From NCBI RefSeq assembly GCF_011764445.1, contig NZ_BLPG01000002.1, forward strand, positions 1 through 64,000: a stretch of DNA of 64,000 nucleotides. Reading direction: 5' to 3'. The stretch is from Phytohabitans rumicis. GTDB taxonomy: Bacteria; Actinomycetota; Actinomycetes; Mycobacteriales; Micromonosporaceae. The notes below the pieces were generated by a model. That model searched no databases, had not been told where the DNA came from, and saw only the letters and a list, made by a program, of their open reading frames with translations. Below, piece by piece: positions 1-64,000 of this stretch; the stretch's first letter is position 1; every line of letters starts with the position of its first letter. Position numbers and translations under genes: made by a program.

Positions 1-776
1 CGCGGCGCGTTCGAGCTCCGCGGCGACGTCGATCTCGGCGACCGCGAGGCCGGCCTTGCCGAAGGTGCGGGCCAGGATGTCACCGCCGGGACCCACCACC
101 TTGGACTGTCCGAGGAAGCGCATTCCGCCCATCGCGCCGGTCTGGTTGGACGATGCGAGCACGACCTGGTTCTCGGCGGCGCGGGCCTGGTCGTACAGGT
201 CGAACAGCCGGGACTGGCGGTCCTGGGCCATGCGGGGGCGCGGTTGGTGATGCTGGTCGGCCACGCGGACAGGCAGGCGAGGATGTGCGCGCCGTCGAGG
301 GCGAGGCTGCGGGCCGCCTCCGGGAACGTCTTGTCGTAGTCGATGAGCATGCCGACGCGGCCGACCGGGGTGTCGAAGGCGTCGAAGGTGGCGCCGGGGG
401 TGTAGGCGGCGACCTCGCCGGCGGGCAGGTGGACCTTGCGGTGCCGGCCGAGGACGCCGTCGCCGTTGACGCAGACGGCCGCGTTGTAGCGGACGTTGCC
501 ATCGGCCTCGCAGTATCCGAAGCAGACGGTCATCTCGGCGGCGAGCCGGGCGACCTGAAAGATGAGCGGGTCGTCCGGCTTGAGCGCGGGTGGCAGCGCC
601 TCGGGGTCCGGGTGGCGCAGGTCGGCGAGGTAGCCGCCCAGCGCGGCGTCGGGCAGCACGAGCAGCCCGGCGCCCTGGGCCCGGGCGTCGTGGATGAGCT
701 TGCCGATCCTGGCCAGGTCGAAGTCGAGGTCGCGGCCGAAGTGGGCGGCGGCGGCCGCGATCCTGACCGTACTCAT
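1..776 (-). CDS. Carbon-nitrogen hydrolase-like protein with degenerate catalytic triad (NitA), partial, frameshifted
   Basis: Nitrilase-superfamily protein, clearly a paralogue of the next upstream gene (773-1624): both begin MST-R-AA and share GGYL, CEADG, HRKVH, FDTPVGRVGM and YDK-FPE blocks. The superfamily normally uses a Glu-Lys-Cys triad. Here the Glu position is Asp43 (LPDAALGG), Lys114 is kept (RHRKVH), and the nucleophile Cys is Asp146 (MLIDYDK). It is therefore unlikely to work as a thiol amidase; a structural or regulatory partner role is inference. The start is ATG at 776, overlapping the upstream stop as ATGA, so translation is probably coupled. The frame breaks near 231-236, in a run of five G; one added base restores MAQDR through AENQVV to the window edge. 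The 3' end lies outside the window. Confidence 0.8.
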   Translation of the reverse strand, partial: MSTVRIAAAAAHFGRDLDFDLARIGKLIHDARAQGAGLLVLPDAALGGYLADLRHPDPEALPPALKPDDPLIFQVARLAAEMTVCFGYCEADGNVRYNAAVCVNGDGVLGRHRKVHLPAGEVAAYTPGATFDAFDTPVGRVGMLIDYDKTFPEAARSLALDGAHILACLSAWPTSITNRAPAWPRTASPGCSTCTTRPAPPRTRSCSHRPTRPARWAECASSDSPRWWVPAVTSWPAPSARPASRSPRSTSPRSSNAP

Positions 777-1624
777 GCGCTAGCAGCTCCCACCGGGTAC
801 GTATAAGCCTCCGGGCGCCGGTCGCGGAGGTGACCCATCGAGCGGCGCGCCGTGCGCAGCGCCTCGGCCACGTCGAGTTCGGCGACGGCCATGCCGGCCG
901 TGACGCCGGTATCGGCCAGAACGTCGCCACCGGGGTCGACGACCTTGGCGCTACCGACGAATCGTAGCGACCCGAAGGTCCCGGACTGGTTCGCGGACAG
1001 CCAGACGATCTGGTTCTCCAGCGCCCGGGCCCGGTCGAAGAGGTCGAAGCGGCGCTTCCAGCGATCCTCGGCCAGGTCGGCGGCGGCGTTGGTACGCGAG
1101 CCGGGCCACGCGGACACGCAGACGCCGATCTGCGCCCCGTCCAGGGCCAGCGCCCGGGCGGACTCGGGGAACGCCTTGTCGTAACAGATCATCATGCCGA
1201 CGCGGCCGACCGGGGTGTCGAACGCGCGGAACCGGTCACCGCAGGAGTAGCTGGCGTCCTCGCGCAGCGGCTGGTGCACCTTGCGGTGGTTGCCCAGCAC
1301 GCCGTCGCCGCTTACGCAGACCACGCTGTTGTACCGGGCCTCGCCGTCGGCCTCGCAGTATCCCGCGACGACGACCATCTCGCCGGCGAGCGCGGCCAGG
1401 CGGCGGATCTGCGGCCCGTCCACGGCCAGCGGCGGCGGCCCCGCGTCCGGGCCGCTGTCGCCGTCGAGGCTGAGCAGATAGCCGCCCAGGCACGCCTCGG
1501 GAAGGGCCAGCAGCCGGATGCCGTCGGCGCGGGCGGCGGCGATGAGCCGCTCGACGGTACGGAAGTCCTCGTCGAGGTCGCGGCCGAACTCCTCGGCGAC
1601 GGCGGCCATCCGCAGCGTGCTCAT
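773..1624 (-). CDS. Carbon-nitrogen hydrolase (nitrilase superfamily), NitB
   Basis: 283-residue cytosolic amidase of the nitrilase superfamily, which cleaves C-N bonds of amides or nitriles through a covalent thioester. The full triad is visible: Glu43 (LPEACLGG), Lys115 (NHRKVH) and Cys147 (MMICYDK). It is shorter than classical Nit1 nitrilases (about 330 residues) and looks more like a small-amide or carbamoyl hydrolase; the substrate is unknown. The ATG at 1624 overlaps the stop of the GNAT-AIR gene (ATGA), and its own stop overlaps the start of NitA the same way. The three genes are thus translationally coupled at the end of the Nit1C-like operon. Confidence 0.88.
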   Translation of the reverse strand: MSTLRMAAVAEEFGRDLDEDFRTVERLIAAARADGIRLLALPEACLGGYLLSLDGDSGPDAGPPPLAVDGPQIRRLAALAGEMVVVAGYCEADGEARYNSVVCVSGDGVLGNHRKVHQPLREDASYSCGDRFRAFDTPVGRVGMMICYDKAFPESARALALDGAQIGVCVSAWPGSRTNAAADLAEDRWKRRFDLFDRARALENQIVWLSANQSGTFGSLRFVGSAKVVDPGGDVLADTGVTAGMAVAELDVAEALRTARRSMGHLRDRRPEAYTYPVGAASA

Positions 1625-3012
1625 GCTCTCCCCAATCCGGTCACGGCGCCGGTGACGGCCTGGGTGACCGCACCGTCGGGCCAGCGCAGCCCGACGCCCT
1701 GCCCCTCGGTCAGCTCGCCGCACACCGCGCTGACCGCCGGCCCGGCGGGCAGCGGCGGGCGTCCCGGTGCGTCGGTGGAGACGATGGCGTACCCCGGAAA
1801 GCAGGTCAGCCAGTCGCCGGCGGTGGCGGCGCCCGGTCGCGGAACGGCCGCCACGTCCAGAACGGCCGCGCAGCCGCTCGCCTCGGCCAGCATGCCCAGC
1901 GTTCCCGCGATGCCGGCCATCGAGACGTCCTTGGCGGCGGCCGGGCGGGCCGCGGCCACCGCACCGGTCATCGCGCGGAGCTCGTCGGCGCGGCGCCCGG
2001 TGGTCGAGTCCCACTGCCGGCCGTGGTACCCGGGCCGCCACGCCCCGGCCAGGTCGGCGGTGAGGCGGACCTGGTGGCCCGGCCGCCCCGCGCCGCCCGG
2101 TACCGGGTGGCGGGTACGCCCGAGGGCGGTGACGGTCAGCGCGGCCGGCACGCCGAGCTGGGTGTGCCCGCCGAGGATCGGGGTGCCGTACGCGGCGGCG
2201 GCGCGGCGCAGCCCGGAAAGGACGCGGGCGGCGTGGGACGCGTCGCGGGCGGCGAGCGCGTCGAGCAGGCCCACCGGGGTGGCGCCCATCGCGGCGAGGT
2301 CGTTGACGTTGACCAGGACCGCGCACCAGCCGGCCCACTCGGGGTCACGCTCCACCATGGACGGAAGGATCGCGTCGCAGGCGGCGATCACGTCGCTGCC
2401 GGGTACCGGTGCTCCGTCGTCGCCGACGAAGCCGGCGCCGCCCGGCGACAGCCCCGCCAGCAGCGGCCCGAGCGCCGACTTGGCCGCTTCCGCCTGGGCG
2501 CCGATGCGCCGGATCGGCCAGCGCATCAGCGTGTGCGGGGTGTCCGCGACGGTGACCGGCCGTACCGGCGTCCAGCCGAGGCGGCGGAACAGCGGCTCGT
2601 TGCGGGCCTGCACGGTGGCCTCGAAGCGCAGCACTCCCTCTGTTTCGGCGCGGGCGCAGGCGGCCCGGACCAGGGCCGCGCCGATCCCGCGCGGGCCGCG
2701 GGCCGCGCGGGCGACGGCCAGGCGTCCGCCGGACCACCAGCCGAGGTCCGGGCCGCCGTCGACGGGTCCGAGCCGCACCCCGCCGAGCACCGCGCCGCCC
2801 GGGTCGCGGGCGACGAGGACGACCGTGCGCGGGTCCTCGTCACGCTCGTCCCGGTCGTGGGCGGCGAACAGTCCCTGCTCGTCGACGAAGACGTCCCGGC
2901 GCAGCCGGTGATAGGCGTCCAGCGCGGCCGCGCCGTCCGCCTCCTCGATTCCGAACGCGGGCTGCCGCGCGAGCGTGCTGCGGTCGCCGAGCAGCAGGAG
3001 GATGTCGTTCAC
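1621..3012 (-). CDS. GNAT acetyltransferase / AIR synthase-like fusion (MSMEG_0567 / Sll0786-Sll0787 families)
   Basis: Fusion of about 463 residues. The N-terminal third is a GNAT N-acetyltransferase, with a V-VARDP-GG--GGVRLG strand pair and an RGPRGIGAALVR acetyl-CoA loop. From about residue 190 it is a PurM-like AIR-synthase domain: GDDGAPVPGSDV metal/nucleotide loop, VNVNDLAAMGATP, a GGHTQLG glycine-rich segment and AKDVSMAGIAG. In cyanobacteria these are separate genes (sll0786, sll0787); in mycobacteria the parts belong to the MSMEG_0567 family. PurM relatives bind ATP and form or activate small metabolites, but no reaction is established here. I chose GTG at 3012, five bases after the radical SAM stop, over longer in-frame extensions that would run into that gene. 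Confidence 0.85.
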   Translation of the reverse strand: MNDILLLLGDRSTLARQPAFGIEEADGAAALDAYHRLRRDVFVDEQGLFAAHDRDERDEDPRTVVLVARDPGGAVLGGVRLGPVDGGPDLGWWSGGRLAVARAARGPRGIGAALVRAACARAETEGVLRFEATVQARNEPLFRRLGWTPVRPVTVADTPHTLMRWPIRRIGAQAEAAKSALGPLLAGLSPGGAGFVGDDGAPVPGSDVIAACDAILPSMVERDPEWAGWCAVLVNVNDLAAMGATPVGLLDALAARDASHAARVLSGLRRAAAAYGTPILGGHTQLGVPAALTVTALGRTRHPVPGGAGRPGHQVRLTADLAGAWRPGYHGRQWDSTTGRRADELRAMTGAVAAARPAAAKDVSMAGIAGTLGMLAEASGCAAVLDVAAVPRPGAATAGDWLTCFPGYAIVSTDAPGRPPLPAGPAVSAVCGELTEGQGVGLRWPDGAVTQAVTGAVTGLGRA

Positions 3013-3017
3013 GCCCG

Positions 3018-4097
3018 TCAGCCGCCCGCGCTCGGCAGGACGCTGCAGGCGCCGCAGGCCGCGCACCCGGCCCGCTGGTCGGCGCCGGACATGCCCGCCG
3101 CTTGGAGCTTGGCGGCAACCCGCGCGGTGACGTCCGCGAGCAGCCGCGGGTCGGGCGCGCGGGCGCCGTCGCGGGCGGCCAGGGTGCCGCGCATCGGGCG
3201 GAACGGCACCACGAACGGGTAGACGCCGCGGTCGATCAGCCGGCCGGCGCCGGCGACCAGCTCGTCGGGGTCCTCGCCGAGACCCACCAGCAGGTACGTC
3301 GAGACGCGGTTGCGCCCGAACACGCGGACCGCCTCATCCCACGCCGCCTCGTACTCGGCCATGGACACTGTGGACTTGCCGGGCATCCAGCGGCGCCGCA
3401 CCTGCTCGTCGAGGGACTCCACGTGGATGCCGATCGCGGTGGCCCCGGCCGCGTGCAGCTCGCCGATCCAGGCGAGGTCGGCGGGCGGCTCGCACTGGAC
3501 CTGGATCGGCAGCCCCGGCACGGCCGCCAGGACCGCGCGGACCGACCGGGCCAGCGCGCGGGCGCCCCGGTCCGGGCCGGTGGTGGTGCCGGTCGTCAGC
3601 ACCATCTGCCGCACCCCGTCCAGCCGCACCGCCGCCTGCGCCACCTCGGCGAGCTGGGACGGCGTCTTGGCGGCCACGGTGGCAGCGGAGCGCAGCGACT
3701 CCTCGATGGTGCAGAACCGGCACCGCTCCGGCTCGGCGTACCGGATGCAGGTCTGCACGACGGTGGTGGCGAGCACGTCGGCGCCGTGCAGGCGGGCGAT
3801 CTGCTCGTAGGGCACCCCGTCCGCGGTGGTCAGGTCGTAGAACCGGGGCCGCCGTACGGGTGTCAGGGTGAGCCCGGTGTCGTCGTCGCCGAGCCAGACC
3901 CGGCCGTCGCGAACGGCGTACGGGCTCGCCGGGTTGGTGGGCAGCGCGGCGTTGGCACCGTCGATGAGGACGTGGTCGTCGCCGCTCGGCCCGGCGCCGT
4001 CCGGCCTGCGCAGCGTGTCCGCACGGACGCCGTGCAGGGCGAGCTCGGCGCGGGTCATGATCCGCACAGCCACCGTCGTGTCGGTGCCAACGCTCAC
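3018..4097 (-). CDS. Radical SAM protein, MSMEG_0568 family
   Basis: Enzyme of about 359 residues. The iron-sulfur motif is CX8CX2C (TCIRYAEPERCRFC), the unusual spacing seen in the MSMEG_0568 family, and it should bind a 4Fe-4S cluster that cleaves S-adenosylmethionine. A GTTTG SAM-binding glycine patch and an IHVESLDEQVRRRWMPGK segment follow in a TIM-barrel layout. The C-terminus carries a second cysteine group (CAACGAC, CX2CX2C) that could hold another cluster. The start is GTG at 4097, preceded by an AGGGG ribosome-binding site. It lies 11 bases after the MSMEG_0572-like gene and just before the GNAT-AIR fusion. The substrate is unknown; the operon implies a nitrogenous small molecule. 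Confidence 0.9.
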   Translation of the reverse strand: MSVGTDTTVAVRIMTRAELALHGVRADTLRRPDGAGPSGDDHVLIDGANAALPTNPASPYAVRDGRVWLGDDDTGLTLTPVRRPRFYDLTTADGVPYEQIARLHGADVLATTVVQTCIRYAEPERCRFCTIEESLRSAATVAAKTPSQLAEVAQAAVRLDGVRQMVLTTGTTTGPDRGARALARSVRAVLAAVPGLPIQVQCEPPADLAWIGELHAAGATAIGIHVESLDEQVRRRWMPGKSTVSMAEYEAAWDEAVRVFGRNRVSTYLLVGLGEDPDELVAGAGRLIDRGVYPFVVPFRPMRGTLAARDGARAPDPRLLADVTARVAAKLQAAGMSGADQRAGCAACGACSVLPSAGG

Positions 4098-4108
4098 GGC
4101 AGGCCCCT

Positions 4109-4624
4109 CTACAGCTGGTAGGTGGAGTTGATGATGGCGCCCTTGCGGGCGTAGTGGATGATCGCGTCCTGGACGTCGAGCGGGTGGGTCGGTATGACGC
4201 CCTCGATGAGGTCCTCCTCGCGGGCGCCGTGCAGCGACAGCCCGAAACGGCAGCAGTACACCTTGCCGCCCTCGGCGAGGAACGTCTTGAGCTGGTTGTT
4301 GATGTTGTGCTCGCCGGGGAACGCCGAATTGCCGGTGGTCGGGAAGCCGCGGGTGGCCAGGCAGTTCAGCGAGCCGGGCCCGTAGAAGTAGATGGCCGAC
4401 TCGAAGCCCTTGCGCAGTGCGCGGGTGGCCTGGAGCACGGCCACGAAGCTGACGGACGACTCGTGCGCGATGCCGTGCACGAGGGTGAAGTACGCCTCGC
4501 CGTTCTCGGCCTTGTAGTCCGGGAACACCTTGGTGCTGCCGTAGATGCTGGAGCCCTCGGGCAGCGACGGGTGCGGGATCTCCGCGAGGCTCTGCTTCTC
4601 CAGCTCGCTCAGGTCGACGGTCAT
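4109..4624 (-). CDS. MSMEG_0572 / Sll0783 family nitrogen-starvation response protein
   Basis: 171-residue cytosolic protein recognised by its whole-length pattern: an N-terminal IYGSTKVFPDYKAENG block, FTLVHGIAHESS, a YFYGPGSLNC motif, a KVYCCRFGLSLHG motif with adjacent cysteines, and a C-terminus ending near INSTYQL. Sll0783 of Synechocystis is a nitrogen-starvation-induced protein, and family members always travel with the radical SAM and nitrilase genes of the Nit1 cluster. Biochemical function is unknown; the fold may resemble DsrE sulfur carriers, and the paired cysteines are the obvious candidate active residues (inference). Start ATG at 4624; a purine-rich site (GGAGAGGA) precedes it. 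Confidence 0.9.
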   Translation of the reverse strand: MTVDLSELEKQSLAEIPHPSLPEGSSIYGSTKVFPDYKAENGEAYFTLVHGIAHESSVSFVAVLQATRALRKGFESAIYFYGPGSLNCLATRGFPTTGNSAFPGEHNINNQLKTFLAEGGKVYCCRFGLSLHGAREEDLIEGVIPTHPLDVQDAIIHYARKGAIINSTYQL

Positions 4625-4663
4625 GTCCTCTCCTTCGGTTGGGGGTTGGTCCTTCGGTTTGGG

Positions 4664-5479
4664 TCAGCGGTACAGGGTGGAAAAGTTCTCCCGGAAGACC
4701 AGGTCTGCCAGGTCGCCGTCGCCGGTGGCGGCGGCCATCCGGGCGTACTCGCCGGCGTGGTCGCCCCACGGCTGGTCGCTGGCGAACAGCACCCGGTCGT
4801 GCCCGATGCCGCGGCGCTCGATCTCGCGGGCCAGCCAGTACGGTGCGAAGCCGATGGCCCACGACAGGTCGGTGTAGACGCGCTTGCCGGCCGCGATCCA
4901 GTCGAAGAAGCGGGAACCGGCCAGCTTGATGTGCCCGCTCATCCCGCCGCCGAAGTGGACCAGGTGCACCGGGACCCGGTCGGCGTACCAGTCGACCAGG
5001 TTGCCGACCTCGTCGATGTCGGACGCGGCGCCGGGGGAGGTGTGGACGTGCACGACCAGGCCGAGGCGCTCGGCCGTACCGAAGATCTGGTCCAGCAGCG
5101 GGCGGCAGCCCGGGTCGGTCGCCCGGCCGCCGAGCAGGAAGCTCAGCTTCAACGCCCGCACACCGCGCTCTCCCGCCAGCGCGAGGGCGGCCGTGGTGCG
5201 CTGCTCGTCGTCCGGGCGGGGGGAGACCCACAGCCCGGCGCGGATCCGCTCGTCGGTCTGCGCCGCCTCGACGACCAACTCGTTGAACGAGAAGGCGACC
5301 CCGGGATCCGGTACCCCGTAGTTGGGCAGCACCAGCGCCCGCTCGGTGCCCTCGGCGTCCAGATCGGCGAGGAGTTGTTTGATGGTGGCGCGTGCGGTCG
5401 TGTCCGGGTTGACCGGTGGGCCACCGTAGAACGGGTACGCCGGCAGCACGCCGATGTGGCGGTGAGCGTCGAAAACCAT
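4664..5479 (-). CDS. Metal-dependent amidohydrolase (TIM barrel, Amidohydro_2 type)
   Basis: 271-residue hydrolase. Metal ligands are visible: HRH near residue 6, His in VHVHTSPG (about 145), His in VHLVHFGGG (about 175), and Asp in FASDQPW (about 235), all characteristic of the amidohydrolase-2 family (decarboxylases and lactone or amide hydrolases). ATG at 5479 is preceded by GGGAGG and lies 14 bases after the monooxygenase stop, so it is the second gene of the operon. An amidohydrolase is not one of the defining Nit1C members that I know of, so its presence suggests a lineage-specific hydrolysis step. The substrate is unknown. Confidence 0.85.
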   Translation of the reverse strand: MVFDAHRHIGVLPAYPFYGGPPVNPDTTARATIKQLLADLDAEGTERALVLPNYGVPDPGVAFSFNELVVEAAQTDERIRAGLWVSPRPDDEQRTTAALALAGERGVRALKLSFLLGGRATDPGCRPLLDQIFGTAERLGLVVHVHTSPGAASDIDEVGNLVDWYADRVPVHLVHFGGGMSGHIKLAGSRFFDWIAAGKRVYTDLSWAIGFAPYWLAREIERRGIGHDRVLFASDQPWGDHAGEYARMAAATGDGDLADLVFRENFSTLYR

Positions 5480-5493
5480 CGCGTGGGCCTCCC

Positions 5494-6798
5494 TCACCCG
5501 ACCGGCAGCGCGGCGGCCAGCGTCGTCGGTGCCCCGGTGAGCGCCCCGCACACGTCGGCGAGGCGGCGGGATGCGTCGATGTGGTCGGCCAGGAACTCGG
5601 CGTCGCGCCCGACCGCCTCGAACCGGCCCGAGCCCCAGCTGTACTGCCACGGCAGGCCGAGGAAGTACAACCCGGGGCAGTTCGTCACGCCGCGCCAGTG
5701 CATCGGGTAGCCGCGCCCGTCGAACACGGGGACCTCGATCCAGCGATGGTCGCGGGCGAAGCCGGTCGACCACACCACCGAGGTGATCCCGGCCGCCCGC
5801 ACGTCCACCGTGCGCGGGTGGTCGGCGTCCGGCTCCCACACCGGTACGTACCGAGGTTCCACCGGCGCGTCGATCCCGCGCTCCGCGATGTACGCGTCGA
5901 TGCTGTCCTTGATGCCCTCGGCCACCGCGTCGGCGTGGTCGAGGTTGGCCGCCAGGTCGCCGCCGAACTCGAGGGTCGAGCCGTGGACGGCGGCCAGCCG
6001 CCCGTACAGCCGCATCCCGTCCTTGGCGAACGCCCGCAGGTCGATGTCGCGGCCGCCGTCGCGGCCGGTGACGTAGTGGTTGACCCGCATCCGTACGGCG
6101 TCCACGTCGGGGAACTCGTCGACTCCCTTGCCGTAGTGGCCCATCGCGTCCAGCCACGCGACGCAGTCGCGGCCGCGGTAGAAGCGGGCCACCCGCGGCG
6201 CGCCGCCGACGGCCAGATGTACCTGCCGGCCGGCCAGATGCAGGTCCTCGGCGATCTGGCAGCCCGACTGCCCGGTGCCGACGACCAGCACCGCGCCGTC
6301 GGGGAGCTGGTCCGGACTTCGGTACTGGCAGGAGTGCGGCTGAACCAGGTCGCCGCAGAGCCGCTCCGCCATCCGCGGAACCGACGGCGAGTGGTACGGG
6401 CCGGTCGCCACGACGACCTGGTCGGCGGTCACCGCACCGGCCGATGTGGACAGTTCAAAGAGGCCGGTGGCCGATCGTCGCAGCCGCTCGACCCGTACCC
6501 CCTCGACCAGCGGCGGCTGGAAGAAGGACACGTAGTCCTCCAGGTAGCGCACGATCTCGTCGCGGACCATGAACCCGTCCGGATCCGGCCCCCGGTAAGC
6601 GAACCCGGGCAACCGGCACTGCCAGTTCGGGGTCACCAGGCAGAAGGAGTCCCACCGGCGCGTGCGCCACTCGTGCCCGACCCGATTGGCTTCCAGGACG
6701 ACGTGCGCGATGCCGCGCCGGCGCAGGCAGTAGCTTACGGACAGGCCGGCCTGGCCACCGCCGACCACCACAACGGGATAATGGGTGCCAGTGAGCAT
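5494..6798 (-). CDS. Flavin-dependent oxidoreductase, MSMEG_0569 family
   Basis: 434-residue class B-like monooxygenase, first gene of the Nit1C-like operon. It has an FAD Rossmann motif (VVVVGGGQAGLS, residues 9-20), the family hallmark TRRWDSFCLVTPNWQCRLP, and a second NADPH Rossmann motif (VVGTGQSGCQ, about 172-181). VVWSTGFARDH lies late in the protein. Family members accompany Nit1 clusters and probably oxidise a nitrogen-containing substrate; the reaction is unproven. I chose ATG at 6798 because GGAGG sits six bases upstream; an in-frame codon eight residues earlier lacks one. Confidence 0.9.
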   Translation of the reverse strand: MLTGTHYPVVVVGGGQAGLSVSYCLRRRGIAHVVLEANRVGHEWRTRRWDSFCLVTPNWQCRLPGFAYRGPDPDGFMVRDEIVRYLEDYVSFFQPPLVEGVRVERLRRSATGLFELSTSAGAVTADQVVVATGPYHSPSVPRMAERLCGDLVQPHSCQYRSPDQLPDGAVLVVGTGQSGCQIAEDLHLAGRQVHLAVGGAPRVARFYRGRDCVAWLDAMGHYGKGVDEFPDVDAVRMRVNHYVTGRDGGRDIDLRAFAKDGMRLYGRLAAVHGSTLEFGGDLAANLDHADAVAEGIKDSIDAYIAERGIDAPVEPRYVPVWEPDADHPRTVDVRAAGITSVVWSTGFARDHRWIEVPVFDGRGYPMHWRGVTNCPGLYFLGLPWQYSWGSGRFEAVGRDAEFLADHIDASRRLADVCGALTGAPTTLAAALPVG

Positions 6799-6913
6799 CG
6801 CGTCCTCCAACCGGGCCACGGGGACCCGCGTTGGGGACTACTTCAACGGCCGGCCGTTACCGGTCAAAGTCATCCGGAACAAAGCTCCGTTTCACACATC
6901 TCACACCGCTGGA
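6799..6913 (-). promoter_or_regulatory. Promoter region of the Nit1C-like operon with 14-bp perfect palindrome
   Basis: The only non-coding gap upstream of the seven-gene operon. It contains the perfect palindrome AACGGCCGGCCGTT at 6845-6858. On the minus strand a TTGACC -35-like hexamer precedes the palindrome and a weak -10 could follow it, so a repressor bound here would sit between the promoter elements. The palindrome is seen directly; its use as an operator is inference. Confidence 0.45.
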
Positions 6914-7927
6914 CTAGACCGGCGGGTTGGCGCACGAGGGTCGAAGCAGGGCCTGATGCCTCGGCGACGTCAGGTTCTGGGCGGACAGGTAGGAGACCCC
7001 GGTATCCGCGGAGGACACGGTGCCGCCCTCGCGGATCATCTTCACCGCGGCGTTCACGCCGTCGTAGCCCATGCGAAACGGGTTCTGCGCCACGAGGCTG
7101 GTGATGACGCCGTCCTGCATGAGTTTGACGCCCTGCGGCGCGGCGTCCCATCCGACGAGTGTGACCCGTCCGGCTTTCCCGCTCTTCTGGACCGCCTCGG
7201 CCGCGCCCAGCGCGGTCGGTTCGTTGGCGGCGAAGATCCCGTCGAGGTCCGGAGTCGTGGCGAGGATCCGTTCGGTGACACTGACCGCGGTGGTGAAGTC
7301 GGACTGCGTCGACTGCTCCGCCACGATCCTGATTCGCGGATGCCGCGCGAGACCCGCCTTGAAGCCCTGCGCCCGCTGGTCGTTGGTGGCCGAGCCGGGT
7401 TCATACAGAAAGAACGCTATCTTCTTCTCGCCCGGACCGAGCGCCTGTGCCAGCAGGTCGGCGGCCCGAGTCGCGGCGGCGACATTGTCGGTGGCGAACA
7501 GGGGCACCCCCGACGGTTGTGGGTACGTGCCCGAGTCGATGTTCACCACCACCTTGCGGTTGGCCAACGCCTGATCGGTGATGGGCGCGAGCGCCGCGGC
7601 GTCTGTGGCCGCGTAGACGATGCCGTCGACGTCCTGGCCGATGAAACGCTGTAGCAGGTTGACCTGGCCGACCACGTCGGTCTCGGCGGTGACGCCGTCC
7701 CAGCGGACGGTCACTTGTTCATGTTTGGAGGCCGCGCATTCCGCGCCCAGACGTACCTGTCGCCAGAAGTCGAACCCCAACGCCTTGGGCACCACCGCGA
7801 GCGTGATCGGGCTCGAATTCCGCGGACGGGTTGTCGATTCGGCAGGTGGCGTCCCGTCTCCGCCACAGCCCGCCGCGGCGCTCGCGCAGGTCGCCAGGAG
7901 CAGGATCAAACCGGTGCGTACTCGCAT
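6914..7927 (-). CDS. Sugar-type periplasmic binding lipoprotein (Peripla_BP_4)
   Basis: 337-residue extracellular solute-binding protein of the ribose/autoinducer-2 type. A signal peptide ends in a lipobox (SAAAGC) near residue 20, so it should be lipid-anchored outside the membrane. The fold is recognisable from VDGIVYAATDAAAL, NRKVVVNIDSG, a DGIFAANEPTALGAAEAV segment and TLVGWDAAPQG. There is no ABC ATPase or permease beside it. The gene starts 12 bases after the GGDEF-EAL gene on the same strand, so it more likely feeds sensing than transport (inference). The ligand is unknown. Confidence 0.85.
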   Translation of the reverse strand: MRVRTGLILLLATCASAAAGCGGDGTPPAESTTRPRNSSPITLAVVPKALGFDFWRQVRLGAECAASKHEQVTVRWDGVTAETDVVGQVNLLQRFIGQDVDGIVYAATDAAALAPITDQALANRKVVVNIDSGTYPQPSGVPLFATDNVAAATRAADLLAQALGPGEKKIAFFLYEPGSATNDQRAQGFKAGLARHPRIRIVAEQSTQSDFTTAVSVTERILATTPDLDGIFAANEPTALGAAEAVQKSGKAGRVTLVGWDAAPQGVKLMQDGVITSLVAQNPFRMGYDGVNAAVKMIREGGTVSSADTGVSYLSAQNLTSPRHQALLRPSCANPPV

Positions 7928-7938
7928 GTCGGATTCCC

Positions 7939-10900
7939 TTATAGGCGCGGCACGTCTGGGCGGGGACGGCCGAAGTAGTAACCCTGAGCCTGATCGCAGC
8001 CCAGTTCCAGCAGAGCCTGAAGCTGTTCGACGTTCTCGACGCCTTCGGCGATCGTGGTCAGGCCCAGGGACTTGCCCAAGCCGATCACGGAGGCGACGAT
8101 CTCGCGGTCCGAGCTCTGCTCCACCATGTCGGCGACGAAGGACTGGTCGATCTTGATGAAGCTCACCGGCAGCCGCTTGAGATAGGTCAACGACGAGTAC
8201 CCGGTGCCGAAGTCGTCGATGCCGAGCTGCACACCAAGGTCACGGATGTGTTCGAGTTGCCGCAACGACGCGACATCGGCCTCGAGCAGGATCGTCTCGG
8301 TCAACTCCAGCGCGAGGCACTGCGGGGCGAGCCCGGAGTCCGCCAGCGCGGACTCCACGGTGGCGACCAGCCCGGGCGAGGCCACCTGCCGGAATGACAG
8401 GTTGACGGCTATCTTCAGCGATGGTGGCACCACATCGGCTGCCTGCCACTGTGCGAGCTGCGCGCTCGCCGATGACAGCACCCAGGCGCCGATCGGCACG
8501 ATCAGACCGGTCTCCTCCGCCACCTCCATGAACACCTTTGGTGAAAGCACACCGCGATCCGGATCCGCCAGGCGCAGCAACGATTCCAGACCGACCATGC
8601 GACCGGTGCCCAGATCGACGATGGGCTGGTAGTCCAATCGGAATCCGCCTTCGCGTACGGCGCGACGTACCCCCGTCTCGACGGCGACCCGTTCGAGCGT
8701 CCGAGCTCGCAGCGTGTCGTCGAAGATCTCGTAGCGGTTCTTCCCCTGGACTTCGCGTAGTACATGGCGGCGTCCGCGTCGCGGATCAACTCTTCGGGAT
8801 CGGTCGGGGATCCCGCCGCGATCGCGATGCCTACGCTGGCCGTCACGACGGCCTCCGCGCCGGCGACCTCGACAGGGGCACCCAGGATCGGCAGCAGCCG
8901 CTCGGCGATATCGACAGCATGCTGTGCCGAAGGCAGATTCCGGCAGAGGATGACGAACTCGTCGCCGCCGACCCGGGCGACGGTGTCGTCCGGATGGACG
9001 CCGCGCTCCAGCCGGCGGCCGGTCACTCGCAGCACCTGGTCGCCGACATCGTGGCCCAGGCTGTCATTGATCAGCTTGAAGCCGTCCAGGTCGACGAAGA
9101 GCAGAGCACTCCTTCCGGCCGTTTGGTGATCCACTGTCAACGCCTCACGCAACTGCTGCATCAACAGCACCCGGTTGGGCAGCGCGGTGAGCGAATCGTG
9201 CAGCGCCTGGTGGACCAGCTTCTCTTCGGCGGCACGCCGCGCCGTGACATCTTCGATCTGCGTCACAAAGTACAGCGGCGCGCCGTCTCTGCCACGAACC
9301 GCCGAGGACGAGACGAGCACCCGTACGGCCTGGCCATTGGCGCGCAGGTAGCGCTTCTCTCCGTGGAAGATCGAGATTTCACCGGCCAGCATCGACCGGA
9401 ACGCGCCAAGGGTCTCGGCACGGTCGTCCGGGTGCGTGACCTCGACCGCGCTCATGCCGAGCAGTTCGGACTCGGTATATCCCAGCATCTTGCACAGGGC
9501 CGGGTTGACCTGCATGAAGCGCTTGTCCACGCCGGTGAGGCACATGCCGATCGTGGCGTTGTCGAACGCTTGCTGGAAGCGCTCGCGCGCCTCGCTGAGC
9601 TGGGTCTCCGCGAGGCGGCGAGCCGTGATGTCTATCCCGAGGCGATGACATGCGTGGCTGTTCCAGCCTGGTCGAGCAACGCGCCGCTCGACCAGGCGAT
9701 GTGCCGCCGGCTCCCGTCCCGGCTGATCCACGTGCTCTCGTTGGCGGCGGGGTAGTCGTTGGCCGCCAGCATCCGGGCAAAGGCCGTCCGCGCGATGTCC
9801 ACCTCCTCCGCGGGGAGAAACACATCCCAGTACGCCCTGCCCTTCACCTCCGCCAACCGGTATCCGGTCGTACTCTCGCAGGCGCGATTGAACCGGACGA
9901 TGCGGCCCTCGCGGTCGAGCACGAGCACCAGGCTGCCCGCGACGTCGAGAAGGGCGCTGGAGAAGTCCCGCTCGGTGCGCAGGGTCCGCTGCGAGTGCGC
10001 CAGCCGCTCGGCCATGTCGTTGAAGGCGTCGGACAGCGCGCCGACCTCGTCGCGGCTGCGTACCTGAACGCGGCGGGTCAGCTCGCCACCGGAGAACTCG
10101 ACCGCGGCCCGTGCGACCGTGCCGATATCCGCGGCGATCCGGCGCGACAGCCGCCCGACGAGCAGCAGCATAAGAATGATCGCGAGAAGGATGCTGCCAA
10201 GGGAGACAGCCATTTGCTGGAGGTGGCCGGAGCGGCGATCCTGTAGCAGCTGCCGCTCGTGTTCGACCATCGCGCTCCACAGTCCGCCCAGGGCGCGGGC
10301 CGTTTCGTTGACCGTGGCGGCGTACGCCGACCGATCCAGTCGTACGGGGGAGGACTGGACGAAGTCTCGGGTGGTCAACTGGTTGAGGTTGGCGATGGCG
10401 GCGTACGCCGACTGGAGCGGCACGGCCAGCGAGTCCGCGTGGCCGGCGTTGCCCCAGTGTCTGAAGGCCGTGTAGAGGTTGTTCTGCAACTCGTCGATGC
10501 GCTGGCCCAGCCCACTGACGATCGAGGCGGCCCGGGCGCGGTCGAGGAACACGGGCCCGGCCTGGAGCATCTGGTCGACCGTCGTGCCCAGCCGCATGGT
10601 GTCGTCCGTCAGTTCAGGCACCTGGCTGATGAGAGCTGTCGCCAGGCGGTAGGCGTCCGGAGCGGGGTCGATCGTCAGGTTGGACGTGATCCCGATATGG
10701 TCGATCAAGGATCGAACCTGGGCGATCATCACGTCGTGGGCGACGATGTCGCTGGAGGCGGTGTGTTGGGTGGCCTTCCAACGCTGCCACTCGCGGAGCT
10801 GCCCCGCGACGGTGGCGCTCTCGTTGAGATCGGCGCCTGCGGAGTTCAGCTGGCGGCCGAGCTTTTCGTCGATGGAAGTCAATGCCGCGAAGCCGTCGTC

Positions 10901-11266
10901 GACGCGCTTGGTGCTTGCCTGAAGTTCGTTGGCGGACCGGTCACCGGCGAACACCTGCCGGCTGATGTCCCGGTGGATCGACAGCTCGTACAGGAGCGTG
11001 TACATCGGCCGGACGTACTCCAACCCCCACAGTTCCTTGTCGATGAACCTGAGGCGTTTTCCGCTCTCGTAGACCAGCAGTCCCGCGGTGATCGCAAGGG
11101 GGAGCAGGGACGCGAGCCCGATGACGGCCAGCTTGTGCCAGATCCTCGAACCGTGTCGCGCAGGCCGAAAACGGCCGTGACGGGTAACCCGACCGTCCGC
11201 CGTTGGCGTTGGTGCCGTAAAGGCCCGCTCAACTACGTTCATTACATTTGGGACTATTTCGCGCAA
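7939..11266 (-). CDS. Membrane PAS-GGDEF-EAL c-di-GMP signalling protein (two frameshifts)
   Basis: About 1,109 residues once two single-base gaps are restored (near 9631, between TCGGG and ATAGAC, and near 8752, in AAGTCC-AGGGG). Order: a transmembrane helix (about 50-70), a large extracellular helical sensor, a second helix, a HAMP domain (RRIAADIGTVARA), two PAS domains, GGDEF with an intact active-site GGDEF motif (VARVGGDEFV), then EAL. The EAL motif itself reads ESL (GLESLLRL), but LTET, DDFGTGYSS and the AEGVE end are kept, so phosphodiesterase activity is plausible. It can probably make and degrade c-di-GMP. The start is ATG at 11266 or 11242, just after the glycosyltransferase; the binding-lipoprotein gene follows. 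Confidence 0.87.
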
Positions 11267-11289
11267 ATATACGGTATTGCGACCTTATC

Positions 11290-13408
11290 TTATCGGCTCG
11301 CTACCCGGGTTTGGCCCGTGCGGTGGAGTTTGTGCCAGCGCAGTCGTGCGCCGGCCAGTGCGGTGGCGGTGGACTGGGCGATGACCAGGTACATGAGCTG
11401 GCGGTAGGCGAGTTGTTGCAGCGGCAGCGCCCAGAGCCCGCGGAGGCGTTCGCGGTCGAGGTGGAACGCGACGGCGGCGGTAGCGAACTGGAGGGCGAGC
11501 ATGGCCAGCCAGGCCAGCGCGGTGTGGCCGCGATCGAGGAAGATCAGGCCGTAGACGGCGAGCAGGTCGATGACCGGGGCGAGCAGGGGCAGGGCGACGC
11601 CGAACAGGGCCAGCAGGGGCAGGCCGACGCGGCCGAACCGGCCGGAGGGTCCGCTGTCGGCGATGGCGTGCCGGTGCTTCCACATCGCCTGCATGGTGCC
11701 GTAGCTCCACCGGTAGCGCTGCTTCCACAACTGGGCGAGGGTCGCGGGTGCCTCCGTCCAAGCACGCGCGTCCTCGGCGTACACGATCTTCCAGCCGGCC
11801 CGGCAGATGGCCATGGTGAGGTCGGTGTCCTCGGCGAGGGTGTCGGCGGTCAGGCCGCCGGCGTCGATCACCGCGTCGCGGCGGAAGGCGCCGAGCGCGC
11901 CGGGGACGGTCGGCATGCACCGCAGGCTTTCGTACAGGCGGCGGTCGAGGTTGAAGCCGATGACGTACTCGATGTGCTGCCAGTGTGCGATAAGGCCGTG
12001 CCGGTTGCCGACCTTGACGTTGCCCGCGACCGCGCCAACCCGGGGTCGGCGAAGGGCTGGACCAGCCGGCGGATGGAGTCGGGTTCGACGATGGTGTCCC
12101 CATCGACCATGACAATCAGGTCGTGGCTGGCGGCGTCGATGCCGGTGTTGAGGGCGCTGGGTTTGCCGCCGTTGGGTTTGCGGATGACGCGGACGCCGGG
12201 CAGGCCGAGGGCTTCGGCGATGTCGGCGGTGCCGTCGGTGGAGCCGTCGTCGACGACGATGACCTCGACCCGCTCATGGTCGCTGCCGGCCAGTGACTGG
12301 ACGGCCCCGGCGATGCCCTGCTTCTCGTTGAACGCGGGCACGATCACGGATACCGGCTCGGTCACCGCGGGTGTCCAGGACCATCGGTGCAGGGCCGGCC
12401 GGCGGGTGTGACGGACCGCGACCAGAAGGGACAGCAAGGTCCGCCCGACGGTGAGCAGCCCGGTGATGAGGAACAGCACGGTGAGCGCGGTGATGAGTCC
12501 GTCGGCGAACCGCACGGTCCCGATCAGCGCGGCGCCGCGCCACCACTGTCCGGCGGTGGCTGGCGGGTTCTGTTCGAGGTGGAGACCTTCGGTCAGGGTG
12601 GTGAACCGGTAGCCGCGGGCCCGCATCGCCGGGATGAACGCGTCCAGGGCCGCCACGGTTTGGGCCCGGTCGCCGCCGGCATCGTGCATCAGTACGACCG
12701 CGCCGGCGTCGCCGGGTGGGGTGGCGTGACGGATGATGGCCTCGACGCCGGGCCGGGCCCAGTCCCGGCTGTCGGTGTCGTTGACCACGACCAGGTAGCC
12801 GAGCTGGCTGGCCTGCTGGATCAGGGCCCACTCGGTGTCGTCGATCGCCTCCGGCCGCGAGGAGTACGGAACCCGCAACAGCCTGGTTTGCACGCCGGTG
12901 GCGTGCGCGATCGCCTGCTGGGTCTGCGTGTACTCCAACTGCCGGCGCCACCCGGGCAGGGCGGCGAGGTGCGGGTGGGTGAAGGTGTGCACGCCCAGTT
13001 CGTGGCCGTCGGCGACCAATTGCCGGGCCAGGTCGGGGTGCCGGGCGACCTGCGCGCCGACCACGAAGAAGGTGGCGTCCACCCGGTGCCGGTCGAGCAC
13101 TCGCCGCACCTGCCTCGTCCACCGTGGATCGGGGCCGTCGTCGAACGTCAACGCGATCGTCTTGGGCGGCAGCCGGTACGAGTGGGGCCGGCCCCGGCGG
13201 TGCTGATGACCGGCCCGCCGTGGGTGATGGCCTCCGGGACGCTGCCGCGGTCACCGCTACGGTCGGCGCCCTGGGCGTCCGGGGTGAACCGGGTGTCCAC
13301 ATAGGCGTGCACCAGCAGCACACTGGCGAACATCAGCAGCAGCACCGCGATGACCACCCGCCGCGGACGTAACAGCCGGCGACGCCGGGGCGGCTGTGCA
13401 GCCGTCAC
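11290..13408 (-). CDS. Polysaccharide deacetylase / family-2 glycosyltransferase fusion (two frameshifts)
   Basis: About 706 residues after restoring one base near 13190 (CCCC run) and one near 12040 (GGG run). Order: N-terminal membrane anchor; NodB deacetylase with TFDDGPDPRW, HTFTH metal histidines and LMHDAG; membrane helix; processive GT2 with VDDGSTDGT, VMVDGDT (DxD), EDTDLT and the QRYRW signature; then membrane helices. Processive GT2 enzymes polymerise and export chitin-like, cellulose-like or poly-N-acetylglucosamine chains, and the fused NodB domain would remove N-acetyl groups outside. GTG at 13408 overlaps the upstream stop (GTGA). The next gene is the c-di-GMP enzyme, a typical activator of such synthases. 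Confidence 0.87.
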
Positions 13409-14114
13409 CGGAGTGCGCGGGACGCGACCGGACGCGGGCTGGGCCGGCGGCCCTCACGCGCCACCTGCTGGCTCGCCTCCGGTGTGCCCGGCACGGCGGA
13501 CGCCGGAGCGTCGGCGGTCGTGGCCGGCGATTCGTCCGGCGTCGCCGCGGCGGACGGCTCGGGTTCCGACATCGCGACCATCGGCGCGGCCGGTTCGGCC
13601 GGTTCGAGCGACGGGGCTGGGTCCGCTGGCGGCGCCGGCTCGGCCACCGGCGACGGCGACGTACCGGTCAGGACGGGGGCCGCCGCAAGGTGCTCGATCG
13701 GACGGCCGACGGACGGCCCGAGGCCAACCAGCGCGGCCGGCGACGGCGGCAGCAGCGGCAGGCCCGCCGGCGCCGGCACCGCTTTGGCCACCACCTCGCC
13801 CGTGTCGGTCGGGGCCGGCCCCCGCTCTGGGGCATCGACGTCGAACGCACGGGCGCCGGCGTCGACGGCGCCGTCTCCGGCCGGTCCATCAGATCCGGAA
13901 GCGGCAGCAACGCGTGCGGGCCGATCGGCCCGCCGGAAAACCCGGCGCCTACCAACCCGGTGTAGACCAGCGAGGCGGTACCGAACACGTATCCCACTCG
14001 ACGCAAGCGGCGCCGGCGTCGACCAGTCGCGTCGACAAACACCGGCGGAACAGGCATTGTTTCATCCACATCAGGCAGGTTAGTGACAAACCCGGCAAAA
14101 ACGGCACTCGCCAT
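13405..14114 (-). CDS. Proline/alanine-rich single-pass membrane protein (frameshifted)
   Basis: About 236 residues if one base is restored near 13815. After about 45 residues there is an arginine patch (GRRRRRLRR) and one transmembrane helix (VGYVFGTASLVYTGLVGAG). The remainder is a long disordered extracellular tail rich in Pro, Ala, Ser and Glu. No enzymatic motif is visible. Its stop overlaps the GTG start of the deacetylase-glycosyltransferase, so it is probably a translationally coupled accessory or wall-spanning partner of the polysaccharide synthase (inference). Confidence 0.6.
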
Positions 14115-14150
14115 CCCGCTTGAGCCTGATCAGATCCCCGCCCATCCGGC

Positions 14151-14186
14151 TGGACAGCGTAACTCTGACTATATAGAGTTAGTCGC
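14151..14186 (+). promoter_or_regulatory. Promoter and inverted-repeat operator of the PadR gene
   Basis: TGGACA (14151-14156), a 17-base spacer and TAGAGT (14174-14179) form a good sigma-70 promoter. The -10 hexamer ends seven bases before the GTG, predicting a leaderless transcript. TAACTCT (14160-14166) and AGAGTTA (14175-14181) form an inverted repeat over the -10 element, a likely site for PadR autoregulation (inference). Confidence 0.6.
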
Positions 14187-14513
14187 GTGACCCGTTCCCG
14201 ACGCCCGTCAGCGCAAACCACGGCGGTGGTGCTGGCGCTGGCCGAGCAGCCCGCTACCTGGCGGTACGGCTACGAGCTGTGCCAGCAGCTGGACATCAAG
14301 CCCGGCTCCATGTACCCGATTCTGATGCGGCTGGCCGACCGGGGCCTGCTGGAGACCAGCTGGGACACCGACGTGCCAGCCGGCCGGCCACCGCGCCACC
14401 TGTACCGGTTGACCGGCTCCGGCCGCGCGCTGGCCACCGAGCTCGCAGCGGCTCCCGCGGCCGAGGCGCCGGCGCCTCGGCCGCATCCGAAAGTGAGGTG
14501 GCAGCAGGCATGA
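14187..14513 (+). CDS. PadR-family transcriptional regulator
   Basis: 108-residue winged-helix regulator. The PadR core is visible: LALAEQPATWRYGYELCQQL, KPGSMYPILMRLADRGLLE, and the wing PPRHLYRLTGSGRAL. PadR proteins are small DNA-binding repressors that often sense hydrophobic compounds or partner with a membrane protein encoded next to them. The GTG start has no Shine-Dalgarno site but lies seven bases after a -10 element. Its stop overlaps the ATG of the membrane protein, so the pair is co-translated. Confidence 0.9.
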   Translation: MTRSRRPSAQTTAVVLALAEQPATWRYGYELCQQLDIKPGSMYPILMRLADRGLLETSWDTDVPAGRPPRHLYRLTGSGRALATELAAAPAAEAPAPRPHPKVRWQQA

Positions 14514-15745
14514 GCTGGACCCGACGCAGATACCAGGTCCTCACGGCCGGGCTGGTGGTCGCGGCCTGGGCCGCGGTCTACGCGGTCATGGTCGCCACCT
14601 CGGAGCCGCCGGCACCACCCGAGAGCGCCGCCAAGGTCAACCGGGAATTGGCGATACTGATGGCCGTCCCGACCCTGGTCTACGTGGCGGCGGCGCTGCT
14701 CGTGCTGCACTTTTGGCTGACCCGGGCCGGTGCTCGGATGTCCGCGATGGACCCGCCGGAGCGGGCGCTGGCGGCCGCGGTGGCCACGTTGCCGGAACAC
14801 CGCCGGGACTGGGGGGCGGCGATGACCGCCGAGCTGGCGGAGGTGCGAGGGCGGTCGGCCCGATGGCGGTTCGCGCTCAGCTGCGCCATGGCGGCGCTGT
14901 GGCCACGCACCGGGCCGTGGGCGGTGCCTGCACTGTTGGCGGCCGTGGTCGTGGCGGCGACCGTGGCGGCCGGGCCGGTGGTCGACGCGGCCGTGCCCGG
15001 GCTGGGCGTGTTCGCCGCCAGTTTCCTCGGGCTGGCCGGCGCCCTGATGGTGCTGGCTGTCGCTCGCTCCCGCCGGGCGCGGTTTCCCGTGCCGGCCGCG
15101 ACCGCCCTGGTCGTCGGCGGGGTGGCCGCGTCGATCGTCATGACCGTGGTCTTCCTGCTCCGGGAGCCCTCCGCGGCGCAGTACCTGCCGCCGACCCGGG
15201 CGGTGCTCCTCGCCGCCGTGCTGGCCGGCTGCCTGTGGGTCGCCGTGACGTCCCCGCGGTCGCTGGGCGCCAGCCGGCGCGCACCGTATATTGGCGCCGG
15301 CGCCGCGCTGGCGTACGTGGTCGGGCAACTGGTGACGAGGCGGATCACTACCGACCCGCGTTTCGCGGCCGACGTGCCGGAGGGCGTAGCGGTTCTGCTC
15401 GGGTTGTCGTTCTTCCTCGGACCGGCCGCCCTCTACTTCGTCCCGGCACTCTGGGCCGGGTTGGTTGACCGGTCGTTCCGCTCGGGCGTGCAGGCCGGCG
15501 CATGGGCCGCCATTGCCAGCCTGCCGCTGACGTATGCCCTGTGGCTGTACGAAGGGCTGCGCATCTACCCGATCACCGGCGAGCTCGTCTTTGCGGTCGA
15601 TCCTGGTCCCATCGGCGCAAACCTCGCCGATGCCGTGCTCTGGTGCCTCGAATTCGCCCCCGTGGTCGGAATCCCGTGCGCGGTGTTCGGCGCCGCTGTC
15701 GCGGCCAACGCCCCGCGGGCTATTCAGGCCAATCGGCCGGCCTAG
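14510..15745 (+). CDS. Multi-pass membrane protein paired with PadR
   Basis: 411-residue integral membrane protein with about ten hydrophobic segments. A cytosolic loop (about residues 80-125) reads LPEHRRDWGAAMTAELAEV then RWRFALSC, a pattern common in actinobacterial membrane proteins encoded with PadR regulators. No transport motif is seen, so function is unknown; a membrane sensor that regulates PadR is the usual suggestion. The ATG at 14510 overlaps the PadR stop. The IS5 element is inserted 16 bases after the stop and leaves the gene intact. Confidence 0.8.
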   Translation: MSWTRRRYQVLTAGLVVAAWAAVYAVMVATSEPPAPPESAAKVNRELAILMAVPTLVYVAAALLVLHFWLTRAGARMSAMDPPERALAAAVATLPEHRRDWGAAMTAELAEVRGRSARWRFALSCAMAALWPRTGPWAVPALLAAVVVAATVAAGPVVDAAVPGLGVFAASFLGLAGALMVLAVARSRRARFPVPAATALVVGGVAASIVMTVVFLLREPSAAQYLPPTRAVLLAAVLAGCLWVAVTSPRSLGASRRAPYIGAGAALAYVVGQLVTRRITTDPRFAADVPEGVAVLLGLSFFLGPAALYFVPALWAGLVDRSFRSGVQAGAWAAIASLPLTYALWLYEGLRIYPITGELVFAVDPGPIGANLADAVLWCLEFAPVVGIPCAVFGAAVAANAPRAIQANRPA

Positions 15746-15761
15746 CGACCGAAGATCGCTA

Positions 15762-16713
15762 GGGCGTGTCTCCTGGATCTTGGAGTGAGGATTCGGTAGA
15801 GATGTCCGTCGTGAGTGGACGTTTTGAGCTGACAGAGGTGGAGTACGTTCAGATCGCGTCGCTGCTGCCGGTGATGAAGCCGCAGCGTGGTGGGCGGTGG
15901 CGGGGTCACCGGCAGGTGATCAACGGGATCTTGTTCCGGGTCCGTACCGGTGTGCCGTGGCGGGACGTACCGTCCCGGTACGGGCCGTGGAAGACGCTGT
16001 ACAAGCGGTTCACCCGTTGGCAGGAGGACGGGACCTGGGCCCGGATCGAGGCGGCGTTGCAGGCCGACGCGGACGCTGCCGGCCAGTTGCAGTGGCACGG
16101 TAACGCCGATTCGACCATCGTGCGTGCTCACCAGCATGCCGCTGGGGCCCGTAAAGGGGGCTGAGCAGCGGTGACGCAGCGCGACGGGAGGGACTCGGCA
16201 AGTCCAGGGGCGGGTGGACGACGAAGATCCATACGATTGGGGAAGGCCGAGGCCGGAACCTGGCCAGTCACCTGACCCCGGGCCAGGATTCCGACACCCG
16301 CCAACTGGTACGCCTGCTGGACTCGGTCGCGGTGGCCCGTCCAGATGGGGTCGGCCGGCCGCGTAAGCGGCTGGACTCGTTGGCCGCGGACAAGGCGTAC
16401 TCGTCCAAGGCCAACCGGGCTGCGCTACGCGCCCGGCGCATCCCGCACGACATCCCGGAGAAGGACGATCAGAAAGCCAACCGGACTCGCAAAGGTAGCC
16501 GAGGCGGCCGTCCACCCACCTTCCGACCGACCCGCTATCGGGACCGCAACACCATCGAACGCCTGATGAACCGCCGCAAGCAGTTCCGCGCTGTGGCCAC
16601 CAGATACGACAAGCTCGCGTGCCGCTACCGCGCCACCGTCCAGATCGCCGACATCTTCATCTGGCTACGCGCCAAGCCCGACCGACGCAACCCATGATCC
16701 AGGAGACACGCCC
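15762..16713 (+). mobile_element. IS5-family insertion sequence, 952 bp
   Basis: Complete element. The ends GGGCGTGTCTCCTGGATC (15762-15779) and its perfect reverse complement (16696-16713) are terminal inverted repeats of 18 bp. Both ends are flanked by TA (15760-15761 and 16714-16715), consistent with the TA target duplication of IS5/IS427-type elements; counting the flanks the symmetry extends to CTAG. It encodes one DDE transposase. It sits between the PadR-linked membrane gene and the AAA+ gene. Confidence 0.9.
15802..16697 (+). CDS. IS5-family transposase (frameshifted)
   Basis: About 298 residues in two frames. The N-terminus is the IS5 DUF4096-type domain (VPWRDVPSRYGPWKTLYKRF). The DDE residues are visible as Asp in NADSTIVRAH, Asp in AADKAYSSKANR and Glu in RNTIERLMNRRKQF. 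The frame changes at CGTAAAGGGGGCTGAG near 16155: reading on in the -1 frame gives LGKSRGGWTTKIH and then the catalytic core. IS5/IS427 elements sometimes use programmed frameshifting, but one missing G also explains it and matches the window-wide pattern. Start ATG at 15802; GTG at 15811 is possible. Confidence 0.85.
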
Positions 16714-16716
16714 TAG

Positions 16717-17127
16717 TCGTCGTCGATCTGTTGGAAGGTGACGGTGGCCGGGCGGTCCGGCGTCCGCATCGCGGTCGCTCAAGTGTTTCCCGCACGGAAG
16801 CAGAGCAAAGCGCTTCTGGACCGCACCTCACGTCGTATGCCGCCGCGAGCCCACCGGCACCGCGCGCTCTGTCGATTGTGGATCGCGCAGGGTGAGGCCG
16901 CGGGAGCGACGGCCCGGACCACGACGGACGTCGCGGTAGCTCAGAACTCGATTTGAACCTGAGCCTAACCTCAAAATCTCCATAGATCCCCGACGTGGTG
17001 TGCGTGCCGGAGTCAGGGCCGGGTGTGGGCCGGTTCAGGGCAGGGCGAGATCGCCAACGAGAGCGCGACGCTCTTCACCGTACGCGTGGTGTGGGCGGGT
17101 TGATCGTCGGCGCTACACTGCCCGCTC
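16717..17127. other. Intergenic region between IS5 element and AAA+ gene
   Basis: I find no supported gene. The part next to the IS element has no family-like frame. TTGAACCTGAGCCTAACCTC (16953-16972) resembles only one half of an iron-regulator (DtxR/IdeR) box. TACACT (17114-17119) lies eight bases before the GTG of the AAA+ gene and may be its -10 element. Confidence 0.5.
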
Positions 17128-19063
17128 GTGACGTCGCCTCGTGGTAGTGAAGAAGTGGCTGGCCCTCGGGTGCTGCGGGTGGGTCCCGGGGGTACCCAAG
17201 CATCGGCAAGGCGGTCCGGGACGCCCGCGATGGTGACGCCGTCGAGATCGTCGGGGGTAGGTATACGGAGCGGATCGTGCTGCGTAAGGCGGTCGAGGTG
17301 CGACCGGTCCCGGACGGTGGCACGGTGACGCTCGCGCACGACGTCACTCCACTGACCCTGCGGGCGAGCGCTACGGTACGCGGCCTCACGATCGTTGGCG
17401 AGCTGAGCAGTGGGGATTCCTTTGTGGATTCCGCTGTCGTGATCGAAGGCGCCGGCGTCGCGCCGTTGTTGGAGTCCTGCGTGGTCACCGTCGCGTCGCC
17501 GAGAGCGATCTGGGTGATGGAGGGTGCGGCGCCGGTGGTCCGTGACTGCTCGGCAACCGGCGGGGTATGGGTCGGCGACCGCGGCTCGCGCGTTGAGTTG
17601 ACCCGGTGCGTGCTCGAGATGGATCTCAGCACCGGGGTGTATGTCTCCGACCGGGGGCAGGCGGCGCTGACGGACTGCCGGATCACGGGGGCGGACACGG
17701 CCATCAATGCGACCGATCGGGACACGGCCGTCACGGTCGTGCGGACCCGGATCGAGAACAGCCTGTACGACGCGGTCCATGTGAAGGATCGGGCGTGCGT
17801 GACCATCACCGACAGCCAGATACATGGCAAAGGCGCGACGCTGGAAGTCGAGACGCACGGCACTCTCGTGGCGGACGACGTCGTGCTCGACGGTGCGTTT
17901 CGATCGGGTATCTCGGTGCGGGGTGGCGAGGGGCGGTTCACCCGGTGCCGGGTCGTCGGTGCGGGCGAGGCGGGTGTCTGGCTCGGCGGTGGCCGGGCCG
18001 TGCTCGACCAGGTCGAGGTCAGCGGCGGGCGAGTCGAGGGCTTCTACGTCGGCGGGGGCGACGTCACGCTGACCGGATGCGTCGCTCACGACAACGGGGC
18101 AGAGGGCTTCCAGCTTCGCACCGAGGCGAAGATCACCGCCTGCGCGTCGTACGCCAACGGCAAGGACGACACGGTCGGTATCCAGCCCGGTGCGCCTGTC
18201 CCGCCCGAAATGGCGGGCCCGGCGGCCGCCACTGTCGAGGAGTTGCTCGCCGAGTTGGCCGCGTTGATCGGGTTGGCCGAGGTCAAGGCCGAGGTGCGTA
18301 CCCTCATCGACATCATCACGGTCGGGCAGCGTCGTGTGGCGGCCGGTCTGAAGACGCCGCCGCTGAGCCGGCACCTGGTCTTTACCGGTAACCCTGGTAC
18401 TGGCAAGACCACCGTTGCCCGGCTGTACGGGCGGATCCTGGCCGCCCTTGGCCTGCTCGACAGGGGGCATCTGGTGGAGGCGGCCCGGGTCGACCTGGTC
18501 GCCGAGTACGTCGGTCATACCGCGGTGAAGACGAAGCGCGCCTTCGACAGCGCGCGCGGCGGCGTGTTGTTTATCGACGAGGCGTACGCGCTGTCCCCGA
18601 GGACAGTGGCCGGGACTTCGGGCGGGAGGCCATCGACACGCTGGTGAAGCTGATGGAGGACCACCGCGAGCAGGTGGTGGTCATCGTCGCCGGCTACACC
18701 GGGGAGATGGCGCGGTTCATCGCCAGCAACCCGGGTCTGGAGTCGCGGTTCGGTCGCACCATCGAGTTTCCCGACTACAGTGCGGACGAGTTGGTGCGCA
18801 TCACCGAGTTGCTGGCGGGCCAGCACGACTACACGCTGGCCGAGCGGACGCGTAGCGACCTGCTGGCCTACTACGCGCAGATGGAGCGGGACGAGCGCTT
18901 CGGCAACGGCCGTGCGGCCCGCCGCACCTTCGAGACGATGGTGGCCGAGCACGCGAACCGGGTGGCCCGGTCGGGTACGGGCATCGAGGAGGAGCTGACC
19001 ACCCTGCTGCCGGAGGATCTGCCCGACGAGTGGACCGACCGTAGCCCAGCCACCGGCGGGTGA
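17128..19063 (+). CDS. Right-handed beta-helix / CbxX-type AAA+ ATPase fusion (two frameshifts)
   Basis: About 645 residues after restoring a G near 17192 (GGGGG run) and a C near 18600 (CCCC run). Residues about 20-340 are pectin-lyase-like parallel beta-helix rungs of roughly 20-24 residues, each with a buried Val/Ile and C-x-V/T-G pattern (for example [20 protein letters not shown]). From about 375 is a CbxX/CfqX (SpoVK-like) AAA+ domain with Walker [12 protein letters not shown], Walker [12 protein letters not shown], sensor VVIVAGY and arginine-finger region [10 protein letters not shown]. These ATPases remodel protein partners, as CbbX does for rubisco and EccA in type VII secretion. 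A beta-helix as substrate-recognition part is inference. No secretion genes are nearby. Confidence 0.85.
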
Positions 19064-19156
19064 CTGGGCTACCGGGTCGGCTGTCTCAGATCAGAGCGTG
19101 GTGAGGCTTGGTGATCCTTTGCGTTCGCGCGCGCTCAAAGCCATAGCGTTGCCGCC

Positions 19157-20017
19157 ATGACGACACAGACCTGGATCATCACCGGCGCGTCCCGCGGTTT
19201 CGGGCGAGCACTGGCGGAGTCGGCGCTCGCCGCGGGCGACCATGTGGTGGCGGCGGTACGCCGGCCGGACAGCGTGGCCGACCTGGCGGCCAAATACCCC
19301 GACAACTTTCTGATCGCGAACTTCGACGCCCGAGACATCGCTGCGGCGGCGTCGCTCGTGCGGGCCACCCTCGACCGCTTCGGTCAGCTCGACGTTCTCG
19401 TCAACAACGCGGGCCGGGCCGTGGTCGGAGCGGTCGAGGAGGTCAGCGACGCGCAGCTGCGCGAGCTGATGGATCTGCACCTGTTCGGCCCGGCCGCGCT
19501 CGTGCGGGCGGCGCTGCCCGCGATGCGCACCCGGGGCGCCGGGATGATCGTGCAGATGAGCAGCCAGGGCGGGCGGATGTCGTTCCCCGGCGTGTCGGCC
19601 TACTCCGCGTCGAAGTTCGCCCTCGAAGGCTGGTCCGAGGCCCTGGCCGGGGAGGTCGCACCGTTCGGGATCCGCGTGATGATCGTCGAACCGAGCCGGT
19701 TCCGGACCGACTTCAACACCGCCGACGTGCTCGAGTTCACTGAGGCGTCCGAAACCTACCGTGACCTGCTCGCCGCCGTCCGCGCGGACATGGCCGGGAC
19801 CGACGGCCGCCAGGAAGGTGACCCAGCGCGGGCGGCCGAGATCATCGTGTCCCTGGCACACAGCGACGAGGTGCCGCTGCGCCTGCCGCTCGGGCGCGAA
19901 GCGGTCGAGCGTATCTCGGGCGTGTACCGGCGTGGTCTGGACGAGGTCGAGCGGTGGGCCGAGACTGCCCGCAGCGCCGACTTCGACGGCGTCCCGGCGT
20001 CGGTCCGGCCGATCTAG
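19157..20017 (+). CDS. Short-chain dehydrogenase/reductase
   Basis: 286-residue classical SDR. It has the NAD(P) motif TGASRGFG (residues 8-15), LVNNAG (about 80) and the catalytic YSASK (about 155-159) with the preceding Ser in QMSSQGG. An Arg after the first strand (VRRP) suggests NADP preference. The length and C-terminus resemble the 'SDR family oxidoreductase' group with a C-terminal helical extension. TAGCGT lies seven bases before the ATG, with no ribosome-binding site, so the mRNA may be leaderless. A MerR-like fragment gene follows within 30 bases. Substrate unknown. Confidence 0.88.
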   Translation: MTTQTWIITGASRGFGRALAESALAAGDHVVAAVRRPDSVADLAAKYPDNFLIANFDARDIAAAASLVRATLDRFGQLDVLVNNAGRAVVGAVEEVSDAQLRELMDLHLFGPAALVRAALPAMRTRGAGMIVQMSSQGGRMSFPGVSAYSASKFALEGWSEALAGEVAPFGIRVMIVEPSRFRTDFNTADVLEFTEASETYRDLLAAVRADMAGTDGRQEGDPARAAEIIVSLAHSDEVPLRLPLGREAVERISGVYRRGLDEVERWAETARSADFDGVPASVRPI

Positions 20018-20044
20018 GGTGCTGTCACGGCCACCGACGATCTG

Positions 20045-20401
20045 ATGACCAGGGCGCTGGAAGCGGTGGGGGATGACGGCCCGCTGTCGGTCGAGGTGAT
20101 CCACCGCCTCACCGACCTGGCCGTCTACGACGCCGAAGCGGTGCGGCGCCTGGTGTTCCTCACCAGGATGCGGCTGTCCGGGATGCCGATGCGCGACCTA
20201 CAGCACTACATCTCGCTCGTGGACGCCGGGCAGGACACGGTGCCCGAGCGGCTCGATATGCTGCTTGAACATCGCGACATCATCCGTCGCCGGATTCGTG
20301 AGCTGACCCTCTCCCTGGCGGCGACCGAGCACAAGATCACCACGTATGGCGGCTCGACCGGACCGGACGTTGCGGCCCTCGACACCGCCACCGAACTGTA
20401 G
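20045..20401 (+). CDS. MerR-family regulator fragment lacking the HTH
   Basis: 118 residues that match the effector/dimerisation half of a MerR regulator: VYDAEAVRRLVFLTRMRLSGMPMRDLQHY, PERLDMLLEHRD and the antiparallel coiled-coil helix ending KITTYGG. The N-terminal winged HTH (about 35-40 residues, with R-YY-E) is absent in every frame upstream, so it should not bind DNA like MerR. It directly follows an SDR gene, a common partner of such regulators. It may be a decayed regulator or a shortened protein acting by dimerisation; decay seems likelier. Confidence 0.6.
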   Translation: MTRALEAVGDDGPLSVEVIHRLTDLAVYDAEAVRRLVFLTRMRLSGMPMRDLQHYISLVDAGQDTVPERLDMLLEHRDIIRRRIRELTLSLAATEHKITTYGGSTGPDVAALDTATEL

Positions 20402-20459
20402 GGCCCGGCCCGCGCGAACAGGCGCCGATCGCTACGCACGGACCCGACCACGCGGAGGC

Positions 20460-21434
20460 TCACCGGCCGGTGCCGGTCGTGTGTGGAGCGAACACGATGC
20501 TCCACGGGCGCGCCGCGTCGGCCCGTGGGACGGCCATCGGCTCCGGGGCCGCGTCTTGCAGCGTCGCCGCGGCGAGGTCCGCGAACCGCTCCGCCGCGGG
20601 ATGCGGTGACTGCGCCGGCCAGGCGGCGGACGTGGTCCGGTGCAGCGGGTCACCGGCGATGGGGCGCCAGACCACGCGCGGCTCGCGGCGGGCGGTACTT
20701 TCCGGTTCGAACGCGACGCCGTTTCCCGCGAGCAGGAGTCCTAACAGGAACTCGGGGTTGCGGGCGTGGCGGATCCGCGCCGGCCCGAAGGCATGTTGGC
20801 GGCACACGTCGAGGACGTGGTCGTGCCAGCCCGGCGCGGTGGCGCGCGGCGCCAGGACAAGATCGTGACCGACGAGGTCGGCCAACGCCAGCTCGGTTCG
20901 CCGGGCCAGCGGCGACGCGCGCGGCAGGACCACCCCGAGCCGGATCCGGACGGCCGGACCGAACCGCAGGTCGGGGGCGTCGACCGGGTGGTGGACCAGG
21001 CCAACGTCGAGCCGGGCGTCGGTGAGCATCCGCAACTGTTCGCCGGTGGTCAGCTCCTGCAGGTCGATGTCGAGCCCGGGTAGCTGATCGGCGAGACGCC
21101 GCAGCAGGGCGTGGAGCGTGACGGCGGGCGTCTCCGGTGGTACGCCGGCGCGCAGCGTACCCAACGTGCCTTCGCGGGCCATCCGCATGACCGCCCGCAT
21201 CCGGTCCTCGCCGGCGAGGAGCCCGCGCGCCTCGTCGACCAGCAGCCGGCCGGCCGGGCTGAGTTCGACCTGCCGCCGGGAGCGGTCGAACAGTTCGACG
21301 CCCAGCTCGCGCTCCAGCCGCTGGATCGACTGGCTCAGCGGGGGCTGTGCGATGCCGAGCACCTCGGCGGCGCGGCCGAAGTGCAGCTCTTCCGCCACCA
21401 CCACGAAGTAGCGCAGGTGCCGGAAGAGATCCAC
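20460..21434 (-). CDS. LysR-family transcriptional regulator
   Basis: 324-residue regulator. The N-terminal HTH is standard: LRYFVVVAEELHFGRAAEVLGIAQPPLSQSIQRLE, followed by the linker helix and a type-2 periplasmic-binding effector domain (RAGVPPETPAVTLHALLRRL to the C-terminus). LysR proteins bind the intergenic region of a divergent target. Here the divergent gene, 40 bases away, is a beta-lactamase-fold serine hydrolase, the same layout as AmpR-AmpC. The inducer is unknown. Confidence 0.9.
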   Translation of the reverse strand: MDLFRHLRYFVVVAEELHFGRAAEVLGIAQPPLSQSIQRLERELGVELFDRSRRQVELSPAGRLLVDEARGLLAGEDRMRAVMRMAREGTLGTLRAGVPPETPAVTLHALLRRLADQLPGLDIDLQELTTGEQLRMLTDARLDVGLVHHPVDAPDLRFGPAVRIRLGVVLPRASPLARRTELALADLVGHDLVLAPRATAPGWHDHVLDVCRQHAFGPARIRHARNPEFLLGLLLAGNGVAFEPESTARREPRVVWRPIAGDPLHRTTSAAWPAQSPHPAAERFADLAAATLQDAAPEPMAVPRADAARPWSIVFAPHTTGTGR

Positions 21435-21474
21435 ATCCCGACGGTACGCGACCCGCGTCGGCTACCGTGGCGGC

Positions 21475-22344
21475 GTGCTGGCGGCGGAGATCTTCGACAA
21501 GGTGGGTGTCGACGCGTGCGTGCACGCGGTCGATGTCGACAGCGGCCGCGAGGTCGGGGCGCGCGCGGACGAGCAGGTCGTGATCGCGTCGGTGTTCAAG
21601 ATCCTGCTGGTGCTGGAGTTCGCCCGCCAGGTCGCGGCCGGGCAGGTCGACGCCACCGAACGGGTCACGGTGCGCGCTGGCGACCGGCTGGGCGGGTGGG
21701 GTACGGCCGGGTGCGCCGACGACGTGGAGCTGTCGCTGCGCGACCTGGCGTACTTCGCCATGTCGGTCAGCGACAACACCGCCGCTGACCTGCTGATGCG
21801 CCGGATAGGCCCGGACGTCGTGCCGCTGCTCGCGGCGGAGTTGGGGCTCACCCATACCCGGGTGATCGGCGGGCCGCGGCAGGTGCTGGAGTCGATGTTC
21901 GCCGACGTGGGTGCCCGGGACGCCGCCGAGTTCGCCCGGGCCTTCGCCGCCCTGCCCGAGCAGCGGATACGAAGCCTGCGCGTCTTCGATCCCGATCACA
22001 CCACCTCCAGTACCGCGCGGGAGATCACCCGGTTGCTGACCCTGATCTGGCGGGACCAGGCCGGACCGCCGGCCGCCTGCGCGATGGTCCGGGACCTGAT
22101 GGCGCGGCAGATGTTCTGGACCCGGCTGCCGTCCGGCTTCCCGCCGGAGGTGCGGGTGGCGGCCAAGACCGGCACCCTGCCGGGGCTGCACATCGAGGCC
22201 GGCGTGGCGGAGTACCCGGACGGGGGGCGGTACGCGATGGCGGTGTTCGCGCGGACCCAGCGGTTGAACACCCGCCGGATCGACGTCGACCTCGCGATGG
22301 GTGCGGCGGCCCGGGCCGCGGTCGAGGCGCTGCGCGCGACGTGA
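21475..22344 (+). CDS. Class A beta-lactamase-fold serine hydrolase
   Basis: 289 residues. The serine-enzyme triad motifs are present: S-x-x-K (ASVFKI, about 40-43), SDN (SVSDNTAA, about 101-103) and KTG (AAKTGTL, about 230). I do not find the omega-loop ExxLN that carries the deacylating Glu166 of true class A beta-lactamases, and there is no signal peptide. It may be a cytosolic or non-classically exported DD-peptidase- or esterase-like enzyme rather than a resistance enzyme. GTG at 21475 lies six bases after TACCGT, suggesting a leaderless mRNA. It is divergent from a LysR gene that probably controls it. Confidence 0.82.
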   Translation: MLAAEIFDKVGVDACVHAVDVDSGREVGARADEQVVIASVFKILLVLEFARQVAAGQVDATERVTVRAGDRLGGWGTAGCADDVELSLRDLAYFAMSVSDNTAADLLMRRIGPDVVPLLAAELGLTHTRVIGGPRQVLESMFADVGARDAAEFARAFAALPEQRIRSLRVFDPDHTTSSTAREITRLLTLIWRDQAGPPAACAMVRDLMARQMFWTRLPSGFPPEVRVAAKTGTLPGLHIEAGVAEYPDGGRYAMAVFARTQRLNTRRIDVDLAMGAAARAAVEALRAT

Positions 22345-22467
22345 GTAATACCGCAGCCGGCGCCCGCACGGACCCTCGCTGAGCAGGACCGATACCCGCC
22401 CGGATATGGCAGCCGGGCCCGGATCGTCTTGGACGCGGCGCACCGGGCGGTGCTTGGCTTTCGCGCC

Positions 22468-23442
22468 ATGACCGATTCACGACTCGGCCGCCGCCGCTTC
22501 CTGGGTACCGCCGCCGGCGCGGCCGTGGCCTCGGTGGCCGCAGCCGCCACGATCCCCTCCCCGGTGTCCGCCGCCCCGGCCGCGGCGCGGCACCGCGAGC
22601 CGGGCGAACCCGCCGCCACCTTCCGCTGGCTGGGCACCGCCGGCTGGCGCATCGACATCGGCGCCAAGACCATCCTGGTGGATCCGTACCTGACCCGCTT
22701 CAACACCGGGTTGTTCAGCGGAGCGTTCAACCCGGCGACCTCGCTGACCGTCGACGCCACGCGGATCGCCGACCACCCCGGCAACCCGCAGACGATTCTC
22801 GTCACCCACACCCACTGGGACCATTACAACGACGTACCGCACATCGCGAAGCAGTCGGGCGCCCGGGTCTTCGGCACCCTCACCGCGTACCACCTCGGGC
22901 TGGCCTACGCCCTGCCCACCTCTCAGCTCAGCCCGGTCAAGGGCGGCGAGGTGCTCGATTTCGGTGACTACACCGTCGAAGTGGTGGCCTCGCTGCACAG
23001 CCGCAACGGTTCGTACTCGTTGGCCTTTCCCGGTGTCCGCCCCGCGGCCCCGCCCAGGCCGGCGACGATCGCCGACCTGCCGGAAGGCGACACACTCGCC
23101 TTCCAGGTGACCCCGCGTGGCGGACCGTCGGTGTTCTTCATGGGCGCCAGTGACTTCGTTGAGCGCGACCTCGCCGGCCTGGCCCCGGACGTCGCCATGA
23201 TCGCGGTGCCGAACACCGACGCCACCCACGAGTACGTGCCACGCCTGCTGGCCGCGCTCGACCGGCCCGCCACCGTGGTGCCGGTGCACTGGGACAACTT
23301 CGAGACGGCGCTGACAAACCCACCCTCGGTCACGACAAACGACCAGGCGCGGCTGGACAAATTCCTCGCCGCCGTGCGCGACTTCGCGCCGCGCACCCAA
23401 ATCCTGCTACCGCAATACCTGACGCCGTACGCCTTCGGGTAG
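22468..23442 (+). CDS. Tat-exported metallo-beta-lactamase-fold hydrolase
   Basis: 324 residues. The N-terminus is a twin-arginine signal (RRRFLGTAAGAAVA) ending near AAPAAA, so the folded protein is exported. The metallo-beta-lactamase motif HTHWDH (about residue 113) and later HWDNF supply zinc ligands. A DPYLTRFNTG stretch and the WLGTAGWRI start resemble UlaG/lactonase-like MBL proteins. The reaction is unknown. I chose ATG at 22468, directly before the Tat motif, over an upstream in-frame start that would place residues before a normal Tat n-region. Confidence 0.85.
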   Translation: MTDSRLGRRRFLGTAAGAAVASVAAAATIPSPVSAAPAAARHREPGEPAATFRWLGTAGWRIDIGAKTILVDPYLTRFNTGLFSGAFNPATSLTVDATRIADHPGNPQTILVTHTHWDHYNDVPHIAKQSGARVFGTLTAYHLGLAYALPTSQLSPVKGGEVLDFGDYTVEVVASLHSRNGSYSLAFPGVRPAAPPRPATIADLPEGDTLAFQVTPRGGPSVFFMGASDFVERDLAGLAPDVAMIAVPNTDATHEYVPRLLAALDRPATVVPVHWDNFETALTNPPSVTTNDQARLDKFLAAVRDFAPRTQILLPQYLTPYAFG

Positions 23443-23511
23443 TGCTCCCCCGGACGGCGGGCATCGCGCGTCCAGCAGGTCCGCGATGCCCGCCCTGAAA
23501 GGATCATCTAC

Positions 23512-24065
23512 GTGACACGTGTTGCCGGCATCGTCGCGGTATCCACCGCGCTCGTCCTGCTCGCGGGCTGTACCGACGAGGGGCCCAAACCGAACCCGAC
23601 ACCGCCCGGCCCGACCGCCACCGCCAGTCCGGCGTGCCCGTCGCCCGGTGTCACACTCACGGCCGGGCAGGTGGACGTAGCCATGGGGCTGCGAGCGATG
23701 CGGGTCGAGATGGTCAACTGCGGCAGCCAGCCCTACACCGCCAACGGCTACCCAACGCTCCAGGTACTCGACGCCGACCGCAGGCACCTCGACGTCGCCG
23801 TCGTCCAAGGAACGGCCCGGATCTCACGGATCACGGGCTTCGACGGGCCGCCGCAGCCGGTGACGCTGGCCCCCGGCGCCCGCGCGTCGGCGGTCGTGGT
23901 GTGGCGAAACACCGTCACCGACGCCAACGTACCGGCGACCACGGGCACCCACCTAGCGATGGCACCGGCCGCGGGGCAGCCCGTACAGGTGCTCAGCCCA
24001 GCAGGCGGTGTCGACCTGGGCACCACCGGCACCATCGCCACCAGCCCATGGGTTCCCCGGCCTGA
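23512..24065 (+). CDS. DUF4232-type lipoprotein (frameshift near the end)
   Basis: About 184 residues. Signal peptide with lipobox LLAGC (about residue 20), a Pro/Thr linker, then a DUF4232 domain: CPSPGVTLTAG, GLRAMRVEMVNCGSQPYTANGYP, and ASAVVVWRNTV with a conserved cysteine pair. Surface lipoprotein of unknown function, common in actinomycetes. The raw frame runs on past SPWVP into unrelated sequence; adding one C in the CCCC run at 24055-24058 gives SPWVPPA and a stop at 24063-24065, the usual family end. Confidence 0.8.
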
Positions 24066-24082
24066 CCCCTTTCGGGGTCAGG
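24061..24082. terminator. Bidirectional hairpin terminator
   Basis: CCTGACCCC, loop TTTC, GGGGTCAGG: a perfect 9-bp stem located between the lipoprotein stop and the 3' remnant on the other strand, so it could end transcription from both sides. Confidence 0.6.
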
Positions 24083-24196
24083 GTGGGGATAGGCCGGTGG
24101 CGGCGAGGTGGCCGTCGACAAGGGCGTCGCGGTATTGCATGCGGTTGCGGCGGTTTTTTGACCGGCGGAGGTCTAGGGCCTGCTGCTTCCGGCGTT
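24078..24196 (-). pseudogene. 3' remnant of an unidentified gene
   Basis: An open frame of about 38 codons ends in a stop at 24078-24080 and reads like the tail of a real protein (RNRMQYRDALVDGHLAATGL). There is an in-frame stop just upstream and no start, so it is only a tail. The family is not recognised with confidence; a transposase or integrase tail is possible. Confidence 0.35.
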
Positions 24197-25075
24197 ACTC
24201 GCTCGGGTCCGGGCACGCAGGGCTTCGAGCCCGGTGACGGGGAGCGAGCGGGCGCGGCCCTCGGCGATCCAGCCGTCGATCATCTGATCGGTCTGTTCCG
24301 ACAGCTTGCCGAAATGAAGATACAGATACCCGGGCAGGTCGAAGGGAGTGAGCAGGGGAAGCACTCGCAGCGCGACACGCGCCAGCGGCGCGGAAGTGCT
24401 GAGCCGTCCCGGCGGCGCCATACCGTACATCGCCGCAATCACCGTGGTGGCCTCGCGTGCCGCCAGTGCTGGCAGGGCGAGCTGCTGGCGCAGTGTGGAA
24501 ATTGACCAGTCGAGCGTGCCCAGCATGGCTAAATACGGTTGGGTTGTGGCGGCCCGCATCTCACCGTTTCCGGCGGCCGCATCAGTGACAGAGAAGGTTC
24601 CGCTGGACAGCGTAGTGATCAAGGGCTTGACGCGTTCGGCCTCACCCGCGAGCTGCAGGCTGGGGCCAGGGGGCAGCCAGTAGGCGATCCCGGACCGGGC
24701 TCGGTCGCGATTCGACATCGGCGCGTGATAGGCAAGCAGCCCGGGGGTTGCCTGCACGATCTGCGTACCGGGCCAGACACCCTGCAAAAGGGCGAGGTCG
24801 CCGGGATCCTGCCCGATGGACACGATGGTGGCACCGCCGACCCGTTTGGCCAGGTCCGGGAGCCATCCGTGCCGCAAGACAACCGACGACACGCAGAGCA
24901 GCACGGCGTCCCATCGGGCATCCGGCAGGGCGTCGAGCCCGCATAGCGACTCGTGCGGCCGACTGGGCCGCCGCGCACCGCGATGCTGTAGCCGAATCCC
25001 GGCGGCGCTTCGATCGCGAACGGGCCAAGGCGGAGCTCCAATGATCGATACAACGCCCGCTCAACGGTAAGAAAT
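24173..25075 (-). pseudogene. Ketopantoate reductase-like protein, 5' end disrupted
   Basis: The readable part (24173-24904 plus about 10 upstream codons) resembles the middle and C-terminal domain of PanE/ApbA: WDAVLLCVSSVV, GGATIVSIGQDPGD, and the C-terminal helix KLSEQTDQMIDGWIAEGRARSLPV. Upstream, between about 24930 and 25075, the frame changes and I cannot find the GxGxxG NAD(P) start in any frame. It is probably a decayed gene, or its 5' end was replaced. Its stop overlaps the 3' remnant at 24078-24196. Confidence 0.5.
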
Positions 25076-25324
25076 ACGATTGGATTCGGCGTCGTCGCTG
25101 CCGGCGCCACTGTAGCCGTGCGACATCCCCATCGCGCCGAGGTCGATACGGGTCCATGCCGTCGTGCGTCGAGGCAACCCCTCTGTTTCCGATTTCCCCT
25201 CGGGGTCATATGGGAACAATCGGACATCTTGTCTCATGTTACCGGGGGCAAGGACGGCGAACCAAGAACCGATCTCGGAAGCGGATGCCTGGCGGGGAGA
25301 TGAAACCTGGCTAGGTTCGGTCGT

Positions 25325-25852
25325 ATGCGCATCATCACGAGCGACCGTCTCCTGCTGCGCCCGTGGCATGAGGACGACGCCGACTTCCTCCTCGACATGG
25401 AATCGCGCTGGGAGGTCGTACGCTTCCTGGGCCCAAACCCGACGACGCTCAGCACGCGCGAGCAGGCACTGGCCTCGATCAGACACCGACGCGGCGTCGA
25501 TCATCAGGTATACGGGATCTGGGCCATCTCGACCCGGGACGGTCAATTGGTCGGCAACTTTGCGCTCGTACCGGTTCCCGTATCGGCCGGGCAGTCGCCG
25601 GGCACGCCGCCCGAGGTCGAGATCGGCTGGCACCTGCACCCGGACGCGTGGGGAAACGGCTATGCCACGGAAGCCGCGAGGGCCGTACTGGACGACGCGT
25701 TCGCTCAGGGCCTCACGAGGATCATCGCCGTGACGAACACAGGCAACGACGCCTCACAGGCCGTCTGCCGGCGACTCGGCATGACTCATCTTGGCCGAAC
25801 GACCAGGTACTACGACACCACAAAGGAACTCTTCGAGATACTGCCGGGCTGA
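25325..25852 (+). CDS. GNAT N-acetyltransferase (RimJ/RimL type)
   Basis: 175 residues. The N-terminus TSDRLLLRPWHEDDADFLLDM is the RimJ/L pattern; EVEIGWHLHPDAWGNGYATEAARAVLDDAF gives the acetyl-CoA loop, and NDASQAVCRRLGMTHLGR the final strand. It would acetylate an amine or protein N-terminus; the substrate is unknown. The ATG has no ribosome-binding site but lies seven bases after TAGGTT, so it is probably leaderless. Confidence 0.88.
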   Translation: MRIITSDRLLLRPWHEDDADFLLDMESRWEVVRFLGPNPTTLSTREQALASIRHRRGVDHQVYGIWAISTRDGQLVGNFALVPVPVSAGQSPGTPPEVEIGWHLHPDAWGNGYATEAARAVLDDAFAQGLTRIIAVTNTGNDASQAVCRRLGMTHLGRTTRYYDTTKELFEILPG

Positions 25853-26339
25853 TCTGCCCGAACGCCATCGAGGTCCTTCAACCCGTCACCGTACGTGTCG
25901 AGCATGAAGATGGATGGCCGAGATCATCGGCCCTGGCCGCGGGATGCTCGTCAGCTCGGCCGGGCGGACCGGCGGTCCCCGCCGACGGCCGAGCGACAAC
26001 TCGAACGGTCATGCTGCGGGACGCGGTCGGCCTGGCAACCCCGCGGAGCGGGCCTACCTCACCCGCCGCCGCGACCAGCTCGCCGGCTGACCGACGCGCC
26101 GGCCAGGACGCTCGAACCGAACAGCGCCTGATCAGGCTTTTGCGGGCGAGCAGTCGAAGCCGCGCAGGTTCACGTACAACTCCGCCTCCACTCGGGGTGG
26201 CGGTGTGAGCGGAAGGTGTCCCGGTAGGGACGCAGATTCTGGACGTCGACCGAGGCCGTGCCAATGCGGACTTCTCCGTGCGGGCAACCCTCCGGGGGGT
26301 CTGGTTCCGTTTCATGGCGGAGATGAGGAGGTGGCCACG
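25853..26339. other. Intergenic region before the sigma-factor gene
   Basis: No supported gene. A short frame ending in PAERAYLTRRRDQLAG looks protein-like but has no start, length or family support and may be a fragment. GAGGAGG at the right end is the ribosome-binding site of the sigma factor. Confidence 0.4.
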
Positions 26340-26852
26340 GTGGCTATGGACGTGGAGTCCTACCGCGATTTCGTGACAGCCCGGATGGATGGGCTGCGGC
26401 GTACCGCGTACCTGCTGTGCGGCGACTGGCACACCGCCGATGACCTGGTGTCGACCACCCTGGTGAAGCTGTACCGGCAGTGGCGCCGGGTGTCTGTGAT
26501 GGACAACCGGGATGCCTATGCGCGGCGCGTGCTGTTGCGGGTGTGGTTGGACGAGCGCCGCCGGCCCTGGCGGCGCGAGCACAGCACCAGCGTGATGCCG
26601 GACCACGTGGTGGCGCGGGGCGACGGGATCGAGGGTGCTCCCGAACGGCTGGCGATCCTCGCTCTGTTGGCCGAGGTGCCGCCGCGCCGGCGCGCGGTTC
26701 TCGTGCTGCGGTACTACTGCGACCTGTCGGTCGAGGAGACCGCCGCCGCCCTCGGCTGCTCGCCCGGAACCGTGAAGAGCCAGACCGCCCGGGCGCTGGA
26801 GGCGTTGCGGGCACGGATGGTCGGCTCGCAGTCCCTTACCCAGGAGGCGTGA
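26340..26852 (+). CDS. SigE-family RNA polymerase sigma factor
   Basis: 170 residues, the usual length of the actinobacterial 'SigE family' ECF-like sigma factors. Region 2 is YRDFVTARMDGLRRTAYLLCGDWHTADDLVSTTLVKLYRQW; region 4 is LLAEVPPRRRAVLVLRYYCDLSVEETAAALGCSPGTVKSQTARALEALR. It would direct RNA polymerase to a specialised promoter set. The start is GTG at 26340, with GAGGAGG seven bases upstream. The next gene starts two bases after the stop and is the likely membrane-bound partner. Confidence 0.92.
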   Translation: MAMDVESYRDFVTARMDGLRRTAYLLCGDWHTADDLVSTTLVKLYRQWRRVSVMDNRDAYARRVLLRVWLDERRRPWRREHSTSVMPDHVVARGDGIEGAPERLAILALLAEVPPRRRAVLVLRYYCDLSVEETAAALGCSPGTVKSQTARALEALRARMVGSQSLTQEA

Positions 26853-26854
26853 CG

Positions 26855-27606
26855 ATGCGTAATCTGACCGATGAACTCTACGCGGCTGTGGACAGCCCAC
26901 CGCCGAGCGGCATCGACGTCGACCGGCTCATCACCGTCGAGCAGCGCCGTACCCGCCGGTTGCGCTGGGCCGGTGGCGGCGCCGCGCTGTCCGCGGCGGT
27001 CGCTGTCGCTTTTCTGGTATCACCAACCGCGGCCCGCGTGGATAAGACGGATGCCGGCCCGGCGACCGGCGAGCTCGCCCCGGTCGCGGCCGATTGCCCG
27101 CGGGTCTCGGGTGGCGATCGGGAACGGCACGGGCTGCCGCAGTACACGCGTGATCCGCGGCTGACCGAGTCGTGCGCGGACGCGACCGCCCGGCTGACCG
27201 CGGTCCTGCGTCCGGCGTTCAGCAAGATCGTGCCGGGGATGACCGCGCAGGGGTTCGTGCTCAACGACTACAACGCCCAGTACGAGAGCGTGACCCGGGT
27301 GACGACGACGGCGGGCGCCGGCAAGGTGAAGGTGATGCTGCGGACGACCCAGACACAGCCCATGCCCACCGCCGAGGAATGCAAAGACGGCTGCTCCCAC
27401 GAAGCCCGGCCAGACGGCACGGTCATCGAGGTGTTCGACGGCACCCGCGAGCAGATCGCGCACCGGGTCGACGTCTACCTACCGGACCACACCGTCATCT
27501 CGGTACACGCGAGCCTCCTCGCCGAGGGCGCGGATCGGCACCTGCCGCTGTCCATCGCCGAGACGAAGGCACTGGCCCTCACCCCGGCCTCACCCTCTTC
27601 CCGTAA
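26855..27606 (+). CDS. Membrane-anchored partner of the SigE-family sigma factor (frameshift at the end)
   Basis: About 250 residues: a short cytosolic N-terminus (LTDELYAAVDSPPPSGIDVDRLI), one transmembrane helix (about 45-62), and an extracytoplasmic domain of about 185 residues with cysteines (VAADCPRVSGG, CADATARL, CKDGCSHEA). This layout, directly after a sigma gene, is typical of anti-sigma-like sensors, but no ZAS zinc motif is seen. The raw frame runs through the terminator; adding one C in CACCCCGG near 27583 gives TPGLTLFP and a stop at 27604-27606, a typical C-terminus. Confidence 0.75.
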
Positions 27607-27622
27607 AAGCGACGGGATTGCC

Positions 27623-27662
27623 CGCCGGAGGCTGGAGCAGTGCACGCTGCTCCGGCCTCCGG
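27623..27662 (+). terminator. Strong hairpin terminator
   Basis: A 17-bp stem with one U-G wobble (arms 27623-27639 and 27646-27662) and a six-base loop, followed by CGTCTTTGTCT. It lies just after the corrected stop of the sigma-partner gene. Confidence 0.8.
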
Positions 27663-27761
27663 CCGTCTTTGTCTACTGTGGAGAGGGTTGCGCTGTAATC
27701 GTTGCCGCCGCTTCGACACAGGTATCTGCGTAGGCATTCCTGCGTCGAACGGAGAGTAGTG

Positions 27762-30700
27762 GTGCGGGTACTTCGGCTGTTGGTGCCGTTGATGGCCGTC
27801 GCGGCCTTGGTTGTCGTGCTGACCGGGGTGTCGCCACCGGCGGGCGCGGAGGAAATGGTTCCGACCGCGCGGGCGTCGGTGGTGACGTTGGTGACCGGGG
27901 ACCGGGTGGTGCTCGGTGAGCACGGCGAGGTCAGTGTGCGGCCCGGTGCGGGCCGGAAGCGGATGTCGTTCGCCACGAGTACGGAGCAGGGGCACCTGAT
28001 GGTCGTGCCCGCCGACGCGTTGGGGCTCGTCGGCAGTGGCCGGGTGGACCGGCGGCTGTTCGACGTCACCGCATTGCGTGACGCGGGGTATGACGACGCG
28101 CATACCGACGAGTTGCCGCTCATCGCACAGTACGACGGCTCGGGTGGCGCGCTGGCGGCACCGTCGGGCAGCCGGCGTGTCCGGACGATTCCGGGTGCCC
28201 ATGCCGCGGCGTTGCGCGCGCCGAAGCGTACCGCGTCCGATTTTTGGCGGCAGTTGGCCGCGGGCAAGGCGTTGCGCGGCAACGTCACGAAGCTCTGGTT
28301 GGACGGTCGACGTTCGTTGAGCCTGGATGTCAGCGTGCCGCAGATCGGCGCGCCCGAGTTGTGGCAGGCGGGCTATACCGGCGATGGAGTCACCGTCGCG
28401 GTCCTGGACACGGGCATCGACGCGACCCACCCCGACCTGGCCGGACAGGTCACGGCCGTGCAGGACTTCACCGGCAGCATCGTGGTCGGCGACCCGGTCG
28501 GGCACGGTACGCATGTCGCCTCCACGATCGCCGGCACCGGGGCGGTCCATCGTGGAGTGGCGCCGGGTGCGAAGCTGCTTGATGGCCGGGTTTGTGAACC
28601 GCGAGGGTGTCCGGAGTCGGCCATCCTGGCCGGCATGCAGTGGGCGGCCGAGCAGGGCGCCCGCGTGGTGAACCTGAGCCTGGGGCACCCCGACTTCCCG
28701 GGTGTCGACCCGGTCGAGGAGGCGGTGAACCGGCTCAGCGCCGAACACGACATGCTGTTCGTGGTCGCCGCGGGCAACCACGGTGCGAACCGGCCGATCA
28801 GTTCACCCGGCACGGCCGACGCGGCGCTGTCGGTCGGCGCGGTCGACAGGTCCGATCGGATGGCCGACTTCTCCAGTCGCGGGCCGCGGCCCGGTGATGG
28901 CGTGATCAAGCCCGACGTGACCGCGCCGGGCGTGGACATCGTGGCCGCGCGGTCGTCCACCGGGGTCATCGGCACGCCGGTCGGTGACCGGTACACGAAA
29001 CTCAGCGGCACATCGATGGCCACCCCGCACGTCGCGGGGGCGGCGAGCCTGCTGGTGAACGCGCATCCGGACTGGCCGGCGGCGCGGGTGAAGGCGGCGC
29101 TGACCGGCACCGCCGTGCCGACCGCCGGGGTTTCTCCGTTCGCGCAGGGCACCGGGCGCATCGACGTGGCCAAAGCGGTCAAGGCCACGGTGACCGCCGA
29201 ACCGGTCAGCCTCGGCCTGGGCAGACAACTGTGGCCGCACGACGATGACCCCGAGCTGACCCGCACCGTGACCTATCACAACTCCGGTGAGCAGCCGGTC
29301 ACCCTCGCCGTCGCCGTCGACGCGTCCGGCCCCGATGGCAGGCCGGCGCCGGCCCGGATGTTCACCCTCAGCGCGGCCAGCCTGACCGTGCCGGGTGGTG
29401 GCGACGCCAGCGTCACGTTCATTGTGGACACCTCGCTGAGCGGTGCCGCCGATGGCTGGTACACCGGCCGGGTCACCGCGACCGGCGGCGGCGCCACCGT
29501 GAGCACGCCGCTGGCCGTCGAGCGTGAGGCCGAGGCGCACACCATCACGCTGCGGCACCTCGGCCGTGACGGCGAACCCACCGGCGCGTACAAGGTCGGC
29601 GTCGAGGGCTACGACACGTTCGCCGACGTCCATCCGTACGACGCCAGCGGGACCACGTCCGTCCGGCTACCCGCCGGGCGCTACCTGTTCACCTCGTGGA
29701 TCGCCGAGCCCGACGGCGGGCAGAGCATGCTGGTGCAGCCGTGGGTCGACCTGACACGCAGCGACGCCACCGTCACGTTGGACGCCCGCAAGGCCAAACC
29801 GATCGGCTTGACCGTGCCGGCCAGGTCGGCCCGGATGATGTTCGGCCTGGTCCAGTACCACGCGAATGACGGCGCGATCGACGGCGGACTGCTCGCCAAC
29901 GAGTCGTTCGACGGGTTGTCCATCGGCCACGTCGGGGCAGCGGCGCCGGGGCGGCGGTTCGCCACGGTGGTGAGCGCACACTTCGCCGAGCCGGGCGGGG
30001 CCGGTGACTTCGCCGACAGCCGGTACCGGTACAACGTCGCGTTCTGTGCATACGGGCGCATGTTCGACGGCTTCCAGCGCAGGCTGCGCGCCGGCGACTT
30101 CGTCGCGGTCACCCAACGGGACCTGCAACCGGGCGACGCCGGCCTGACGACGCTCGGCATCAGTAGCGCGCCGGGGAACGCACCGCCGGGCGGCACATCC
30201 TTCGACTACCCGATCGCGGCCGCGCCCAACGCGGCGCGTACCGAATACTTCACCGCCGGGGACGTGCGCTGGTGGCAGACGTACTCACGGTTCCGGGTCG
30301 AGGGTGAGGAATGGACCCCGCTCGCCGCGGAGTTCCTGATGTGGCGGCGGATCCGCGCCGGCGAGGCCCGCTGGGGCGCCCCGGTCATCGGCCCGGCGCT
30401 GCCCGCCGACCGGCCGCCGAACGCGACCCGCACCGGCGACAACATGCGCTTCGATCTCTACCTGTTCGCACCGGGCCAGCCCAACGCCGGCGGCGTATCG
30501 CCGGTCACCGCGACCCGCACCGCGCTCTACCGCGACGGCGCCCTGGTCGCGGAGTCGTCCGAACGGCCAGGCCAGCTCGCGAGCGCGGTGTCAGGCCCGG
30601 CGGCCACGTATCGCCTCGAAGCGCACGCCACCCGGGACGCCGCACCGTTCTCGACGCGCATCGACGCCACCTGGACCTTCCGCTCGGCGACCACGCCGGA

Positions 30701-30998
30701 CACCGCACCGCTTCCGCTCCTGGCGGTCCGCCTCGGCCAGGCCGAACGCGGGTCGGACCTGCCCGTCTGGGTCGACTGGCTGCGCCCCGGCGAGGCCACC
30801 GTCAAGGAACTGACCGTCGACGTCTCCTACGACGACGGCGCGCGATGGCAACCGGCCAACCTCACCCCACGCGACGACGGCTGGGTCGCTGACACACCAG
30901 CGGGCACCGGCTACGTCTCGATCCGGACGCACGCCACCGACAGCCTCGGCAACAGCGTGGACCAAACCATCATCCGCGCCTACGGCAGCACCGGCTGA
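27762..30998 (+). CDS. Secreted S8 (subtilisin-type) serine peptidase
   Basis: 1,078 residues. A signal peptide (LRLLVPLMAVAALVVVL, cut near GAEE) is followed by a propeptide-like region to about 195. The catalytic domain has Asp216 (VAVLDTGID), His248 (GHGTHVAS), Asn339 (VVAAGNHG) and Ser418 (LSGTSMATPHVAG). The remaining 600 residues are beta-rich, with Ig-like/Fn3-like segments (TRTVTYHNSGEQPVTLAV), and no membrane anchor. It is exported and probably degrades extracellular protein. The start is GTG at 27762 with GGAGAG five bases upstream; GTG at 27759 is the alternative. It stands alone behind a terminator. Confidence 0.92.
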   Translation: MRVLRLLVPLMAVAALVVVLTGVSPPAGAEEMVPTARASVVTLVTGDRVVLGEHGEVSVRPGAGRKRMSFATSTEQGHLMVVPADALGLVGSGRVDRRLFDVTALRDAGYDDAHTDELPLIAQYDGSGGALAAPSGSRRVRTIPGAHAAALRAPKRTASDFWRQLAAGKALRGNVTKLWLDGRRSLSLDVSVPQIGAPELWQAGYTGDGVTVAVLDTGIDATHPDLAGQVTAVQDFTGSIVVGDPVGHGTHVASTIAGTGAVHRGVAPGAKLLDGRVCEPRGCPESAILAGMQWAAEQGARVVNLSLGHPDFPGVDPVEEAVNRLSAEHDMLFVVAAGNHGANRPISSPGTADAALSVGAVDRSDRMADFSSRGPRPGDGVIKPDVTAPGVDIVAARSSTGVIGTPVGDRYTKLSGTSMATPHVAGAASLLVNAHPDWPAARVKAALTGTAVPTAGVSPFAQGTGRIDVAKAVKATVTAEPVSLGLGRQLWPHDDDPELTRTVTYHNSGEQPVTLAVAVDASGPDGRPAPARMFTLSAASLTVPGGGDASVTFIVDTSLSGAADGWYTGRVTATGGGATVSTPLAVEREAEAHTITLRHLGRDGEPTGAYKVGVEGYDTFADVHPYDASGTTSVRLPAGRYLFTSWIAEPDGGQSMLVQPWVDLTRSDATVTLDARKAKPIGLTVPARSARMMFGLVQYHANDGAIDGGLLANESFDGLSIGHVGAAAPGRRFATVVSAHFAEPGGAGDFADSRYRYNVAFCAYGRMFDGFQRRLRAGDFVAVTQRDLQPGDAGLTTLGISSAPGNAPPGGTSFDYPIAAAPNAARTEYFTAGDVRWWQTYSRFRVEGEEWTPLAAEFLMWRRIRAGEARWGAPVIGPALPADRPPNATRTGDNMRFDLYLFAPGQPNAGGVSPVTATRTALYRDGALVAESSERPGQLASAVSGPAATYRLEAHATRDAAPFSTRIDATWTFRSATTPDTAPLPLLAVRLGQAERGSDLPVWVDWLRPGEATVKELTVDVSYDDGARWQPANLTPRDDGWVADTPAGTGYVSIRTHATDSLGNSVDQTIIRAYGSTG

Positions 30999-31083
30999 CC
31001 TACTGCGACAGTGCCGCGCCGAGGGCCACGTGCCCCCGGCGCGGCGCGCTCAAGCCCTCTGTGGCAGACGGACTAGGGCGAGC

Positions 31084-31112
31084 TTGACATATATTGATCA
31101 TTTAACTATGGT
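31084..31112 (+). promoter_or_regulatory. Consensus promoter of the second PadR gene
   Basis: TTGACA (31084-31089), 17-base spacer, TATGGT (31107-31112), then six bases to the GTG start, so the transcript should begin at or next to the start codon. The spacer holds an AT-rich ATTGATCAT palindromic core that PadR could bind (inference). Confidence 0.75.
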
Positions 31113-31118
31113 CGTCGC

Positions 31119-31448
31119 GTGCCATCGATGCGCGAACCCACGTACCTCATCCTGACCGCCCTGGCCGCTGGCCCTCGGTACGGCTACGCGATCATCCAGG
31201 ACGTCGCGGAGCTGTCCCAGGGCAGCACGTCGCTGCTGCCCGGCACCCTCTACACCGCGCTGGACCGGCTCGCCGCCGAGGGACTCGTCGAGCTCGACCG
31301 CGAAGAGACGGTGGAGGGCCGGCTGCGCCGCTACTACCGGCTCACCCCCGGCGGCGCTGCGGCTCTGGAGACCGCGACCGCCCGGATGCGCCGGCTCACC
31401 ACCGCGGCCGAAGCGCGGCTGCGCACACTGCGACCCCACACGGCCTGA
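31119..31448 (+). CDS. PadR-family transcriptional regulator
   Basis: 109 residues with the PadR core: YLILTALAAGPRYGYAIIQDV, GTLYTALDRLAAEGLVELD, wing RLRRYYRLTPGGAAAL. Translation starts at GTG directly behind a consensus promoter, without a Shine-Dalgarno site. The following gene, 24 bases on, encodes a membrane protein. The same regulator/membrane-protein arrangement occurs at 14.2-15.7 kb. Probably autoregulated. Confidence 0.92.
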   Translation: MPSMREPTYLILTALAAGPRYGYAIIQDVAELSQGSTSLLPGTLYTALDRLAAEGLVELDREETVEGRLRRYYRLTPGGAAALETATARMRRLTTAAEARLRTLRPHTA

Positions 31449-31472
31449 CCGGCCACGTCCGAGAGGCAGACA

Positions 31473-32570
31473 ATGCCGGTGACATCCGACCCGCTGGCGC
31501 GCCGCTATCGGTTGCTGCTGCTGTGCTACCCCCGCGCCTACCGCCGCGAGCGCGGCGAGGAGCTCGTCGCCACGCTGCTCGAGGCGGCTCCGCCCGCCCG
31601 CACCCGACCGAGCGCGCGGGAAGCTGTCAACCTGATCGGCCACGGCCTGCGTGCCCGGCTCGGCAGGCCGGCCAGCCGGACGGTCGTGGCCTGGGCGGGA
31701 CTGGCCGCAGTCGTCTGCGGCCTGTTCACCGCGTCCCTGGCCACCCGGCTCGCGTGGGAGACCTCCCGACCGATGCCCGACCGGGCCGAGGCCGCGAAGA
31801 TCCTGGCCGACGTGCTACCCGGCCACGAGGTCGACGGCATCTACGTCCCTTCGGGACTGTTCAGGATCTACGGCGAGCCGCTGGGCCTGAAGGATGTGGA
31901 CCTGCTGCTGTTCGGCGAGGGCAACGAGTACGCGCTGACCGCGACCACGGCGTCCCGCAACGGACCGCCGCCGGTGCCGCTGGAGCAGACGGCCGCCGTG
32001 GCCCAGCAGCGGCTGCGGGAGGGCGGCTGGACGGTGTACCCGCCGACGCACAACGACATGTACGGCTGCGCGGGCCCGCCGTGCGACCCGACCACGATTC
32101 CGCAGGACACCAGGCTGTTCGCCAAGCGCGGCGACACCGCTCTGGAGGTGGACCTCTATCCGCAGCGAGGCGGCGACAGCACGTACCTGGCCGTCAGCCT
32201 GGGTAGGACGACGCCGGCCGCCGTCGTGCCGGCAAGCGTCGGCGCAGGGCTGTTCGGTACGGTCGCGGGCTGGCTTTTGTTCGGTTGGGCAAGCCGCCGT
32301 ACACAGGCGCCGCATCCGGCCCGACGGGCGGTCGACGTGCTGTTCGGCGTCACGATGCTGCTGTGGTGGGGGCCGATCGTGTTCTCCGCGCCGTTCGCGC
32401 TCCAGCACCACCTGGACGAGCCACATCCGCAGGCGCATCCGCTGTGGGAGTGGCTCGGCCAGCCGATATTCTCGCTGTTTTTCGTCACCGGCTGCGCCAC
32501 CGCGCTGCTCGGCCTCGCACTCGCGGCGCTGCCGTCGCGGCGCGCACAGCTCAAGCGCGTCGCCGCTTGA
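31473..32570 (+). CDS. Multi-pass membrane protein paired with PadR
   Basis: 365 residues. The cytosolic N-terminus RYRLLLLCYPRAYRRERGEELVATLLEAA is the conserved motif of PadR-associated membrane proteins. A helix follows (about 70-90), then an extracytoplasmic domain (about 95-245) with CAGPPCDPT cysteines, and three C-terminal helices. Function unknown; it probably senses or regulates with its PadR partner. An AGAGGCAG site precedes the ATG. It converges with the DUF3995-like gene nine bases away. Confidence 0.8.
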   Translation: MPVTSDPLARRYRLLLLCYPRAYRRERGEELVATLLEAAPPARTRPSAREAVNLIGHGLRARLGRPASRTVVAWAGLAAVVCGLFTASLATRLAWETSRPMPDRAEAAKILADVLPGHEVDGIYVPSGLFRIYGEPLGLKDVDLLLFGEGNEYALTATTASRNGPPPVPLEQTAAVAQQRLREGGWTVYPPTHNDMYGCAGPPCDPTTIPQDTRLFAKRGDTALEVDLYPQRGGDSTYLAVSLGRTTPAAVVPASVGAGLFGTVAGWLLFGWASRRTQAPHPARRAVDVLFGVTMLLWWGPIVFSAPFALQHHLDEPHPQAHPLWEWLGQPIFSLFFVTGCATALLGLALAALPSRRAQLKRVAA

Positions 32571-32579
32571 CCTCGTCGA

Positions 32580-33116
32580 TCAGATGGTCTTTGGAGGTTG
32601 CGGCGAGTCGGGTTGCCCGTCAGCGCGGCGACGGGCGTACCAAGCGGTCGCACCGTAGACGACGCCGCCGACGAGGAAGTACAGGTCGATCGCCCGGGCA
32701 GACCACAGCGTGTACGCCGAGGGCGTGGCCGTGCCCAGCAACTGCTCGTACGTCAGCCCGGTCAGGCCCGTCGGTGACCCGAACACCGTGCGCATCGCGT
32801 CGTCGACGAACGCGGTCGCGGCGCGCACGGTCAGCAGGCCCGCGGCTACCCACGCCATGGTGATCAAGATCCATCGAGGGATGCGCCGGCTCCACCGCTG
32901 CACGAACGCCAGCGGCAGCACCGTGCCGACCACGAACAGTGCCAACACGACGGCCGCGAACACCCGCTGCCCGGCAGTCTCCGCCGAGGGCAGCGGGTCG
33001 GCCTGGTCGCCGAAGCCGAACTGGCCGCCCAGTTCCCAATACACGTGCAGCGCGTCGAACACGACGATCCACCCGAAGGTGGCGGCCGCCGCCTGCCGTA
33101 ACCGCCGCGTAGCCAT
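32580..33116 (-). CDS. DUF3995-type membrane protein
   Basis: 178 residues with four hydrophobic segments. The N-terminal FDALHVYWELGG motif, the central RRIPRWILITMAWVAAGLL and the C-terminal LYFLVGGVVYGATAWYARRR resemble DUF3995 proteins, small four-helix membrane proteins of unknown function. It stands alone and is convergent with the PadR-linked operon. Confidence 0.7.
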   Translation of the reverse strand: MATRRLRQAAAATFGWIVVFDALHVYWELGGQFGFGDQADPLPSAETAGQRVFAAVVLALFVVGTVLPLAFVQRWSRRIPRWILITMAWVAAGLLTVRAATAFVDDAMRTVFGSPTGLTGLTYEQLLGTATPSAYTLWSARAIDLYFLVGGVVYGATAWYARRRADGQPDSPQPPKTI

Positions 33117-33468
33117 GGTCGCCGATGCTACAAGCTTGGGGTGGAGCGCGGAGAGCGAGGAAACGATCCTGCGACTTCATCCGGGGCGTGCCTGAGCAGA
33201 CGCCCCCAATCCTGCCAAGGCCGTCGATCGCCGCGGTCTTGGCTGCGGTTCCGGGCGGCTGGCTGTCACGGCACAAACTGGTTCGAGGTCGTCGGTGAAC
33301 CTGCTAAAAGCCGTGTGTGCCCTGGCAGCGCTCGCGGGCCCGCAACTGGTGTTCGACGAGTCTGCCGCGGCGTTCGTGGTGCGGCCCGGTGAGGAGACCG
33401 AGGACCTGGAAGAGGACTGGCCCTGGTGAGCGCGACCGGCGACGGCTACGCGCCGCACGACCGGCCCG

Positions 33469-34581
33469 TCAAGGGCTCGCAGGCGGAGCGTGCCGGCGCG
33501 CGACGATATGCCGGCAGACCTCGCGTAGCTCGGTCAACTGGTCGGTTCTGAGGCCCTCGACCGTCCGGACGAGGCGGCCGGCGCCCTCGACCAGTTCGGC
33601 CGTGTGCAGGTTGTGGAACAACGGACCCAGCACCGTTGCGGCGGTCCGCAGAACCAGTAGGGCTTCGACGCCGATGACCTGATCGGGGTCGAGCGACGCG
33701 ATCGCCTGCCGGACATCCGGTGGGTACAGGTAGCCGGCATCGTCGTGGGCCAGCGGAAGGCGCATCCGTACCATCCGGTGGTACGTCCAATTGGAGGTCA
33801 TCGTGAGGCAGGCGTGCCGGACCGCGGCCAACCGGTCCGGGCTCAGGCCCTCGATGAGCGGCGCGAGCCGGCGATGCATCCAGAGTGGGAATGTTGGGTC
33901 GTGCTGGCAGTGCGCAAGGCTGGCGAGCGCTTCGGACATGGCGAGTGCTGCCTCGCGCATCGCGAGTACCGTCTCGCCAGCCGTGAACTGCTGGGGTGGA
34001 ATGCAGAATTCGGCCGGCTCCGCCGGGGCGCGGGCCGGATCGCGGTGGGTTTGCCAGACGACGCTGACGAACCAGCGTGACGGCTGCTGCGCCGGCTTGC
34101 ACCAATCGTGGTAGAAGGAGACGCCGCCGACTTGCCCGGCCCGCCGCAGCGAGTACCTGACCATGCACATCGTGGGAACGAAGTCGGCGAATTCGGCGGC
34201 CGGTACGGTGCCGAACTCGCAGCCGAAAGCCCGCAGCCGGTCGGCGTACTCGGTGAACGGCCGTTTCGTGCGTCGCCACGCGGCATGTTCCCAGGCGCCG
34301 TCTCGGGCGGACTGCGCGAGCACGAGCGTGGCACCGTCGGGTACCGGGAAGCCGGTGGGGAAGCCCGGTGGAAGGTCCTTCATGTCCAGGTGGAATACCG
34401 GCACGCCATCCTCGTGCAGGACCGTGCACCAGTTTGGCAGCGGTGAATCGGGCTCAAGTGGATGCGGTATCCGGCTGATTTCGCGTGCCGCACGCCGGAG
34501 CGCCGCGACCGCGGCGACTTCGTCCGACGCGTCATCCAACGCGAGCGCCACCGCGGAGGAGTGTTCGGCGACGTAGGCCAC
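33469..34581 (-). CDS. Uncharacterised cytosolic protein
   Basis: About 370 residues with no signal peptide or membrane helix. Protein-like features include HLDMKDLPPGFPTGFPVPDGATLVLAQSARDG, the aromatic-rich VSFYHDWCKPAQQPSRWFVSVVW, and a helical C-terminal third. I do not recognise the family. GTG at 34581 is the first usable start; the open frame extends upstream toward 34640, where it would overlap the divergent S9 peptidase promoter, so the start is uncertain. The two genes are divergent and may share regulation. Confidence 0.6.
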   Translation of the reverse strand: MAYVAEHSSAVALALDDASDEVAAVAALRRAAREISRIPHPLEPDSPLPNWCTVLHEDGVPVFHLDMKDLPPGFPTGFPVPDGATLVLAQSARDGAWEHAAWRRTKRPFTEYADRLRAFGCEFGTVPAAEFADFVPTMCMVRYSLRRAGQVGGVSFYHDWCKPAQQPSRWFVSVVWQTHRDPARAPAEPAEFCIPPQQFTAGETVLAMREAALAMSEALASLAHCQHDPTFPLWMHRRLAPLIEGLSPDRLAAVRHACLTMTSNWTYHRMVRMRLPLAHDDAGYLYPPDVRQAIASLDPDQVIGVEALLVLRTAATVLGPLFHNLHTAELVEGAGRLVRTVEGLRTDQLTELREVCRHIVARRHAPPASP

Positions 34582-34641
34582 GAGATCCGCGTCGTCGTAC
34601 AGCGGTTGGTCGCCGTGGTGGTTGATCGATACCGTGCCTCG

Positions 34642-36567
34642 GTGACCCGTACACAGCTCACCGCCGAGTTGGTGGTTGACGGTCGTGTTCCGCACGCGCT
34701 GGCGCTGTCGCCGGACGGCAAGCGGGTCGCCTACGTGGTCGCCCCGGTCGGGCGGGCTGGTGATCACGCGGTCAGCGAACTCTGGGTCGCCGCCACCGAC
34801 GGGACCGGGTCGCCGCGCCGATTGACCTCGGGTGAGGCGCACGATTCGGCGCCGCGGTGGGCCGCGGATTCGCTGCTGGTCTACTTTCTGTCCGACCGGG
34901 CTGAGCGTGGCACGGCGCAGGTGCATCGGGTCGGGCTGCTCGACGGTGTCGTGGAGGCGGTCACGTCCTGGGCCGGTGGGGTGTCAGGTCACCTCCCGTT
35001 GGCCGATCCCGACCTGGTCGTCGTGATCGCAGCCGATGAACCGTCCGCAGAGGATGAACGTCGGGACCGGGAGCGCGACGACGCTCGGGTGTGGGGCGAA
35101 CGCGTACGCCCGGACCGGCTGCGGCTGCTCGACGTGAGGAGCCGGGAGGTCCGGACACCGGATGCGTTCGGCGATCGCCATGTCGTCGACGTCGTACAGC
35201 GGCCCGACGGTGGAACGCTGGCGGTCCTGACCTGGTCGACCCCCGACGTGGACCCGGGCCTGGTCGAGCCCGGTCTGCACCTGCTCAACCCGGACAGCGG
35301 CGTGACGCGGGACCTCGGCCCGGCCGCGGCCGACGCGTCGTCGCTCGTCTGGTGGTCCGCCGACGACGGCTGGCACCTGGCATATGTCGCGAAGACCCCG
35401 CCAGCTCTGGTGGGCGGACACGCGGTTCTCGATGTCGCCGTACCGGTGAGCGGGCCGGTGGGCCAGCACCGTAACCTGACCGCCGGCACGACCAGCTGCC
35501 CGAGCAACCTGGTGCAGGTCGACACCGGTCCGCCGCTGGCGCTGGTCGCCGACGGGCTCGATACCGCGATCCACCGGCTCGATCCGGTCGGGCCCAACCT
35601 CGTCGAGGTCTCCCGAGTCGACGGCCTCGCGACATGGTTGACCACGAACCGGCACGGTGACGCCGTCGCGGCGGTGGTCAGCACGTCCTACGAGCCCGGA
35701 AACGTCCACGCCGGCCCCACGAGCGGGCCGCTGACGAGGCTGACCGACCTCAGGCCCGAACTGCGCGACATCCGGTGGGGTGTCCAGGAACGCTTGTCAT
35801 ACGCGGCATCCGACGGGCTGACGCTGGACGGCCTGCTGATCCTGCCCGCCGGCCGGTGCCGCAAGGACGGGCCCTTTCCATTGGTGACACTGGTCCACGG
35901 CGGCCCGTACGACCGGCACGCCGACCGGCTCATGCTCGGCTGGCACCCGTCCGGCCAGTGGCTGGCGACCGCGGGCTACGCCGTGTTCCTGCCGAACCCG
36001 CGTGGCGGCAAAGGGCACGGCCACGACTTCGCGGTACGCGTCGCAGGTGCGGTCGGCCTCGACGAGTGGACCGACATCTGCGCCGGCATCGACCTGCTCA
36101 TCGCCGATGGCGTCGCCGACCCCGACCGGCTGGGCATCGGCGGCTGGAGCCACGGAGGTTTCATGGCCGCCTGGGCGGTCGGGCAGACCGACCGGTTCAA
36201 GGCCGCCGTGATGGGAGCCGGAATCAGCGACTGGGGAATGCTCGCCGCGACCGGGCAGGAGGGGCCGTTCGAGTCCGCCCTCGGCGGCAGCAGCGGCTGG
36301 GAAGGAACGGGTCCGCACCGCCACGACCGGCTCAGCCCGATCTCGTACGCCGCCAAGGTCCGCACGCCGGTGCTGATCCTGCACGGCGAGAACGACACGA
36401 ACGTTCCGGTATCACAGGCGGAGTTCTTCCACCGCGCGCTCCGCAGGTTCGCAGTCGAGCACGAGTACGTCGTATATCCCCGGGAGAACCACTCGATCCG
36501 TGAACGCAACCACCAACTCGACGTGCTCCGCCGCACCCGCGCCTGGTTCGACCGGTGGCTCGGCTGA
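34642..36567 (+). CDS. S9 family peptidase (prolyl oligopeptidase / acylaminoacyl-peptidase type)
   Basis: 641-residue cytosolic serine peptidase. The N-terminal half is a beta-propeller (repeated GKRVAYVV, APRWAADSLLVYFLSD-like blades). The C-terminal alpha/beta-hydrolase domain has Ser503 (GGWSHGGF), Asp585 (GENDTNVP) and His617 (PRENHSI). It cleaves short peptides or releases acylated N-terminal residues. The start is GTG at 34642: TTGGTC (34606-34611), 18 bases, TACCGT (34630-34635), then six bases to the GTG, which predicts a leaderless mRNA. Confidence 0.9.
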   Translation: MTRTQLTAELVVDGRVPHALALSPDGKRVAYVVAPVGRAGDHAVSELWVAATDGTGSPRRLTSGEAHDSAPRWAADSLLVYFLSDRAERGTAQVHRVGLLDGVVEAVTSWAGGVSGHLPLADPDLVVVIAADEPSAEDERRDRERDDARVWGERVRPDRLRLLDVRSREVRTPDAFGDRHVVDVVQRPDGGTLAVLTWSTPDVDPGLVEPGLHLLNPDSGVTRDLGPAAADASSLVWWSADDGWHLAYVAKTPPALVGGHAVLDVAVPVSGPVGQHRNLTAGTTSCPSNLVQVDTGPPLALVADGLDTAIHRLDPVGPNLVEVSRVDGLATWLTTNRHGDAVAAVVSTSYEPGNVHAGPTSGPLTRLTDLRPELRDIRWGVQERLSYAASDGLTLDGLLILPAGRCRKDGPFPLVTLVHGGPYDRHADRLMLGWHPSGQWLATAGYAVFLPNPRGGKGHGHDFAVRVAGAVGLDEWTDICAGIDLLIADGVADPDRLGIGGWSHGGFMAAWAVGQTDRFKAAVMGAGISDWGMLAATGQEGPFESALGGSSGWEGTGPHRHDRLSPISYAAKVRTPVLILHGENDTNVPVSQAEFFHRALRRFAVEHEYVVYPRENHSIRERNHQLDVLRRTRAWFDRWLG

Positions 36568-36877
36568 CCCAATGGGACCATCGCCCCCCGCGACCGGACC
36601 TCCGCTCGGTCAGGTCGGCACGGATGTGGCGGCCGCTACGGGCTCGCGGTCATCGAGTCGCGCTCGGTATCGGCGGCAGCGGTCATGGCGTTCCTGCGTG
36701 GACATCAGATTCCACGCCGTCGGCGCTGTACGCGGCGCAGGTCGGGTACGCCATGCCCGGCAGCGACCCGCGGGAGACGCTGGATAGCGAACGCTTCTCC
36801 TCACGCGCCCGCCCCGACGCGGCTAGGTACCTGGACTACTCATGACCCGCCCGCACAGCGCCTGTACCGTCCTGGGC
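36568..36877. other. Intergenic region after the S9 peptidase
   Basis: No convincing gene. A short frame ending ALYAAQVGYAMPGSDPRET then a stop at 36845 could be a gene tail but lacks a start and family support. TACCGT at 36865-36870 lies seven bases before the start of the following small ORF. Confidence 0.35.
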
Positions 36878-37039
36878 ATGTCGTTGAAGAGTTCGCCCAA
36901 GCGGCGTCGCGCGGTCGCGACTGCCGCAGTGATGTTTCTAGGCCTCGTCATTCTTTCGCTTGCTCCGGGCAGCGCGGCGCTCTGCGCGGGAGAACGTGAC
37001 GATGGATGGGTCCAATGCTATGCGTCGGTTTATTCGTAG
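36878..37039 (+). CDS. Putative secreted microprotein, 53 residues
   Basis: A basic N-terminus (KSSPKRRR), a hydrophobic stretch (TAAVMFLGLVILSLA) and an AxA-like cleavage area (PGSAALC) make a good signal peptide. The mature part would be only about 20 residues with two cysteines (ALCAGERDDGWVQCYASVYS). TACCGT lies seven bases before the ATG, the same leaderless layout as the S9 peptidase and beta-lactamase-like genes. No homologue is recognised. It could be a real small secreted peptide or a fragment of a larger exported protein. Confidence 0.35.
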   Translation: MSLKSSPKRRRAVATAAVMFLGLVILSLAPGSAALCAGERDDGWVQCYASVYS

Positions 37040-37263
37040 ATACCGGATCGCGGCAGAAGAGTGAACATCGACGAGAGCAGCCAGCTGCTGTACCGACCTG
37101 TGCTCGGGAGCAGGGCTGTCGGGGATCGGCTTTATCATTCGGGGCGTGCCGACTTACGAGGAACTGGCCGAGCTGAGTCGTCTGCCGGCTCCGCGGCGGG
37201 CTGGAAAAGATGCTCCAGCTGTCCAGTTGACGGCCGTGCTGTTCCCGCGTCTTGTCTGTCTGG

Positions 37264-37557
37264 TCACTCATCGCGCTGGTAGGCGCGCAGTTCGCGGCGT
37301 GCCTGGTGGCGGCTGCGGCGGCGATCTGCGCGTCGAACGTGGTACCACTCTTTGGCGCCTTCGATGCGACCGATGCGGTCGTAGGAGGTGCTCCAGTGGC
37401 ATCGATCTGGGTGGAAACCTAGGCACGCGTTCTCAGCAGTGACCTCGTTCGGCAGACTGCACGGCCCGAAGCGGTGATCGTGCATGGGAATGCACGTGAC
37501 CATCGGCGCGTCCGCCATCCGCACCCACCAGGGCCGGGTCTTGTCGGTTCTGCTCAT
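37264..37557 (-). CDS. Small conserved cysteine/histidine protein
   Basis: 97 residues, very unlike a chance frame: RTDKTRPWWVRMADAP, CIPMHDHRFGPCSLP, CLGFHPDRCHW and a basic C-terminus. Four Cys and several His in two clusters suggest metal binding. I recall similar short hypothetical proteins in actinomycetes but can assign no function. ATG at 37557. Neighbours are small orphan frames. Confidence 0.6.
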   Translation of the reverse strand: MSRTDKTRPWWVRMADAPMVTCIPMHDHRFGPCSLPNEVTAENACLGFHPDRCHWSTSYDRIGRIEGAKEWYHVRRADRRRSRHQARRELRAYQRDE

Positions 37558-37755
37558 ACGGTCGCCTTCCGGCTCCGTGGCGCCCCGGGCTGGGGCTGCC
37601 ATCAGATCGGGTGCACCGTGATCACCTCCGGCTTCACCAACATGTTTCGCAAGCTGCAACCGTCCCAACGTACCCAGGTCGACGCTGATCGCGGCTAGCG
37701 GATCGCGGGACTCTTGGTTTGCCGTCCTCGTGGCGGCGGACGGCATGATGTGGGG

Positions 37756-38237
37756 ATGGCTGCGGCAGGAGAGCGTGACGACACCTACGTGGCGGTTGGA
37801 CCGAGGGAGTACCTCGATCGCCTCCTGGCGGAGTATCGCCTCCGCGAAGAGGAGGTGGAGGACCGGATTCGGGTCCGCACGCCTCCGCAATGGACGTCGG
37901 GGAGGTTCCCCAGCAGGAGTATCTTGTGCACGAATCGGTGCTCCGCTCGCACGGCCCATTCCCCTGTGCCGGTGACAACGAGGCTCTGGCCTTCTGCGAG
38001 CAGATCGTTGACACGATGGTGCGCGGTTACGGTATCTCCCGCAGCGAGGCGGTGGCACGCGTCAACCGGCAATGGTCACAAGCCGCCCCGCCGGGCCGTG
38101 TCCCACGCATCTGGATCGTCGGCCTGGACATCGCCTATCACGAAGCAGCGGACTACTGGGCCGGCGCCATCTACTACGGCCCTGACTCCCACTGGTGGGA
38201 TCCGGACGCCGACCTTCAGCCGCAGCCACCGCCCTGA
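37756..38237 (+). CDS. Uncharacterised protein (probable frameshift)
   Basis: About 160 residues if one base is restored near 37880. The first frame reads YVAVGPREYLDRLLAEYRLR then EEEVEDRIRVRTPP. The second reads EVPQQEYLVHESVLRSHGPF, FCEQIVDTMVRGYGISRSEA and a Trp/Tyr-rich end (YWAGAIYYGPDSHWWDPDAD). Both parts are protein-like and the corrected length is a multiple of three. Family not recognised. The second part could also stand alone from ATG 37890. Confidence 0.45.
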
Positions 38238-38347
38238 CCACGACGACACCCCCGCAAGACAGAACGTCGCATCGACCGCGGGCAGAAACCGGTGCGCTTG
38301 GTCGGCGCAAAGGAGTGCGTTCGCATGGGACGCTAGTGTCCCTGTGT

Positions 38348-38620
38348 ATGGGTGAGTTCGTAACGGCGTCCGCCTTCCATACGCAGGACACCGATGCGGT
38401 GCGGGACACAGCGCTCGGGTTCTTCGCCGCGCACTCGTGGGCCGCCGAGCCGATCGAGTGCGCCGGACCGGCGACCGACGACGACGTGCTCATCTATCCG
38501 CCAGCCAACGGGTGGACGGTTGTCCTTTGGCCCGCCTACTTCACCGAGCTCGCGGCGGTGGAGTTCATGTCCCGGCAGATCGGCACCCTGGCGAGCACCG
38601 TGCGTATCCACGATCTCGAG
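38348..38620 (+). pseudogene. 5' part of an uncharacterised gene, truncated
   Basis: About 90 protein-like residues from ATG 38348 (GEFVTASAFHTQDTDAVRD, LIYPPANGWTVVLWPAY, FMSRQIGTLASTVRIHDLEH). Near 38620 the sequence turns into the reverse of a TetR gene, so the 3' half is gone. The two truncated genes meet tail to tail. Confidence 0.55.
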
Positions 38621-38624
38621 CACC

Positions 38625-38740
38625 CGCCCCTCCGTCGGGAGCAGGGCGTCGAGGAACAACGCGCCCTTCGACGGCCAGCGACGGTAGATCGTGTGCTTGC
38701 CGACTCCCGCGCGGGCGGCGACAGCTTGAGCTACCGGCCA
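38625..38740 (-). pseudogene. TetR-family HTH fragment
   Basis: On the minus strand AQAVAARAGVGKHTIYRRWP then SKGALFLDALL is an unmistakable TetR helix-turn-helix recognition segment. The residues before it (start and first helix) and the ligand-binding domain after it are missing. It is bounded by a GNAT fragment upstream and the truncated gene at 38348-38620 downstream. Confidence 0.7.
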
Positions 38741-38884
38741 CATCGACCAGGTTCAACCGGCCCAACACCTCGCCGTCGTCGCCGACCACTACATGAAAAT
38801 GGCACAACGCCGCGAAATAGGCGCGGTTCTCCCGCTCAAACACGAGCACGGCAGCGGCATGGTCCAGTCGAAGGCGTTCGATCA
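38741..38884 (-). pseudogene. GNAT N-acetyltransferase fragment with internal deletion
   Basis: Reads MIERLRLDHAAAVLVFEREN, AYFAA, then CHFHVVVGDDGEVLGRLNLV. Intact GNAT relatives have about 25-35 residues between the RAYFA motif and the CHFHV strand, and an acetyl-CoA loop after NLVDV; both are missing here. It abuts the TetR fragment. Clearly a decayed gene. Confidence 0.65.
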
Positions 38885-39060
38885 TGGGGCACTGGTGCAC
38901 GGTACACACCACCCCCGCGCTTGCCATCGGCCAGGAGTGCGCGCATCGACGCGTCGTTCGCCCTCGCGTTCGAGGTGTACGCAGAGTAACCGAGCGACCG
39001 GTGCAAAACTCGTCGTCGCCGCAGTCATGGTCAAGATGTGGCGCTCATCCTCACTGTCCG

Positions 39061-39157
39061 TTGCCAGTGAAGGTGAGGCAGCGCCAGGCTTTTGAGCTGG
39101 GGTGTCTCATCTTCACTGGCAAGGTGCCGGTGTCGCTTTGCCATCGAAGATTAGGCA
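39061..39157. repeat. Three related short repeats, two direct and one inverted
   Basis: TTGCCAGTGAAGGTGAG (39061-39077), its inverted near-copy CATCTTCACTGGCAA (39108-39122), and a looser direct copy TTGCCATCGAAGATTAGGC (about 39139-39157). They may be ends of a small mobile element or a hairpin ahead of the VOC gene terminus. No coding sequence lies between them. Confidence 0.5.
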
Positions 39158-39167
39158 AGTCGTGGGA

Positions 39168-39578
39168 TTAGTCGCTCTTGGGCCAGATGGGGCCTTGGTC
39201 GGTCCAGGTGACACCCTTGTTGTGGCAGAAGCAGAAGGGGTGGCCGATGGGGTCGGTGTAGACGCGGAAGCCGTAGCCGTTGGGGCCGATGGAGTCCCGT
39301 TGCAGGGTCGCGCCGAGGGCTAGGACGCGGCTCTGTTCTGCCTCGATGTCGTCGACTTCGAAGTCGAGGTGGAACTGCTTGGGGTGCTCGCTGTCGGGCC
39401 ACTGCGGGGCGCGGTAGTCCTCCACCCGGATGAAGGCCAGCTCAATCTCGCCAAACTGGATACCGGCCCAGTCCTCGTGGCTGCCCGCCTTGACTGGGCG
39501 ACCCGTCACCTCAGAGTAGAAGGTTGCCAGCTTCATCGTGTCCGGGCAGTCGATGATGAAATCGGTGAGTCGCAGCAT
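39168..39578 (-). CDS. VOC-family (glyoxalase-like) protein
   Basis: 136 residues of the vicinal-oxygen-chelate fold, two beta-alpha-beta-beta-beta units: LTDFIIDCPDTMKLATFYSEVTG, then FHLDFEVDDIEAEQSRVLALGA and YGFRVYTDPIGHPFCFCH. The His of FHLDF is a likely metal ligand. Related 'glyoxalase_6' proteins act in detoxification or resistance; no substrate can be given. ATG at 39578 is chosen; an upstream codon six residues earlier is possible. Confidence 0.85.
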   Translation of the reverse strand: MLRLTDFIIDCPDTMKLATFYSEVTGRPVKAGSHEDWAGIQFGEIELAFIRVEDYRAPQWPDSEHPKQFHLDFEVDDIEAEQSRVLALGATLQRDSIGPNGYGFRVYTDPIGHPFCFCHNKGVTWTDQGPIWPKSD

Positions 39579-39648
39579 CCGGCGATCTTGCCACAAGGTC
39601 GAATGGGCCGGACTTTGAGACAGGTTTCAGAGCAGACTGTCCGTCCTG

Positions 39649-39777
39649 CTATGCACGCTCCGCGGCGCTGCGCTCGACGCAGAACAGGTTGCCCTCCGGG
39701 TCCGCCATCGTCACCCACCCCGTGCCATCCGGCTTACGGTGATCCTCGTACTCGGTCGCCCTTGACCGCTTCGTCGG
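39649..39777 (-). pseudogene. C-terminal fragment of a second VOC-family gene
   Basis: The minus strand ends with TEYEDHRKPDGTGWVTMADP then EGNLFCVERSAAERA and a stop at 39649, the standard VOC tail. Upstream only about 10 more codons are readable, with a frame change near 39757, before the alpha/beta hydrolase stop at 39782. It is a remnant. Confidence 0.6.
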
Positions 39778-39781
39778 GGTA

Positions 39782-40558
39782 TCAGCTCGGCAGCTTGTCG
39801 AGGAAGCGGCGGACGGTGGCTGCGAACGCGTCCGGTGCGTCGGCGTGGACGACGTGTCCGGTATCGAGAGTGACCAGCTCTGTGTTGGGGCGCTTGGCGG
39901 CCATCACGGCGGCGTGTTCGGCAGCCAGTTCGTTGCTGCGGGCCCCGTGGATCAGCAGGGCTGGGCAGTTCGATGCGAGCCAGTCGTTCCAGTGATCGCC
40001 GTTGAGCGCGCGTTGGGAAACGATCATGTCGTTGGGGTCGAAGGCCAGGCCCCAGTGGTCGCCGCGATCGCGGAAGGCGTCGGTCAGGTACCGGGCGGAG
40101 CCGCCCAGCGCGCTGTACAGAGCTTCGCGAGTCGGTGCGGTGCGGACGAGAGCAGCCGCGAACGCAGTGTCGACATCGACGCTCGCTCCGATATCTTCGA
40201 CGATCAGCGCGGCGACCCGGTCGGGATGAGCAGCGGCGAGTTGGTAGGCGTTGACCCCGCCGAGAGAGTGCCCGAGAGCGACCGCTTCCCGCACGCCGAG
40301 GTAGTCAAGCAGCGTCAGCGCATCGGCCACGTAGCCGGCGCGGCTGTAGTCGCCGGCGATGTCGGAATCGCCGTGGCCGCGCTGGTCCGGCGCAATCACC
40401 CGCCACCGCGGTGACAGCGCTGCCGCCAGCGGCGCGAATGCGCGGCCCTCGGCGAAATGCCCGTGCAGTGCCAGCAGCCAACGTCCCGGTCCACCGAAGT
40501 CGCGGTAGACCAGTCGCCGCCCGCCAAGGTCGAGCGCACCAACTACCGGTTCCGTCAT
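39782..40558 (-). CDS. Alpha/beta hydrolase
   Basis: 258 residues of the alpha/beta-hydrolase fold. It has an HG oxyanion motif (LLALHGHFAEG), DQRGHGDSD, the nucleophile elbow GHSLGG (Ser about 97), an acid in LLIHGARSNE and the catalytic His in GHVVHADAPD. Cytosolic, with no signal. It resembles the MhpC/haloperoxidase-like group; substrate unknown. Monocistronic. Confidence 0.88.
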   Translation of the reverse strand: MTEPVVGALDLGGRRLVYRDFGGPGRWLLALHGHFAEGRAFAPLAAALSPRWRVIAPDQRGHGDSDIAGDYSRAGYVADALTLLDYLGVREAVALGHSLGGVNAYQLAAAHPDRVAALIVEDIGASVDVDTAFAAALVRTAPTREALYSALGGSARYLTDAFRDRGDHWGLAFDPNDMIVSQRALNGDHWNDWLASNCPALLIHGARSNELAAEHAAVMAAKRPNTELVTLDTGHVVHADAPDAFAATVRRFLDKLPS

Positions 40559-40773
40559 CGCCGAGCCTCCCTCTTGCCGAGGTCAGCGAGCGTAGCCGTC
40601 GACACCGACACTTCCGGCACTGGGAACGATCTTCAGCAGCGGGCTGGATTTGCTGGGGCCGTCACGTCGGCCGCGCCGCGCCGACCGTCCGTCCGGTTGG
40701 CGACAGAGGACGGCACGCCCCAGCAGCCCGGTCTACCGTCGCGGCCACGTCACAGCCGGTAAGGGAGCGTCCA

Positions 40774-42039
40774 ATGAGATCACTCGTACGCGGCGGTGTC
40801 GTCGCCATCCTCGCCGCGGCGGCGGTGCTCGTCGCCGCGGCACCCGCACATGCTGCGGTCGGCGGCACCGTCAACGTCGGCATCGACGGCAACCTTCTCT
40901 TCAACGGTCTGGACGGCTTCGCCAACACGCTTGTCGTCACGAAGACCGGCACGACCGTCGAGCTGGACGACGTCCACACGATCACGCCGAACGGGGCCTG
41001 CGAACACCCCGACCCGAGGACGACACGTACGTGTCCTGCACGGTGAGCATCTCGCCGGACATGAGGATCGAGCCGGACGACTTCAACGATCACGTGACGA
41101 TCTCGGGCACCGGTGGGAAGTGGCTGGTCAACCTCGAGGACGGAAACGATACCGCGGACATGACGGACGCCGGCGGCACCGGCAACGTCGTGGTCGGGGC
41201 AACGGCAACGACCTGTTCATCTCCGGTACGGCGCACGAGTTCTACCGCGGCCTCGCGGGCACCGACACGGTCAGCTACGCCCCCGCGGCGCCGGCTCGCC
41301 GGTCACGGTCGACCTGGACGCCGAGGCGGGCGGCGACGGCGGTGACGAGGACACCTACGACGAGGTGGACAACGTCATTGGCACGGCGGGCGACGACGAC
41401 CTGACCGGAGGCGACGGCAACAACAAGCTGGAGGGCCGTGACGGCGACGACGAACTGCACGGCGGCAGCGGCGACGACACGCTGATCGGCGGCACCGGCG
41501 ACGACGTAGTCGACGGCGACGGCGGCACGGACACCGCCAGCTACCTAGGCCACCCGAGCGCGGTCACCGCCGACCTGGACGGTGTGCAGGACGACGGCGC
41601 CGCGGGCGAGGACGACTGGATCCAGTCCACTGTGGAGAACCTGGCGGGCAGCTCGCACGGCGACACGCTCACCGGCAACGCCAACCCCAACACCATCCAC
41701 GGCGACGCCTGCTCGCTGATCTGCGACGGGTTCAGCGGCGGAGACGACTCGATCCTCGGCGGCAGCGGCAACGACTACCTGTACGGCTGGGGCGGGGACG
41801 ACTACGTGCACGGGCAGGGCGGGGCTGACGTCATCAGCGGCTCCAACGGCGAGGACGACCTCAACGGCGGGTCGGGCGGCGACACGATCTCCGGCGGCAA
41901 CAATGACGACAGCCTGGACGGCTCGTCGGGGTTCGACGCGCTGGACGGCGGCTCCGGCGTCGCCGACTGGTGCGACACCGGCGACAACGGCGGCACCAAG
42001 ACCGGCTGCGAGCTGCCGCTCGGGTGGACCTGGTCCTAG
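40774..42039 (+). CDS. Secreted RTX-type calcium-binding repeat protein (three frameshifts)
   Basis: About 422 residues after restoring single bases near 41025 (CCC), 41200 (GGGG) and 41290 (CGCC). A signal peptide (VRGGVVAILAAAAVLVAAAP, cut at AHAA) is followed by a beta-rich domain and then nonapeptide GGxGxDxLx-type repeats (GGSGDDTLIGGTGDDVVDGD and more), which form a calcium-binding beta-roll. The repeats are interrupted by a TASYLGHPSAVTADLDGV strand segment. It has two cysteines near the C-terminus and no catalytic motif. Probably a surface or extracellular structural protein. A GGGAG site precedes the ATG. Confidence 0.85.
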
Positions 42040-42215
42040 CGCAGCGATTCCACCAAGGCGGCGGCCCACCGCATAGAGATCCGTCTCGCCGGCCGCCACC
42101 TCCACCGCGGCGTCACGCAAGGCGGTACCCGAGCGGATCGAGCCCAGCCGCTCGCGGAGGGTGCCCCAGCGCGATCGCCTCGACCCCCGCGGCGGCCCGG
42201 GCCTCCCGGCGGCGG
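42036..42215 (-). pseudogene. meaB: 3' remnant of a MeaB/ArgK-type GTPase gene
   Basis: On the minus strand, joining frames across two single-base gaps, the sequence reads AGVEAIALG, TLRERLGSIRSGTALRDAA then VEVAAGETDLYAV and VESLR-stop. This is the helical C-terminus of the methylmalonyl-CoA-mutase chaperone MeaB. The other 250 residues, including the GTPase core, are absent: immediately upstream lies the intact end of the APH-family gene. Its stop overlaps the RTX gene stop (CTAG). Confidence 0.6.
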
Positions 42216-42218
42216 CAC

Positions 42219-43177
42219 TCACCGCGACACCCGACGGGCGGCCTGGCCCACCGGTTTGTCGCCGTCGGTGTACTCGGTGAAGATCTGGTCGAGGATCCTC
42301 CGCGAGCTCGCCGTCGCCGCCTCGCCGTCATCCAGCGCGTTGGCGTAGTTGACAAGCGTCTTCCACAGCGCCCAGCCACGCCCGCGCGCCCAGGTCGCGT
42401 CATCGACGCACAGCCGCTCCCGGAACGCCCGGCGGCCGTCGCCGGTCAGCAACGTCCAAGCGACCGCCAAGTCACAGGAGGGATCCCCAACACCGCAGGT
42501 CCCGAAGTCGATGACCGCCGCCAGTTGCCCGCCGTTGAGCAGGAGATTTCCCTGCGCGATGTCACCGTGGAACCAGCGCTGCACGCCGTCCCAGCGCGCG
42601 TCCAACGCGCACGTCCAGATCTCGCTGGCCATATCGACATCGATACGGCCGTCGAGTGCCGTCAGCCCCCGGTTGGCCTGCCCGTCGTAGGTGCGTAGGG
42701 TGCCACCCCGGTACCAGTTGTGCTGACCTGGACGGGGCCGTCAGCGGTATCGACACCCTGCAAGGCCACGACGAACTCGGCCAGATCGAGCGCGAACCGG
42801 ACCGGGTCAGCGATGCGGTCCACCCGCGCGGTTTCACCCTCGAGCCACCGGTAGATCGACCACGAGAACGGATAACCCTCACCGGACTCGCCTTTGGCCA
42901 GTGGGGTGGAGATAGGCAGCGGCAGACGCGGGGCGAACACCGGAAGCCACTTGTGCTCCTTGTCGACCGCCTCGGTGTACTCCAACGCGCTCGGCAGCCG
43001 CACCGACATCCCAGAGCCAAGATGGAAAGTCCAGTTATCCCAGCCGCCGTTGGCGACCCGCTCGACCGGCAGGTCAGCCCAATGCGGGAACTGGCTGGCG
43101 ACGAGCCGGCGCACCTGGTCCACGTCGACCGCGATGCGTTTGGGCAACGGGCCGAGATCTGCAGTGCCGCTCAACAA
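42219..43177 (-). CDS. APH-family phosphotransferase (frameshifted)
   Basis: About 319 residues after restoring one base near 42730 (CCCC). N-lobe: VANGGWDNWTFHLGSGMSVRLPSA and EHKWLPVFAPRLPLPISTPLAKGE. C-lobe: Brenner motif HGDIAQGNLLL and metal-binding VIDFGTCGVGDPSCDLAVAW. It is related to aminoglycoside/macrolide phosphotransferases, but this branch is usually unassigned and may phosphorylate a metabolite. The best start is TTG at 43177, preceded by GGTGAGGA; an upstream ATG is not available. Confidence 0.82.
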
Positions 43178-43409
43178 GTGTCCTCACCCGAGAAGGTCGT
43201 AGCCGTACGACAGCCCTGCCTCACCGGGCGACGGTATCCACCGGCAACCGGAGACGTCCAACGAAATCCGAGCCTCACCGCAGTCTCACCGCCCGGCTTC
43301 CGGCCCGCACCCGGTTGCCACCTCACCATGGCCGCGTCGGCCGTGTAGCGCGCACGCTCGGCGGCGGATCCGTGCACACTCCATCGGTGTGTCGACTCGC
43401 GGTGCTGTG

Positions 43410-44255
43410 TCACAGGGCAGCGCGGATGGCCTCGGCGAGTGAGGTCGGCCGGCGTCCGATGAGCGTTGCGAGGTCGTCTGCTTCCACATGCATATCGCCC
43501 CGGGCGACGCCGCGGTCGCCGTCGGCGATGAGTTCGGCCTCGGGTTGGGGTGTCCCTGCGGCGGCCAGGAACTCGATGTATTTGTCGACCGGCAGATCGG
43601 TGTAGGTGATCTGCTTTCCGGTCTGCCGCGATATCTCGGCGGCGAGCTGCGTCATCGTGAACGCCTCGCCACCCAGCTCGTACACCTGGTTGGTGTGCCC
43701 GCCGGTGGTGAGCACCGCCGCAGCGGCCTCGGCGAAGTCAGCGCGGGTGGCAGCACCGACCTTGCCGTCGCCGGCCGCACCGACGATGCCACGCTCCAGG
43801 TATGTCTGCAGCTGGGAGGTGTAGTTCTCCAGGTACCAGCTATTGCGCAGGAACACGTACGGCAGGCCGGAGGCTGTGATGTCCTGCTCGGTCGCCCGGT
43901 GATCGGCCCCGAGCTTCATTGTTGATCTGTCCGCTTTGGCAATGCTGGTGTAGGCAACCAGGCCAACGCCGCCGTCCTTCGCCACATCGATGACGTTGCG
44001 GTGCTGCTCGCGTTTGCCGGCCTCGTTGCCTGAGACGAGCATCAGCTCGTCGGCGCCGGCGAACGCCCGGCGCAGCGAACCGACGTCGTCATAGTCGGAC
44101 CGCACCACGACGACGCCCCGGTCACTCAGGTCGGCGGCTTTGGCGACATTCCGGCCGACCGCGACGATCTGATCGGGCGATACCCCTCGGCGCAGCAGCG
44201 ACTCCACGATGAAGCGCCCGAGGCGACCGGTGGCCCCGGTAACGGCGATCGACAT
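43410..44255 (-). CDS. NmrA-like NAD(P)-binding reductase (quinone-oxidoreductase type)
   Basis: 281 residues, atypical SDR of the NmrA/QOR2 group. The motif GATGRLGRFIVE lies at the N-terminus; VRSDYDDVGSLRRAFAGAD, TSIAKAD and RNSWYLENY follow, as in NADPH-quinone oxidoreductase 2. It probably binds NADPH and reduces quinones or senses redox state. I chose ATG at 44255, directly before the Rossmann strand. Monocistronic. Confidence 0.87.
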   Translation of the reverse strand: MSIAVTGATGRLGRFIVESLLRRGVSPDQIVAVGRNVAKAADLSDRGVVVVRSDYDDVGSLRRAFAGADELMLVSGNEAGKREQHRNVIDVAKDGGVGLVAYTSIAKADRSTMKLGADHRATEQDITASGLPYVFLRNSWYLENYTSQLQTYLERGIVGAAGDGKVGAATRADFAEAAAAVLTTGGHTNQVYELGGEAFTMTQLAAEISRQTGKQITYTDLPVDKYIEFLAAAGTPQPEAELIADGDRGVARGDMHVEADDLATLIGRRPTSLAEAIRAAL

Positions 44256-44388
44256 CGGAACTCCTTGGCAACCATCAGCAACCCTCACCTACGCACTACC
44301 CCACGATGTTGAAAACATGCGGGCGGGGTAAGGGTCTCCGGATGCTCGAGCGCGCGGTCGGCGGATCCGCATGGGTCAGAATGTGCCG

Positions 44389-44804
44389 ATGACGATCTCC
44401 GCTGACGACTCCGGTCCGGTCCGGATTGTTACGGCCATTCTTCGGGACGGCGATCGGGTGTTGCTGTGTCATCGAAGCGCCGGCCGCCGTTGGTATCCCG
44501 ACGTGTGGGACCTGCCGGGCGGTCATGTCGACGAGGGGAGGACCCGAAGCAGAGCCTTGTCCGCGAGCTTCGGGAGGAGCTGGGAATCACGGCGTCGGAG
44601 CCGTCCAGCCCGCCGATACATGAGATCCGGACCGCGACGTTCGACATGCAGATCTGGTTGATCGACAAGTGGACCGGGATACCCGTCAACGCCGCGCCGG
44701 ACGAGCACGACGCTGTGGCGTGGTTCGAGACGGCCGACCTTGACAGCCTGCGTCTCGCCCACGAGTCCTATCTCTCGATGCTCACCGCCGTGCTCGCCAC
44801 GTGA
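44389..44804 (+). CDS. Nudix hydrolase (frameshifted)
   Basis: About 138 residues with one base restored near 44538 (GAGGGGAGG). The corrected Nudix box reads GGHVDEGEDPKQSLVRELRE then ELGI, matching GX5EX7REUXEEXGU and carrying the Mg2+-binding glutamates. RIVTAILRDGDRVLLCHRS and WDLPGG flank it. It would hydrolyse a nucleoside diphosphate linked to another group. ATG at 44371 is an alternative start. Confidence 0.82.
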
Positions 44805-44938
44805 CGTCACTCCGGAAGCCAGCGGGTGCACGCTCATCGGCATGATAGGACGGCGTGGCCGTGTTTGCGGATGCCGACCCGCGGTCCGTGTGCTTGCCTG
44901 GGTTCGGAGGATCGGCGACGGTTCCGGCATGATGCGTG

Positions 44939-45237
44939 ATGGCAGGCCCGGATCGGCGTGATCTTGGTTGGGTGTTCAACGAGGTGCCGGAGCTGTACGA
45001 CCGGGTCCGGCCGGGCTACCCGGACGAGTTGTTCGCGGACCTGGTCACCATCACCGGCGTGGGCGACGGATCGTCGGTGCTGGAGGTGGGCTGCGGTACT
45101 GGCCAGGCCACCCGTTCGCTGGCGACGCTCGGATGCACGGTGACCGCCGTCGAGCAGGGCCGGGAAATGGCCGCGCTGGCTCGCCAACGGCTGGCCAGCG
45201 TCTGCAACGTCACGGTCGAGACGTCGACGTTCGAGGC
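44939..45237 (+). pseudogene. 5' part of a class I SAM methyltransferase gene
   Basis: About 100 residues from ATG 44939: WVFNEVPELYDRVRPGYP, SVLEVGCGTGQATRSLATLG (SAM motif I) and VEQGREMAALARQRL. After VETSTFEAR, near 45237, the sequence becomes the reverse of a GNAT gene, so the catalytic C-terminal half is lost. Non-functional as it stands. Confidence 0.7.
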
Positions 45238-45506
45238 GCGGTGGTTGTGTGCTTTGACGTCCAGCCAGACTCGGCGGGCGTGGTGGTGCTGGTGGGCGCG
45301 GGTGATTGCGGCCTTGGGCAGGGCGCGGCCGGCTCCGGTACCGCGGGCGCCGGGGTGCAGCACCATCCGGCGCAGCTCGATCGCCCGGTCCCGGTCGTGC
45401 AGGCCGGCTAGGACGAGGTAGCCAGCCATGCCGCGGTGTCCGTCATGGCTTCCAGCGCGGCGACGTGGGCGAGGTCTTCAACGCGGGTGGGACGGATCTT
45501 GATCAT
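45237..45506 (-). pseudogene. 5' part of a GNAT N-acetyltransferase gene
   Basis: From ATG 45506 it reads IKIRPTRVEDLAHVAALEA, then, after a one-base frame change near 45425, GYLVLAGLHDRDRAIELRRM and VLHPGARGTGAGRAL (acetyl-CoA loop), ending at RRVWLDVKAHNHRAS. The last strand and helix are missing where it meets the truncated methyltransferase gene tail to tail. Confidence 0.65.
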
Positions 45507-45715
45507 GTGGGCAGGGTAGCCGCAGACGGCGTTCAAACCTTGCCGGCGTTGCCCTTCGACCTCCCGGATGCGGCCTTCGGCGGCGTGATAGGTTCGCCAC
45601 GCGGCCCCATAACGAAGGAGGTGAGCGCGATGGTGTTCCTTCCGTTCGTGCTCCCGACCCGTCCAGGCGCCGGCTGATCACGGGAGTACACCGCTTCTCC
45701 CGTAGAGGATTTCCC

Positions 45716-46632
45716 GTGACCAAGCCGGTCATCCGCCCGCTGCGCGTGGGCGAGCACACGCTGTTCCAGTCCATGCCCGAGCCGCCCACCGTCGGCGTGG
45801 CCCTGCTCGGCCGCGACTTCGCCGAGACCATGGCCGCCCGGCAGTACCGTCCTGAGTGGACTTGGGTAGCCCTCGACGGCGACGCGGTCATCGCACGGGC
45901 CGCCTGGTGGGGCGGTCCCGACGACGATGCCCCGGTGGCGTTGGACTGGTTCGACCCTGGCACCGACCCGATGGTGGGTGCGGAGCTGCTCCGTGCCGCC
46001 AGTTTCACCGTTGACTATCACCTCATGCTGCCGCCCGACTGGCGCGACGTCCCCGACACGCACCGCGCGGCTCAGGCCCGCATAGCCGCCGCCGGTGCCG
46101 CCGGATTCGCCCCGGTCCTGGAGCGGCTGCGGTACCGGTGGACGCCGGCCGACGGCCTGCCCGAGCGCCCAGCACGGCTGACCTACCACCCGGTCTCCGA
46201 CGACGCGGTCCTGCGCGACGTGATGGGCCGCATCCTGATCGGCAGCCTCGACTTCCACCAGCGTCAGGCGATCGAGCGGGAGGGCGTCGAGGCGGCCCTC
46301 GCCGACGACCTGGAGTTCCTGGCCTGGCTGCCGAGTCCGCGCGACTGGTGGCGCCTGGCTCGCGACGATGCCGGCGACCTCGCCGGCATCGTGATCCCCG
46401 CCCGCAACCACGCCTCGCCGATCATCGCCTACGTCGGCGTACTGCCGGAGGCGCGCGGTCACGGCTTCGCGTACGACCTGCTCGCCGAGGGCACCCACAT
46501 CCTGGTCGAGCAGGGCGCGGAAATCATCACCGCCGACACCGACGTGACGAACACGCCGATGGCCGCCACGTTCACCCGAGCCGGGTATCCGGTGGCGCAA
46601 CGGCGACTCATCCTGAGACCGACCGGGGATGA
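45716..46632 (+). CDS. GNAT-fold acetyltransferase (frameshift at the end)
   Basis: About 305 residues, two-lobed. The N-terminal half is GNAT-like (VIRPLRVGEHTLFQSM, YRPEWTWVALDGDAVIARAA). The C-terminal half has the acetyl-CoA loop (IIAYVGVLPEARGHGFAYDLL) and NTPMAATFTRAGYPVAQRRL. One added G in the GGGG run at 46625-46628 creates the stop TGA at 46630-46632. The same base also restores the stop of the convergent MFS gene, which is strong support. GTG at 45716; substrate unknown. Confidence 0.83.
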
Positions 46633-48021
46633 ACAGCGCCAGCGCGGCGGCCAGCACCGCCGCGCCGGCGCATAACGCGAAGAGCGTGCGGTAGGCGGCC
46701 AGCGACGGCAGCGCGTACCCGGCGATGGTGATCGTCTGGGCGGCGAGGATGGAGCCGCCGACGGCGCTCGCGAGGGAGCTGCCGACGCTGCGGAAAAGGG
46801 TGTTGAGGCCGTTGGCCGACGCCAGCTCCGAGCGGGGCGCGGCGCGCATGACCAGGCCCGGCATCGCGGCGTACGCGATGCCGGTGCCCGCGCCCGCGAT
46901 GGTGGTGAACAGGATGACCTGCCACAGGTGGTCGGTGAAGACGATGCGGGCGCCGAACCCGACCGCGATGACCAGCGAGCCGGCGATCAGCGCGGTGCGC
47001 GGGCGCAGCTTCGCCGAGAACGGCGACAGCGCCAGCATCGCCAGGCCGCCGGGCAGCATGCACAGGCCGCCGACCAGGATCGACTTGCCGAAGCCGTAGC
47101 CGGTGGCGGCGGGCGCCTGGACGTACGAGGCGGTGCCGATCAGCGTCGCGAAGAGCGCGAAGCCGACGCACAGTGACGCGACGTTGGTCAGCAGCATGGC
47201 CGGGCGGGCGCTGGTGCGCACGTCGACCAGCGGGGAGGCCAGGCGGCGCTCCAGCACGACGAAGCCGGCCAGCAGCACGGCCGCCGCGGCCAGCAGGCCG
47301 AGGGTCAGCGGGTCGCCCCAGCCCCACGCGTTGCCCTTGGCCAGCGGCAGCAGCAGCGCCAGCACGGTGGCGCCGAGCAGGACGCTGCCGGGATGTCCAT
47401 CCGGCCGCGCGCGGCGCGGGCCGGCTCCGGCACGACCGCCAGGATGATCGGGAACGCGACGACGCCGCCGGCCACGCAGATCCAGAAGAGCGCGTGGTAC
47501 GTGCTGTACTCGGCGATCAGCCCGGCGAGGGGCAGGCCGAGCGCGCCGCCGACGCCGAGCATCGCGCTGATCACGGCGACGCCGGTGGCGGCGTGCTCCC
47601 GTGGCAGCGTCACGCCGATCAGGCTGATGCTGAGCGGGACCGCGGTCACCGAGAGGCCGACGATGGCCCGGCCGACGATCAGCCCGGCCAGGCTGTCGCT
47701 GAGCGCGCACACCAGCGAGCCGGCGACCAGCGACGCGACCGCGACGAGCAGCATCAGCTTGGTGCCGTACAGGTCGCCGAGGCGGCCGAAGACGGGCACG
47801 GCGACGGCGCCGACCAGCAGGGTGGCGGTGAGCAGCCAGGCGATGTCGTCGGCGCTGGCGCGCAGGCCGACGGCGAGCTCGGGCATGACCGGCACCAGCA
47901 GGGACTGGGTCAGCGAGACCAGCAGCCCGGCGATGCTGACCACCAGCAGCATGACGATCTGCTTGCTGGTCCAGGCGGGCTTCGCCGCGACGTCTCGCTC
48001 GATGGTGGCAGAATGTGTCAC
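46608..48021 (-). CDS. MFS drug exporter (DHA2/EmrB-QacA type; two frameshifts)
   Basis: About 471 residues, 14 predicted helices. The first loop motif is GRLGDLYGTKLMLL (MFS motif A), with LPREHAATGVAVISAMLGVGGALGLPL (motif C region) after it. Proton-driven efflux of drugs or metabolites is the family role. One base is missing near 47393 and one in the shared 3' overlap near 46626. GTG at 48021 lies within a palindromic operator, and a TetR gene is divergent 42 bases away, the classic regulator/exporter arrangement. Confidence 0.88.
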
Positions 48022-48057
48022 GAGGCAGATTCTGCCACTTTTCTGCTTCGGTACGGT
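48005..48057. promoter_or_regulatory. TetR operator and promoter between MFS exporter and TetR genes
   Basis: GTGGCAGAAT (48005-48014) and ATTCTGCCAC (48029-48038) are perfect 10-bp inverted repeats 14 bases apart. Inside the right half lies a tighter 13-bp palindrome, GGCAGATTCTGCC (48024-48036). TACGGT (48052-48057) is six bases before the TetR GTG. Binding here would block both divergent genes. Confidence 0.75.
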
Positions 48058-48063
48058 GAGAGG

Positions 48064-48657
48064 GTGATCACAGGCGTGGAAGGCGGTCTGCGCGAGCGCA
48101 AGCGCGAACAGAGCAGAGCCGCCACGGCCGAGGCGGCCTGGCGGCTGTTCATCGAGCACGGGTACGACAACGTGACCGTCGCCGACATCTGCGCGGCGGC
48201 CGACATCGCCCCGCGCACGTTCCACCGCTACTTCGCCACCAAGGAGGACGTGCTGGCCGAGCCGGTACGCCGGATGGCCCGCGTCGTCGCCGACCACATC
48301 GCCGCCGCTGACCTGGACCTCGGCCCCGCCACCGTCCTGACGGACGCGATGGTGGCCCTCGGCGAGTTCGTGATCGGCAACCGGGAGTGGATCCGGGCCC
48401 TGCGCCTGGTGGTGGCGCGGTCGCCGCAGGTGCGGGCGTCGAACCTGGCCCTGCGCCCCGACCAGGAGCGGGAACTGGCCGCGTTGCTCGCCCGCGGCTC
48501 GGACGCCGACTGGCGGCTGCGGCTGCTCGTCGGCTTCTCGGTCGCCGCGCTCCGGGTCTGGCTCGACGACTACCTGGGCGGTCTTGTGGGTGATGGCCCG
48601 CTGGATCACCTGCGGGAGCTGCTGCGGTACGCCTCAGAGCCCGCGCTCGGCGGTTAG
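48064..48657 (+). CDS. TetR-family repressor of the MFS exporter
   Basis: 197 residues. HTH: AEAAWRLFIEHGYDNVTVAD then ICAAADIAPRTFHRYFATKEDVL, followed by a helical ligand-binding domain. Divergent from the MFS gene with a palindromic operator between them, so it most likely represses the exporter and itself, and is released by an exported compound. GTG at 48064 has no ribosome-binding site. Its 3' end overlaps the next, convergent TetR gene by 24 bases. Confidence 0.9.
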   Translation: MITGVEGGLRERKREQSRAATAEAAWRLFIEHGYDNVTVADICAAADIAPRTFHRYFATKEDVLAEPVRRMARVVADHIAAADLDLGPATVLTDAMVALGEFVIGNREWIRALRLVVARSPQVRASNLALRPDQERELAALLARGSDADWRLRLLVGFSVAALRVWLDDYLGGLVGDGPLDHLRELLRYASEPALGG

Positions 48658-49206
48658 CAGCGCGGTCCGGACCGTCTCGACGGCGTCGGCGCCCTCCTGG
48701 AACGCGTGCTGCTCCACCGCGATCCGCAGGGCTGTATTGATCATGGCGGCGCGCACCGTCGTGGGCAGGTCCGGCTCGGCCAGCCCCGCCCGGCGGGCGA
48801 GCGCCTCGGCGAAGACCGGCTCGGCGTCGTGGTGCGCCTGCAGCCACACCGCGCGCAGCCCCGGCTCGGTGCGGATCAACCGGACCAGCGCCAGCATCGT
48901 GGGCGCGGTGTCACCCGGGTCCACCGCGTCGAGCAGCTCGGCCACGCCGGCGCCGGCGGGCCAGGTGCGCAGGGCGTGCGCGAACGACTCGATCCCGGCG
49001 GCCAGCAGCGGCAGGACGGTGCCTTCCTTGGTGGGGAAGTAGCGCCACAGCGTACGCACCGAGATGCCGGCCGCCTCGGCGATCTCCTCGGCGGAGGTCG
49101 CGGCGGCGCCCTTGGCCGTGAAGAGGCGGACCGCCGCGCGGGCGATCTCCAGGCGGGTGGCGGCCTTGCGTCGTTCGGTGAGCGGCGGACGGCCTTTTTG
49201 ACGCAT
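48634..49206 (-). CDS. TetR-family regulator, divergent from SDR
   Basis: 190 residues. HTH: ARAAVRLFTAKGAAATSAEEIAEAAGISVRTLWRYFPTKEG in two blocks, then a helical effector domain with TEPGLRAVWLQAHHDAEPVFA. ATG at 49206. The 45-base gap to the SDR gene holds two palindromes, so it probably controls the SDR and itself. The effector is unknown. Confidence 0.9.
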   Translation of the reverse strand: MRQKGRPPLTERRKAATRLEIARAAVRLFTAKGAAATSAEEIAEAAGISVRTLWRYFPTKEGTVLPLLAAGIESFAHALRTWPAGAGVAELLDAVDPGDTAPTMLALVRLIRTEPGLRAVWLQAHHDAEPVFAEALARRAGLAEPDLPTTVRAAMINTALRIAVEQHAFQEGADAVETVRTALLTAERGL

Positions 49207-49208
49207 CC

Positions 49209-49245
49209 TGCCATCTTGGCACGGTGTGCCAGAAAAGGGTAACGT
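49209..49245. promoter_or_regulatory. Operator and promoter between TetR and SDR genes
   Basis: TGCCATCTTGGCA (49209-49221) and TGGCACGGTGTGCCA (49217-49231) are overlapping perfect palindromes. TTGGCA (49216-49221), an 18-base spacer and TAACGT (49240-49245) form the SDR promoter, six bases before its ATG. A repressor would cover the spacer. Confidence 0.75.
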
Positions 49246-49251
49246 CCGATC

Positions 49252-50013
49252 ATGAGCAGTGGACTGGAGAACAGCAGCGTCGTCGTCACCGGCGCGGGCT
49301 CGGGTATCGGGCGGGCCACCGCCCTGCGCTTCGCCGCCGAAGGCGCCCGCGTGGTGGTCGCCGACCTCAACGCGGACGGCGCCAAGGCGGTCGTCGCGGA
49401 GATCGAAGCCGCCGGCGGCACCGCCGTCGCGGTCACCGGCGACCTCAGCGACCAGGCGGTCGTCGACCAGGTGGTCAGCACCGCCGTCGACACCTACGGC
49501 GGCCTCGACGTGCTCGTCAACAACGCCGGCATCATGGACGCGATGTCCGCCGTCGCCGACGTCACCGACGCCGAATGGGAACGTGTCATCCGCGTCAACT
49601 TGACCGCCCCGTTCCTGCTCACCCGCGCCGTGCTGCCGCACATGCTGGCCCGAGGCAAGGGCGCGATCGTCAACACCGCCTCCGAGGCGGGACTGCGCGG
49701 CAGCGCCGCCGGCACCGCGTACACGGCGTCCAAGCACGGCATCGTCGGGCTCACCCGGTCGGTCGCGGTGATGTACCGCGAGGCCGGGATCCGTGCCAAC
49801 GCGATCGCGCCGGGCGGCACCCGTACCGGGATGATCCCCAGCATCGACCCGGCGGCGCACGGTCCGCGCACGCTCGGCGCGTACATGGGGAATGTCGGCC
49901 GCGTCGCCGACCCGGACGAGCAGGCCGCCGCGATCGTCTTCCTCGCCTCCGACGCCGCCAGCAACATCAACGGCGCCATCCTCCCCGTAGACAACGGCTG
50001 GTCCACGGTCTAG
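49252..50013 (+). CDS. Short-chain dehydrogenase/reductase
   Basis: 253-residue classical SDR: TGAGSGIGRATALRF, VVVADLNADGAKAV (Asp after the second strand, so NAD preference), NNAG, catalytic YTASK and a C-terminus VDNGWSTV. It oxidises or reduces an alcohol/ketone; substrate unknown. Divergent from a TetR gene that likely represses it. The ATG lies six bases after a -10 element with no ribosome-binding site. Confidence 0.92.
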   Translation: MSSGLENSSVVVTGAGSGIGRATALRFAAEGARVVVADLNADGAKAVVAEIEAAGGTAVAVTGDLSDQAVVDQVVSTAVDTYGGLDVLVNNAGIMDAMSAVADVTDAEWERVIRVNLTAPFLLTRAVLPHMLARGKGAIVNTASEAGLRGSAAGTAYTASKHGIVGLTRSVAVMYREAGIRANAIAPGGTRTGMIPSIDPAAHGPRTLGAYMGNVGRVADPDEQAAAIVFLASDAASNINGAILPVDNGWSTV

Positions 50014-50040
50014 CCCCTTCTTCCCTCCGGTAGGGCCTTT

Positions 50041-50111
50041 CCCCGTCGATCAAGGGCATATGGTCGTGCTTTGATCTCCGATCCACGACCGTTTGCCCTT
50101 GATCGACGGGG
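50041..50111. repeat. Long intergenic palindrome (REP-like)
   Basis: Arms of 18 bp (50041-50058 and 50094-50111) are perfect reverse complements containing CGATCAAGGGCA; the symmetry continues inward (GGTCGTG / CACGACC) with a short mismatch. It overlaps the 3' end of the CE2 esterase frame. Similar GATCAAGG-type palindromes are frequent between genes in Micromonosporaceae as I recall. It could end transcription from both sides. Confidence 0.7.
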
Positions 50112-51252
50112 GAGGGGCGGGGAGACGCAGAGGGCGCGGGGAGGGGATGAGGGGCGGCGGGGTTACCAGGGAGGGGAGGGTGGCTAGGTAGGTGGTGAGG
50201 CGGTCGGCGATCGCCTGGTGGTCGTGCAGGGACGGGTGCCAGTGGCAGCCGAGGTAGTCCAGGCCCTCGTTGCTGTAGTACCAGTAGCGGATGCGGTCGT
50301 CGCCGCGCTCCTGGACGACCTGTTGCGCCGAGTCGGCGAGCGCGGTCGTGTTGTAGACGTACGTCGCGCTGACCACGATCACCGTACGTGGGCCGTACCG
50401 GGCGCGGAGCTTGTCGAGGAAGCCGTGGTACGCGGTGCGGTACGCGTCGAGCAGGCCCTGTTGGGTCCAGGGCTCGCCCGGGTTGATGGCGGTGGAGAAG
50501 TCGTTGATGCCCAGGCCCACCACGACCACCTGCGGGCGCCAGTTGCGCGGCTTGGGCCACACGTCGCCGTCGACGGCCAGCAGCGCGCGGTCGTAGTAGG
50601 TGCGGTAGCTGGTGCCGGGCTCGCCGCCGTTGTAGTTGCGGACCATGCCGCGGCCGGAGAACGCGTTGATCTGGTAGTCGGCGTTCAGGCGCTTGGCGGC
50701 CAGGGCGCCGAAGCTGAGGTCGGCGTTGGTGGTGCGGTTGACCTCGTCGCCGGTGCAGTCGCGGCTGGCCGACAGGTTGCCGTACCCAGCGGTGTACGAG
50801 TCGCCGATGAACTCGATCTGCCGGCTGCGCGGCGTGGGCTTGCCCAGGATCGCGCCGCCGGGCGCGGCGACGAACCCGCCGAACGCGCTGGTGGCCCACG
50901 GGCTCTCGCTGCGCTTGACGAGCCGGACGGTGTGCCGGCCGCCCGCGAGCCCGGTGACCCAGTGGGTGCCGGCGGCGGGTGTCACCAGGGTGGCGACGGT
51001 GGCGCCGTCGACCTGGACGTCGTAGTCGGCGGCGGGGTCGTCGAGCACGACGCCGATCCCGGTGCCCCGGAAGCGGCCCTCGAAGTAGACGCCCGGCCAG
51101 CTGAAGCGCGCGGTGCCGGCGTCGACCTCGACCCGGCCGGCGGTGTGCACAGTGGACAGCAGGCTCGGTGTGGTGGTCGCCTGCGCGGTGCCGGGCACCA
51201 GCGTCGCGGTCGCCAGCAGGGCCAGCACCGCGGTCACGCGTACGGTTCGCAC
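50050..51252 (-). CDS. Secreted SGNH/GDSL esterase, CE2-like
   Basis: 400 residues. A signal peptide (TAVLALLATATLVPG, cut after AQA) is followed by a jelly-roll domain (about 30-140) and an SGNH domain with the GDSL serine in EFIGDSYTAGYGN, the block GLGINDFSTA and the His motif GCHWHPSLHDHQ. This is the carbohydrate esterase family 2 layout (deacetylation of plant polysaccharides). GTG at 51252, 20 bases after the alpha/beta hydrolase stop, so it may be the last gene of the ArsR operon. The last 40 residues (PPPLIPSPRPL onward) are encoded in the palindrome region and may not be natural; a frameshift near the end is possible. Confidence 0.85.
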   Translation of the reverse strand: MRTVRVTAVLALLATATLVPGTAQATTTPSLLSTVHTAGRVEVDAGTARFSWPGVYFEGRFRGTGIGVVLDDPAADYDVQVDGATVATLVTPAAGTHWVTGLAGGRHTVRLVKRSESPWATSAFGGFVAAPGGAILGKPTPRSRQIEFIGDSYTAGYGNLSASRDCTGDEVNRTTNADLSFGALAAKRLNADYQINAFSGRGMVRNYNGGEPGTSYRTYYDRALLAVDGDVWPKPRNWRPQVVVVGLGINDFSTAINPGEPWTQQGLLDAYRTAYHGFLDKLRARYGPRTVIVVSATYVYNTTALADSAQQVVQERGDDRIRYWYYSNEGLDYLGCHWHPSLHDHQAIADRLTTYLATLPSLVTPPPLIPSPRPLRLPAPPPSIKGKRSWIGDQSTTICP

Positions 51253-51271
51253 GCCCGCGAGACTATCACGC

Positions 51272-52038
51272 CTATCGATGTATGAAGAACTCCGTGAGCG
51301 CCGGCGCGAGCGCCGTGGGGCCACGTCGTGCGTCTGCCCGTCGAGCGTCCGCAAGGCCGCGGTGGGCAGCGCCGCCGCGGTGGCCGAGGCCGCTTGTCGC
51401 AGCGGCGGCGGGCTGGCGCCGCCGGCGAGCACGAGCGCCGGTACGGCGACCGTGGCGGCCACGTCGTGGGGCACGGTGCCGCCGTCGAGCACCGCGTTGT
51501 CGTACGCGAGGGTGGGCGCGATCGCCTCCAGGGCGGCCCAGCCCGGCTGCGCCCGCATGCCCGCGATGGCCTGCTCCGGCACGCCGACAGTGGTCATGAA
51601 CAGCGCGACCGCGTCGCCCCGGCGGCCGGCGTCGAGCAGTTCGCCGAGGCGCTGGGTGTAGTCGCCGGTCTGGGCGATGAACGGCGGCTCGTAGAGCGCC
51701 AGCTTGGTGACCTCGGGGCCGGCCGCGGCGGTGGCCAGGGCGAGGGCGGCGCCGGAGGAGATGCCGTAGACGTACGCCCGGCCGCCGGCCGCCCCGATGA
51801 CGGCGCGCAGGTCCTCGATCTCGCGCGCCACCGCGTACGGCGACGTGTCGCCGCTGTCGCCGCGGCCGCGACGGTCGTAGGCGTACACGGTGAAGTGCTC
51901 GTGCAGCGCGGCGGCCAGCGGCCGCATGGGGCCGCCGGCGCGATGGCACATGGCGCCGTCGACGAGGACGAGGGCCGGTCCGGCGCCGCCCCGCTCGTAC
52001 CCGATGGTGGTGCCGTCGGCGGAGGTTACCGCGGACAT
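51272..52038 (-). CDS. Alpha/beta hydrolase (frameshift near the end)
   Basis: About 255 residues. ALVLVDGAMCHRAGG, AYDRRGRGDSGDTSPY and the nucleophile elbow YGISSGAALAL (Ser in GISSG) mark the alpha/beta fold; the catalytic His is in DGQTHDVAP. One added C in GGCCCC near 51320 changes the end to APALTEFFIHR and a stop at 51272-51274. It starts one base after the SRPBCC stop and belongs to the ArsR operon. Substrate unknown. Confidence 0.85.
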
Positions 52039-52039
52039 C

Positions 52040-52480
52040 TCATGCTCCCTTGTGGATGGTGGCCAGGTACGCGTCGAAGCGGTCGAGGCTGGTGGCGAAG
52101 CCGGCCCGCGCCGCGGCGCTCAGGTACGCCTCCGGCACGTTGGTCTGGTGGGTGACCACCTCGGTGCGCCCGTCACCCAGGTCGACGAAGGTGATCGTGG
52201 TGCGCATGCCGCCCTCGACGTCCGCCTCGACCCATACCAGCAGCTCGGGCCGGCGGATCTCCACGTACACGGCGCGCATGGTGTAGGTGCTGCCGTCGGC
52301 GTCGTTGACCATCGTGGTCCGGAAGGCGCCGCCGGGTCGCAGGTCGACGACGATGTTGTCGATCGGCGTGTGGGTGCCGGCCGGGCCCCAGAAGTGGGCC
52401 AGGTGCTCCGGCTGGGTCATGCAGTCGAAGAGCAGCTCCGGCGGGGCGTGGTGCACGCGCCGGTAGGTCAGCTCGCTCAT
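52040..52480 (-). CDS. SRPBCC (AHSA1-like) protein
   Basis: 146 residues of the START/Bet v1-like fold: YRRVHHAPPELLFDCMTQPEHLAHFWGP in two blocks, GGAFRTTMVNDADGS, LVWVEADVEGGMRTTITFVD. Such proteins bind a hydrophobic ligand in a cavity, and in actinobacteria they are often co-encoded with an ArsR regulator as here. The ATG overlaps the ArsR stop (ATGA). Function probably ligand binding or cyclase-like; unproven. Confidence 0.88.
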   Translation of the reverse strand: MSELTYRRVHHAPPELLFDCMTQPEHLAHFWGPAGTHTPIDNIVVDLRPGGAFRTTMVNDADGSTYTMRAVYVEIRRPELLVWVEADVEGGMRTTITFVDLGDGRTEVVTHQTNVPEAYLSAAARAGFATSLDRFDAYLATIHKGA

Positions 52481-52809
52481 GGTGTGGCCCCTTCGCGGAG
52501 GGTCGCCAGGTGCTGTTCGAGGCGGTCGTGGCGGTCGGCCCAGACCCGGCGGTGCCGCGCGATCCAGTCGGCGGCCGGGTCCAGGCGCACCGCCTCCAGC
52601 GCGCAGGGGCGCGCCTGCGCGGAGCGGGCCCGCGAGATGAGCCGGGCCCGCTCCAGCACCTTCAGGTGCTTGGAGATCGCCTGCTGGGTCATCGCGAACG
52701 GCTCGGCGAGCTGGTTGACGGTCGCCTCGCCGTGGGCCAGGCGCTCCAGGATCGCGCGCCTGGTCGGGTCGGCCAGGGCCGAGAACACGAGGCTCAACTC
52801 GTCCGTCAC
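52477..52809 (-). CDS. ArsR-family transcriptional regulator
   Basis: 110 residues. Winged helix: LVFSALADPTRRAILERLAH, AEPFAMTQQAISKHLKVLER. No cysteine metal site is visible, so it is of the non-metal group found with SRPBCC proteins. GTG at 52809. First gene of the ArsR-SRPBCC-hydrolase operon. Two palindromes upstream are likely binding sites. Confidence 0.92.
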   Translation of the reverse strand: MTDELSLVFSALADPTRRAILERLAHGEATVNQLAEPFAMTQQAISKHLKVLERARLISRARSAQARPCALEAVRLDPAADWIARHRRVWADRHDRLEQHLATLREGATP

Positions 52810-52825
52810 GCCCCGACCCTATCCA

Positions 52826-52857
52826 CAACTGCTCAGTTGCACAACCATCTGGTTGTG
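52826..52857. promoter_or_regulatory. Tandem palindromic operators of the ArsR operon
   Basis: CAACTGCTCAGTTG (52826-52839) is a perfect 6-2-6 palindrome, directly followed by CACAACCATCTGGTTGTG (52840-52857), a perfect 8-2-8 palindrome. They share the CAAC/GTTG half-site and lie 16-48 bases upstream of ArsR and 28 bases before the divergent small membrane gene. Confidence 0.8.
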
Positions 52858-52885
52858 GTTGAAGACCCGTGCTGTACTGGGACGC

Positions 52886-53107
52886 GTGCGACACCGCCGG
52901 CCCGAGCGCAAGCGCTGGGAGAAGGTCACCGAGGCGCTGGCGGTGGCCATGCTGGCCATACCGGCCGCCCTGATCGCGTTCGCCGGGGATTGGCTGTGGG
53001 GCGACGAGTGGGCGACCGTGCTGCTGCTCGGCGCGTTCGCGGTGCCGCCCTTCGCGGCGTTGTGGCTGCTGCGGCGGGTCAGCGCAGCACGATCACGTTC
53101 CCGGTGA
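52886..53107 (+). CDS. Small two-helix membrane protein
   Basis: 73 residues: a basic N-terminus (RHRRPERKRWEKV), helix 1 (about 18-37, EALAVAMLAIPAALIAF), a short GDWLWGDEW loop, and helix 2 (LLLGAFAVPPFAALWLL). Function unknown. It is divergent from the ArsR operon across the shared operators and may be co-regulated. The 3' end overlaps the convergent SDR gene by 29 bases. Confidence 0.65.
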   Translation: MRHRRPERKRWEKVTEALAVAMLAIPAALIAFAGDWLWGDEWATVLLLGAFAVPPFAALWLLRRVSAARSRSR

Positions 53108-53879
53108 CCAGGGCCGCCGCGTCCGAGACGAGAAACGCCACCACCCCGGCGACCTCGTCCGGGCCGGCGACGTGAACGAGCAGGTCGTTGGCGGCGACGC
53201 CGGCGCGGACCGCGTCGGTGACCCACCCGGTGTCGGTGACCGGCGGGTGCACCATGTTGGCGGTGATGCCCAGCGGCGCCAGCTCGATGGCCGCCGACAT
53301 CGTGTAGTTCGTCTGCGCCGCCTTCGCCGCGCCGTAGGAGACCTCGGTGGGAAAGCCGAGGTCGCCGCCCGAGGTGAGCCCGACGATCCGACCCCAGCGC
53401 GCGCCGCGGGCGGCGTGCCGGCGGGCCAGCTCGCCGATCAGCAGCGCCGGCGCCATCGCGTCCACGGTGAACTGCTGGGTCCAGGTGTCCGCGCTCACCG
53501 GCCGCAGCGCCCGGCCGTGCCCGTCCCGCACGGCCGGCGTGAACGTGTCCTGCACCCAGCCGGTGGCGTTGTTGATCAGCACGTCCACCGGCCCGAGCAG
53601 CTCCTCGGCCGTGTCGAACAGGCGCGCCGCGGCGGCGGGGTCGCTCAGGTCGGCCTCCACCGCGGCGGCGCGGCCGCCGCCGGCCACGATCCCGGCGACG
53701 ACGCGGTCCGCGTCCATCGCCCTGTTGTCCCGGTACGCCTGCGGCACGCCCGGGTCGACGGCGTCCCGCACCCGCCAGTACGCGCACAGCACCGCGCACC
53801 CGGCGGCGGCCAGCGCCGACGCGGTGGCCGCGCCGATCCCGTGGTTGGCGCCGGTCACGATGGCGACGTGATCACTCAC
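53079..53879 (-). CDS. Short-chain dehydrogenase/reductase
   Basis: 266 residues: TGANHGIGAATASAL, INNATG, catalytic YGAAK (about 185-189) preceded by LTSGG. It has an insertion after the second strand (CAYWRVRDAVDPGVPQAY) that is longer than usual in classical SDRs and resembles antibiotic-biosynthesis or 3-ketoacyl-ACP reductase-like SDRs. Substrate unknown. GTG at 53879. Confidence 0.88.
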   Translation of the reverse strand: MSDHVAIVTGANHGIGAATASALAAAGCAVLCAYWRVRDAVDPGVPQAYRDNRAMDADRVVAGIVAGGGRAAAVEADLSDPAAAARLFDTAEELLGPVDVLINNATGWVQDTFTPAVRDGHGRALRPVSADTWTQQFTVDAMAPALLIGELARRHAARGARWGRIVGLTSGGDLGFPTEVSYGAAKAAQTNYTMSAAIELAPLGITANMVHPPVTDTGWVTDAVRAGVAANDLLVHVAGPDEVAGVVAFLVSDAAALVTGNVIVLR

Positions 53880-53971
53880 AGCGCGTCAGGGTACGGCGCC
53901 CTCCTCGCCCGCCGCGACGCCTTTTTGCCGGGCCCGTGAACCGCCGCGGGGTCGGCGTGCGATGAGGGGGT

Positions 53972-54514
53972 GTGACCACGTCAACCGATGCTGAGTTGCT
54001 GGGCCGGATCACGGCCGGCGACCGCAGCGCCTTCGAGGCGTTCTACCGCCGGTACGCGACCTGGCTGTTGCTGCGCCTGCGCTACCGCTGCGCGGACGGC
54101 GCCGTGGTCGACGACGTGGTGCAGGAGACGTTCCTGGCGGTGTGGCGCGGCACCGCGCGCTACCGCGAGCAGGACACCGGCGACGTGCCCGGCTGGCTGT
54201 GGCGGATCGGCTCGCGCCGGCTCGTCGACTCGCTGCGCGGCCACGGCGCCCGGCAGCGGCTGGCCGGGCTGCTGGCCCGGCGCCGGTTCGCCGACGCGCC
54301 GTCGGCCGAGGAGCAGGTGCTGCTCGGCGTCGAGCACGGCGACCTGGCCGGCGCGCTGGCCCGGCTCTCGCCCGAGCTGCGCGCGGTGGTCCAAGCCACC
54401 GTGCTCGACGGGCTGAGCACGGCGGAGGCGGCGGTGCTGCTCGGCATCCCCGCCGGCACGGTCAAGACCCGGGCGATGCGGGCCCGGCGGCAGTTGCGCC
54501 AGGAGCTGGCGTGA
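53972..54514 (+). CDS. ECF-type RNA polymerase sigma factor
   Basis: 180 residues. Region 2: FEAFYRRYATWLLLRLRYRC, VVDDVVQETFLAVWRG; region 4: ALARLSPELRAVVQATVLDG, LSTAEAAVLLGIPAGTVKTR. First gene of a five-gene operon with a zinc-finger membrane protein and an ABC transporter. Such operons are usually controlled by the sigma factor itself. GTG at 53972. Confidence 0.92.
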   Translation: MTTSTDAELLGRITAGDRSAFEAFYRRYATWLLLRLRYRCADGAVVDDVVQETFLAVWRGTARYREQDTGDVPGWLWRIGSRRLVDSLRGHGARQRLAGLLARRRFADAPSAEEQVLLGVEHGDLAGALARLSPELRAVVQATVLDGLSTAEAAVLLGIPAGTVKTRAMRARRQLRQELA

Positions 54515-54533
54515 TCAGCGAGGAGGGCCGGCG

Positions 54534-55351
54534 ATGGACACCACCGGATGGCATGTGAGCGAGGAGGAGCTGCGGCGGTACGCCGACCGGGCGCTGGGGC
54601 CGCCGCTGCTGTGGTCCACCGAGGCGCACCTGGCCGCCTGTGCCGGGTGCCGGGAGCGGCTGACCGCCGCGGTCGGGCCGGAGCTGACCCGCGCGGGCTG
54701 GGAGCGGCTCGACGCCGAGCTGGACGCGCCGGTGCCGGGGCCGATCGAGCGCCTGCTCACCCGGGTCGGGGTGGCCGAGCACACCGCCCGGCTGCTCGCG
54801 GCCACGCCGGTGCTGCGGCTGTCCTGGCTGACCGCGGTGACCATCACCCTGGCGTTCACCGCGCTGCTGGCCAACCTCGCGCATCCCGCGGTCTTCCTGG
54901 CCGCCGCGCCGTTGCTGCCGGTCGCCGGGGTGGCGCTGTCGTTCGGCCCGCGCGTCGACCCGACGTACGAGGTCGCGGTGGTGGCGCCGATGCACACCTT
55001 CCGGCTGCTGCTGTTGCGGTGCACGGCGGTGCTGTCCACGACCACCGGGCTGAGCGCCGCGGCCAGCCTCGCCCTGCCCGAGTACGGGCTGACGGCGCTG
55101 GGCTGGTTCCTGCCGGCGCTGGCGCTGACCCTGCTCAGTCTCGCCCTGACGCCCCGGCTCGGCCCGGTGCTCGCGGCCGCCGCCGTCGCCGTGAGCTGGG
55201 TCGTCCTGGTGACCTCGACCTGGGGCGTCGGCTCCGCCGGCTCGGCCGTCTTCGTCCCCGCCGGGCAGCTCGCCCTCGCCCTCACCGGCGGCGTGGCCGC
55301 CCTCATGCTCGCCCGGCTGCGCCGGGCGTTCGAGACACCAAGGAGGATTCG

Positions 55352-55355
<4 letters not shown>
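54534..55355 (+). CDS. Zinc-finger (zf-HC2) membrane protein, probable anti-sigma factor
   Basis: 273 residues. N-terminus with HxxxCxxC (EAHLAACAGC, about residues 25-34), the ZAS signature of anti-sigma factors, then six hydrophobic segments. Most anti-sigma factors have one helix, so the multi-pass part may itself sense or help transport. It follows the ECF sigma gene by 20 bases and overlaps the ABC ATPase start (GTGA). It likely holds the ECF factor at the membrane until a signal arrives. Confidence 0.85.
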
Positions 55356-56232
<877 letters not shown>

Positions 56233-56236
<4 letters not shown>

Positions 56237-57837
56237 GCACTGCCATCCTGGAGCGCCGGGAGGCCACCGCAGGCCCGGCCGCGGGTGACCCGCGCCGGGC
56301 GATGCTCGCGCTGGCCCGGTTCGAGTCGCTCCGGCTGCTGCGCCACCCGGTCACCGTCATCGGCGTCCTGCTGTTCATCGCGCCGTGGCTGTACGGCTGG
56401 ATCAGCGGGCGGGCCAACCGCTACCCGGTCCTGCAGGAGGCGGACTGGTCCAACCAGTTCCTCGCGCTGCTCACGCTCGGCGGCGCGGCCCTGGTGGCGA
56501 CCAACCTGGCCGCGCTGCGGGCCTACCGGCACCGCACCACCGCGCAGTACGACGTGCTGGTACTGCCCGCGTCATGGCGCACCGGCGCGTTCCTGCTCTC
56601 GGTGGTGCCGTTCGCGGCGGTGGTCGCCGTCCTGGTCGGCGTGCGGGTCGGCGGGCTCGCCCTGCTGCCCGGCGCGGCCGGCCGGATCAACCCGTACGAG
56701 CTGGCCGCCTATCCGGCCGTCGTGCTGCTGCTCGGCGCGGTCGGTGTCCTGCTCGCCCGCCTGGTGCGCATGACGATCGTCGCGCCGCTGGTCCTGCTCG
56801 CCCTCGTGGTGGCCACGTTCGCCGGCGTGCTGGCGCCGTTCCCCGGGGCGCGGCAGCTGAAGTGGCTGCTGCCGATCTCGGTGGACGAGCCGCCGATGCC
56901 GTTGCCGGTGGACCTCATGACCCGCCCCGCCGGCCGGCACCTCGCGTACGTCGTGGGCCTGGTGGTGGTCGTGGCCGTCGCCGCGCTCGCCGTCGCCGGG
57001 GCCCGCGGCCGGCGGCTGCTGGGGACCGCCGCGGTGGGCCTCGCGGTCGCCGTCCTGGCCGGGTCGGTGCAGCTGTTGCCGGTGAGCGGCCCGGTCAAGG
57101 CCGCCCGCGCCGCCGCCGTCGAGCAGCCCGCCACGATGCAGACGTGCCGGCGGATCGAGCAGGTGACGTACTGCGCGTTCGACGACTTCGCCCCGTGGAT
57201 CGGCGCCTGGGACACGGTGGTCCGCGGTGTGCTCCGCGCGGTCCCGGAGCAGGAGGCCCGCCGTCCGCTCGCCGTGCGGCAACGGGTGTCCATCGACGAC
57301 CGGCCGGTCATCGGTGGACAGGTGTCGGGGCCGGAGGACCGGGCCGCCATCGGTGAGCAGTGGCGGCGGATCGACGCGGCCGCCGGCACGCCGAACGCGG
57401 TGACGGTGGGCACCCAATGGGGCGACGCGCAGGCCGAGGTCGAACTGGCGGGCCTGGTGGCGTACGAGGTGGTGGCCCGCAAGGGCCCCGGGGTGGACGG
57501 GACCGTCTGCGGCGCCCGGGGCGTGCTGACCGGCTGGCTGGCCGGCCAGGCCACCCCGAAGGCCGCCGCCGGCCTGCGCGAGCTGGACGCCAACAGCTCC
57601 GGCGGCGTGACGTTCTTCGATCCGAGCTTCAGCGTCGGCATGTGGGTGCCGGACCGCGAGATGGCGGTGGCCCGGGCGTTGCTGCAACGGCCCGCCGCCG
57701 AGGTCGCCGAGGTGGTCCGCCGCTCGTGGGCCGAGCTGAGCGCGGCCGAGACGCCGGCCGAGCGGGTCGGTGAGATCTTCGGGGTGCCGGTGCCGCCGCT
57801 GCCTCCGGTGCAGGAGCGGACCGTATGTACGGCGTGA
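56233..57837 (+). CDS. ABC transporter permease with large extracytoplasmic domain
   Basis: 534 residues. The first 300 residues hold about seven helices (ABC-2 type: HPVTVIGVLLFIAPWLYGW, LLTLGGAALVATNLAAL, and others). After about 300 comes a soluble domain of 230 residues with conserved cysteines (MQTCRRIEQVTYCAFDDF, TVCGARGVLTG), probably outside the membrane. Helices plus a C-terminal extracytoplasmic domain are seen in actinobacterial ABC-2 exporters next to ECF factors. Substrate unknown; it may be a lipid, peptide or wall intermediate. Confidence 0.82.
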
Positions 57838-58489
57838 CCGCGCGGGTCGTACCCGTGCTGCTGGCGCGGACCGCGCGGGCGATGAGCTGGCTGCCGTTTC
57901 TGGTGGCGGCCGGCTTCGGGATCGCGATCGCGGCGGTGCCGGCGGCCATGAGCGTGGCCCTGTCCGATGAGGACCTGATCCGGCTGCTGCGCGTCGCGGC
58001 GGTGTGCGGCGCCCTCGGCGTCGCGTTCCTCCTCGACGACCCGGCCGCCCGCAGCCTGGCCACCGTGCCGGTGCCGAGGATCGTCCGGCACGCCGTCCGC
58101 GCGGCCCTCGCGCTCGCCGCGGCGGGGCTGTGGTGGGCCGCCGTCCTGGCGATCACGGTCGGCGGCGCCGAGCACGGGGTCGGCGCCACCCTGCCGCTGT
58201 GGGACGCCAGCGTGGAGGCGGCGGCGCTGGCCGGCGTCGGCCTGGTGTGCGCCGCGGTGCGGGTGCGCGGGGCACGGCGGGCGGCGGCACCGTTGCCGCG
58301 CCCGCCGTGCTGATCCTGGCCATGCTGCTCAACCTGTTGCCGGCCCGGTTGGCGCTCCTGGTCGTCCCCGGCGACCCGCGGTGGGACGCGGCGCACGAGC
58401 GGTGGGTGGCGCTGCTGGCGTTCGCCGCCGCCGGGCTGCTCTGGGCCGGCCACGAGCCGACCCGGCGACGGCGCCAGCTCTGGCGTTAG
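57825..58489 (+). CDS. Second membrane subunit of the ABC transporter (frameshifted)
   Basis: About 221 residues with one base restored near 58270, where the frame changes from VRGARR to a GGGTVAAPAVLIL reading. Six hydrophobic segments (SWLPFLVAAGFGIAIAAVP, LALAAAGLWWAAVLAITV, VLILAMLLNLLPARLALL and others). The ATG overlaps the upstream gene by 13 bases. It probably forms the second half of the exporter channel. Its stop overlaps the convergent hydrolase stop. Confidence 0.75.
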
Positions 58490-60162
58490 CCGCAGTCTCG
58501 GATGATCGCGATGAGGGCCCGGGTGACGCGCAGCACCGCGTCGCGTGCGCCCGGGTCTCGCGCGATCCCCGTGCCGGCCCGCTCGGCGAGCCGGGTGAGG
58601 TGGGCGATGGCGGCGGCGTCCTTGCCGGCGAGCCCGGCGCGTTCGGCGTGCCCGAGCCGGCCCGTCAGGTCCGCCGCGACCGGGGTCGGGATGCGGCCGG
58701 CGGCGGAGTACTCGCCGATCAGGGTGCGGATGTCGGAGTACCAGGCCGGGTCGCGGGTGAACGACCGGGGCAGGTAGCCGGCCCGGGCGGCGGCGCGGGT
58801 GGCGGCGGCGGCCTGGTCGACGTACCCGCGGACGGTGGGGTAGCGGGTCGCGAGTTGCGCGTCGGTCAGCGGGACCGAACTGCCGTCGAGGAAGCAGAAG
58901 CCGGGGCCGGTGTTGGCGCCGCTGTTGACCCGCAGCGCCGCCTCGTGCTGGGCGAGCCGGATGCCGCCGAGCGCGAGCCCGAGGCCGTCCCGGGCGACGG
59001 CGGGCGGGGTCGCGTCCGTCATCTGGATCTTCGGTGCGGTGGGCGGCCGCACGCCGTACGCCACCCAGGTGACCGTGTGGTCGTAGACGGCGCTCTGCGC
59101 CATGTGCTGCGGCACCCGGGACAGCGACGGCAGGGTGCACGTCTGCGGCTCGCCCGGGTAGCCGCCGGGGTAAGTGCCGATGTCGCGCTTGCGTAGTGGG
59201 CCGTAGTCGGTGATGAGCTTCCAGTCGCCGTGCGACGCGCCGGCCACCTCCCACGAGCGCAGGACCGCCGAGTCGGCCTGGGCGCGGGCCGCCGCGGACA
59301 GGATACCGGTGGCCACGTCGCCCTCGGAGTTGATGCGGAACACCGGCGCCCCCAGGTCGGTGCGCAGCACGCCACCGCCGCCGTGCAGGACGACCGCGTC
59401 GACGACGTTGGCGAGGGGCTGGATCCCGTTGTAGTAGTTCGCGAGGCGGCCGGCGGACTGGGAGTGGCCGGTCGCGAGCACGTACCGGGGCGGTGGGAGG
59501 CCGCCGAGCGGGTCGGTGCCGGCCGGGCGGCGGACCGCCTTCACCGCCTGGCTGAACACGTCGTACGACAGGGTGTCGTCGGTGATCGTGCCGCCGGCGG
59601 TGAGGTCCAGCGCGCCGTACCGGGTGGGGCTCCACGCCTTGAGGCCGGTGGCGGAGTGCAGGCCGGCGCGCTGGGCCGAGACGCCGACCCAGGCGTACCC
59701 CTGGCGGATCAGGTGTTCGCGCGTCTGGAACCAGTCGACCTCCTGGTCCCATTGGTTGCTGACGTTGTTCCACTCGGCGATCACGACGCCGTTGAACTTC
59801 TTGGCGGAGGCGGGCCGCCGTACGACGATGCGGGTGGCGTACGGGTGGCCGGTGCTGGTGACGGTCGCCGTGCCGGTGCCGGCCGTCGCGTACCGGGTCG
59901 CCGTGCCGGAGACGAAGAACTCCTGCTCGACGTACCCGGCGGCGGCCAGGTCCACGTCGGTGGCCAGGAACGGGTAGCCGTGCGCGGGGTCGCCGACCGG
60001 CGAGGTGCGCGGGATCGGGCCGGTGACCGTGGCGTTCGCGACGGCGACGCCGGTGGCGGTGGAGGGGCGGGGCCGGTGTCCGGTGGCGCTGGCGGGCGCG
60101 GCCACGAGGGTCGAGACGGTCAGCGCACCGGCGAGGCCGAGCGCGGTCATGCGGACGGACAA
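58486..60162 (-). CDS. Secreted alpha/beta-hydrolase-domain protein
   Basis: 558 residues with a signal peptide (LGLAGALTVSTLVAAP, cut after ASA). The hydrolase domain has VVIAEWNNVSNQWDQEVDWF, the nucleophile elbow ATGHSQSAGRL (Ser in GHSQS, about 235) and the VAGASHGDW His motif. This matches the large 'alpha/beta hydrolase domain-containing' exported family in actinomycetes; substrate not established. The chosen start is TTG at 60162, preceded by GAGGTGA; ATG at 60150 lacks a ribosome-binding site. It converges with the ABC operon. Confidence 0.83.
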   Translation of the reverse strand: MSVRMTALGLAGALTVSTLVAAPASATGHRPRPSTATGVAVANATVTGPIPRTSPVGDPAHGYPFLATDVDLAAAGYVEQEFFVSGTATRYATAGTGTATVTSTGHPYATRIVVRRPASAKKFNGVVIAEWNNVSNQWDQEVDWFQTREHLIRQGYAWVGVSAQRAGLHSATGLKAWSPTRYGALDLTAGGTITDDTLSYDVFSQAVKAVRRPAGTDPLGGLPPPRYVLATGHSQSAGRLANYYNGIQPLANVVDAVVLHGGGGVLRTDLGAPVFRINSEGDVATGILSAAARAQADSAVLRSWEVAGASHGDWKLITDYGPLRKRDIGTYPGGYPGEPQTCTLPSLSRVPQHMAQSAVYDHTVTWVAYGVRPPTAPKIQMTDATPPAVARDGLGLALGGIRLAQHEAALRVNSGANTGPGFCFLDGSSVPLTDAQLATRYPTVRGYVDQAAAATRAAARAGYLPRSFTRDPAWYSDIRTLIGEYSAAGRIPTPVAADLTGRLGHAERAGLAGKDAAAIAHLTRLAERAGTGIARDPGARDAVLRVTRALIAIIRDCG

Positions 60163-60303
60163 AGGGGTTCACCTCACGAAATGGAGGGGCGGAACCCAGC
60201 GCCGCCGACACGCCGAGCAGTGTGTGCCGAGACTAATACTCGTGTATTCGCAAAGAAACCCTCTGATCCCGCTAACTTTTGTCGACGGGAGCAAAAGGGC
60301 TGG

Positions 60304-60699
60304 TCAGTGGCCTTCGCGTACCCAGAACTCGCCGGTGCGCCAGGCCAGCCGGCGGCCGCCGCCGGTTGGCCAGTCGCTGGACAGCCGGCGCCGCCCCGCG
60401 CCGAGCGAGCCGAGGAAGCGCAGGTCCACCCGCTCGCCCTGGGCCCGCACGGTGGCCGCCTCTTCCGGTGTGACCGGCACGATGTCGCGGTACTGGGCGT
60501 CGTCCCCGCCGGTCCAGTCGACGAACTCGGTGAGGATCGAGACGAACGCCTGGGCGCACGCGGCGCAGTGCCGCAGCGACACGATGAAGTGCGAGTCGTC
60601 GACCACCGTCTGGTCCGTCACCAGCCCGCCGCCCTGCAAGTACGCGGCGGTCGCCGCGGCGTCCTCGCCGTAGCAGCGCGCACACCCGTACGTGGTCAT
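60304..60699 (-). CDS. Small protein with two CxxC motifs
   Basis: 131 residues. CARC near the start and CAAC (RHCAACAQAF) form a probable zinc site. DSHFIVSLRHC and LTEFVDWTGGDDAQYRDIVP are protein-like. No family is recognised; no signal or membrane segment. ATG at 60699 next to the cysteine pair. It lies alone, divergent from the CE1-like esterase gene. Confidence 0.65.
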   Translation of the reverse strand: MTTYGCARCYGEDAAATAAYLQGGGLVTDQTVVDDSHFIVSLRHCAACAQAFVSILTEFVDWTGGDDAQYRDIVPVTPEEAATVRAQGERVDLRFLGSLGAGRRRLSSDWPTGGGRRLAWRTGEFWVREGH

Positions 60700-60830
60700 C
60701 GCCGATGATCCAACCATATTGACGGTGCTTGCTATCGGTAGTTTTTCGATCGATACTGCTAACTGTTTCTGAGCCGGAAACGGTCGGGTGATGGGCAGCC
60801 CGCCATCCTTCCCTGGAGGACCCACCACCC

Positions 60831-62151
60831 ATGAAACTCAAGCTCAAGATGCTGGCCGCGGCCGTCGCGGCCGCCGCGCTCGCCGTCGTGGCGGCGGTGA
60901 CCTTCGCGCAACCCGCGTCGGCGGCGACGCTGACCGAGGTGACGGGGTTCGGCACCAACCCCAGCAACCTGCGGATGTACCTGTACGTGCCGGACCAGGT
61001 GGCGGCCCGGCCCGGCCTGCTGGTGGCCGCGCACTACTGCACGGGCAACGGGCCGGCGTTCTACTCCGGCACGGGGTACGCCAACCTGGCCAACCAGTAC
61101 GGCTTCATCGTGATCTACCCGTCGGTGACCCGGTCCAGCGCCTGCTGGGACGTCTCCTCGGCGGCCGCGTTGCGCCGGGGCGGGGGCAGCGACCCGGTCG
61201 GCATCATGTCGATGGTCGACTACGTGCGCGCCCGCTACCCGGTCGACGCCAACAAGATCTTCGCTACCGGTACGTCGTCCGGGGCGATGATGACCAACGT
61301 CCTGCTGGGGGACTACCCGGACGTGTTCAAGGGGGCGCGTCGTTCGCGGGTGTGCCGTTCGCCTGCTTCGCCACCACCAACGGCTCGGAGTGGAACAGCG
61401 AATGCGCCAACGGGACCATCATCCGGACCGCGCAGCAGTGGGGCGACCTGGTCCGCAACGCGTACCCCGGCTACACCGGCGCCCGCCCGCGGATGCAGAT
61501 CTGGCACGGCACCAACGACGAGACGCTGCGCTACCCGAACTTCGGTGAGCAGGTCAAGCAGTGGACCAACGTGCACGGGTTGAGCCAGACCCCTCGTTCA
61601 CCGACACGCCGCAGTCCGGTTACACGCGCACCCGGTACGGCGGCACGGGCGGGCAGGCGCCGGTCGAGGCGATCAGCATGCAGGGTGTCTCGCACAACCT
61701 GCCGGTCGACGCCGCCCAGGTGATCCGCTTCTTCGGGCTGGACACGACCACCACGCCGACCAGCGCCCCGCCCACCACGGCGCCGCCCACGACCGCCCCG
61801 CCGACCACCGCGCCGCCGACCACCGCGCCGCCGGGTGGCTGCCGGGTCGGGTACACGGTCAACGCGTGGAACACCGGACTGACCGCCAGCGTCACGATCA
61901 CCAACGGCGGCAGCACCGCGATCAACGGCTGGACCCTGGCGTTCACCCTCCCCAGTGGACAGACCGTCATCAACGCCTGGAACGCGACGATCTCGCCGGC
62001 CAGCGGCGCGACGACCGCCCGTAACGTCTCCTACAACGGCAGCATCGCGCCGAACGCGTCGACGAACTTCGGCTTCCAGGCCACCCACACCGGCAACACC
62101 GGCAGGCCCACGGCGTTCACCCTGAACGGCACCGCCTGCACCCTGGTCTAA
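60831..62151 (+). CDS. Secreted CE1-like esterase with C-terminal CBM2 (two frameshifts)
   Basis: About 440 residues after restoring a G near 61338 and a C near 61590. Signal peptide (LAAAVAAAALAVVAAVTFA). The esterase domain is of the PHB-depolymerase/acetylxylan or feruloyl esterase type: nucleophile GTSSG, Asp in HGTNDETL, His in GVSHNLP. Then a PTTAPPTTAPP linker and a CBM2 module (CRVGYTVNAWNTGLTASVTI, WTLAFTLPSGQ, NASTNFGFQA) that binds cellulose or xylan. It removes acetyl or feruloyl groups from plant cell wall. It pairs functionally with the pectate lyase that follows. Confidence 0.88.
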
Positions 62152-62157
62152 AGGTTG

Positions 62158-62202
62158 GGAAGGGCCCCCTGCTATGCGAAAAGCGATAGCAGGGGCCCTT
62201 CC
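62158..62202 (+). terminator. Hairpin terminator after the CBM2 esterase
   Basis: Near-perfect long stem: arms 62158-62175 and 62186-62202 (GGAAGGGCC...GCTAT / ATAGC...GGCCCTTCC) with one bulged C and a GCGAAAAGCG loop. It begins seven bases after the stop. Confidence 0.8.
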
Positions 62203-62243
62203 TTGCACACGCGTTTACATTGACGGCGGTCTGTGGTTTTATC

Positions 62244-62259
62244 GGGAAAGCGTTTGCCC
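62244..62259. promoter_or_regulatory. LacI-type operator-like site upstream of the pectate lyase
   Basis: GGGAAAGCGTTTGCCC is an imperfect palindrome with a central CG and GGG/CCC ends, like the operators of LacI-family repressors that control polysaccharide degradation. It lies about 120 bases before the ATG. The regulator is not in the window; the role is inference. Confidence 0.45.
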
Positions 62260-62381
62260 CCTTCGGGGTGCGACGGGTTCACCGACCGGGGTGAACGTCC
62301 GGGCCATGACAACGGCTCCCGCGACACCGACTGGGCAGCGGTGTGCGCGGGGCACTACCTTGTCAACCCGAGGAGAGCAGC

Positions 62382-63557
62382 ATGCTCCATAGACAACGCC
62401 GTACGGCGTTGCTCGTCTCCGCGGTCGGGGCCGTCACGCTGGCCGCGGCCGGGATCGTGGTGTCCGCCGGCGCGGCGCAGGCCGCCGTGGGCTGCCGGGT
62501 CGCCTACTCGGTGACCGCGCAGTGGTCGGGCGGGTTCACCGCGAACGTCAACCTCACCAACATCGGCGACCCGCTCCCCACGTGGGCCGTCACCTGGTCG
62601 TTCGGCGCCGGGCAGACGGTCACCCAGGGCTGGAACGCCGCGATCACGCAGAGCGGCAGCAGCGTCCGGGCGGCGAACCTGAGCTACAACGGCAACGTGG
62701 CCACCAACGCCACGGTCTCGTTCGGCTTCAACGGCGGCTGGAACAACAGCAGCAACCCGGCGCCGACCAGCTTCCAGGTCAACGGCGTCACCTGCACCGG
62801 CGGGGTCACCAACCCGACCACGCCGGGCACCAACCCGACGACCGCGGCGCCGCCCACCACCGCACCGCCGCCCACCGGCTCGTGGCCGACCCCGACCGGC
62901 CAGGTCGCGGTCAACGGCACGATCCAGGTGCCGGCCAGTGGCCTCGACGGCGGCATGCGCCGGTACTGCTGCATCGGCGACGGCAGCCAGGAGGAGAGCC
63001 AGGACCCGATGTTCCTGCTCGCCCCCGGTGCGACGCTGTCCAATGTGATCATCGGCGCGCCCGCCGGTGACGGCGTGCACTGCTCCGGCGCCTGCACGCT
63101 GCGCAACGTGTGGTGGGAGGACGTGGGCGAGGACGCGGCCACGTTCCGCGGCAGCGGCTCGCCGCAGTTCCTGGTGGACGGCGGCGGCGCCCGGGCGGCC
63201 AGCGACAAGGTCTTCCAGCACAACGGGCCGGGCACGCTGACCATCCAGAACTTCCAGGCCACCAACTTCGGCACGTTCTACCGTTCGTGCGGCAACTGCT
63301 CCACCCAGTCCCAGCGCAACGTGGTGATCCGCAACGTCACGCTGACCCGGCCGGGCAACACCATCGCCGGCATCAACGTCAACTACGGCGACACCGCCCG
63401 CTTCAGCGGCATCACCATCGTCAACGACTCCGGCCGTGCGATGGTCATCTGCCGCAAGTACAACGGCAACAACACCGGCGCCGAGCCCACCCAAGTGGGT
63501 ACCGGTGCCGACGGCACCAACTGCATCTACTCCACATCGGACCTCATATACCGCTGA
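62382..63557 (+). CDS. Secreted CBM2-PL3 pectate lyase
   Basis: 391 residues. Signal peptide (TALLVSAVGAVTLAAAG, cut after AQA), CBM2 (CRVAYSVTAQWSGGFTANVN, TWSFGAGQT, FGFNGGWN), a PTT linker, then a family 3 pectate lyase beta-helix: VPASGLDGGMRRYCCIGDGS, GDGVHCSGACTLRNVWWEDV and DAATFRG, with the PL3 Asp/Glu calcium site and a late VICRKYNGNN. It cleaves homogalacturonan by beta-elimination outside the cell. A GAGGAGAG ribosome-binding site precedes the ATG. Confidence 0.92.
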   Translation: MLHRQRRTALLVSAVGAVTLAAAGIVVSAGAAQAAVGCRVAYSVTAQWSGGFTANVNLTNIGDPLPTWAVTWSFGAGQTVTQGWNAAITQSGSSVRAANLSYNGNVATNATVSFGFNGGWNNSSNPAPTSFQVNGVTCTGGVTNPTTPGTNPTTAAPPTTAPPPTGSWPTPTGQVAVNGTIQVPASGLDGGMRRYCCIGDGSQEESQDPMFLLAPGATLSNVIIGAPAGDGVHCSGACTLRNVWWEDVGEDAATFRGSGSPQFLVDGGGARAASDKVFQHNGPGTLTIQNFQATNFGTFYRSCGNCSTQSQRNVVIRNVTLTRPGNTIAGINVNYGDTARFSGITIVNDSGRAMVICRKYNGNNTGAEPTQVGTGADGTNCIYSTSDLIYR

Positions 63558-63584
63558 CCCGGTACGGCACAGCGAGCGCGCCCG

Positions 63585-64000
63585 TCACATGCGGGCGCGC
63601 TCGTATGCTCCGTCGGGCGGCGTGTAGCCGATGAGCTTGCCGGGCAGGTCGCGGGCGGCCAGCAGCCAGGAGACCCCGAACGCCCAGACGGACAGCACCT
63701 CGCCGAGGTACAGCGGGGTCAGCTCGCCGATGGTGATGTCGAGCAGTTTCCCGACGGCGACGAAGGCGACCGCGCCGATGATGACCCACATGCAGATCCG
63801 CTGGACCATCGCCGCCCTGTCCTCGTGGTTGCGGGCCTTGTCGCGGCGGGAGAACAGGTACGCGATGACCGCCAGGCTGAGGATGAAGATCACCGCGCAG
63901 GTGTAGTGGATCGTGGCGGTCAGCCCTTCGCCGATCTCCTGCTGGACGGCCGAGCATCCCGCCGGCTCGGGCGAGGTGCCGCAGTGCGGCGCGCCGTCCG
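63585..64000 (-). CDS. Multi-pass membrane protein, partial (5' end beyond window)
   Basis: The last 138 residues of a protein entering from the right edge. An extracytoplasmic stretch with two cysteines (HCGTSPEPAGCSAV) is followed by helices IFILSLAVIAYLFS, ICMWVIIGAVAFVAVG and LGEVLSVWAFGVSWLL. It resembles DUF998-like or small integral membrane proteins; function unknown. It converges with the pectate lyase gene. Confidence 0.65.
   Translation of the reverse strand, partial: DGAPHCGTSPEPAGCSAVQQEIGEGLTATIHYTCAVIFILSLAVIAYLFSRRDKARNHEDRAAMVQRICMWVIIGAVAFVAVGKLLDITIGELTPLYLGEVLSVWAFGVSWLLAARDLPGKLIGYTPPDGAYERARM

Follow-up and report, generated by a model that had tools for sequence, protein, structure and literature searches.

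The actinomycete form of the Nit1C/gpr operon at a contig end of Phytohabitans rumicis: small C-N hydrolases instead of the Nit1 nitrilase, one of them a paralog without the cysteine

At the left edge of the window (the 64,000-nucleotide stretch of Phytohabitans rumicis DNA analysed here, base 1 of which is base 1 of its contig in the assembly), we observed seven tightly packed genes on the minus strand, running from position 6798 down to the contig edge with gaps of 5–39 bp or 4-bp overlaps (Table 1). This confirmed the compact seven-gene run described in the first-pass annotation, and TIGR and Pfam models gave the families. The core families of Nit1C lie together here, TIGR04044, TIGR04043, TIGR04045, TIGR04050 and TIGR04046 all scoring above cut-off, so the proposed relation to Nit1C holds. 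The DsrE match of the MSMEG_0572-family protein is slightly below the Pfam cut-off. The radical SAM cysteines (C117-x8-C126-x2-C129 and C345-x2-C348-x2-C351) are retained in at least 97% of 128 rows. No useful PDB sequence matches were found for the MSMEG_0572-family protein, AMH or the radical SAM protein. The GNAT–AIR fusion noted earlier is present, with both of its scores above cut-off; it is, however, the ordinary MSMEG_0567 form: one protein matches both TIGR04045 and TIGR04050, and two Rhodococcus plasmids each carry a single gene with the annotation 'MSMEG_0567/sll0787 family protein'.

Table 1. Genes of the operon at the left edge of the window, in order of transcription
Gene	Coordinates	Strand	Length (aa)	Models and residues
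FAD-dependent oxidoreductase (flavoprotein), MSMEG_0569 family; first gene	5494..6798	-	434	TIGR04046 644 bits, cut-off 498
AMH, Amidohydro_2 metal-dependent hydrolase/decarboxylase-like	4664..5479	-	271	Pfam PF04909 64.6 bits
MSMEG_0572/Sll0783 family DsrE-like protein	4109..4624	-	171	TIGR04044 254 bits, cut-off 110
MSMEG_0568 family radical SAM protein, GTG start	3018..4097	-	359	TIGR04043 497 bits
GNAT acetyltransferase + AIR-synthase-like fusion, MSMEG_0567 family, GTG start	1621..3012	-	463	TIGR04045 105 bits + TIGR04050 482 bits
CNH1, small C-N hydrolase	773..1624	-	283	Pfam PF00795 (CN_hydrolase) 136 bits; E43, K115, E122, C147
CNH2, CNH1 paralog, Asp for Cys and Asp for Glu	1..776	-		Pfam CN_hydrolase; truncated by contig end, frame break ~231-237

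The added amidohydrolase was also borne out, as AMH scores above the Amidohydro_2 cut-off; it has no NCBIfam match. It has an HxH motif, later His residues and an Asp at the metal-ligand positions of Amidohydro_2, and H6, H8, H144, H146, H172, H175 and D235 are retained in at least 97% of 112 rows; the residues that bind the metal are presumably among these. No sequence match was found in the PDB at E 0.01. The best Foldseek matches of its AF2 model (pLDDT 86.7) were 2-pyrone-4,6-dicarboxylate hydrolase, IDCase and dihydroxybenzoate decarboxylase, with 13–18% identity to the 50 best structural matches.

The classical nitrilase is missing, as had been claimed. Against the model of the Nit6803-type nitrilase (TIGR04048, cut-off 502.6), CNH1 reached 37 bits and CNH2 24 bits, and none of the 394 genomes of the class Actinomycetes had a match above cut-off, while 54 of them had the cluster radical SAM protein (TIGR04043) above cut-off. 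CNH1 came closest to the models of N-carbamoylputrescine amidase (121 bits where 410 are required) and an archaeal nitrilase (110 bits where 500 are required), both far below cut-off. The genomes nearest to the TIGR04048 cut-off, G073 (484 bits) and G329 (460 bits), lie outside the set of 55 genomes that match the radical SAM model; six radical SAM genomes (G035, G051, G068, G115, G295, G326) have TIGR04048-like nitrilases of about 229–266 bits, all below cut-off and away from the locus. A classical Nit1 adjoining the window was rejected as far as this could be checked, since the window's own genome gave no TIGR04048 match at 1e-60; the bases beyond position 1 are outside the assembly. The other contig ends of this genome (6–8 kb inspected each) carried neither a continuation of CNH2 nor a glycosyltransferase. 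For ORF6 (~100 aa, MSMEG_0570 family), neither a TIGR04042 search of the own genome at 1e-8 nor tblastn against the window gave a match; this family occurs in 16 of the 54 radical SAM genomes.

The arrangement had been taken as odd, and this was contradicted by comparison. The gene order of the window was found in 71 of 80 loci, which are the best 80 of 540 confirmed matches and therefore biased towards close relatives of the query; of the remaining nine, seven are interrupted by contig ends. In 78 of these best 80 of 540, an eighth gene, an MSMEG_0565-type glycosyltransferase, follows CNH2 on the same strand (exceptions, L154 and L159), at 50 bp or less in 71. In the window strain, this gene would sit past the contig end. 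We concluded that Nit1C, a known nitrogen-starvation gene set, commonly takes this form in soil actinomycetes; the version in Mycobacterium smegmatis has been described under the name gpr. The possibility that the order was already standard with known chemistry was half right: the order is standard for actinomycetes and gpr has been studied (PMC6039565), but we found no reaction established for it. In open-licence PMC papers, we found no literature on this gene order with the amidohydrolase.

Some loci depart from this pattern. In six of the 54 radical SAM genomes (L083–L088), the radical SAM protein is more distant (371–396 bits) and the locus lacks a C-N hydrolase. Outside the class, G485, G505 and G525 carry extra CNH1-like genes with the Cys site, apart from any operon gene found. 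The operon of G505 reads 0572-rSAM-GNAT/AIR-CNH1-0570-FAD, with neither CNH2 nor AMH in the 16.8 kb inspected, and that of G485 starts with GNAT/AIR at a contig end, so that genes ahead of it, AMH included, cannot be judged.

Next, we compared the active sites of the two C-N hydrolases, counting distinct sequences since some of the 80 loci come from the same genomes as the loci fetched by the radical SAM gene (L096 and L079 are identical at 100%, and L146 and L078 lie on contigs of equal length). CNH1 of the window has an intact Glu-Lys-Glu-Cys set; the Cys column holds Cys in 121/121 distinct relatives and the first Glu is present in 120/121. In the one exception, L037, CNH1 is split by a frame break and the column is unreadable. 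In CNH2, the Cys column holds Asp in 107/107 distinct relatives and the first Glu (position 43) is retained in none of the 107; the window copy has Asp at both positions, and the variants at position 43 are Gly in 6, Gln in 1 and His in 1. Lys115 and Glu122 are invariant in all distinct CNH1 and CNH2 sequences, and 11 alignment columns, the catalytic ones not alone among them, switch cleanly between the two. CNH1 is thus likely a real, normal-looking cysteine hydrolase, and CNH2 is a maintained paralog whose amidase nucleophile was lost in the relatives compared. The two hydrolytic steps formerly assigned to the pair are not supported, because CNH2 lacks the cysteine in all 107. We found no literature on a Cys-to-Asp nitrilase paralog in open-licence PMC papers.

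The contig end truncates the window copy of CNH2, which also has a frame break at about 231–237, less than 240 bases from that end and next to a run of G. Beyond the break, a different frame agrees with the relative L079 at 71 of 78 residues. A second frame break lies nearby in an unrelated GGDEF-EAL gene, which makes assembly errors likely, and the break in CNH2 is probably one. Because of the contig end and the break, no second hydrolase of 283 residues can be read in the window; the earlier estimate of that length stands for CNH1 only.

When the radical SAM gene was used to retrieve loci, 54 were obtained; CNH1 was visible in 43 of them, and CNH2 in 29 of those; the remaining 14 had CNH1 without CNH2, and CNH2 without CNH1 was never seen where the locus was readable. 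Across the 29 loci with both, CNH2 was the better conserved in 328 of 406 genome pairs (mean identity, 0.669 versus 0.628), most changes falling in third codon positions. As CNH2 is at least as well conserved in spite of the lost nucleophile, this suggests a different job. In the tree, CNH2 forms one clade with moderate support (94/88). The own-genome outgroup, L004, sits on a very long branch (7.08) and groups with the CNH2 side (81/70). The tree therefore does not fix the position of the root between CNH1 and CNH2, and two changes are required for the CNH1 group.

We also scanned for the CNH signatures, using patterns that leave out the nucleophile column. The CNH2 signature occurred in 32 of the 394 class genomes, all within the 54 radical SAM genomes; of 33 matches, the one in G010, with one mismatch and without the Lys, was discarded as a chance match. 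When the flavoprotein was counted above its model cut-off and the genome lists were matched up by hand, 31 of the 54 genomes had both proteins, 2 the flavoprotein only, 1 CNH2 only and 20 neither; few independent events lie behind these counts. In G485 and G505, the flavoprotein is present without CNH2. A strict dependence of CNH2 on the flavoprotein was rejected (counter-examples, G022, G038, G230, G485 and G505).

The operon of the class Actinomycetes thus has CNH1 with its Cys site in place of Nit1, and usually also CNH2 (Asp-Lys-Glu-Asp) and AMH. With moderate confidence, we explain the window edge as this actinomycete Nit1C/gpr operon, where CNH1 takes the place of Nit1 and CNH2 is most likely the partner of CNH1. 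The flavoprotein, radical SAM protein, GNAT/AIR fusion and glycosyltransferase would synthesise a small nitrogenous metabolite or modify it. CNH1 would carry out a single cysteine-dependent amide (or nitrile) hydrolysis, and AMH a further, metal-dependent step, either hydrolysis or decarboxylation. CNH2 has ceased to be a cysteine hydrolase and most likely joins CNH1 in a mixed oligomer, where it would shape or gate the CNH1 site or dock CNH1 to another operon enzyme. Judging from the gpr and sll0783 mutants, nitrogen-starved cells would end up with a raised NADPH/NADP. Of the roles considered for CNH2, that of a putative partner subunit of CNH1 is the most likely, with chances about even. Against it, the 14 loci without CNH2 indicate that CNH1 can work alone, and the close tracking of the flavoprotein would equally suit the flavoprotein as the partner.

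Alternatively, CNH2 could be an enzyme with changed chemistry, in which Asp43, Glu122 and Asp147 (two or three carboxylates) with Lys115 would hold a metal or amine, or Asp147 would serve as nucleophile or base. Some catalysis by this site is conceivable, and the invariance of Asp147, Lys115 and Glu122, the 11 switching columns, the better conservation of CNH2 and its tracking of the flavoprotein all agree with the idea; we nevertheless regard it as doubtful, since the variants at position 43 mean that a strict three-carboxylate site is not universal. To our knowledge, no nitrilase-fold enzyme uses an Asp nucleophile. Slightly more doubtful is the proposal that the nitrilase fold was re-purposed for metal- or carboxylate-based chemistry beside the flavoprotein, with the pathway product resetting NADPH/NADP; if true, the non-cysteine chemistry of CNH2 would be a new active-site type in a well-studied superfamily.

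Assimilation of cyanide or nitriles, like Nit1C in Pseudomonas, is improbable, as the nitrilase is the very part absent and CNH1 is far below the cut-offs of TIGR04048 and of its closest models. Even less probable is that CNH2 is a decaying pseudogene. The frame break and the lost catalytic residues would suit decay, but relatives retain CNH2, better conserved than CNH1, and this rejects it for the family; the break itself lies beside the G run near the contig end, the matching frame continues after it, and the GGDEF-EAL gene is broken as well. UGA read-through joining the C-N hydrolase and flavoprotein of gpr into one selenoprotein was proposed from a SECIS prediction (PMC6039565). We find this hardly credible here, because the two genes are not adjacent in the window or in 71 of the 80 loci (best 80 of 540), and a 0570 gene lies between them on the two Rhodococcus plasmids.

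For the favoured reading, the gpr operon (MSMEG_0565–0572 of M. smegmatis; PMC6039565, also PMC3662644 and PMC4222082) provides the physiological background. It is induced by GlnR and under nitrogen starvation, and its deletion lowered NADPH/NADP and peroxide resistance (PMC6039565). In Synechocystis, an sll0783 mutant showed no rise in NADPH/NADP (PMC3901256). Several phyla carry Nit1C/gpr genes, and the NADPH/NADP effect in nitrogen starvation is common to the mutants from two of these phyla (Synechocystis, mycobacteria); we found no reaction for the pathway as a whole. Single gpr genes did not complement in preliminary attempts (PMC6039565), possibly because some genes may work only together. 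Of 78 upstream regions, 6 had a strict GlnR box (GNNAC-N6-GNAAC), where shuffling gave 2.76 on average and 7 at most; this is not a clear enrichment, and no such site lies within the window.

Finally, we compared the operon with known systems. AMH has in common with Amidohydro_2 enzymes (2-pyrone-4,6-dicarboxylate hydrolase, IDCase, ACMSD) the fold and the conserved His/Asp positions. N-carbamoylputrescine amidase and the small archaeal amidase/nitrilase (5h8i, 6ypa, 3ivz), which use the same four residues as CNH1, share their fold with the model of CNH2, built on the relative L079 and not on the window copy, and are also the best matching models of CNH1. However, CNH1 is far under the cut-offs of both families, and CNH2 lacks the Cys and the first Glu.

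With Nit1C (Podar 2005, PMC1199592; cyanotrophic Pseudomonas, PMC11049912), the window shares the 0572, radical SAM, GNAT, AIR and flavoprotein families. In contrast to it, the window has no Nit1 nitrilase and no ORF6 (0570), its GNAT and AIR are fused, and two small C-N hydrolases and the amidohydrolase are extra. Six of the eight gpr families are in the window (0572, CNH1 as 0571, FAD as 0569, radical SAM as 0568, GNAT/AIR as 0567 and CNH2, by position only, as 0566), and the seventh, the 0565 glycosyltransferase, follows CNH2 in the relatives as above; the gene order differs from gpr, AMH is extra and 0570 is absent from the window genome. MSMEG_0566 is called an aliphatic amidase in the gpr papers (PMC6039565, PMC3662644, PMC4222082). 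Its position is that of CNH2 in L038, L039, L044 and L059, whose CNH2 lack the Cys, and we predict that it is not an aliphatic amidase. Taken apart in this way, the actinomycete version consists of a core, a cysteine hydrolase that is likely real (CNH1), and CNH2 and AMH as two additions.

The window starts at base 1 of contig C2 (1,028,826 bases), in a 10.7 Mb assembly of three contigs. We confirmed the seven closely spaced genes that the first-pass annotation had described here, with the families it listed; they are packed from 6798 to base 1, with spacings of 5–39 bp or 4-bp overlaps.

Features at the start of the window
Feature	Position	Strand	Product
Gene 1		minus	flavoprotein, MSMEG_0569
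Gene 2		minus	Amidohydro_2 protein, AMH
Gene 3		minus	MSMEG_0572
Gene 4	3018–4097	minus	radical SAM protein, MSMEG_0568
Gene 5		minus	GNAT-AIR fusion, MSMEG_0567
Gene 6		minus	small C-N hydrolase CNH1
Gene 7	to base 1	minus	small C-N hydrolase CNH2, incomplete at contig end
Upstream site	6856–6883	minus	possible regulatory site
Upstream gene	6914–7927	minus	periplasmic-binding-type protein (Peripla_BP_4)
GGDEF-EAL gene	7939–10280	minus	unrelated to the operon

The CNH2 reading frame is broken at ~231–237, and beyond the break 71 of 78 residues equal those of a relative (L079) in another frame. The nearby GGDEF-EAL gene, with PAS-GGDEF and EAL in different frames, has an apparent break near 8740, the second such break near the contig start. 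As this gene is split in the same manner as CNH2, both breaks are probably assembly errors. The window CNH1, radical SAM protein, flavoprotein and AMH find their top matches, at 82–86% identity, among loci of Streptomyces, Streptosporangium and others, and are 68–82% identical to those of five loci from Dactylosporangium, Phytohabitans, Paractinoplanes, Pseudosporangium and Planosporangium. The radical SAM cysteines form C-x8-C-x2-C plus a C-terminal C-x2-C-x2-C, kept in at least 97% of 128 rows; the usual motif is C-x3-C-x2-C.

Of the 394 genomes of the class, 54 scored above cut-off with the radical SAM model and none with the Nit6803-type nitrilase model. Thus, the absence of a classical Nit1 stands, while the supposedly unusual arrangement is a form recurrent in the class and among named relatives. 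Loci surrounding the radical SAM gene were retrieved from all 55 matching genomes except the window's own, giving 54 (one, L089, below cut-off). CNH1 was present in 43; of the other 11, four stop at a contig end (L056, L062, L065, L069), in six (L083–L088) the radical SAM protein is more distant and a C-N hydrolase is absent, and the last is the match below cut-off. The window order occurred in seven of the 54, AMH-0572-rSAM-GNAT/AIR-CNH1-FAD-CNH2 in 13 and the mycobacterial 0572-CNH1-FAD-rSAM-GNAT/AIR-CNH2 in four, the remainder having other orders or being cut. CNH2 without CNH1 was not observed among the fetched loci.

A CNH2-profile scan of named genomes, from which we studied the loci of the best 80 of 540 matches (Streptomyces, Microbispora, Amycolatopsis, Paractinoplanes, Saccharopolyspora, Rhodococcus and others), recovered the window order in 71 of these 80, so the order is not an unusual one. 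One of them (L170) has its radical SAM gene split into two parts. Seven of the other nine are interrupted by contig ends, L097 lacks AMH and L107 retains only part of GNAT/AIR onward. Of the same best 80, 78 carry an MSMEG_0565-type glycosyltransferase downstream on the same strand. MSMEG_0570 is present in 36 of 69 of these loci with sufficient upstream sequence, and in 34 of those 36 it precedes the flavoprotein by no more than 100 bp; it was not found in the window genome. Streptomyces lincolnensis strain L4 has two CNH2 loci (L106, L109) on two contigs, both with the full order, possibly two operon copies or a mixed assembly.

CNH2 also matched four Rhodococcus plasmid records. The gene tables of two (L180, L181), incomplete by their own account, list all eight gpr genes, both hydrolases as 'carbon-nitrogen hydrolase family protein', and no amidohydrolase. 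The one plasmid translated, pLP1, encodes CNH2 with the Asp motif and CNH1 with Cys. L180 and L181 are large linear plasmids typed as mobilizable, carrying the complete gpr-type set; an identical IS3 transposase protein is annotated on either side of it in L180, and an IS256 transposase on one side in L181. Because of these flanking transposases, the set may move as a unit.

The two hydrolases differ at the active site. CNH1 carries the residues of the nitrilase superfamily, Glu43, Lys115, Glu122 and Cys147, the Cys being retained in 121/121 distinct sequences. CNH2 keeps the Lys and the second Glu; among 107 distinct sequences the Cys position is Asp in all, and the first Glu position is Asp (99), Gly (6), His (1) or Gln (1). 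Judged by these residues, CNH2 cannot be a cysteine hydrolase, and the two hydrolytic steps proposed for the pair are not supported. At an 85% threshold, 11 columns cleanly distinguish the two groups and 109 show the same conservation in both. CNH2 forms a single clade with moderate support (94/88; root unsettled). Its motif DYDKTFPE was detected in 32 of the 394 genomes, every one of which also carries the radical SAM gene. The structure model of a CNH2 relative has the nitrilase fold (pLDDT 87), with amidase 6ypa and N-carbamoylputrescine amidohydrolase 5h8j as top matches.

For 29 loci retrieved through the radical SAM gene, hence without selection on CNH2, mean pairwise identity was 0.669 for CNH2 vs 0.628 for CNH1, CNH2 being the more conserved in 328/406 pairs; third codon positions change most often. 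The 80 named loci (best 80 of 540 matches), a set selected by CNH2 similarity, agree (2698/3160 pairs). Given this tight conservation and its kinship with CNH1, our first choice is that CNH2 would act as a partner of CNH1. Weighing against this, CNH2 tracks the flavoprotein (both in 31 of 54 genomes, flavoprotein only in 2, CNH2 only in 1, neither in 20; few independent events), and 14 of the 43 CNH1 loci lack CNH2, 12 of them having no flavoprotein in the locus. Changed chemistry in CNH2 is our second choice.

We extended the CNH2-profile search to a phylum-level set of 346 genomes that partly overlaps the class sample. Two genomes outside the class (G505, G485) carry CNH1 together with 0570 and the flavoprotein in an operon locus that lacks CNH2; no AMH was seen in the G505 locus either, and the G485 locus is cut. 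Therefore, CNH1 seems to have replaced Nit1 first, with CNH2 appearing to be a later addition, as AMH probably is.

From the gene families, the pathway would build or alter a nitrogenous metabolite. As AIR-synthase superfamily members activate amide-type oxygen with ATP, an amide or nitrile intermediate, subsequently hydrolyzed by CNH1, is plausible. AMH, whose fold neighbours are lactonases and decarboxylases, would contribute a metal-dependent step.

The possible regulatory site upstream of the operon reads TTGTTCCGGATGA on the minus strand, with GGTAAC a little further on; of 78 upstream regions from relatives, 24 contain the 8-mer TTCCGGAT (raw count, no shuffle control). The search of these 78 regions for the strict GNNAC-N6-GNAAC box gave no support for a GlnR link. 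The periplasmic-binding-type gene lies 115 bp upstream on the same strand.

Passages of PMC6039565 describe >500-fold induction of M. smegmatis gpr in nitrogen starvation via GlnR, a fall in NADPH/NADP and peroxide resistance upon gpr deletion, and unsuccessful preliminary attempts at single-gene complementation; a GlnR binding site upstream of 0572 appears in extracts of PMC4222082 and PMC3662644. The Synechocystis sll0783 mutant showed no rise in NADPH/NADP (excerpt of PMC3901256), the Pseudomonas Nit1C nitrilase has a role in cyanide assimilation (excerpt of PMC11049912), and the founding Nit1C paper of 2005 gave the function as then not known (excerpt of PMC1199592). The operon kind itself is already known. 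Neither an active/inactive hydrolase pair nor the AMH-bearing gene order was found in the open-licence PMC papers searched; it is the CNH1/CNH2 pair, rather than the arrangement, that is the real surprise of this operon.
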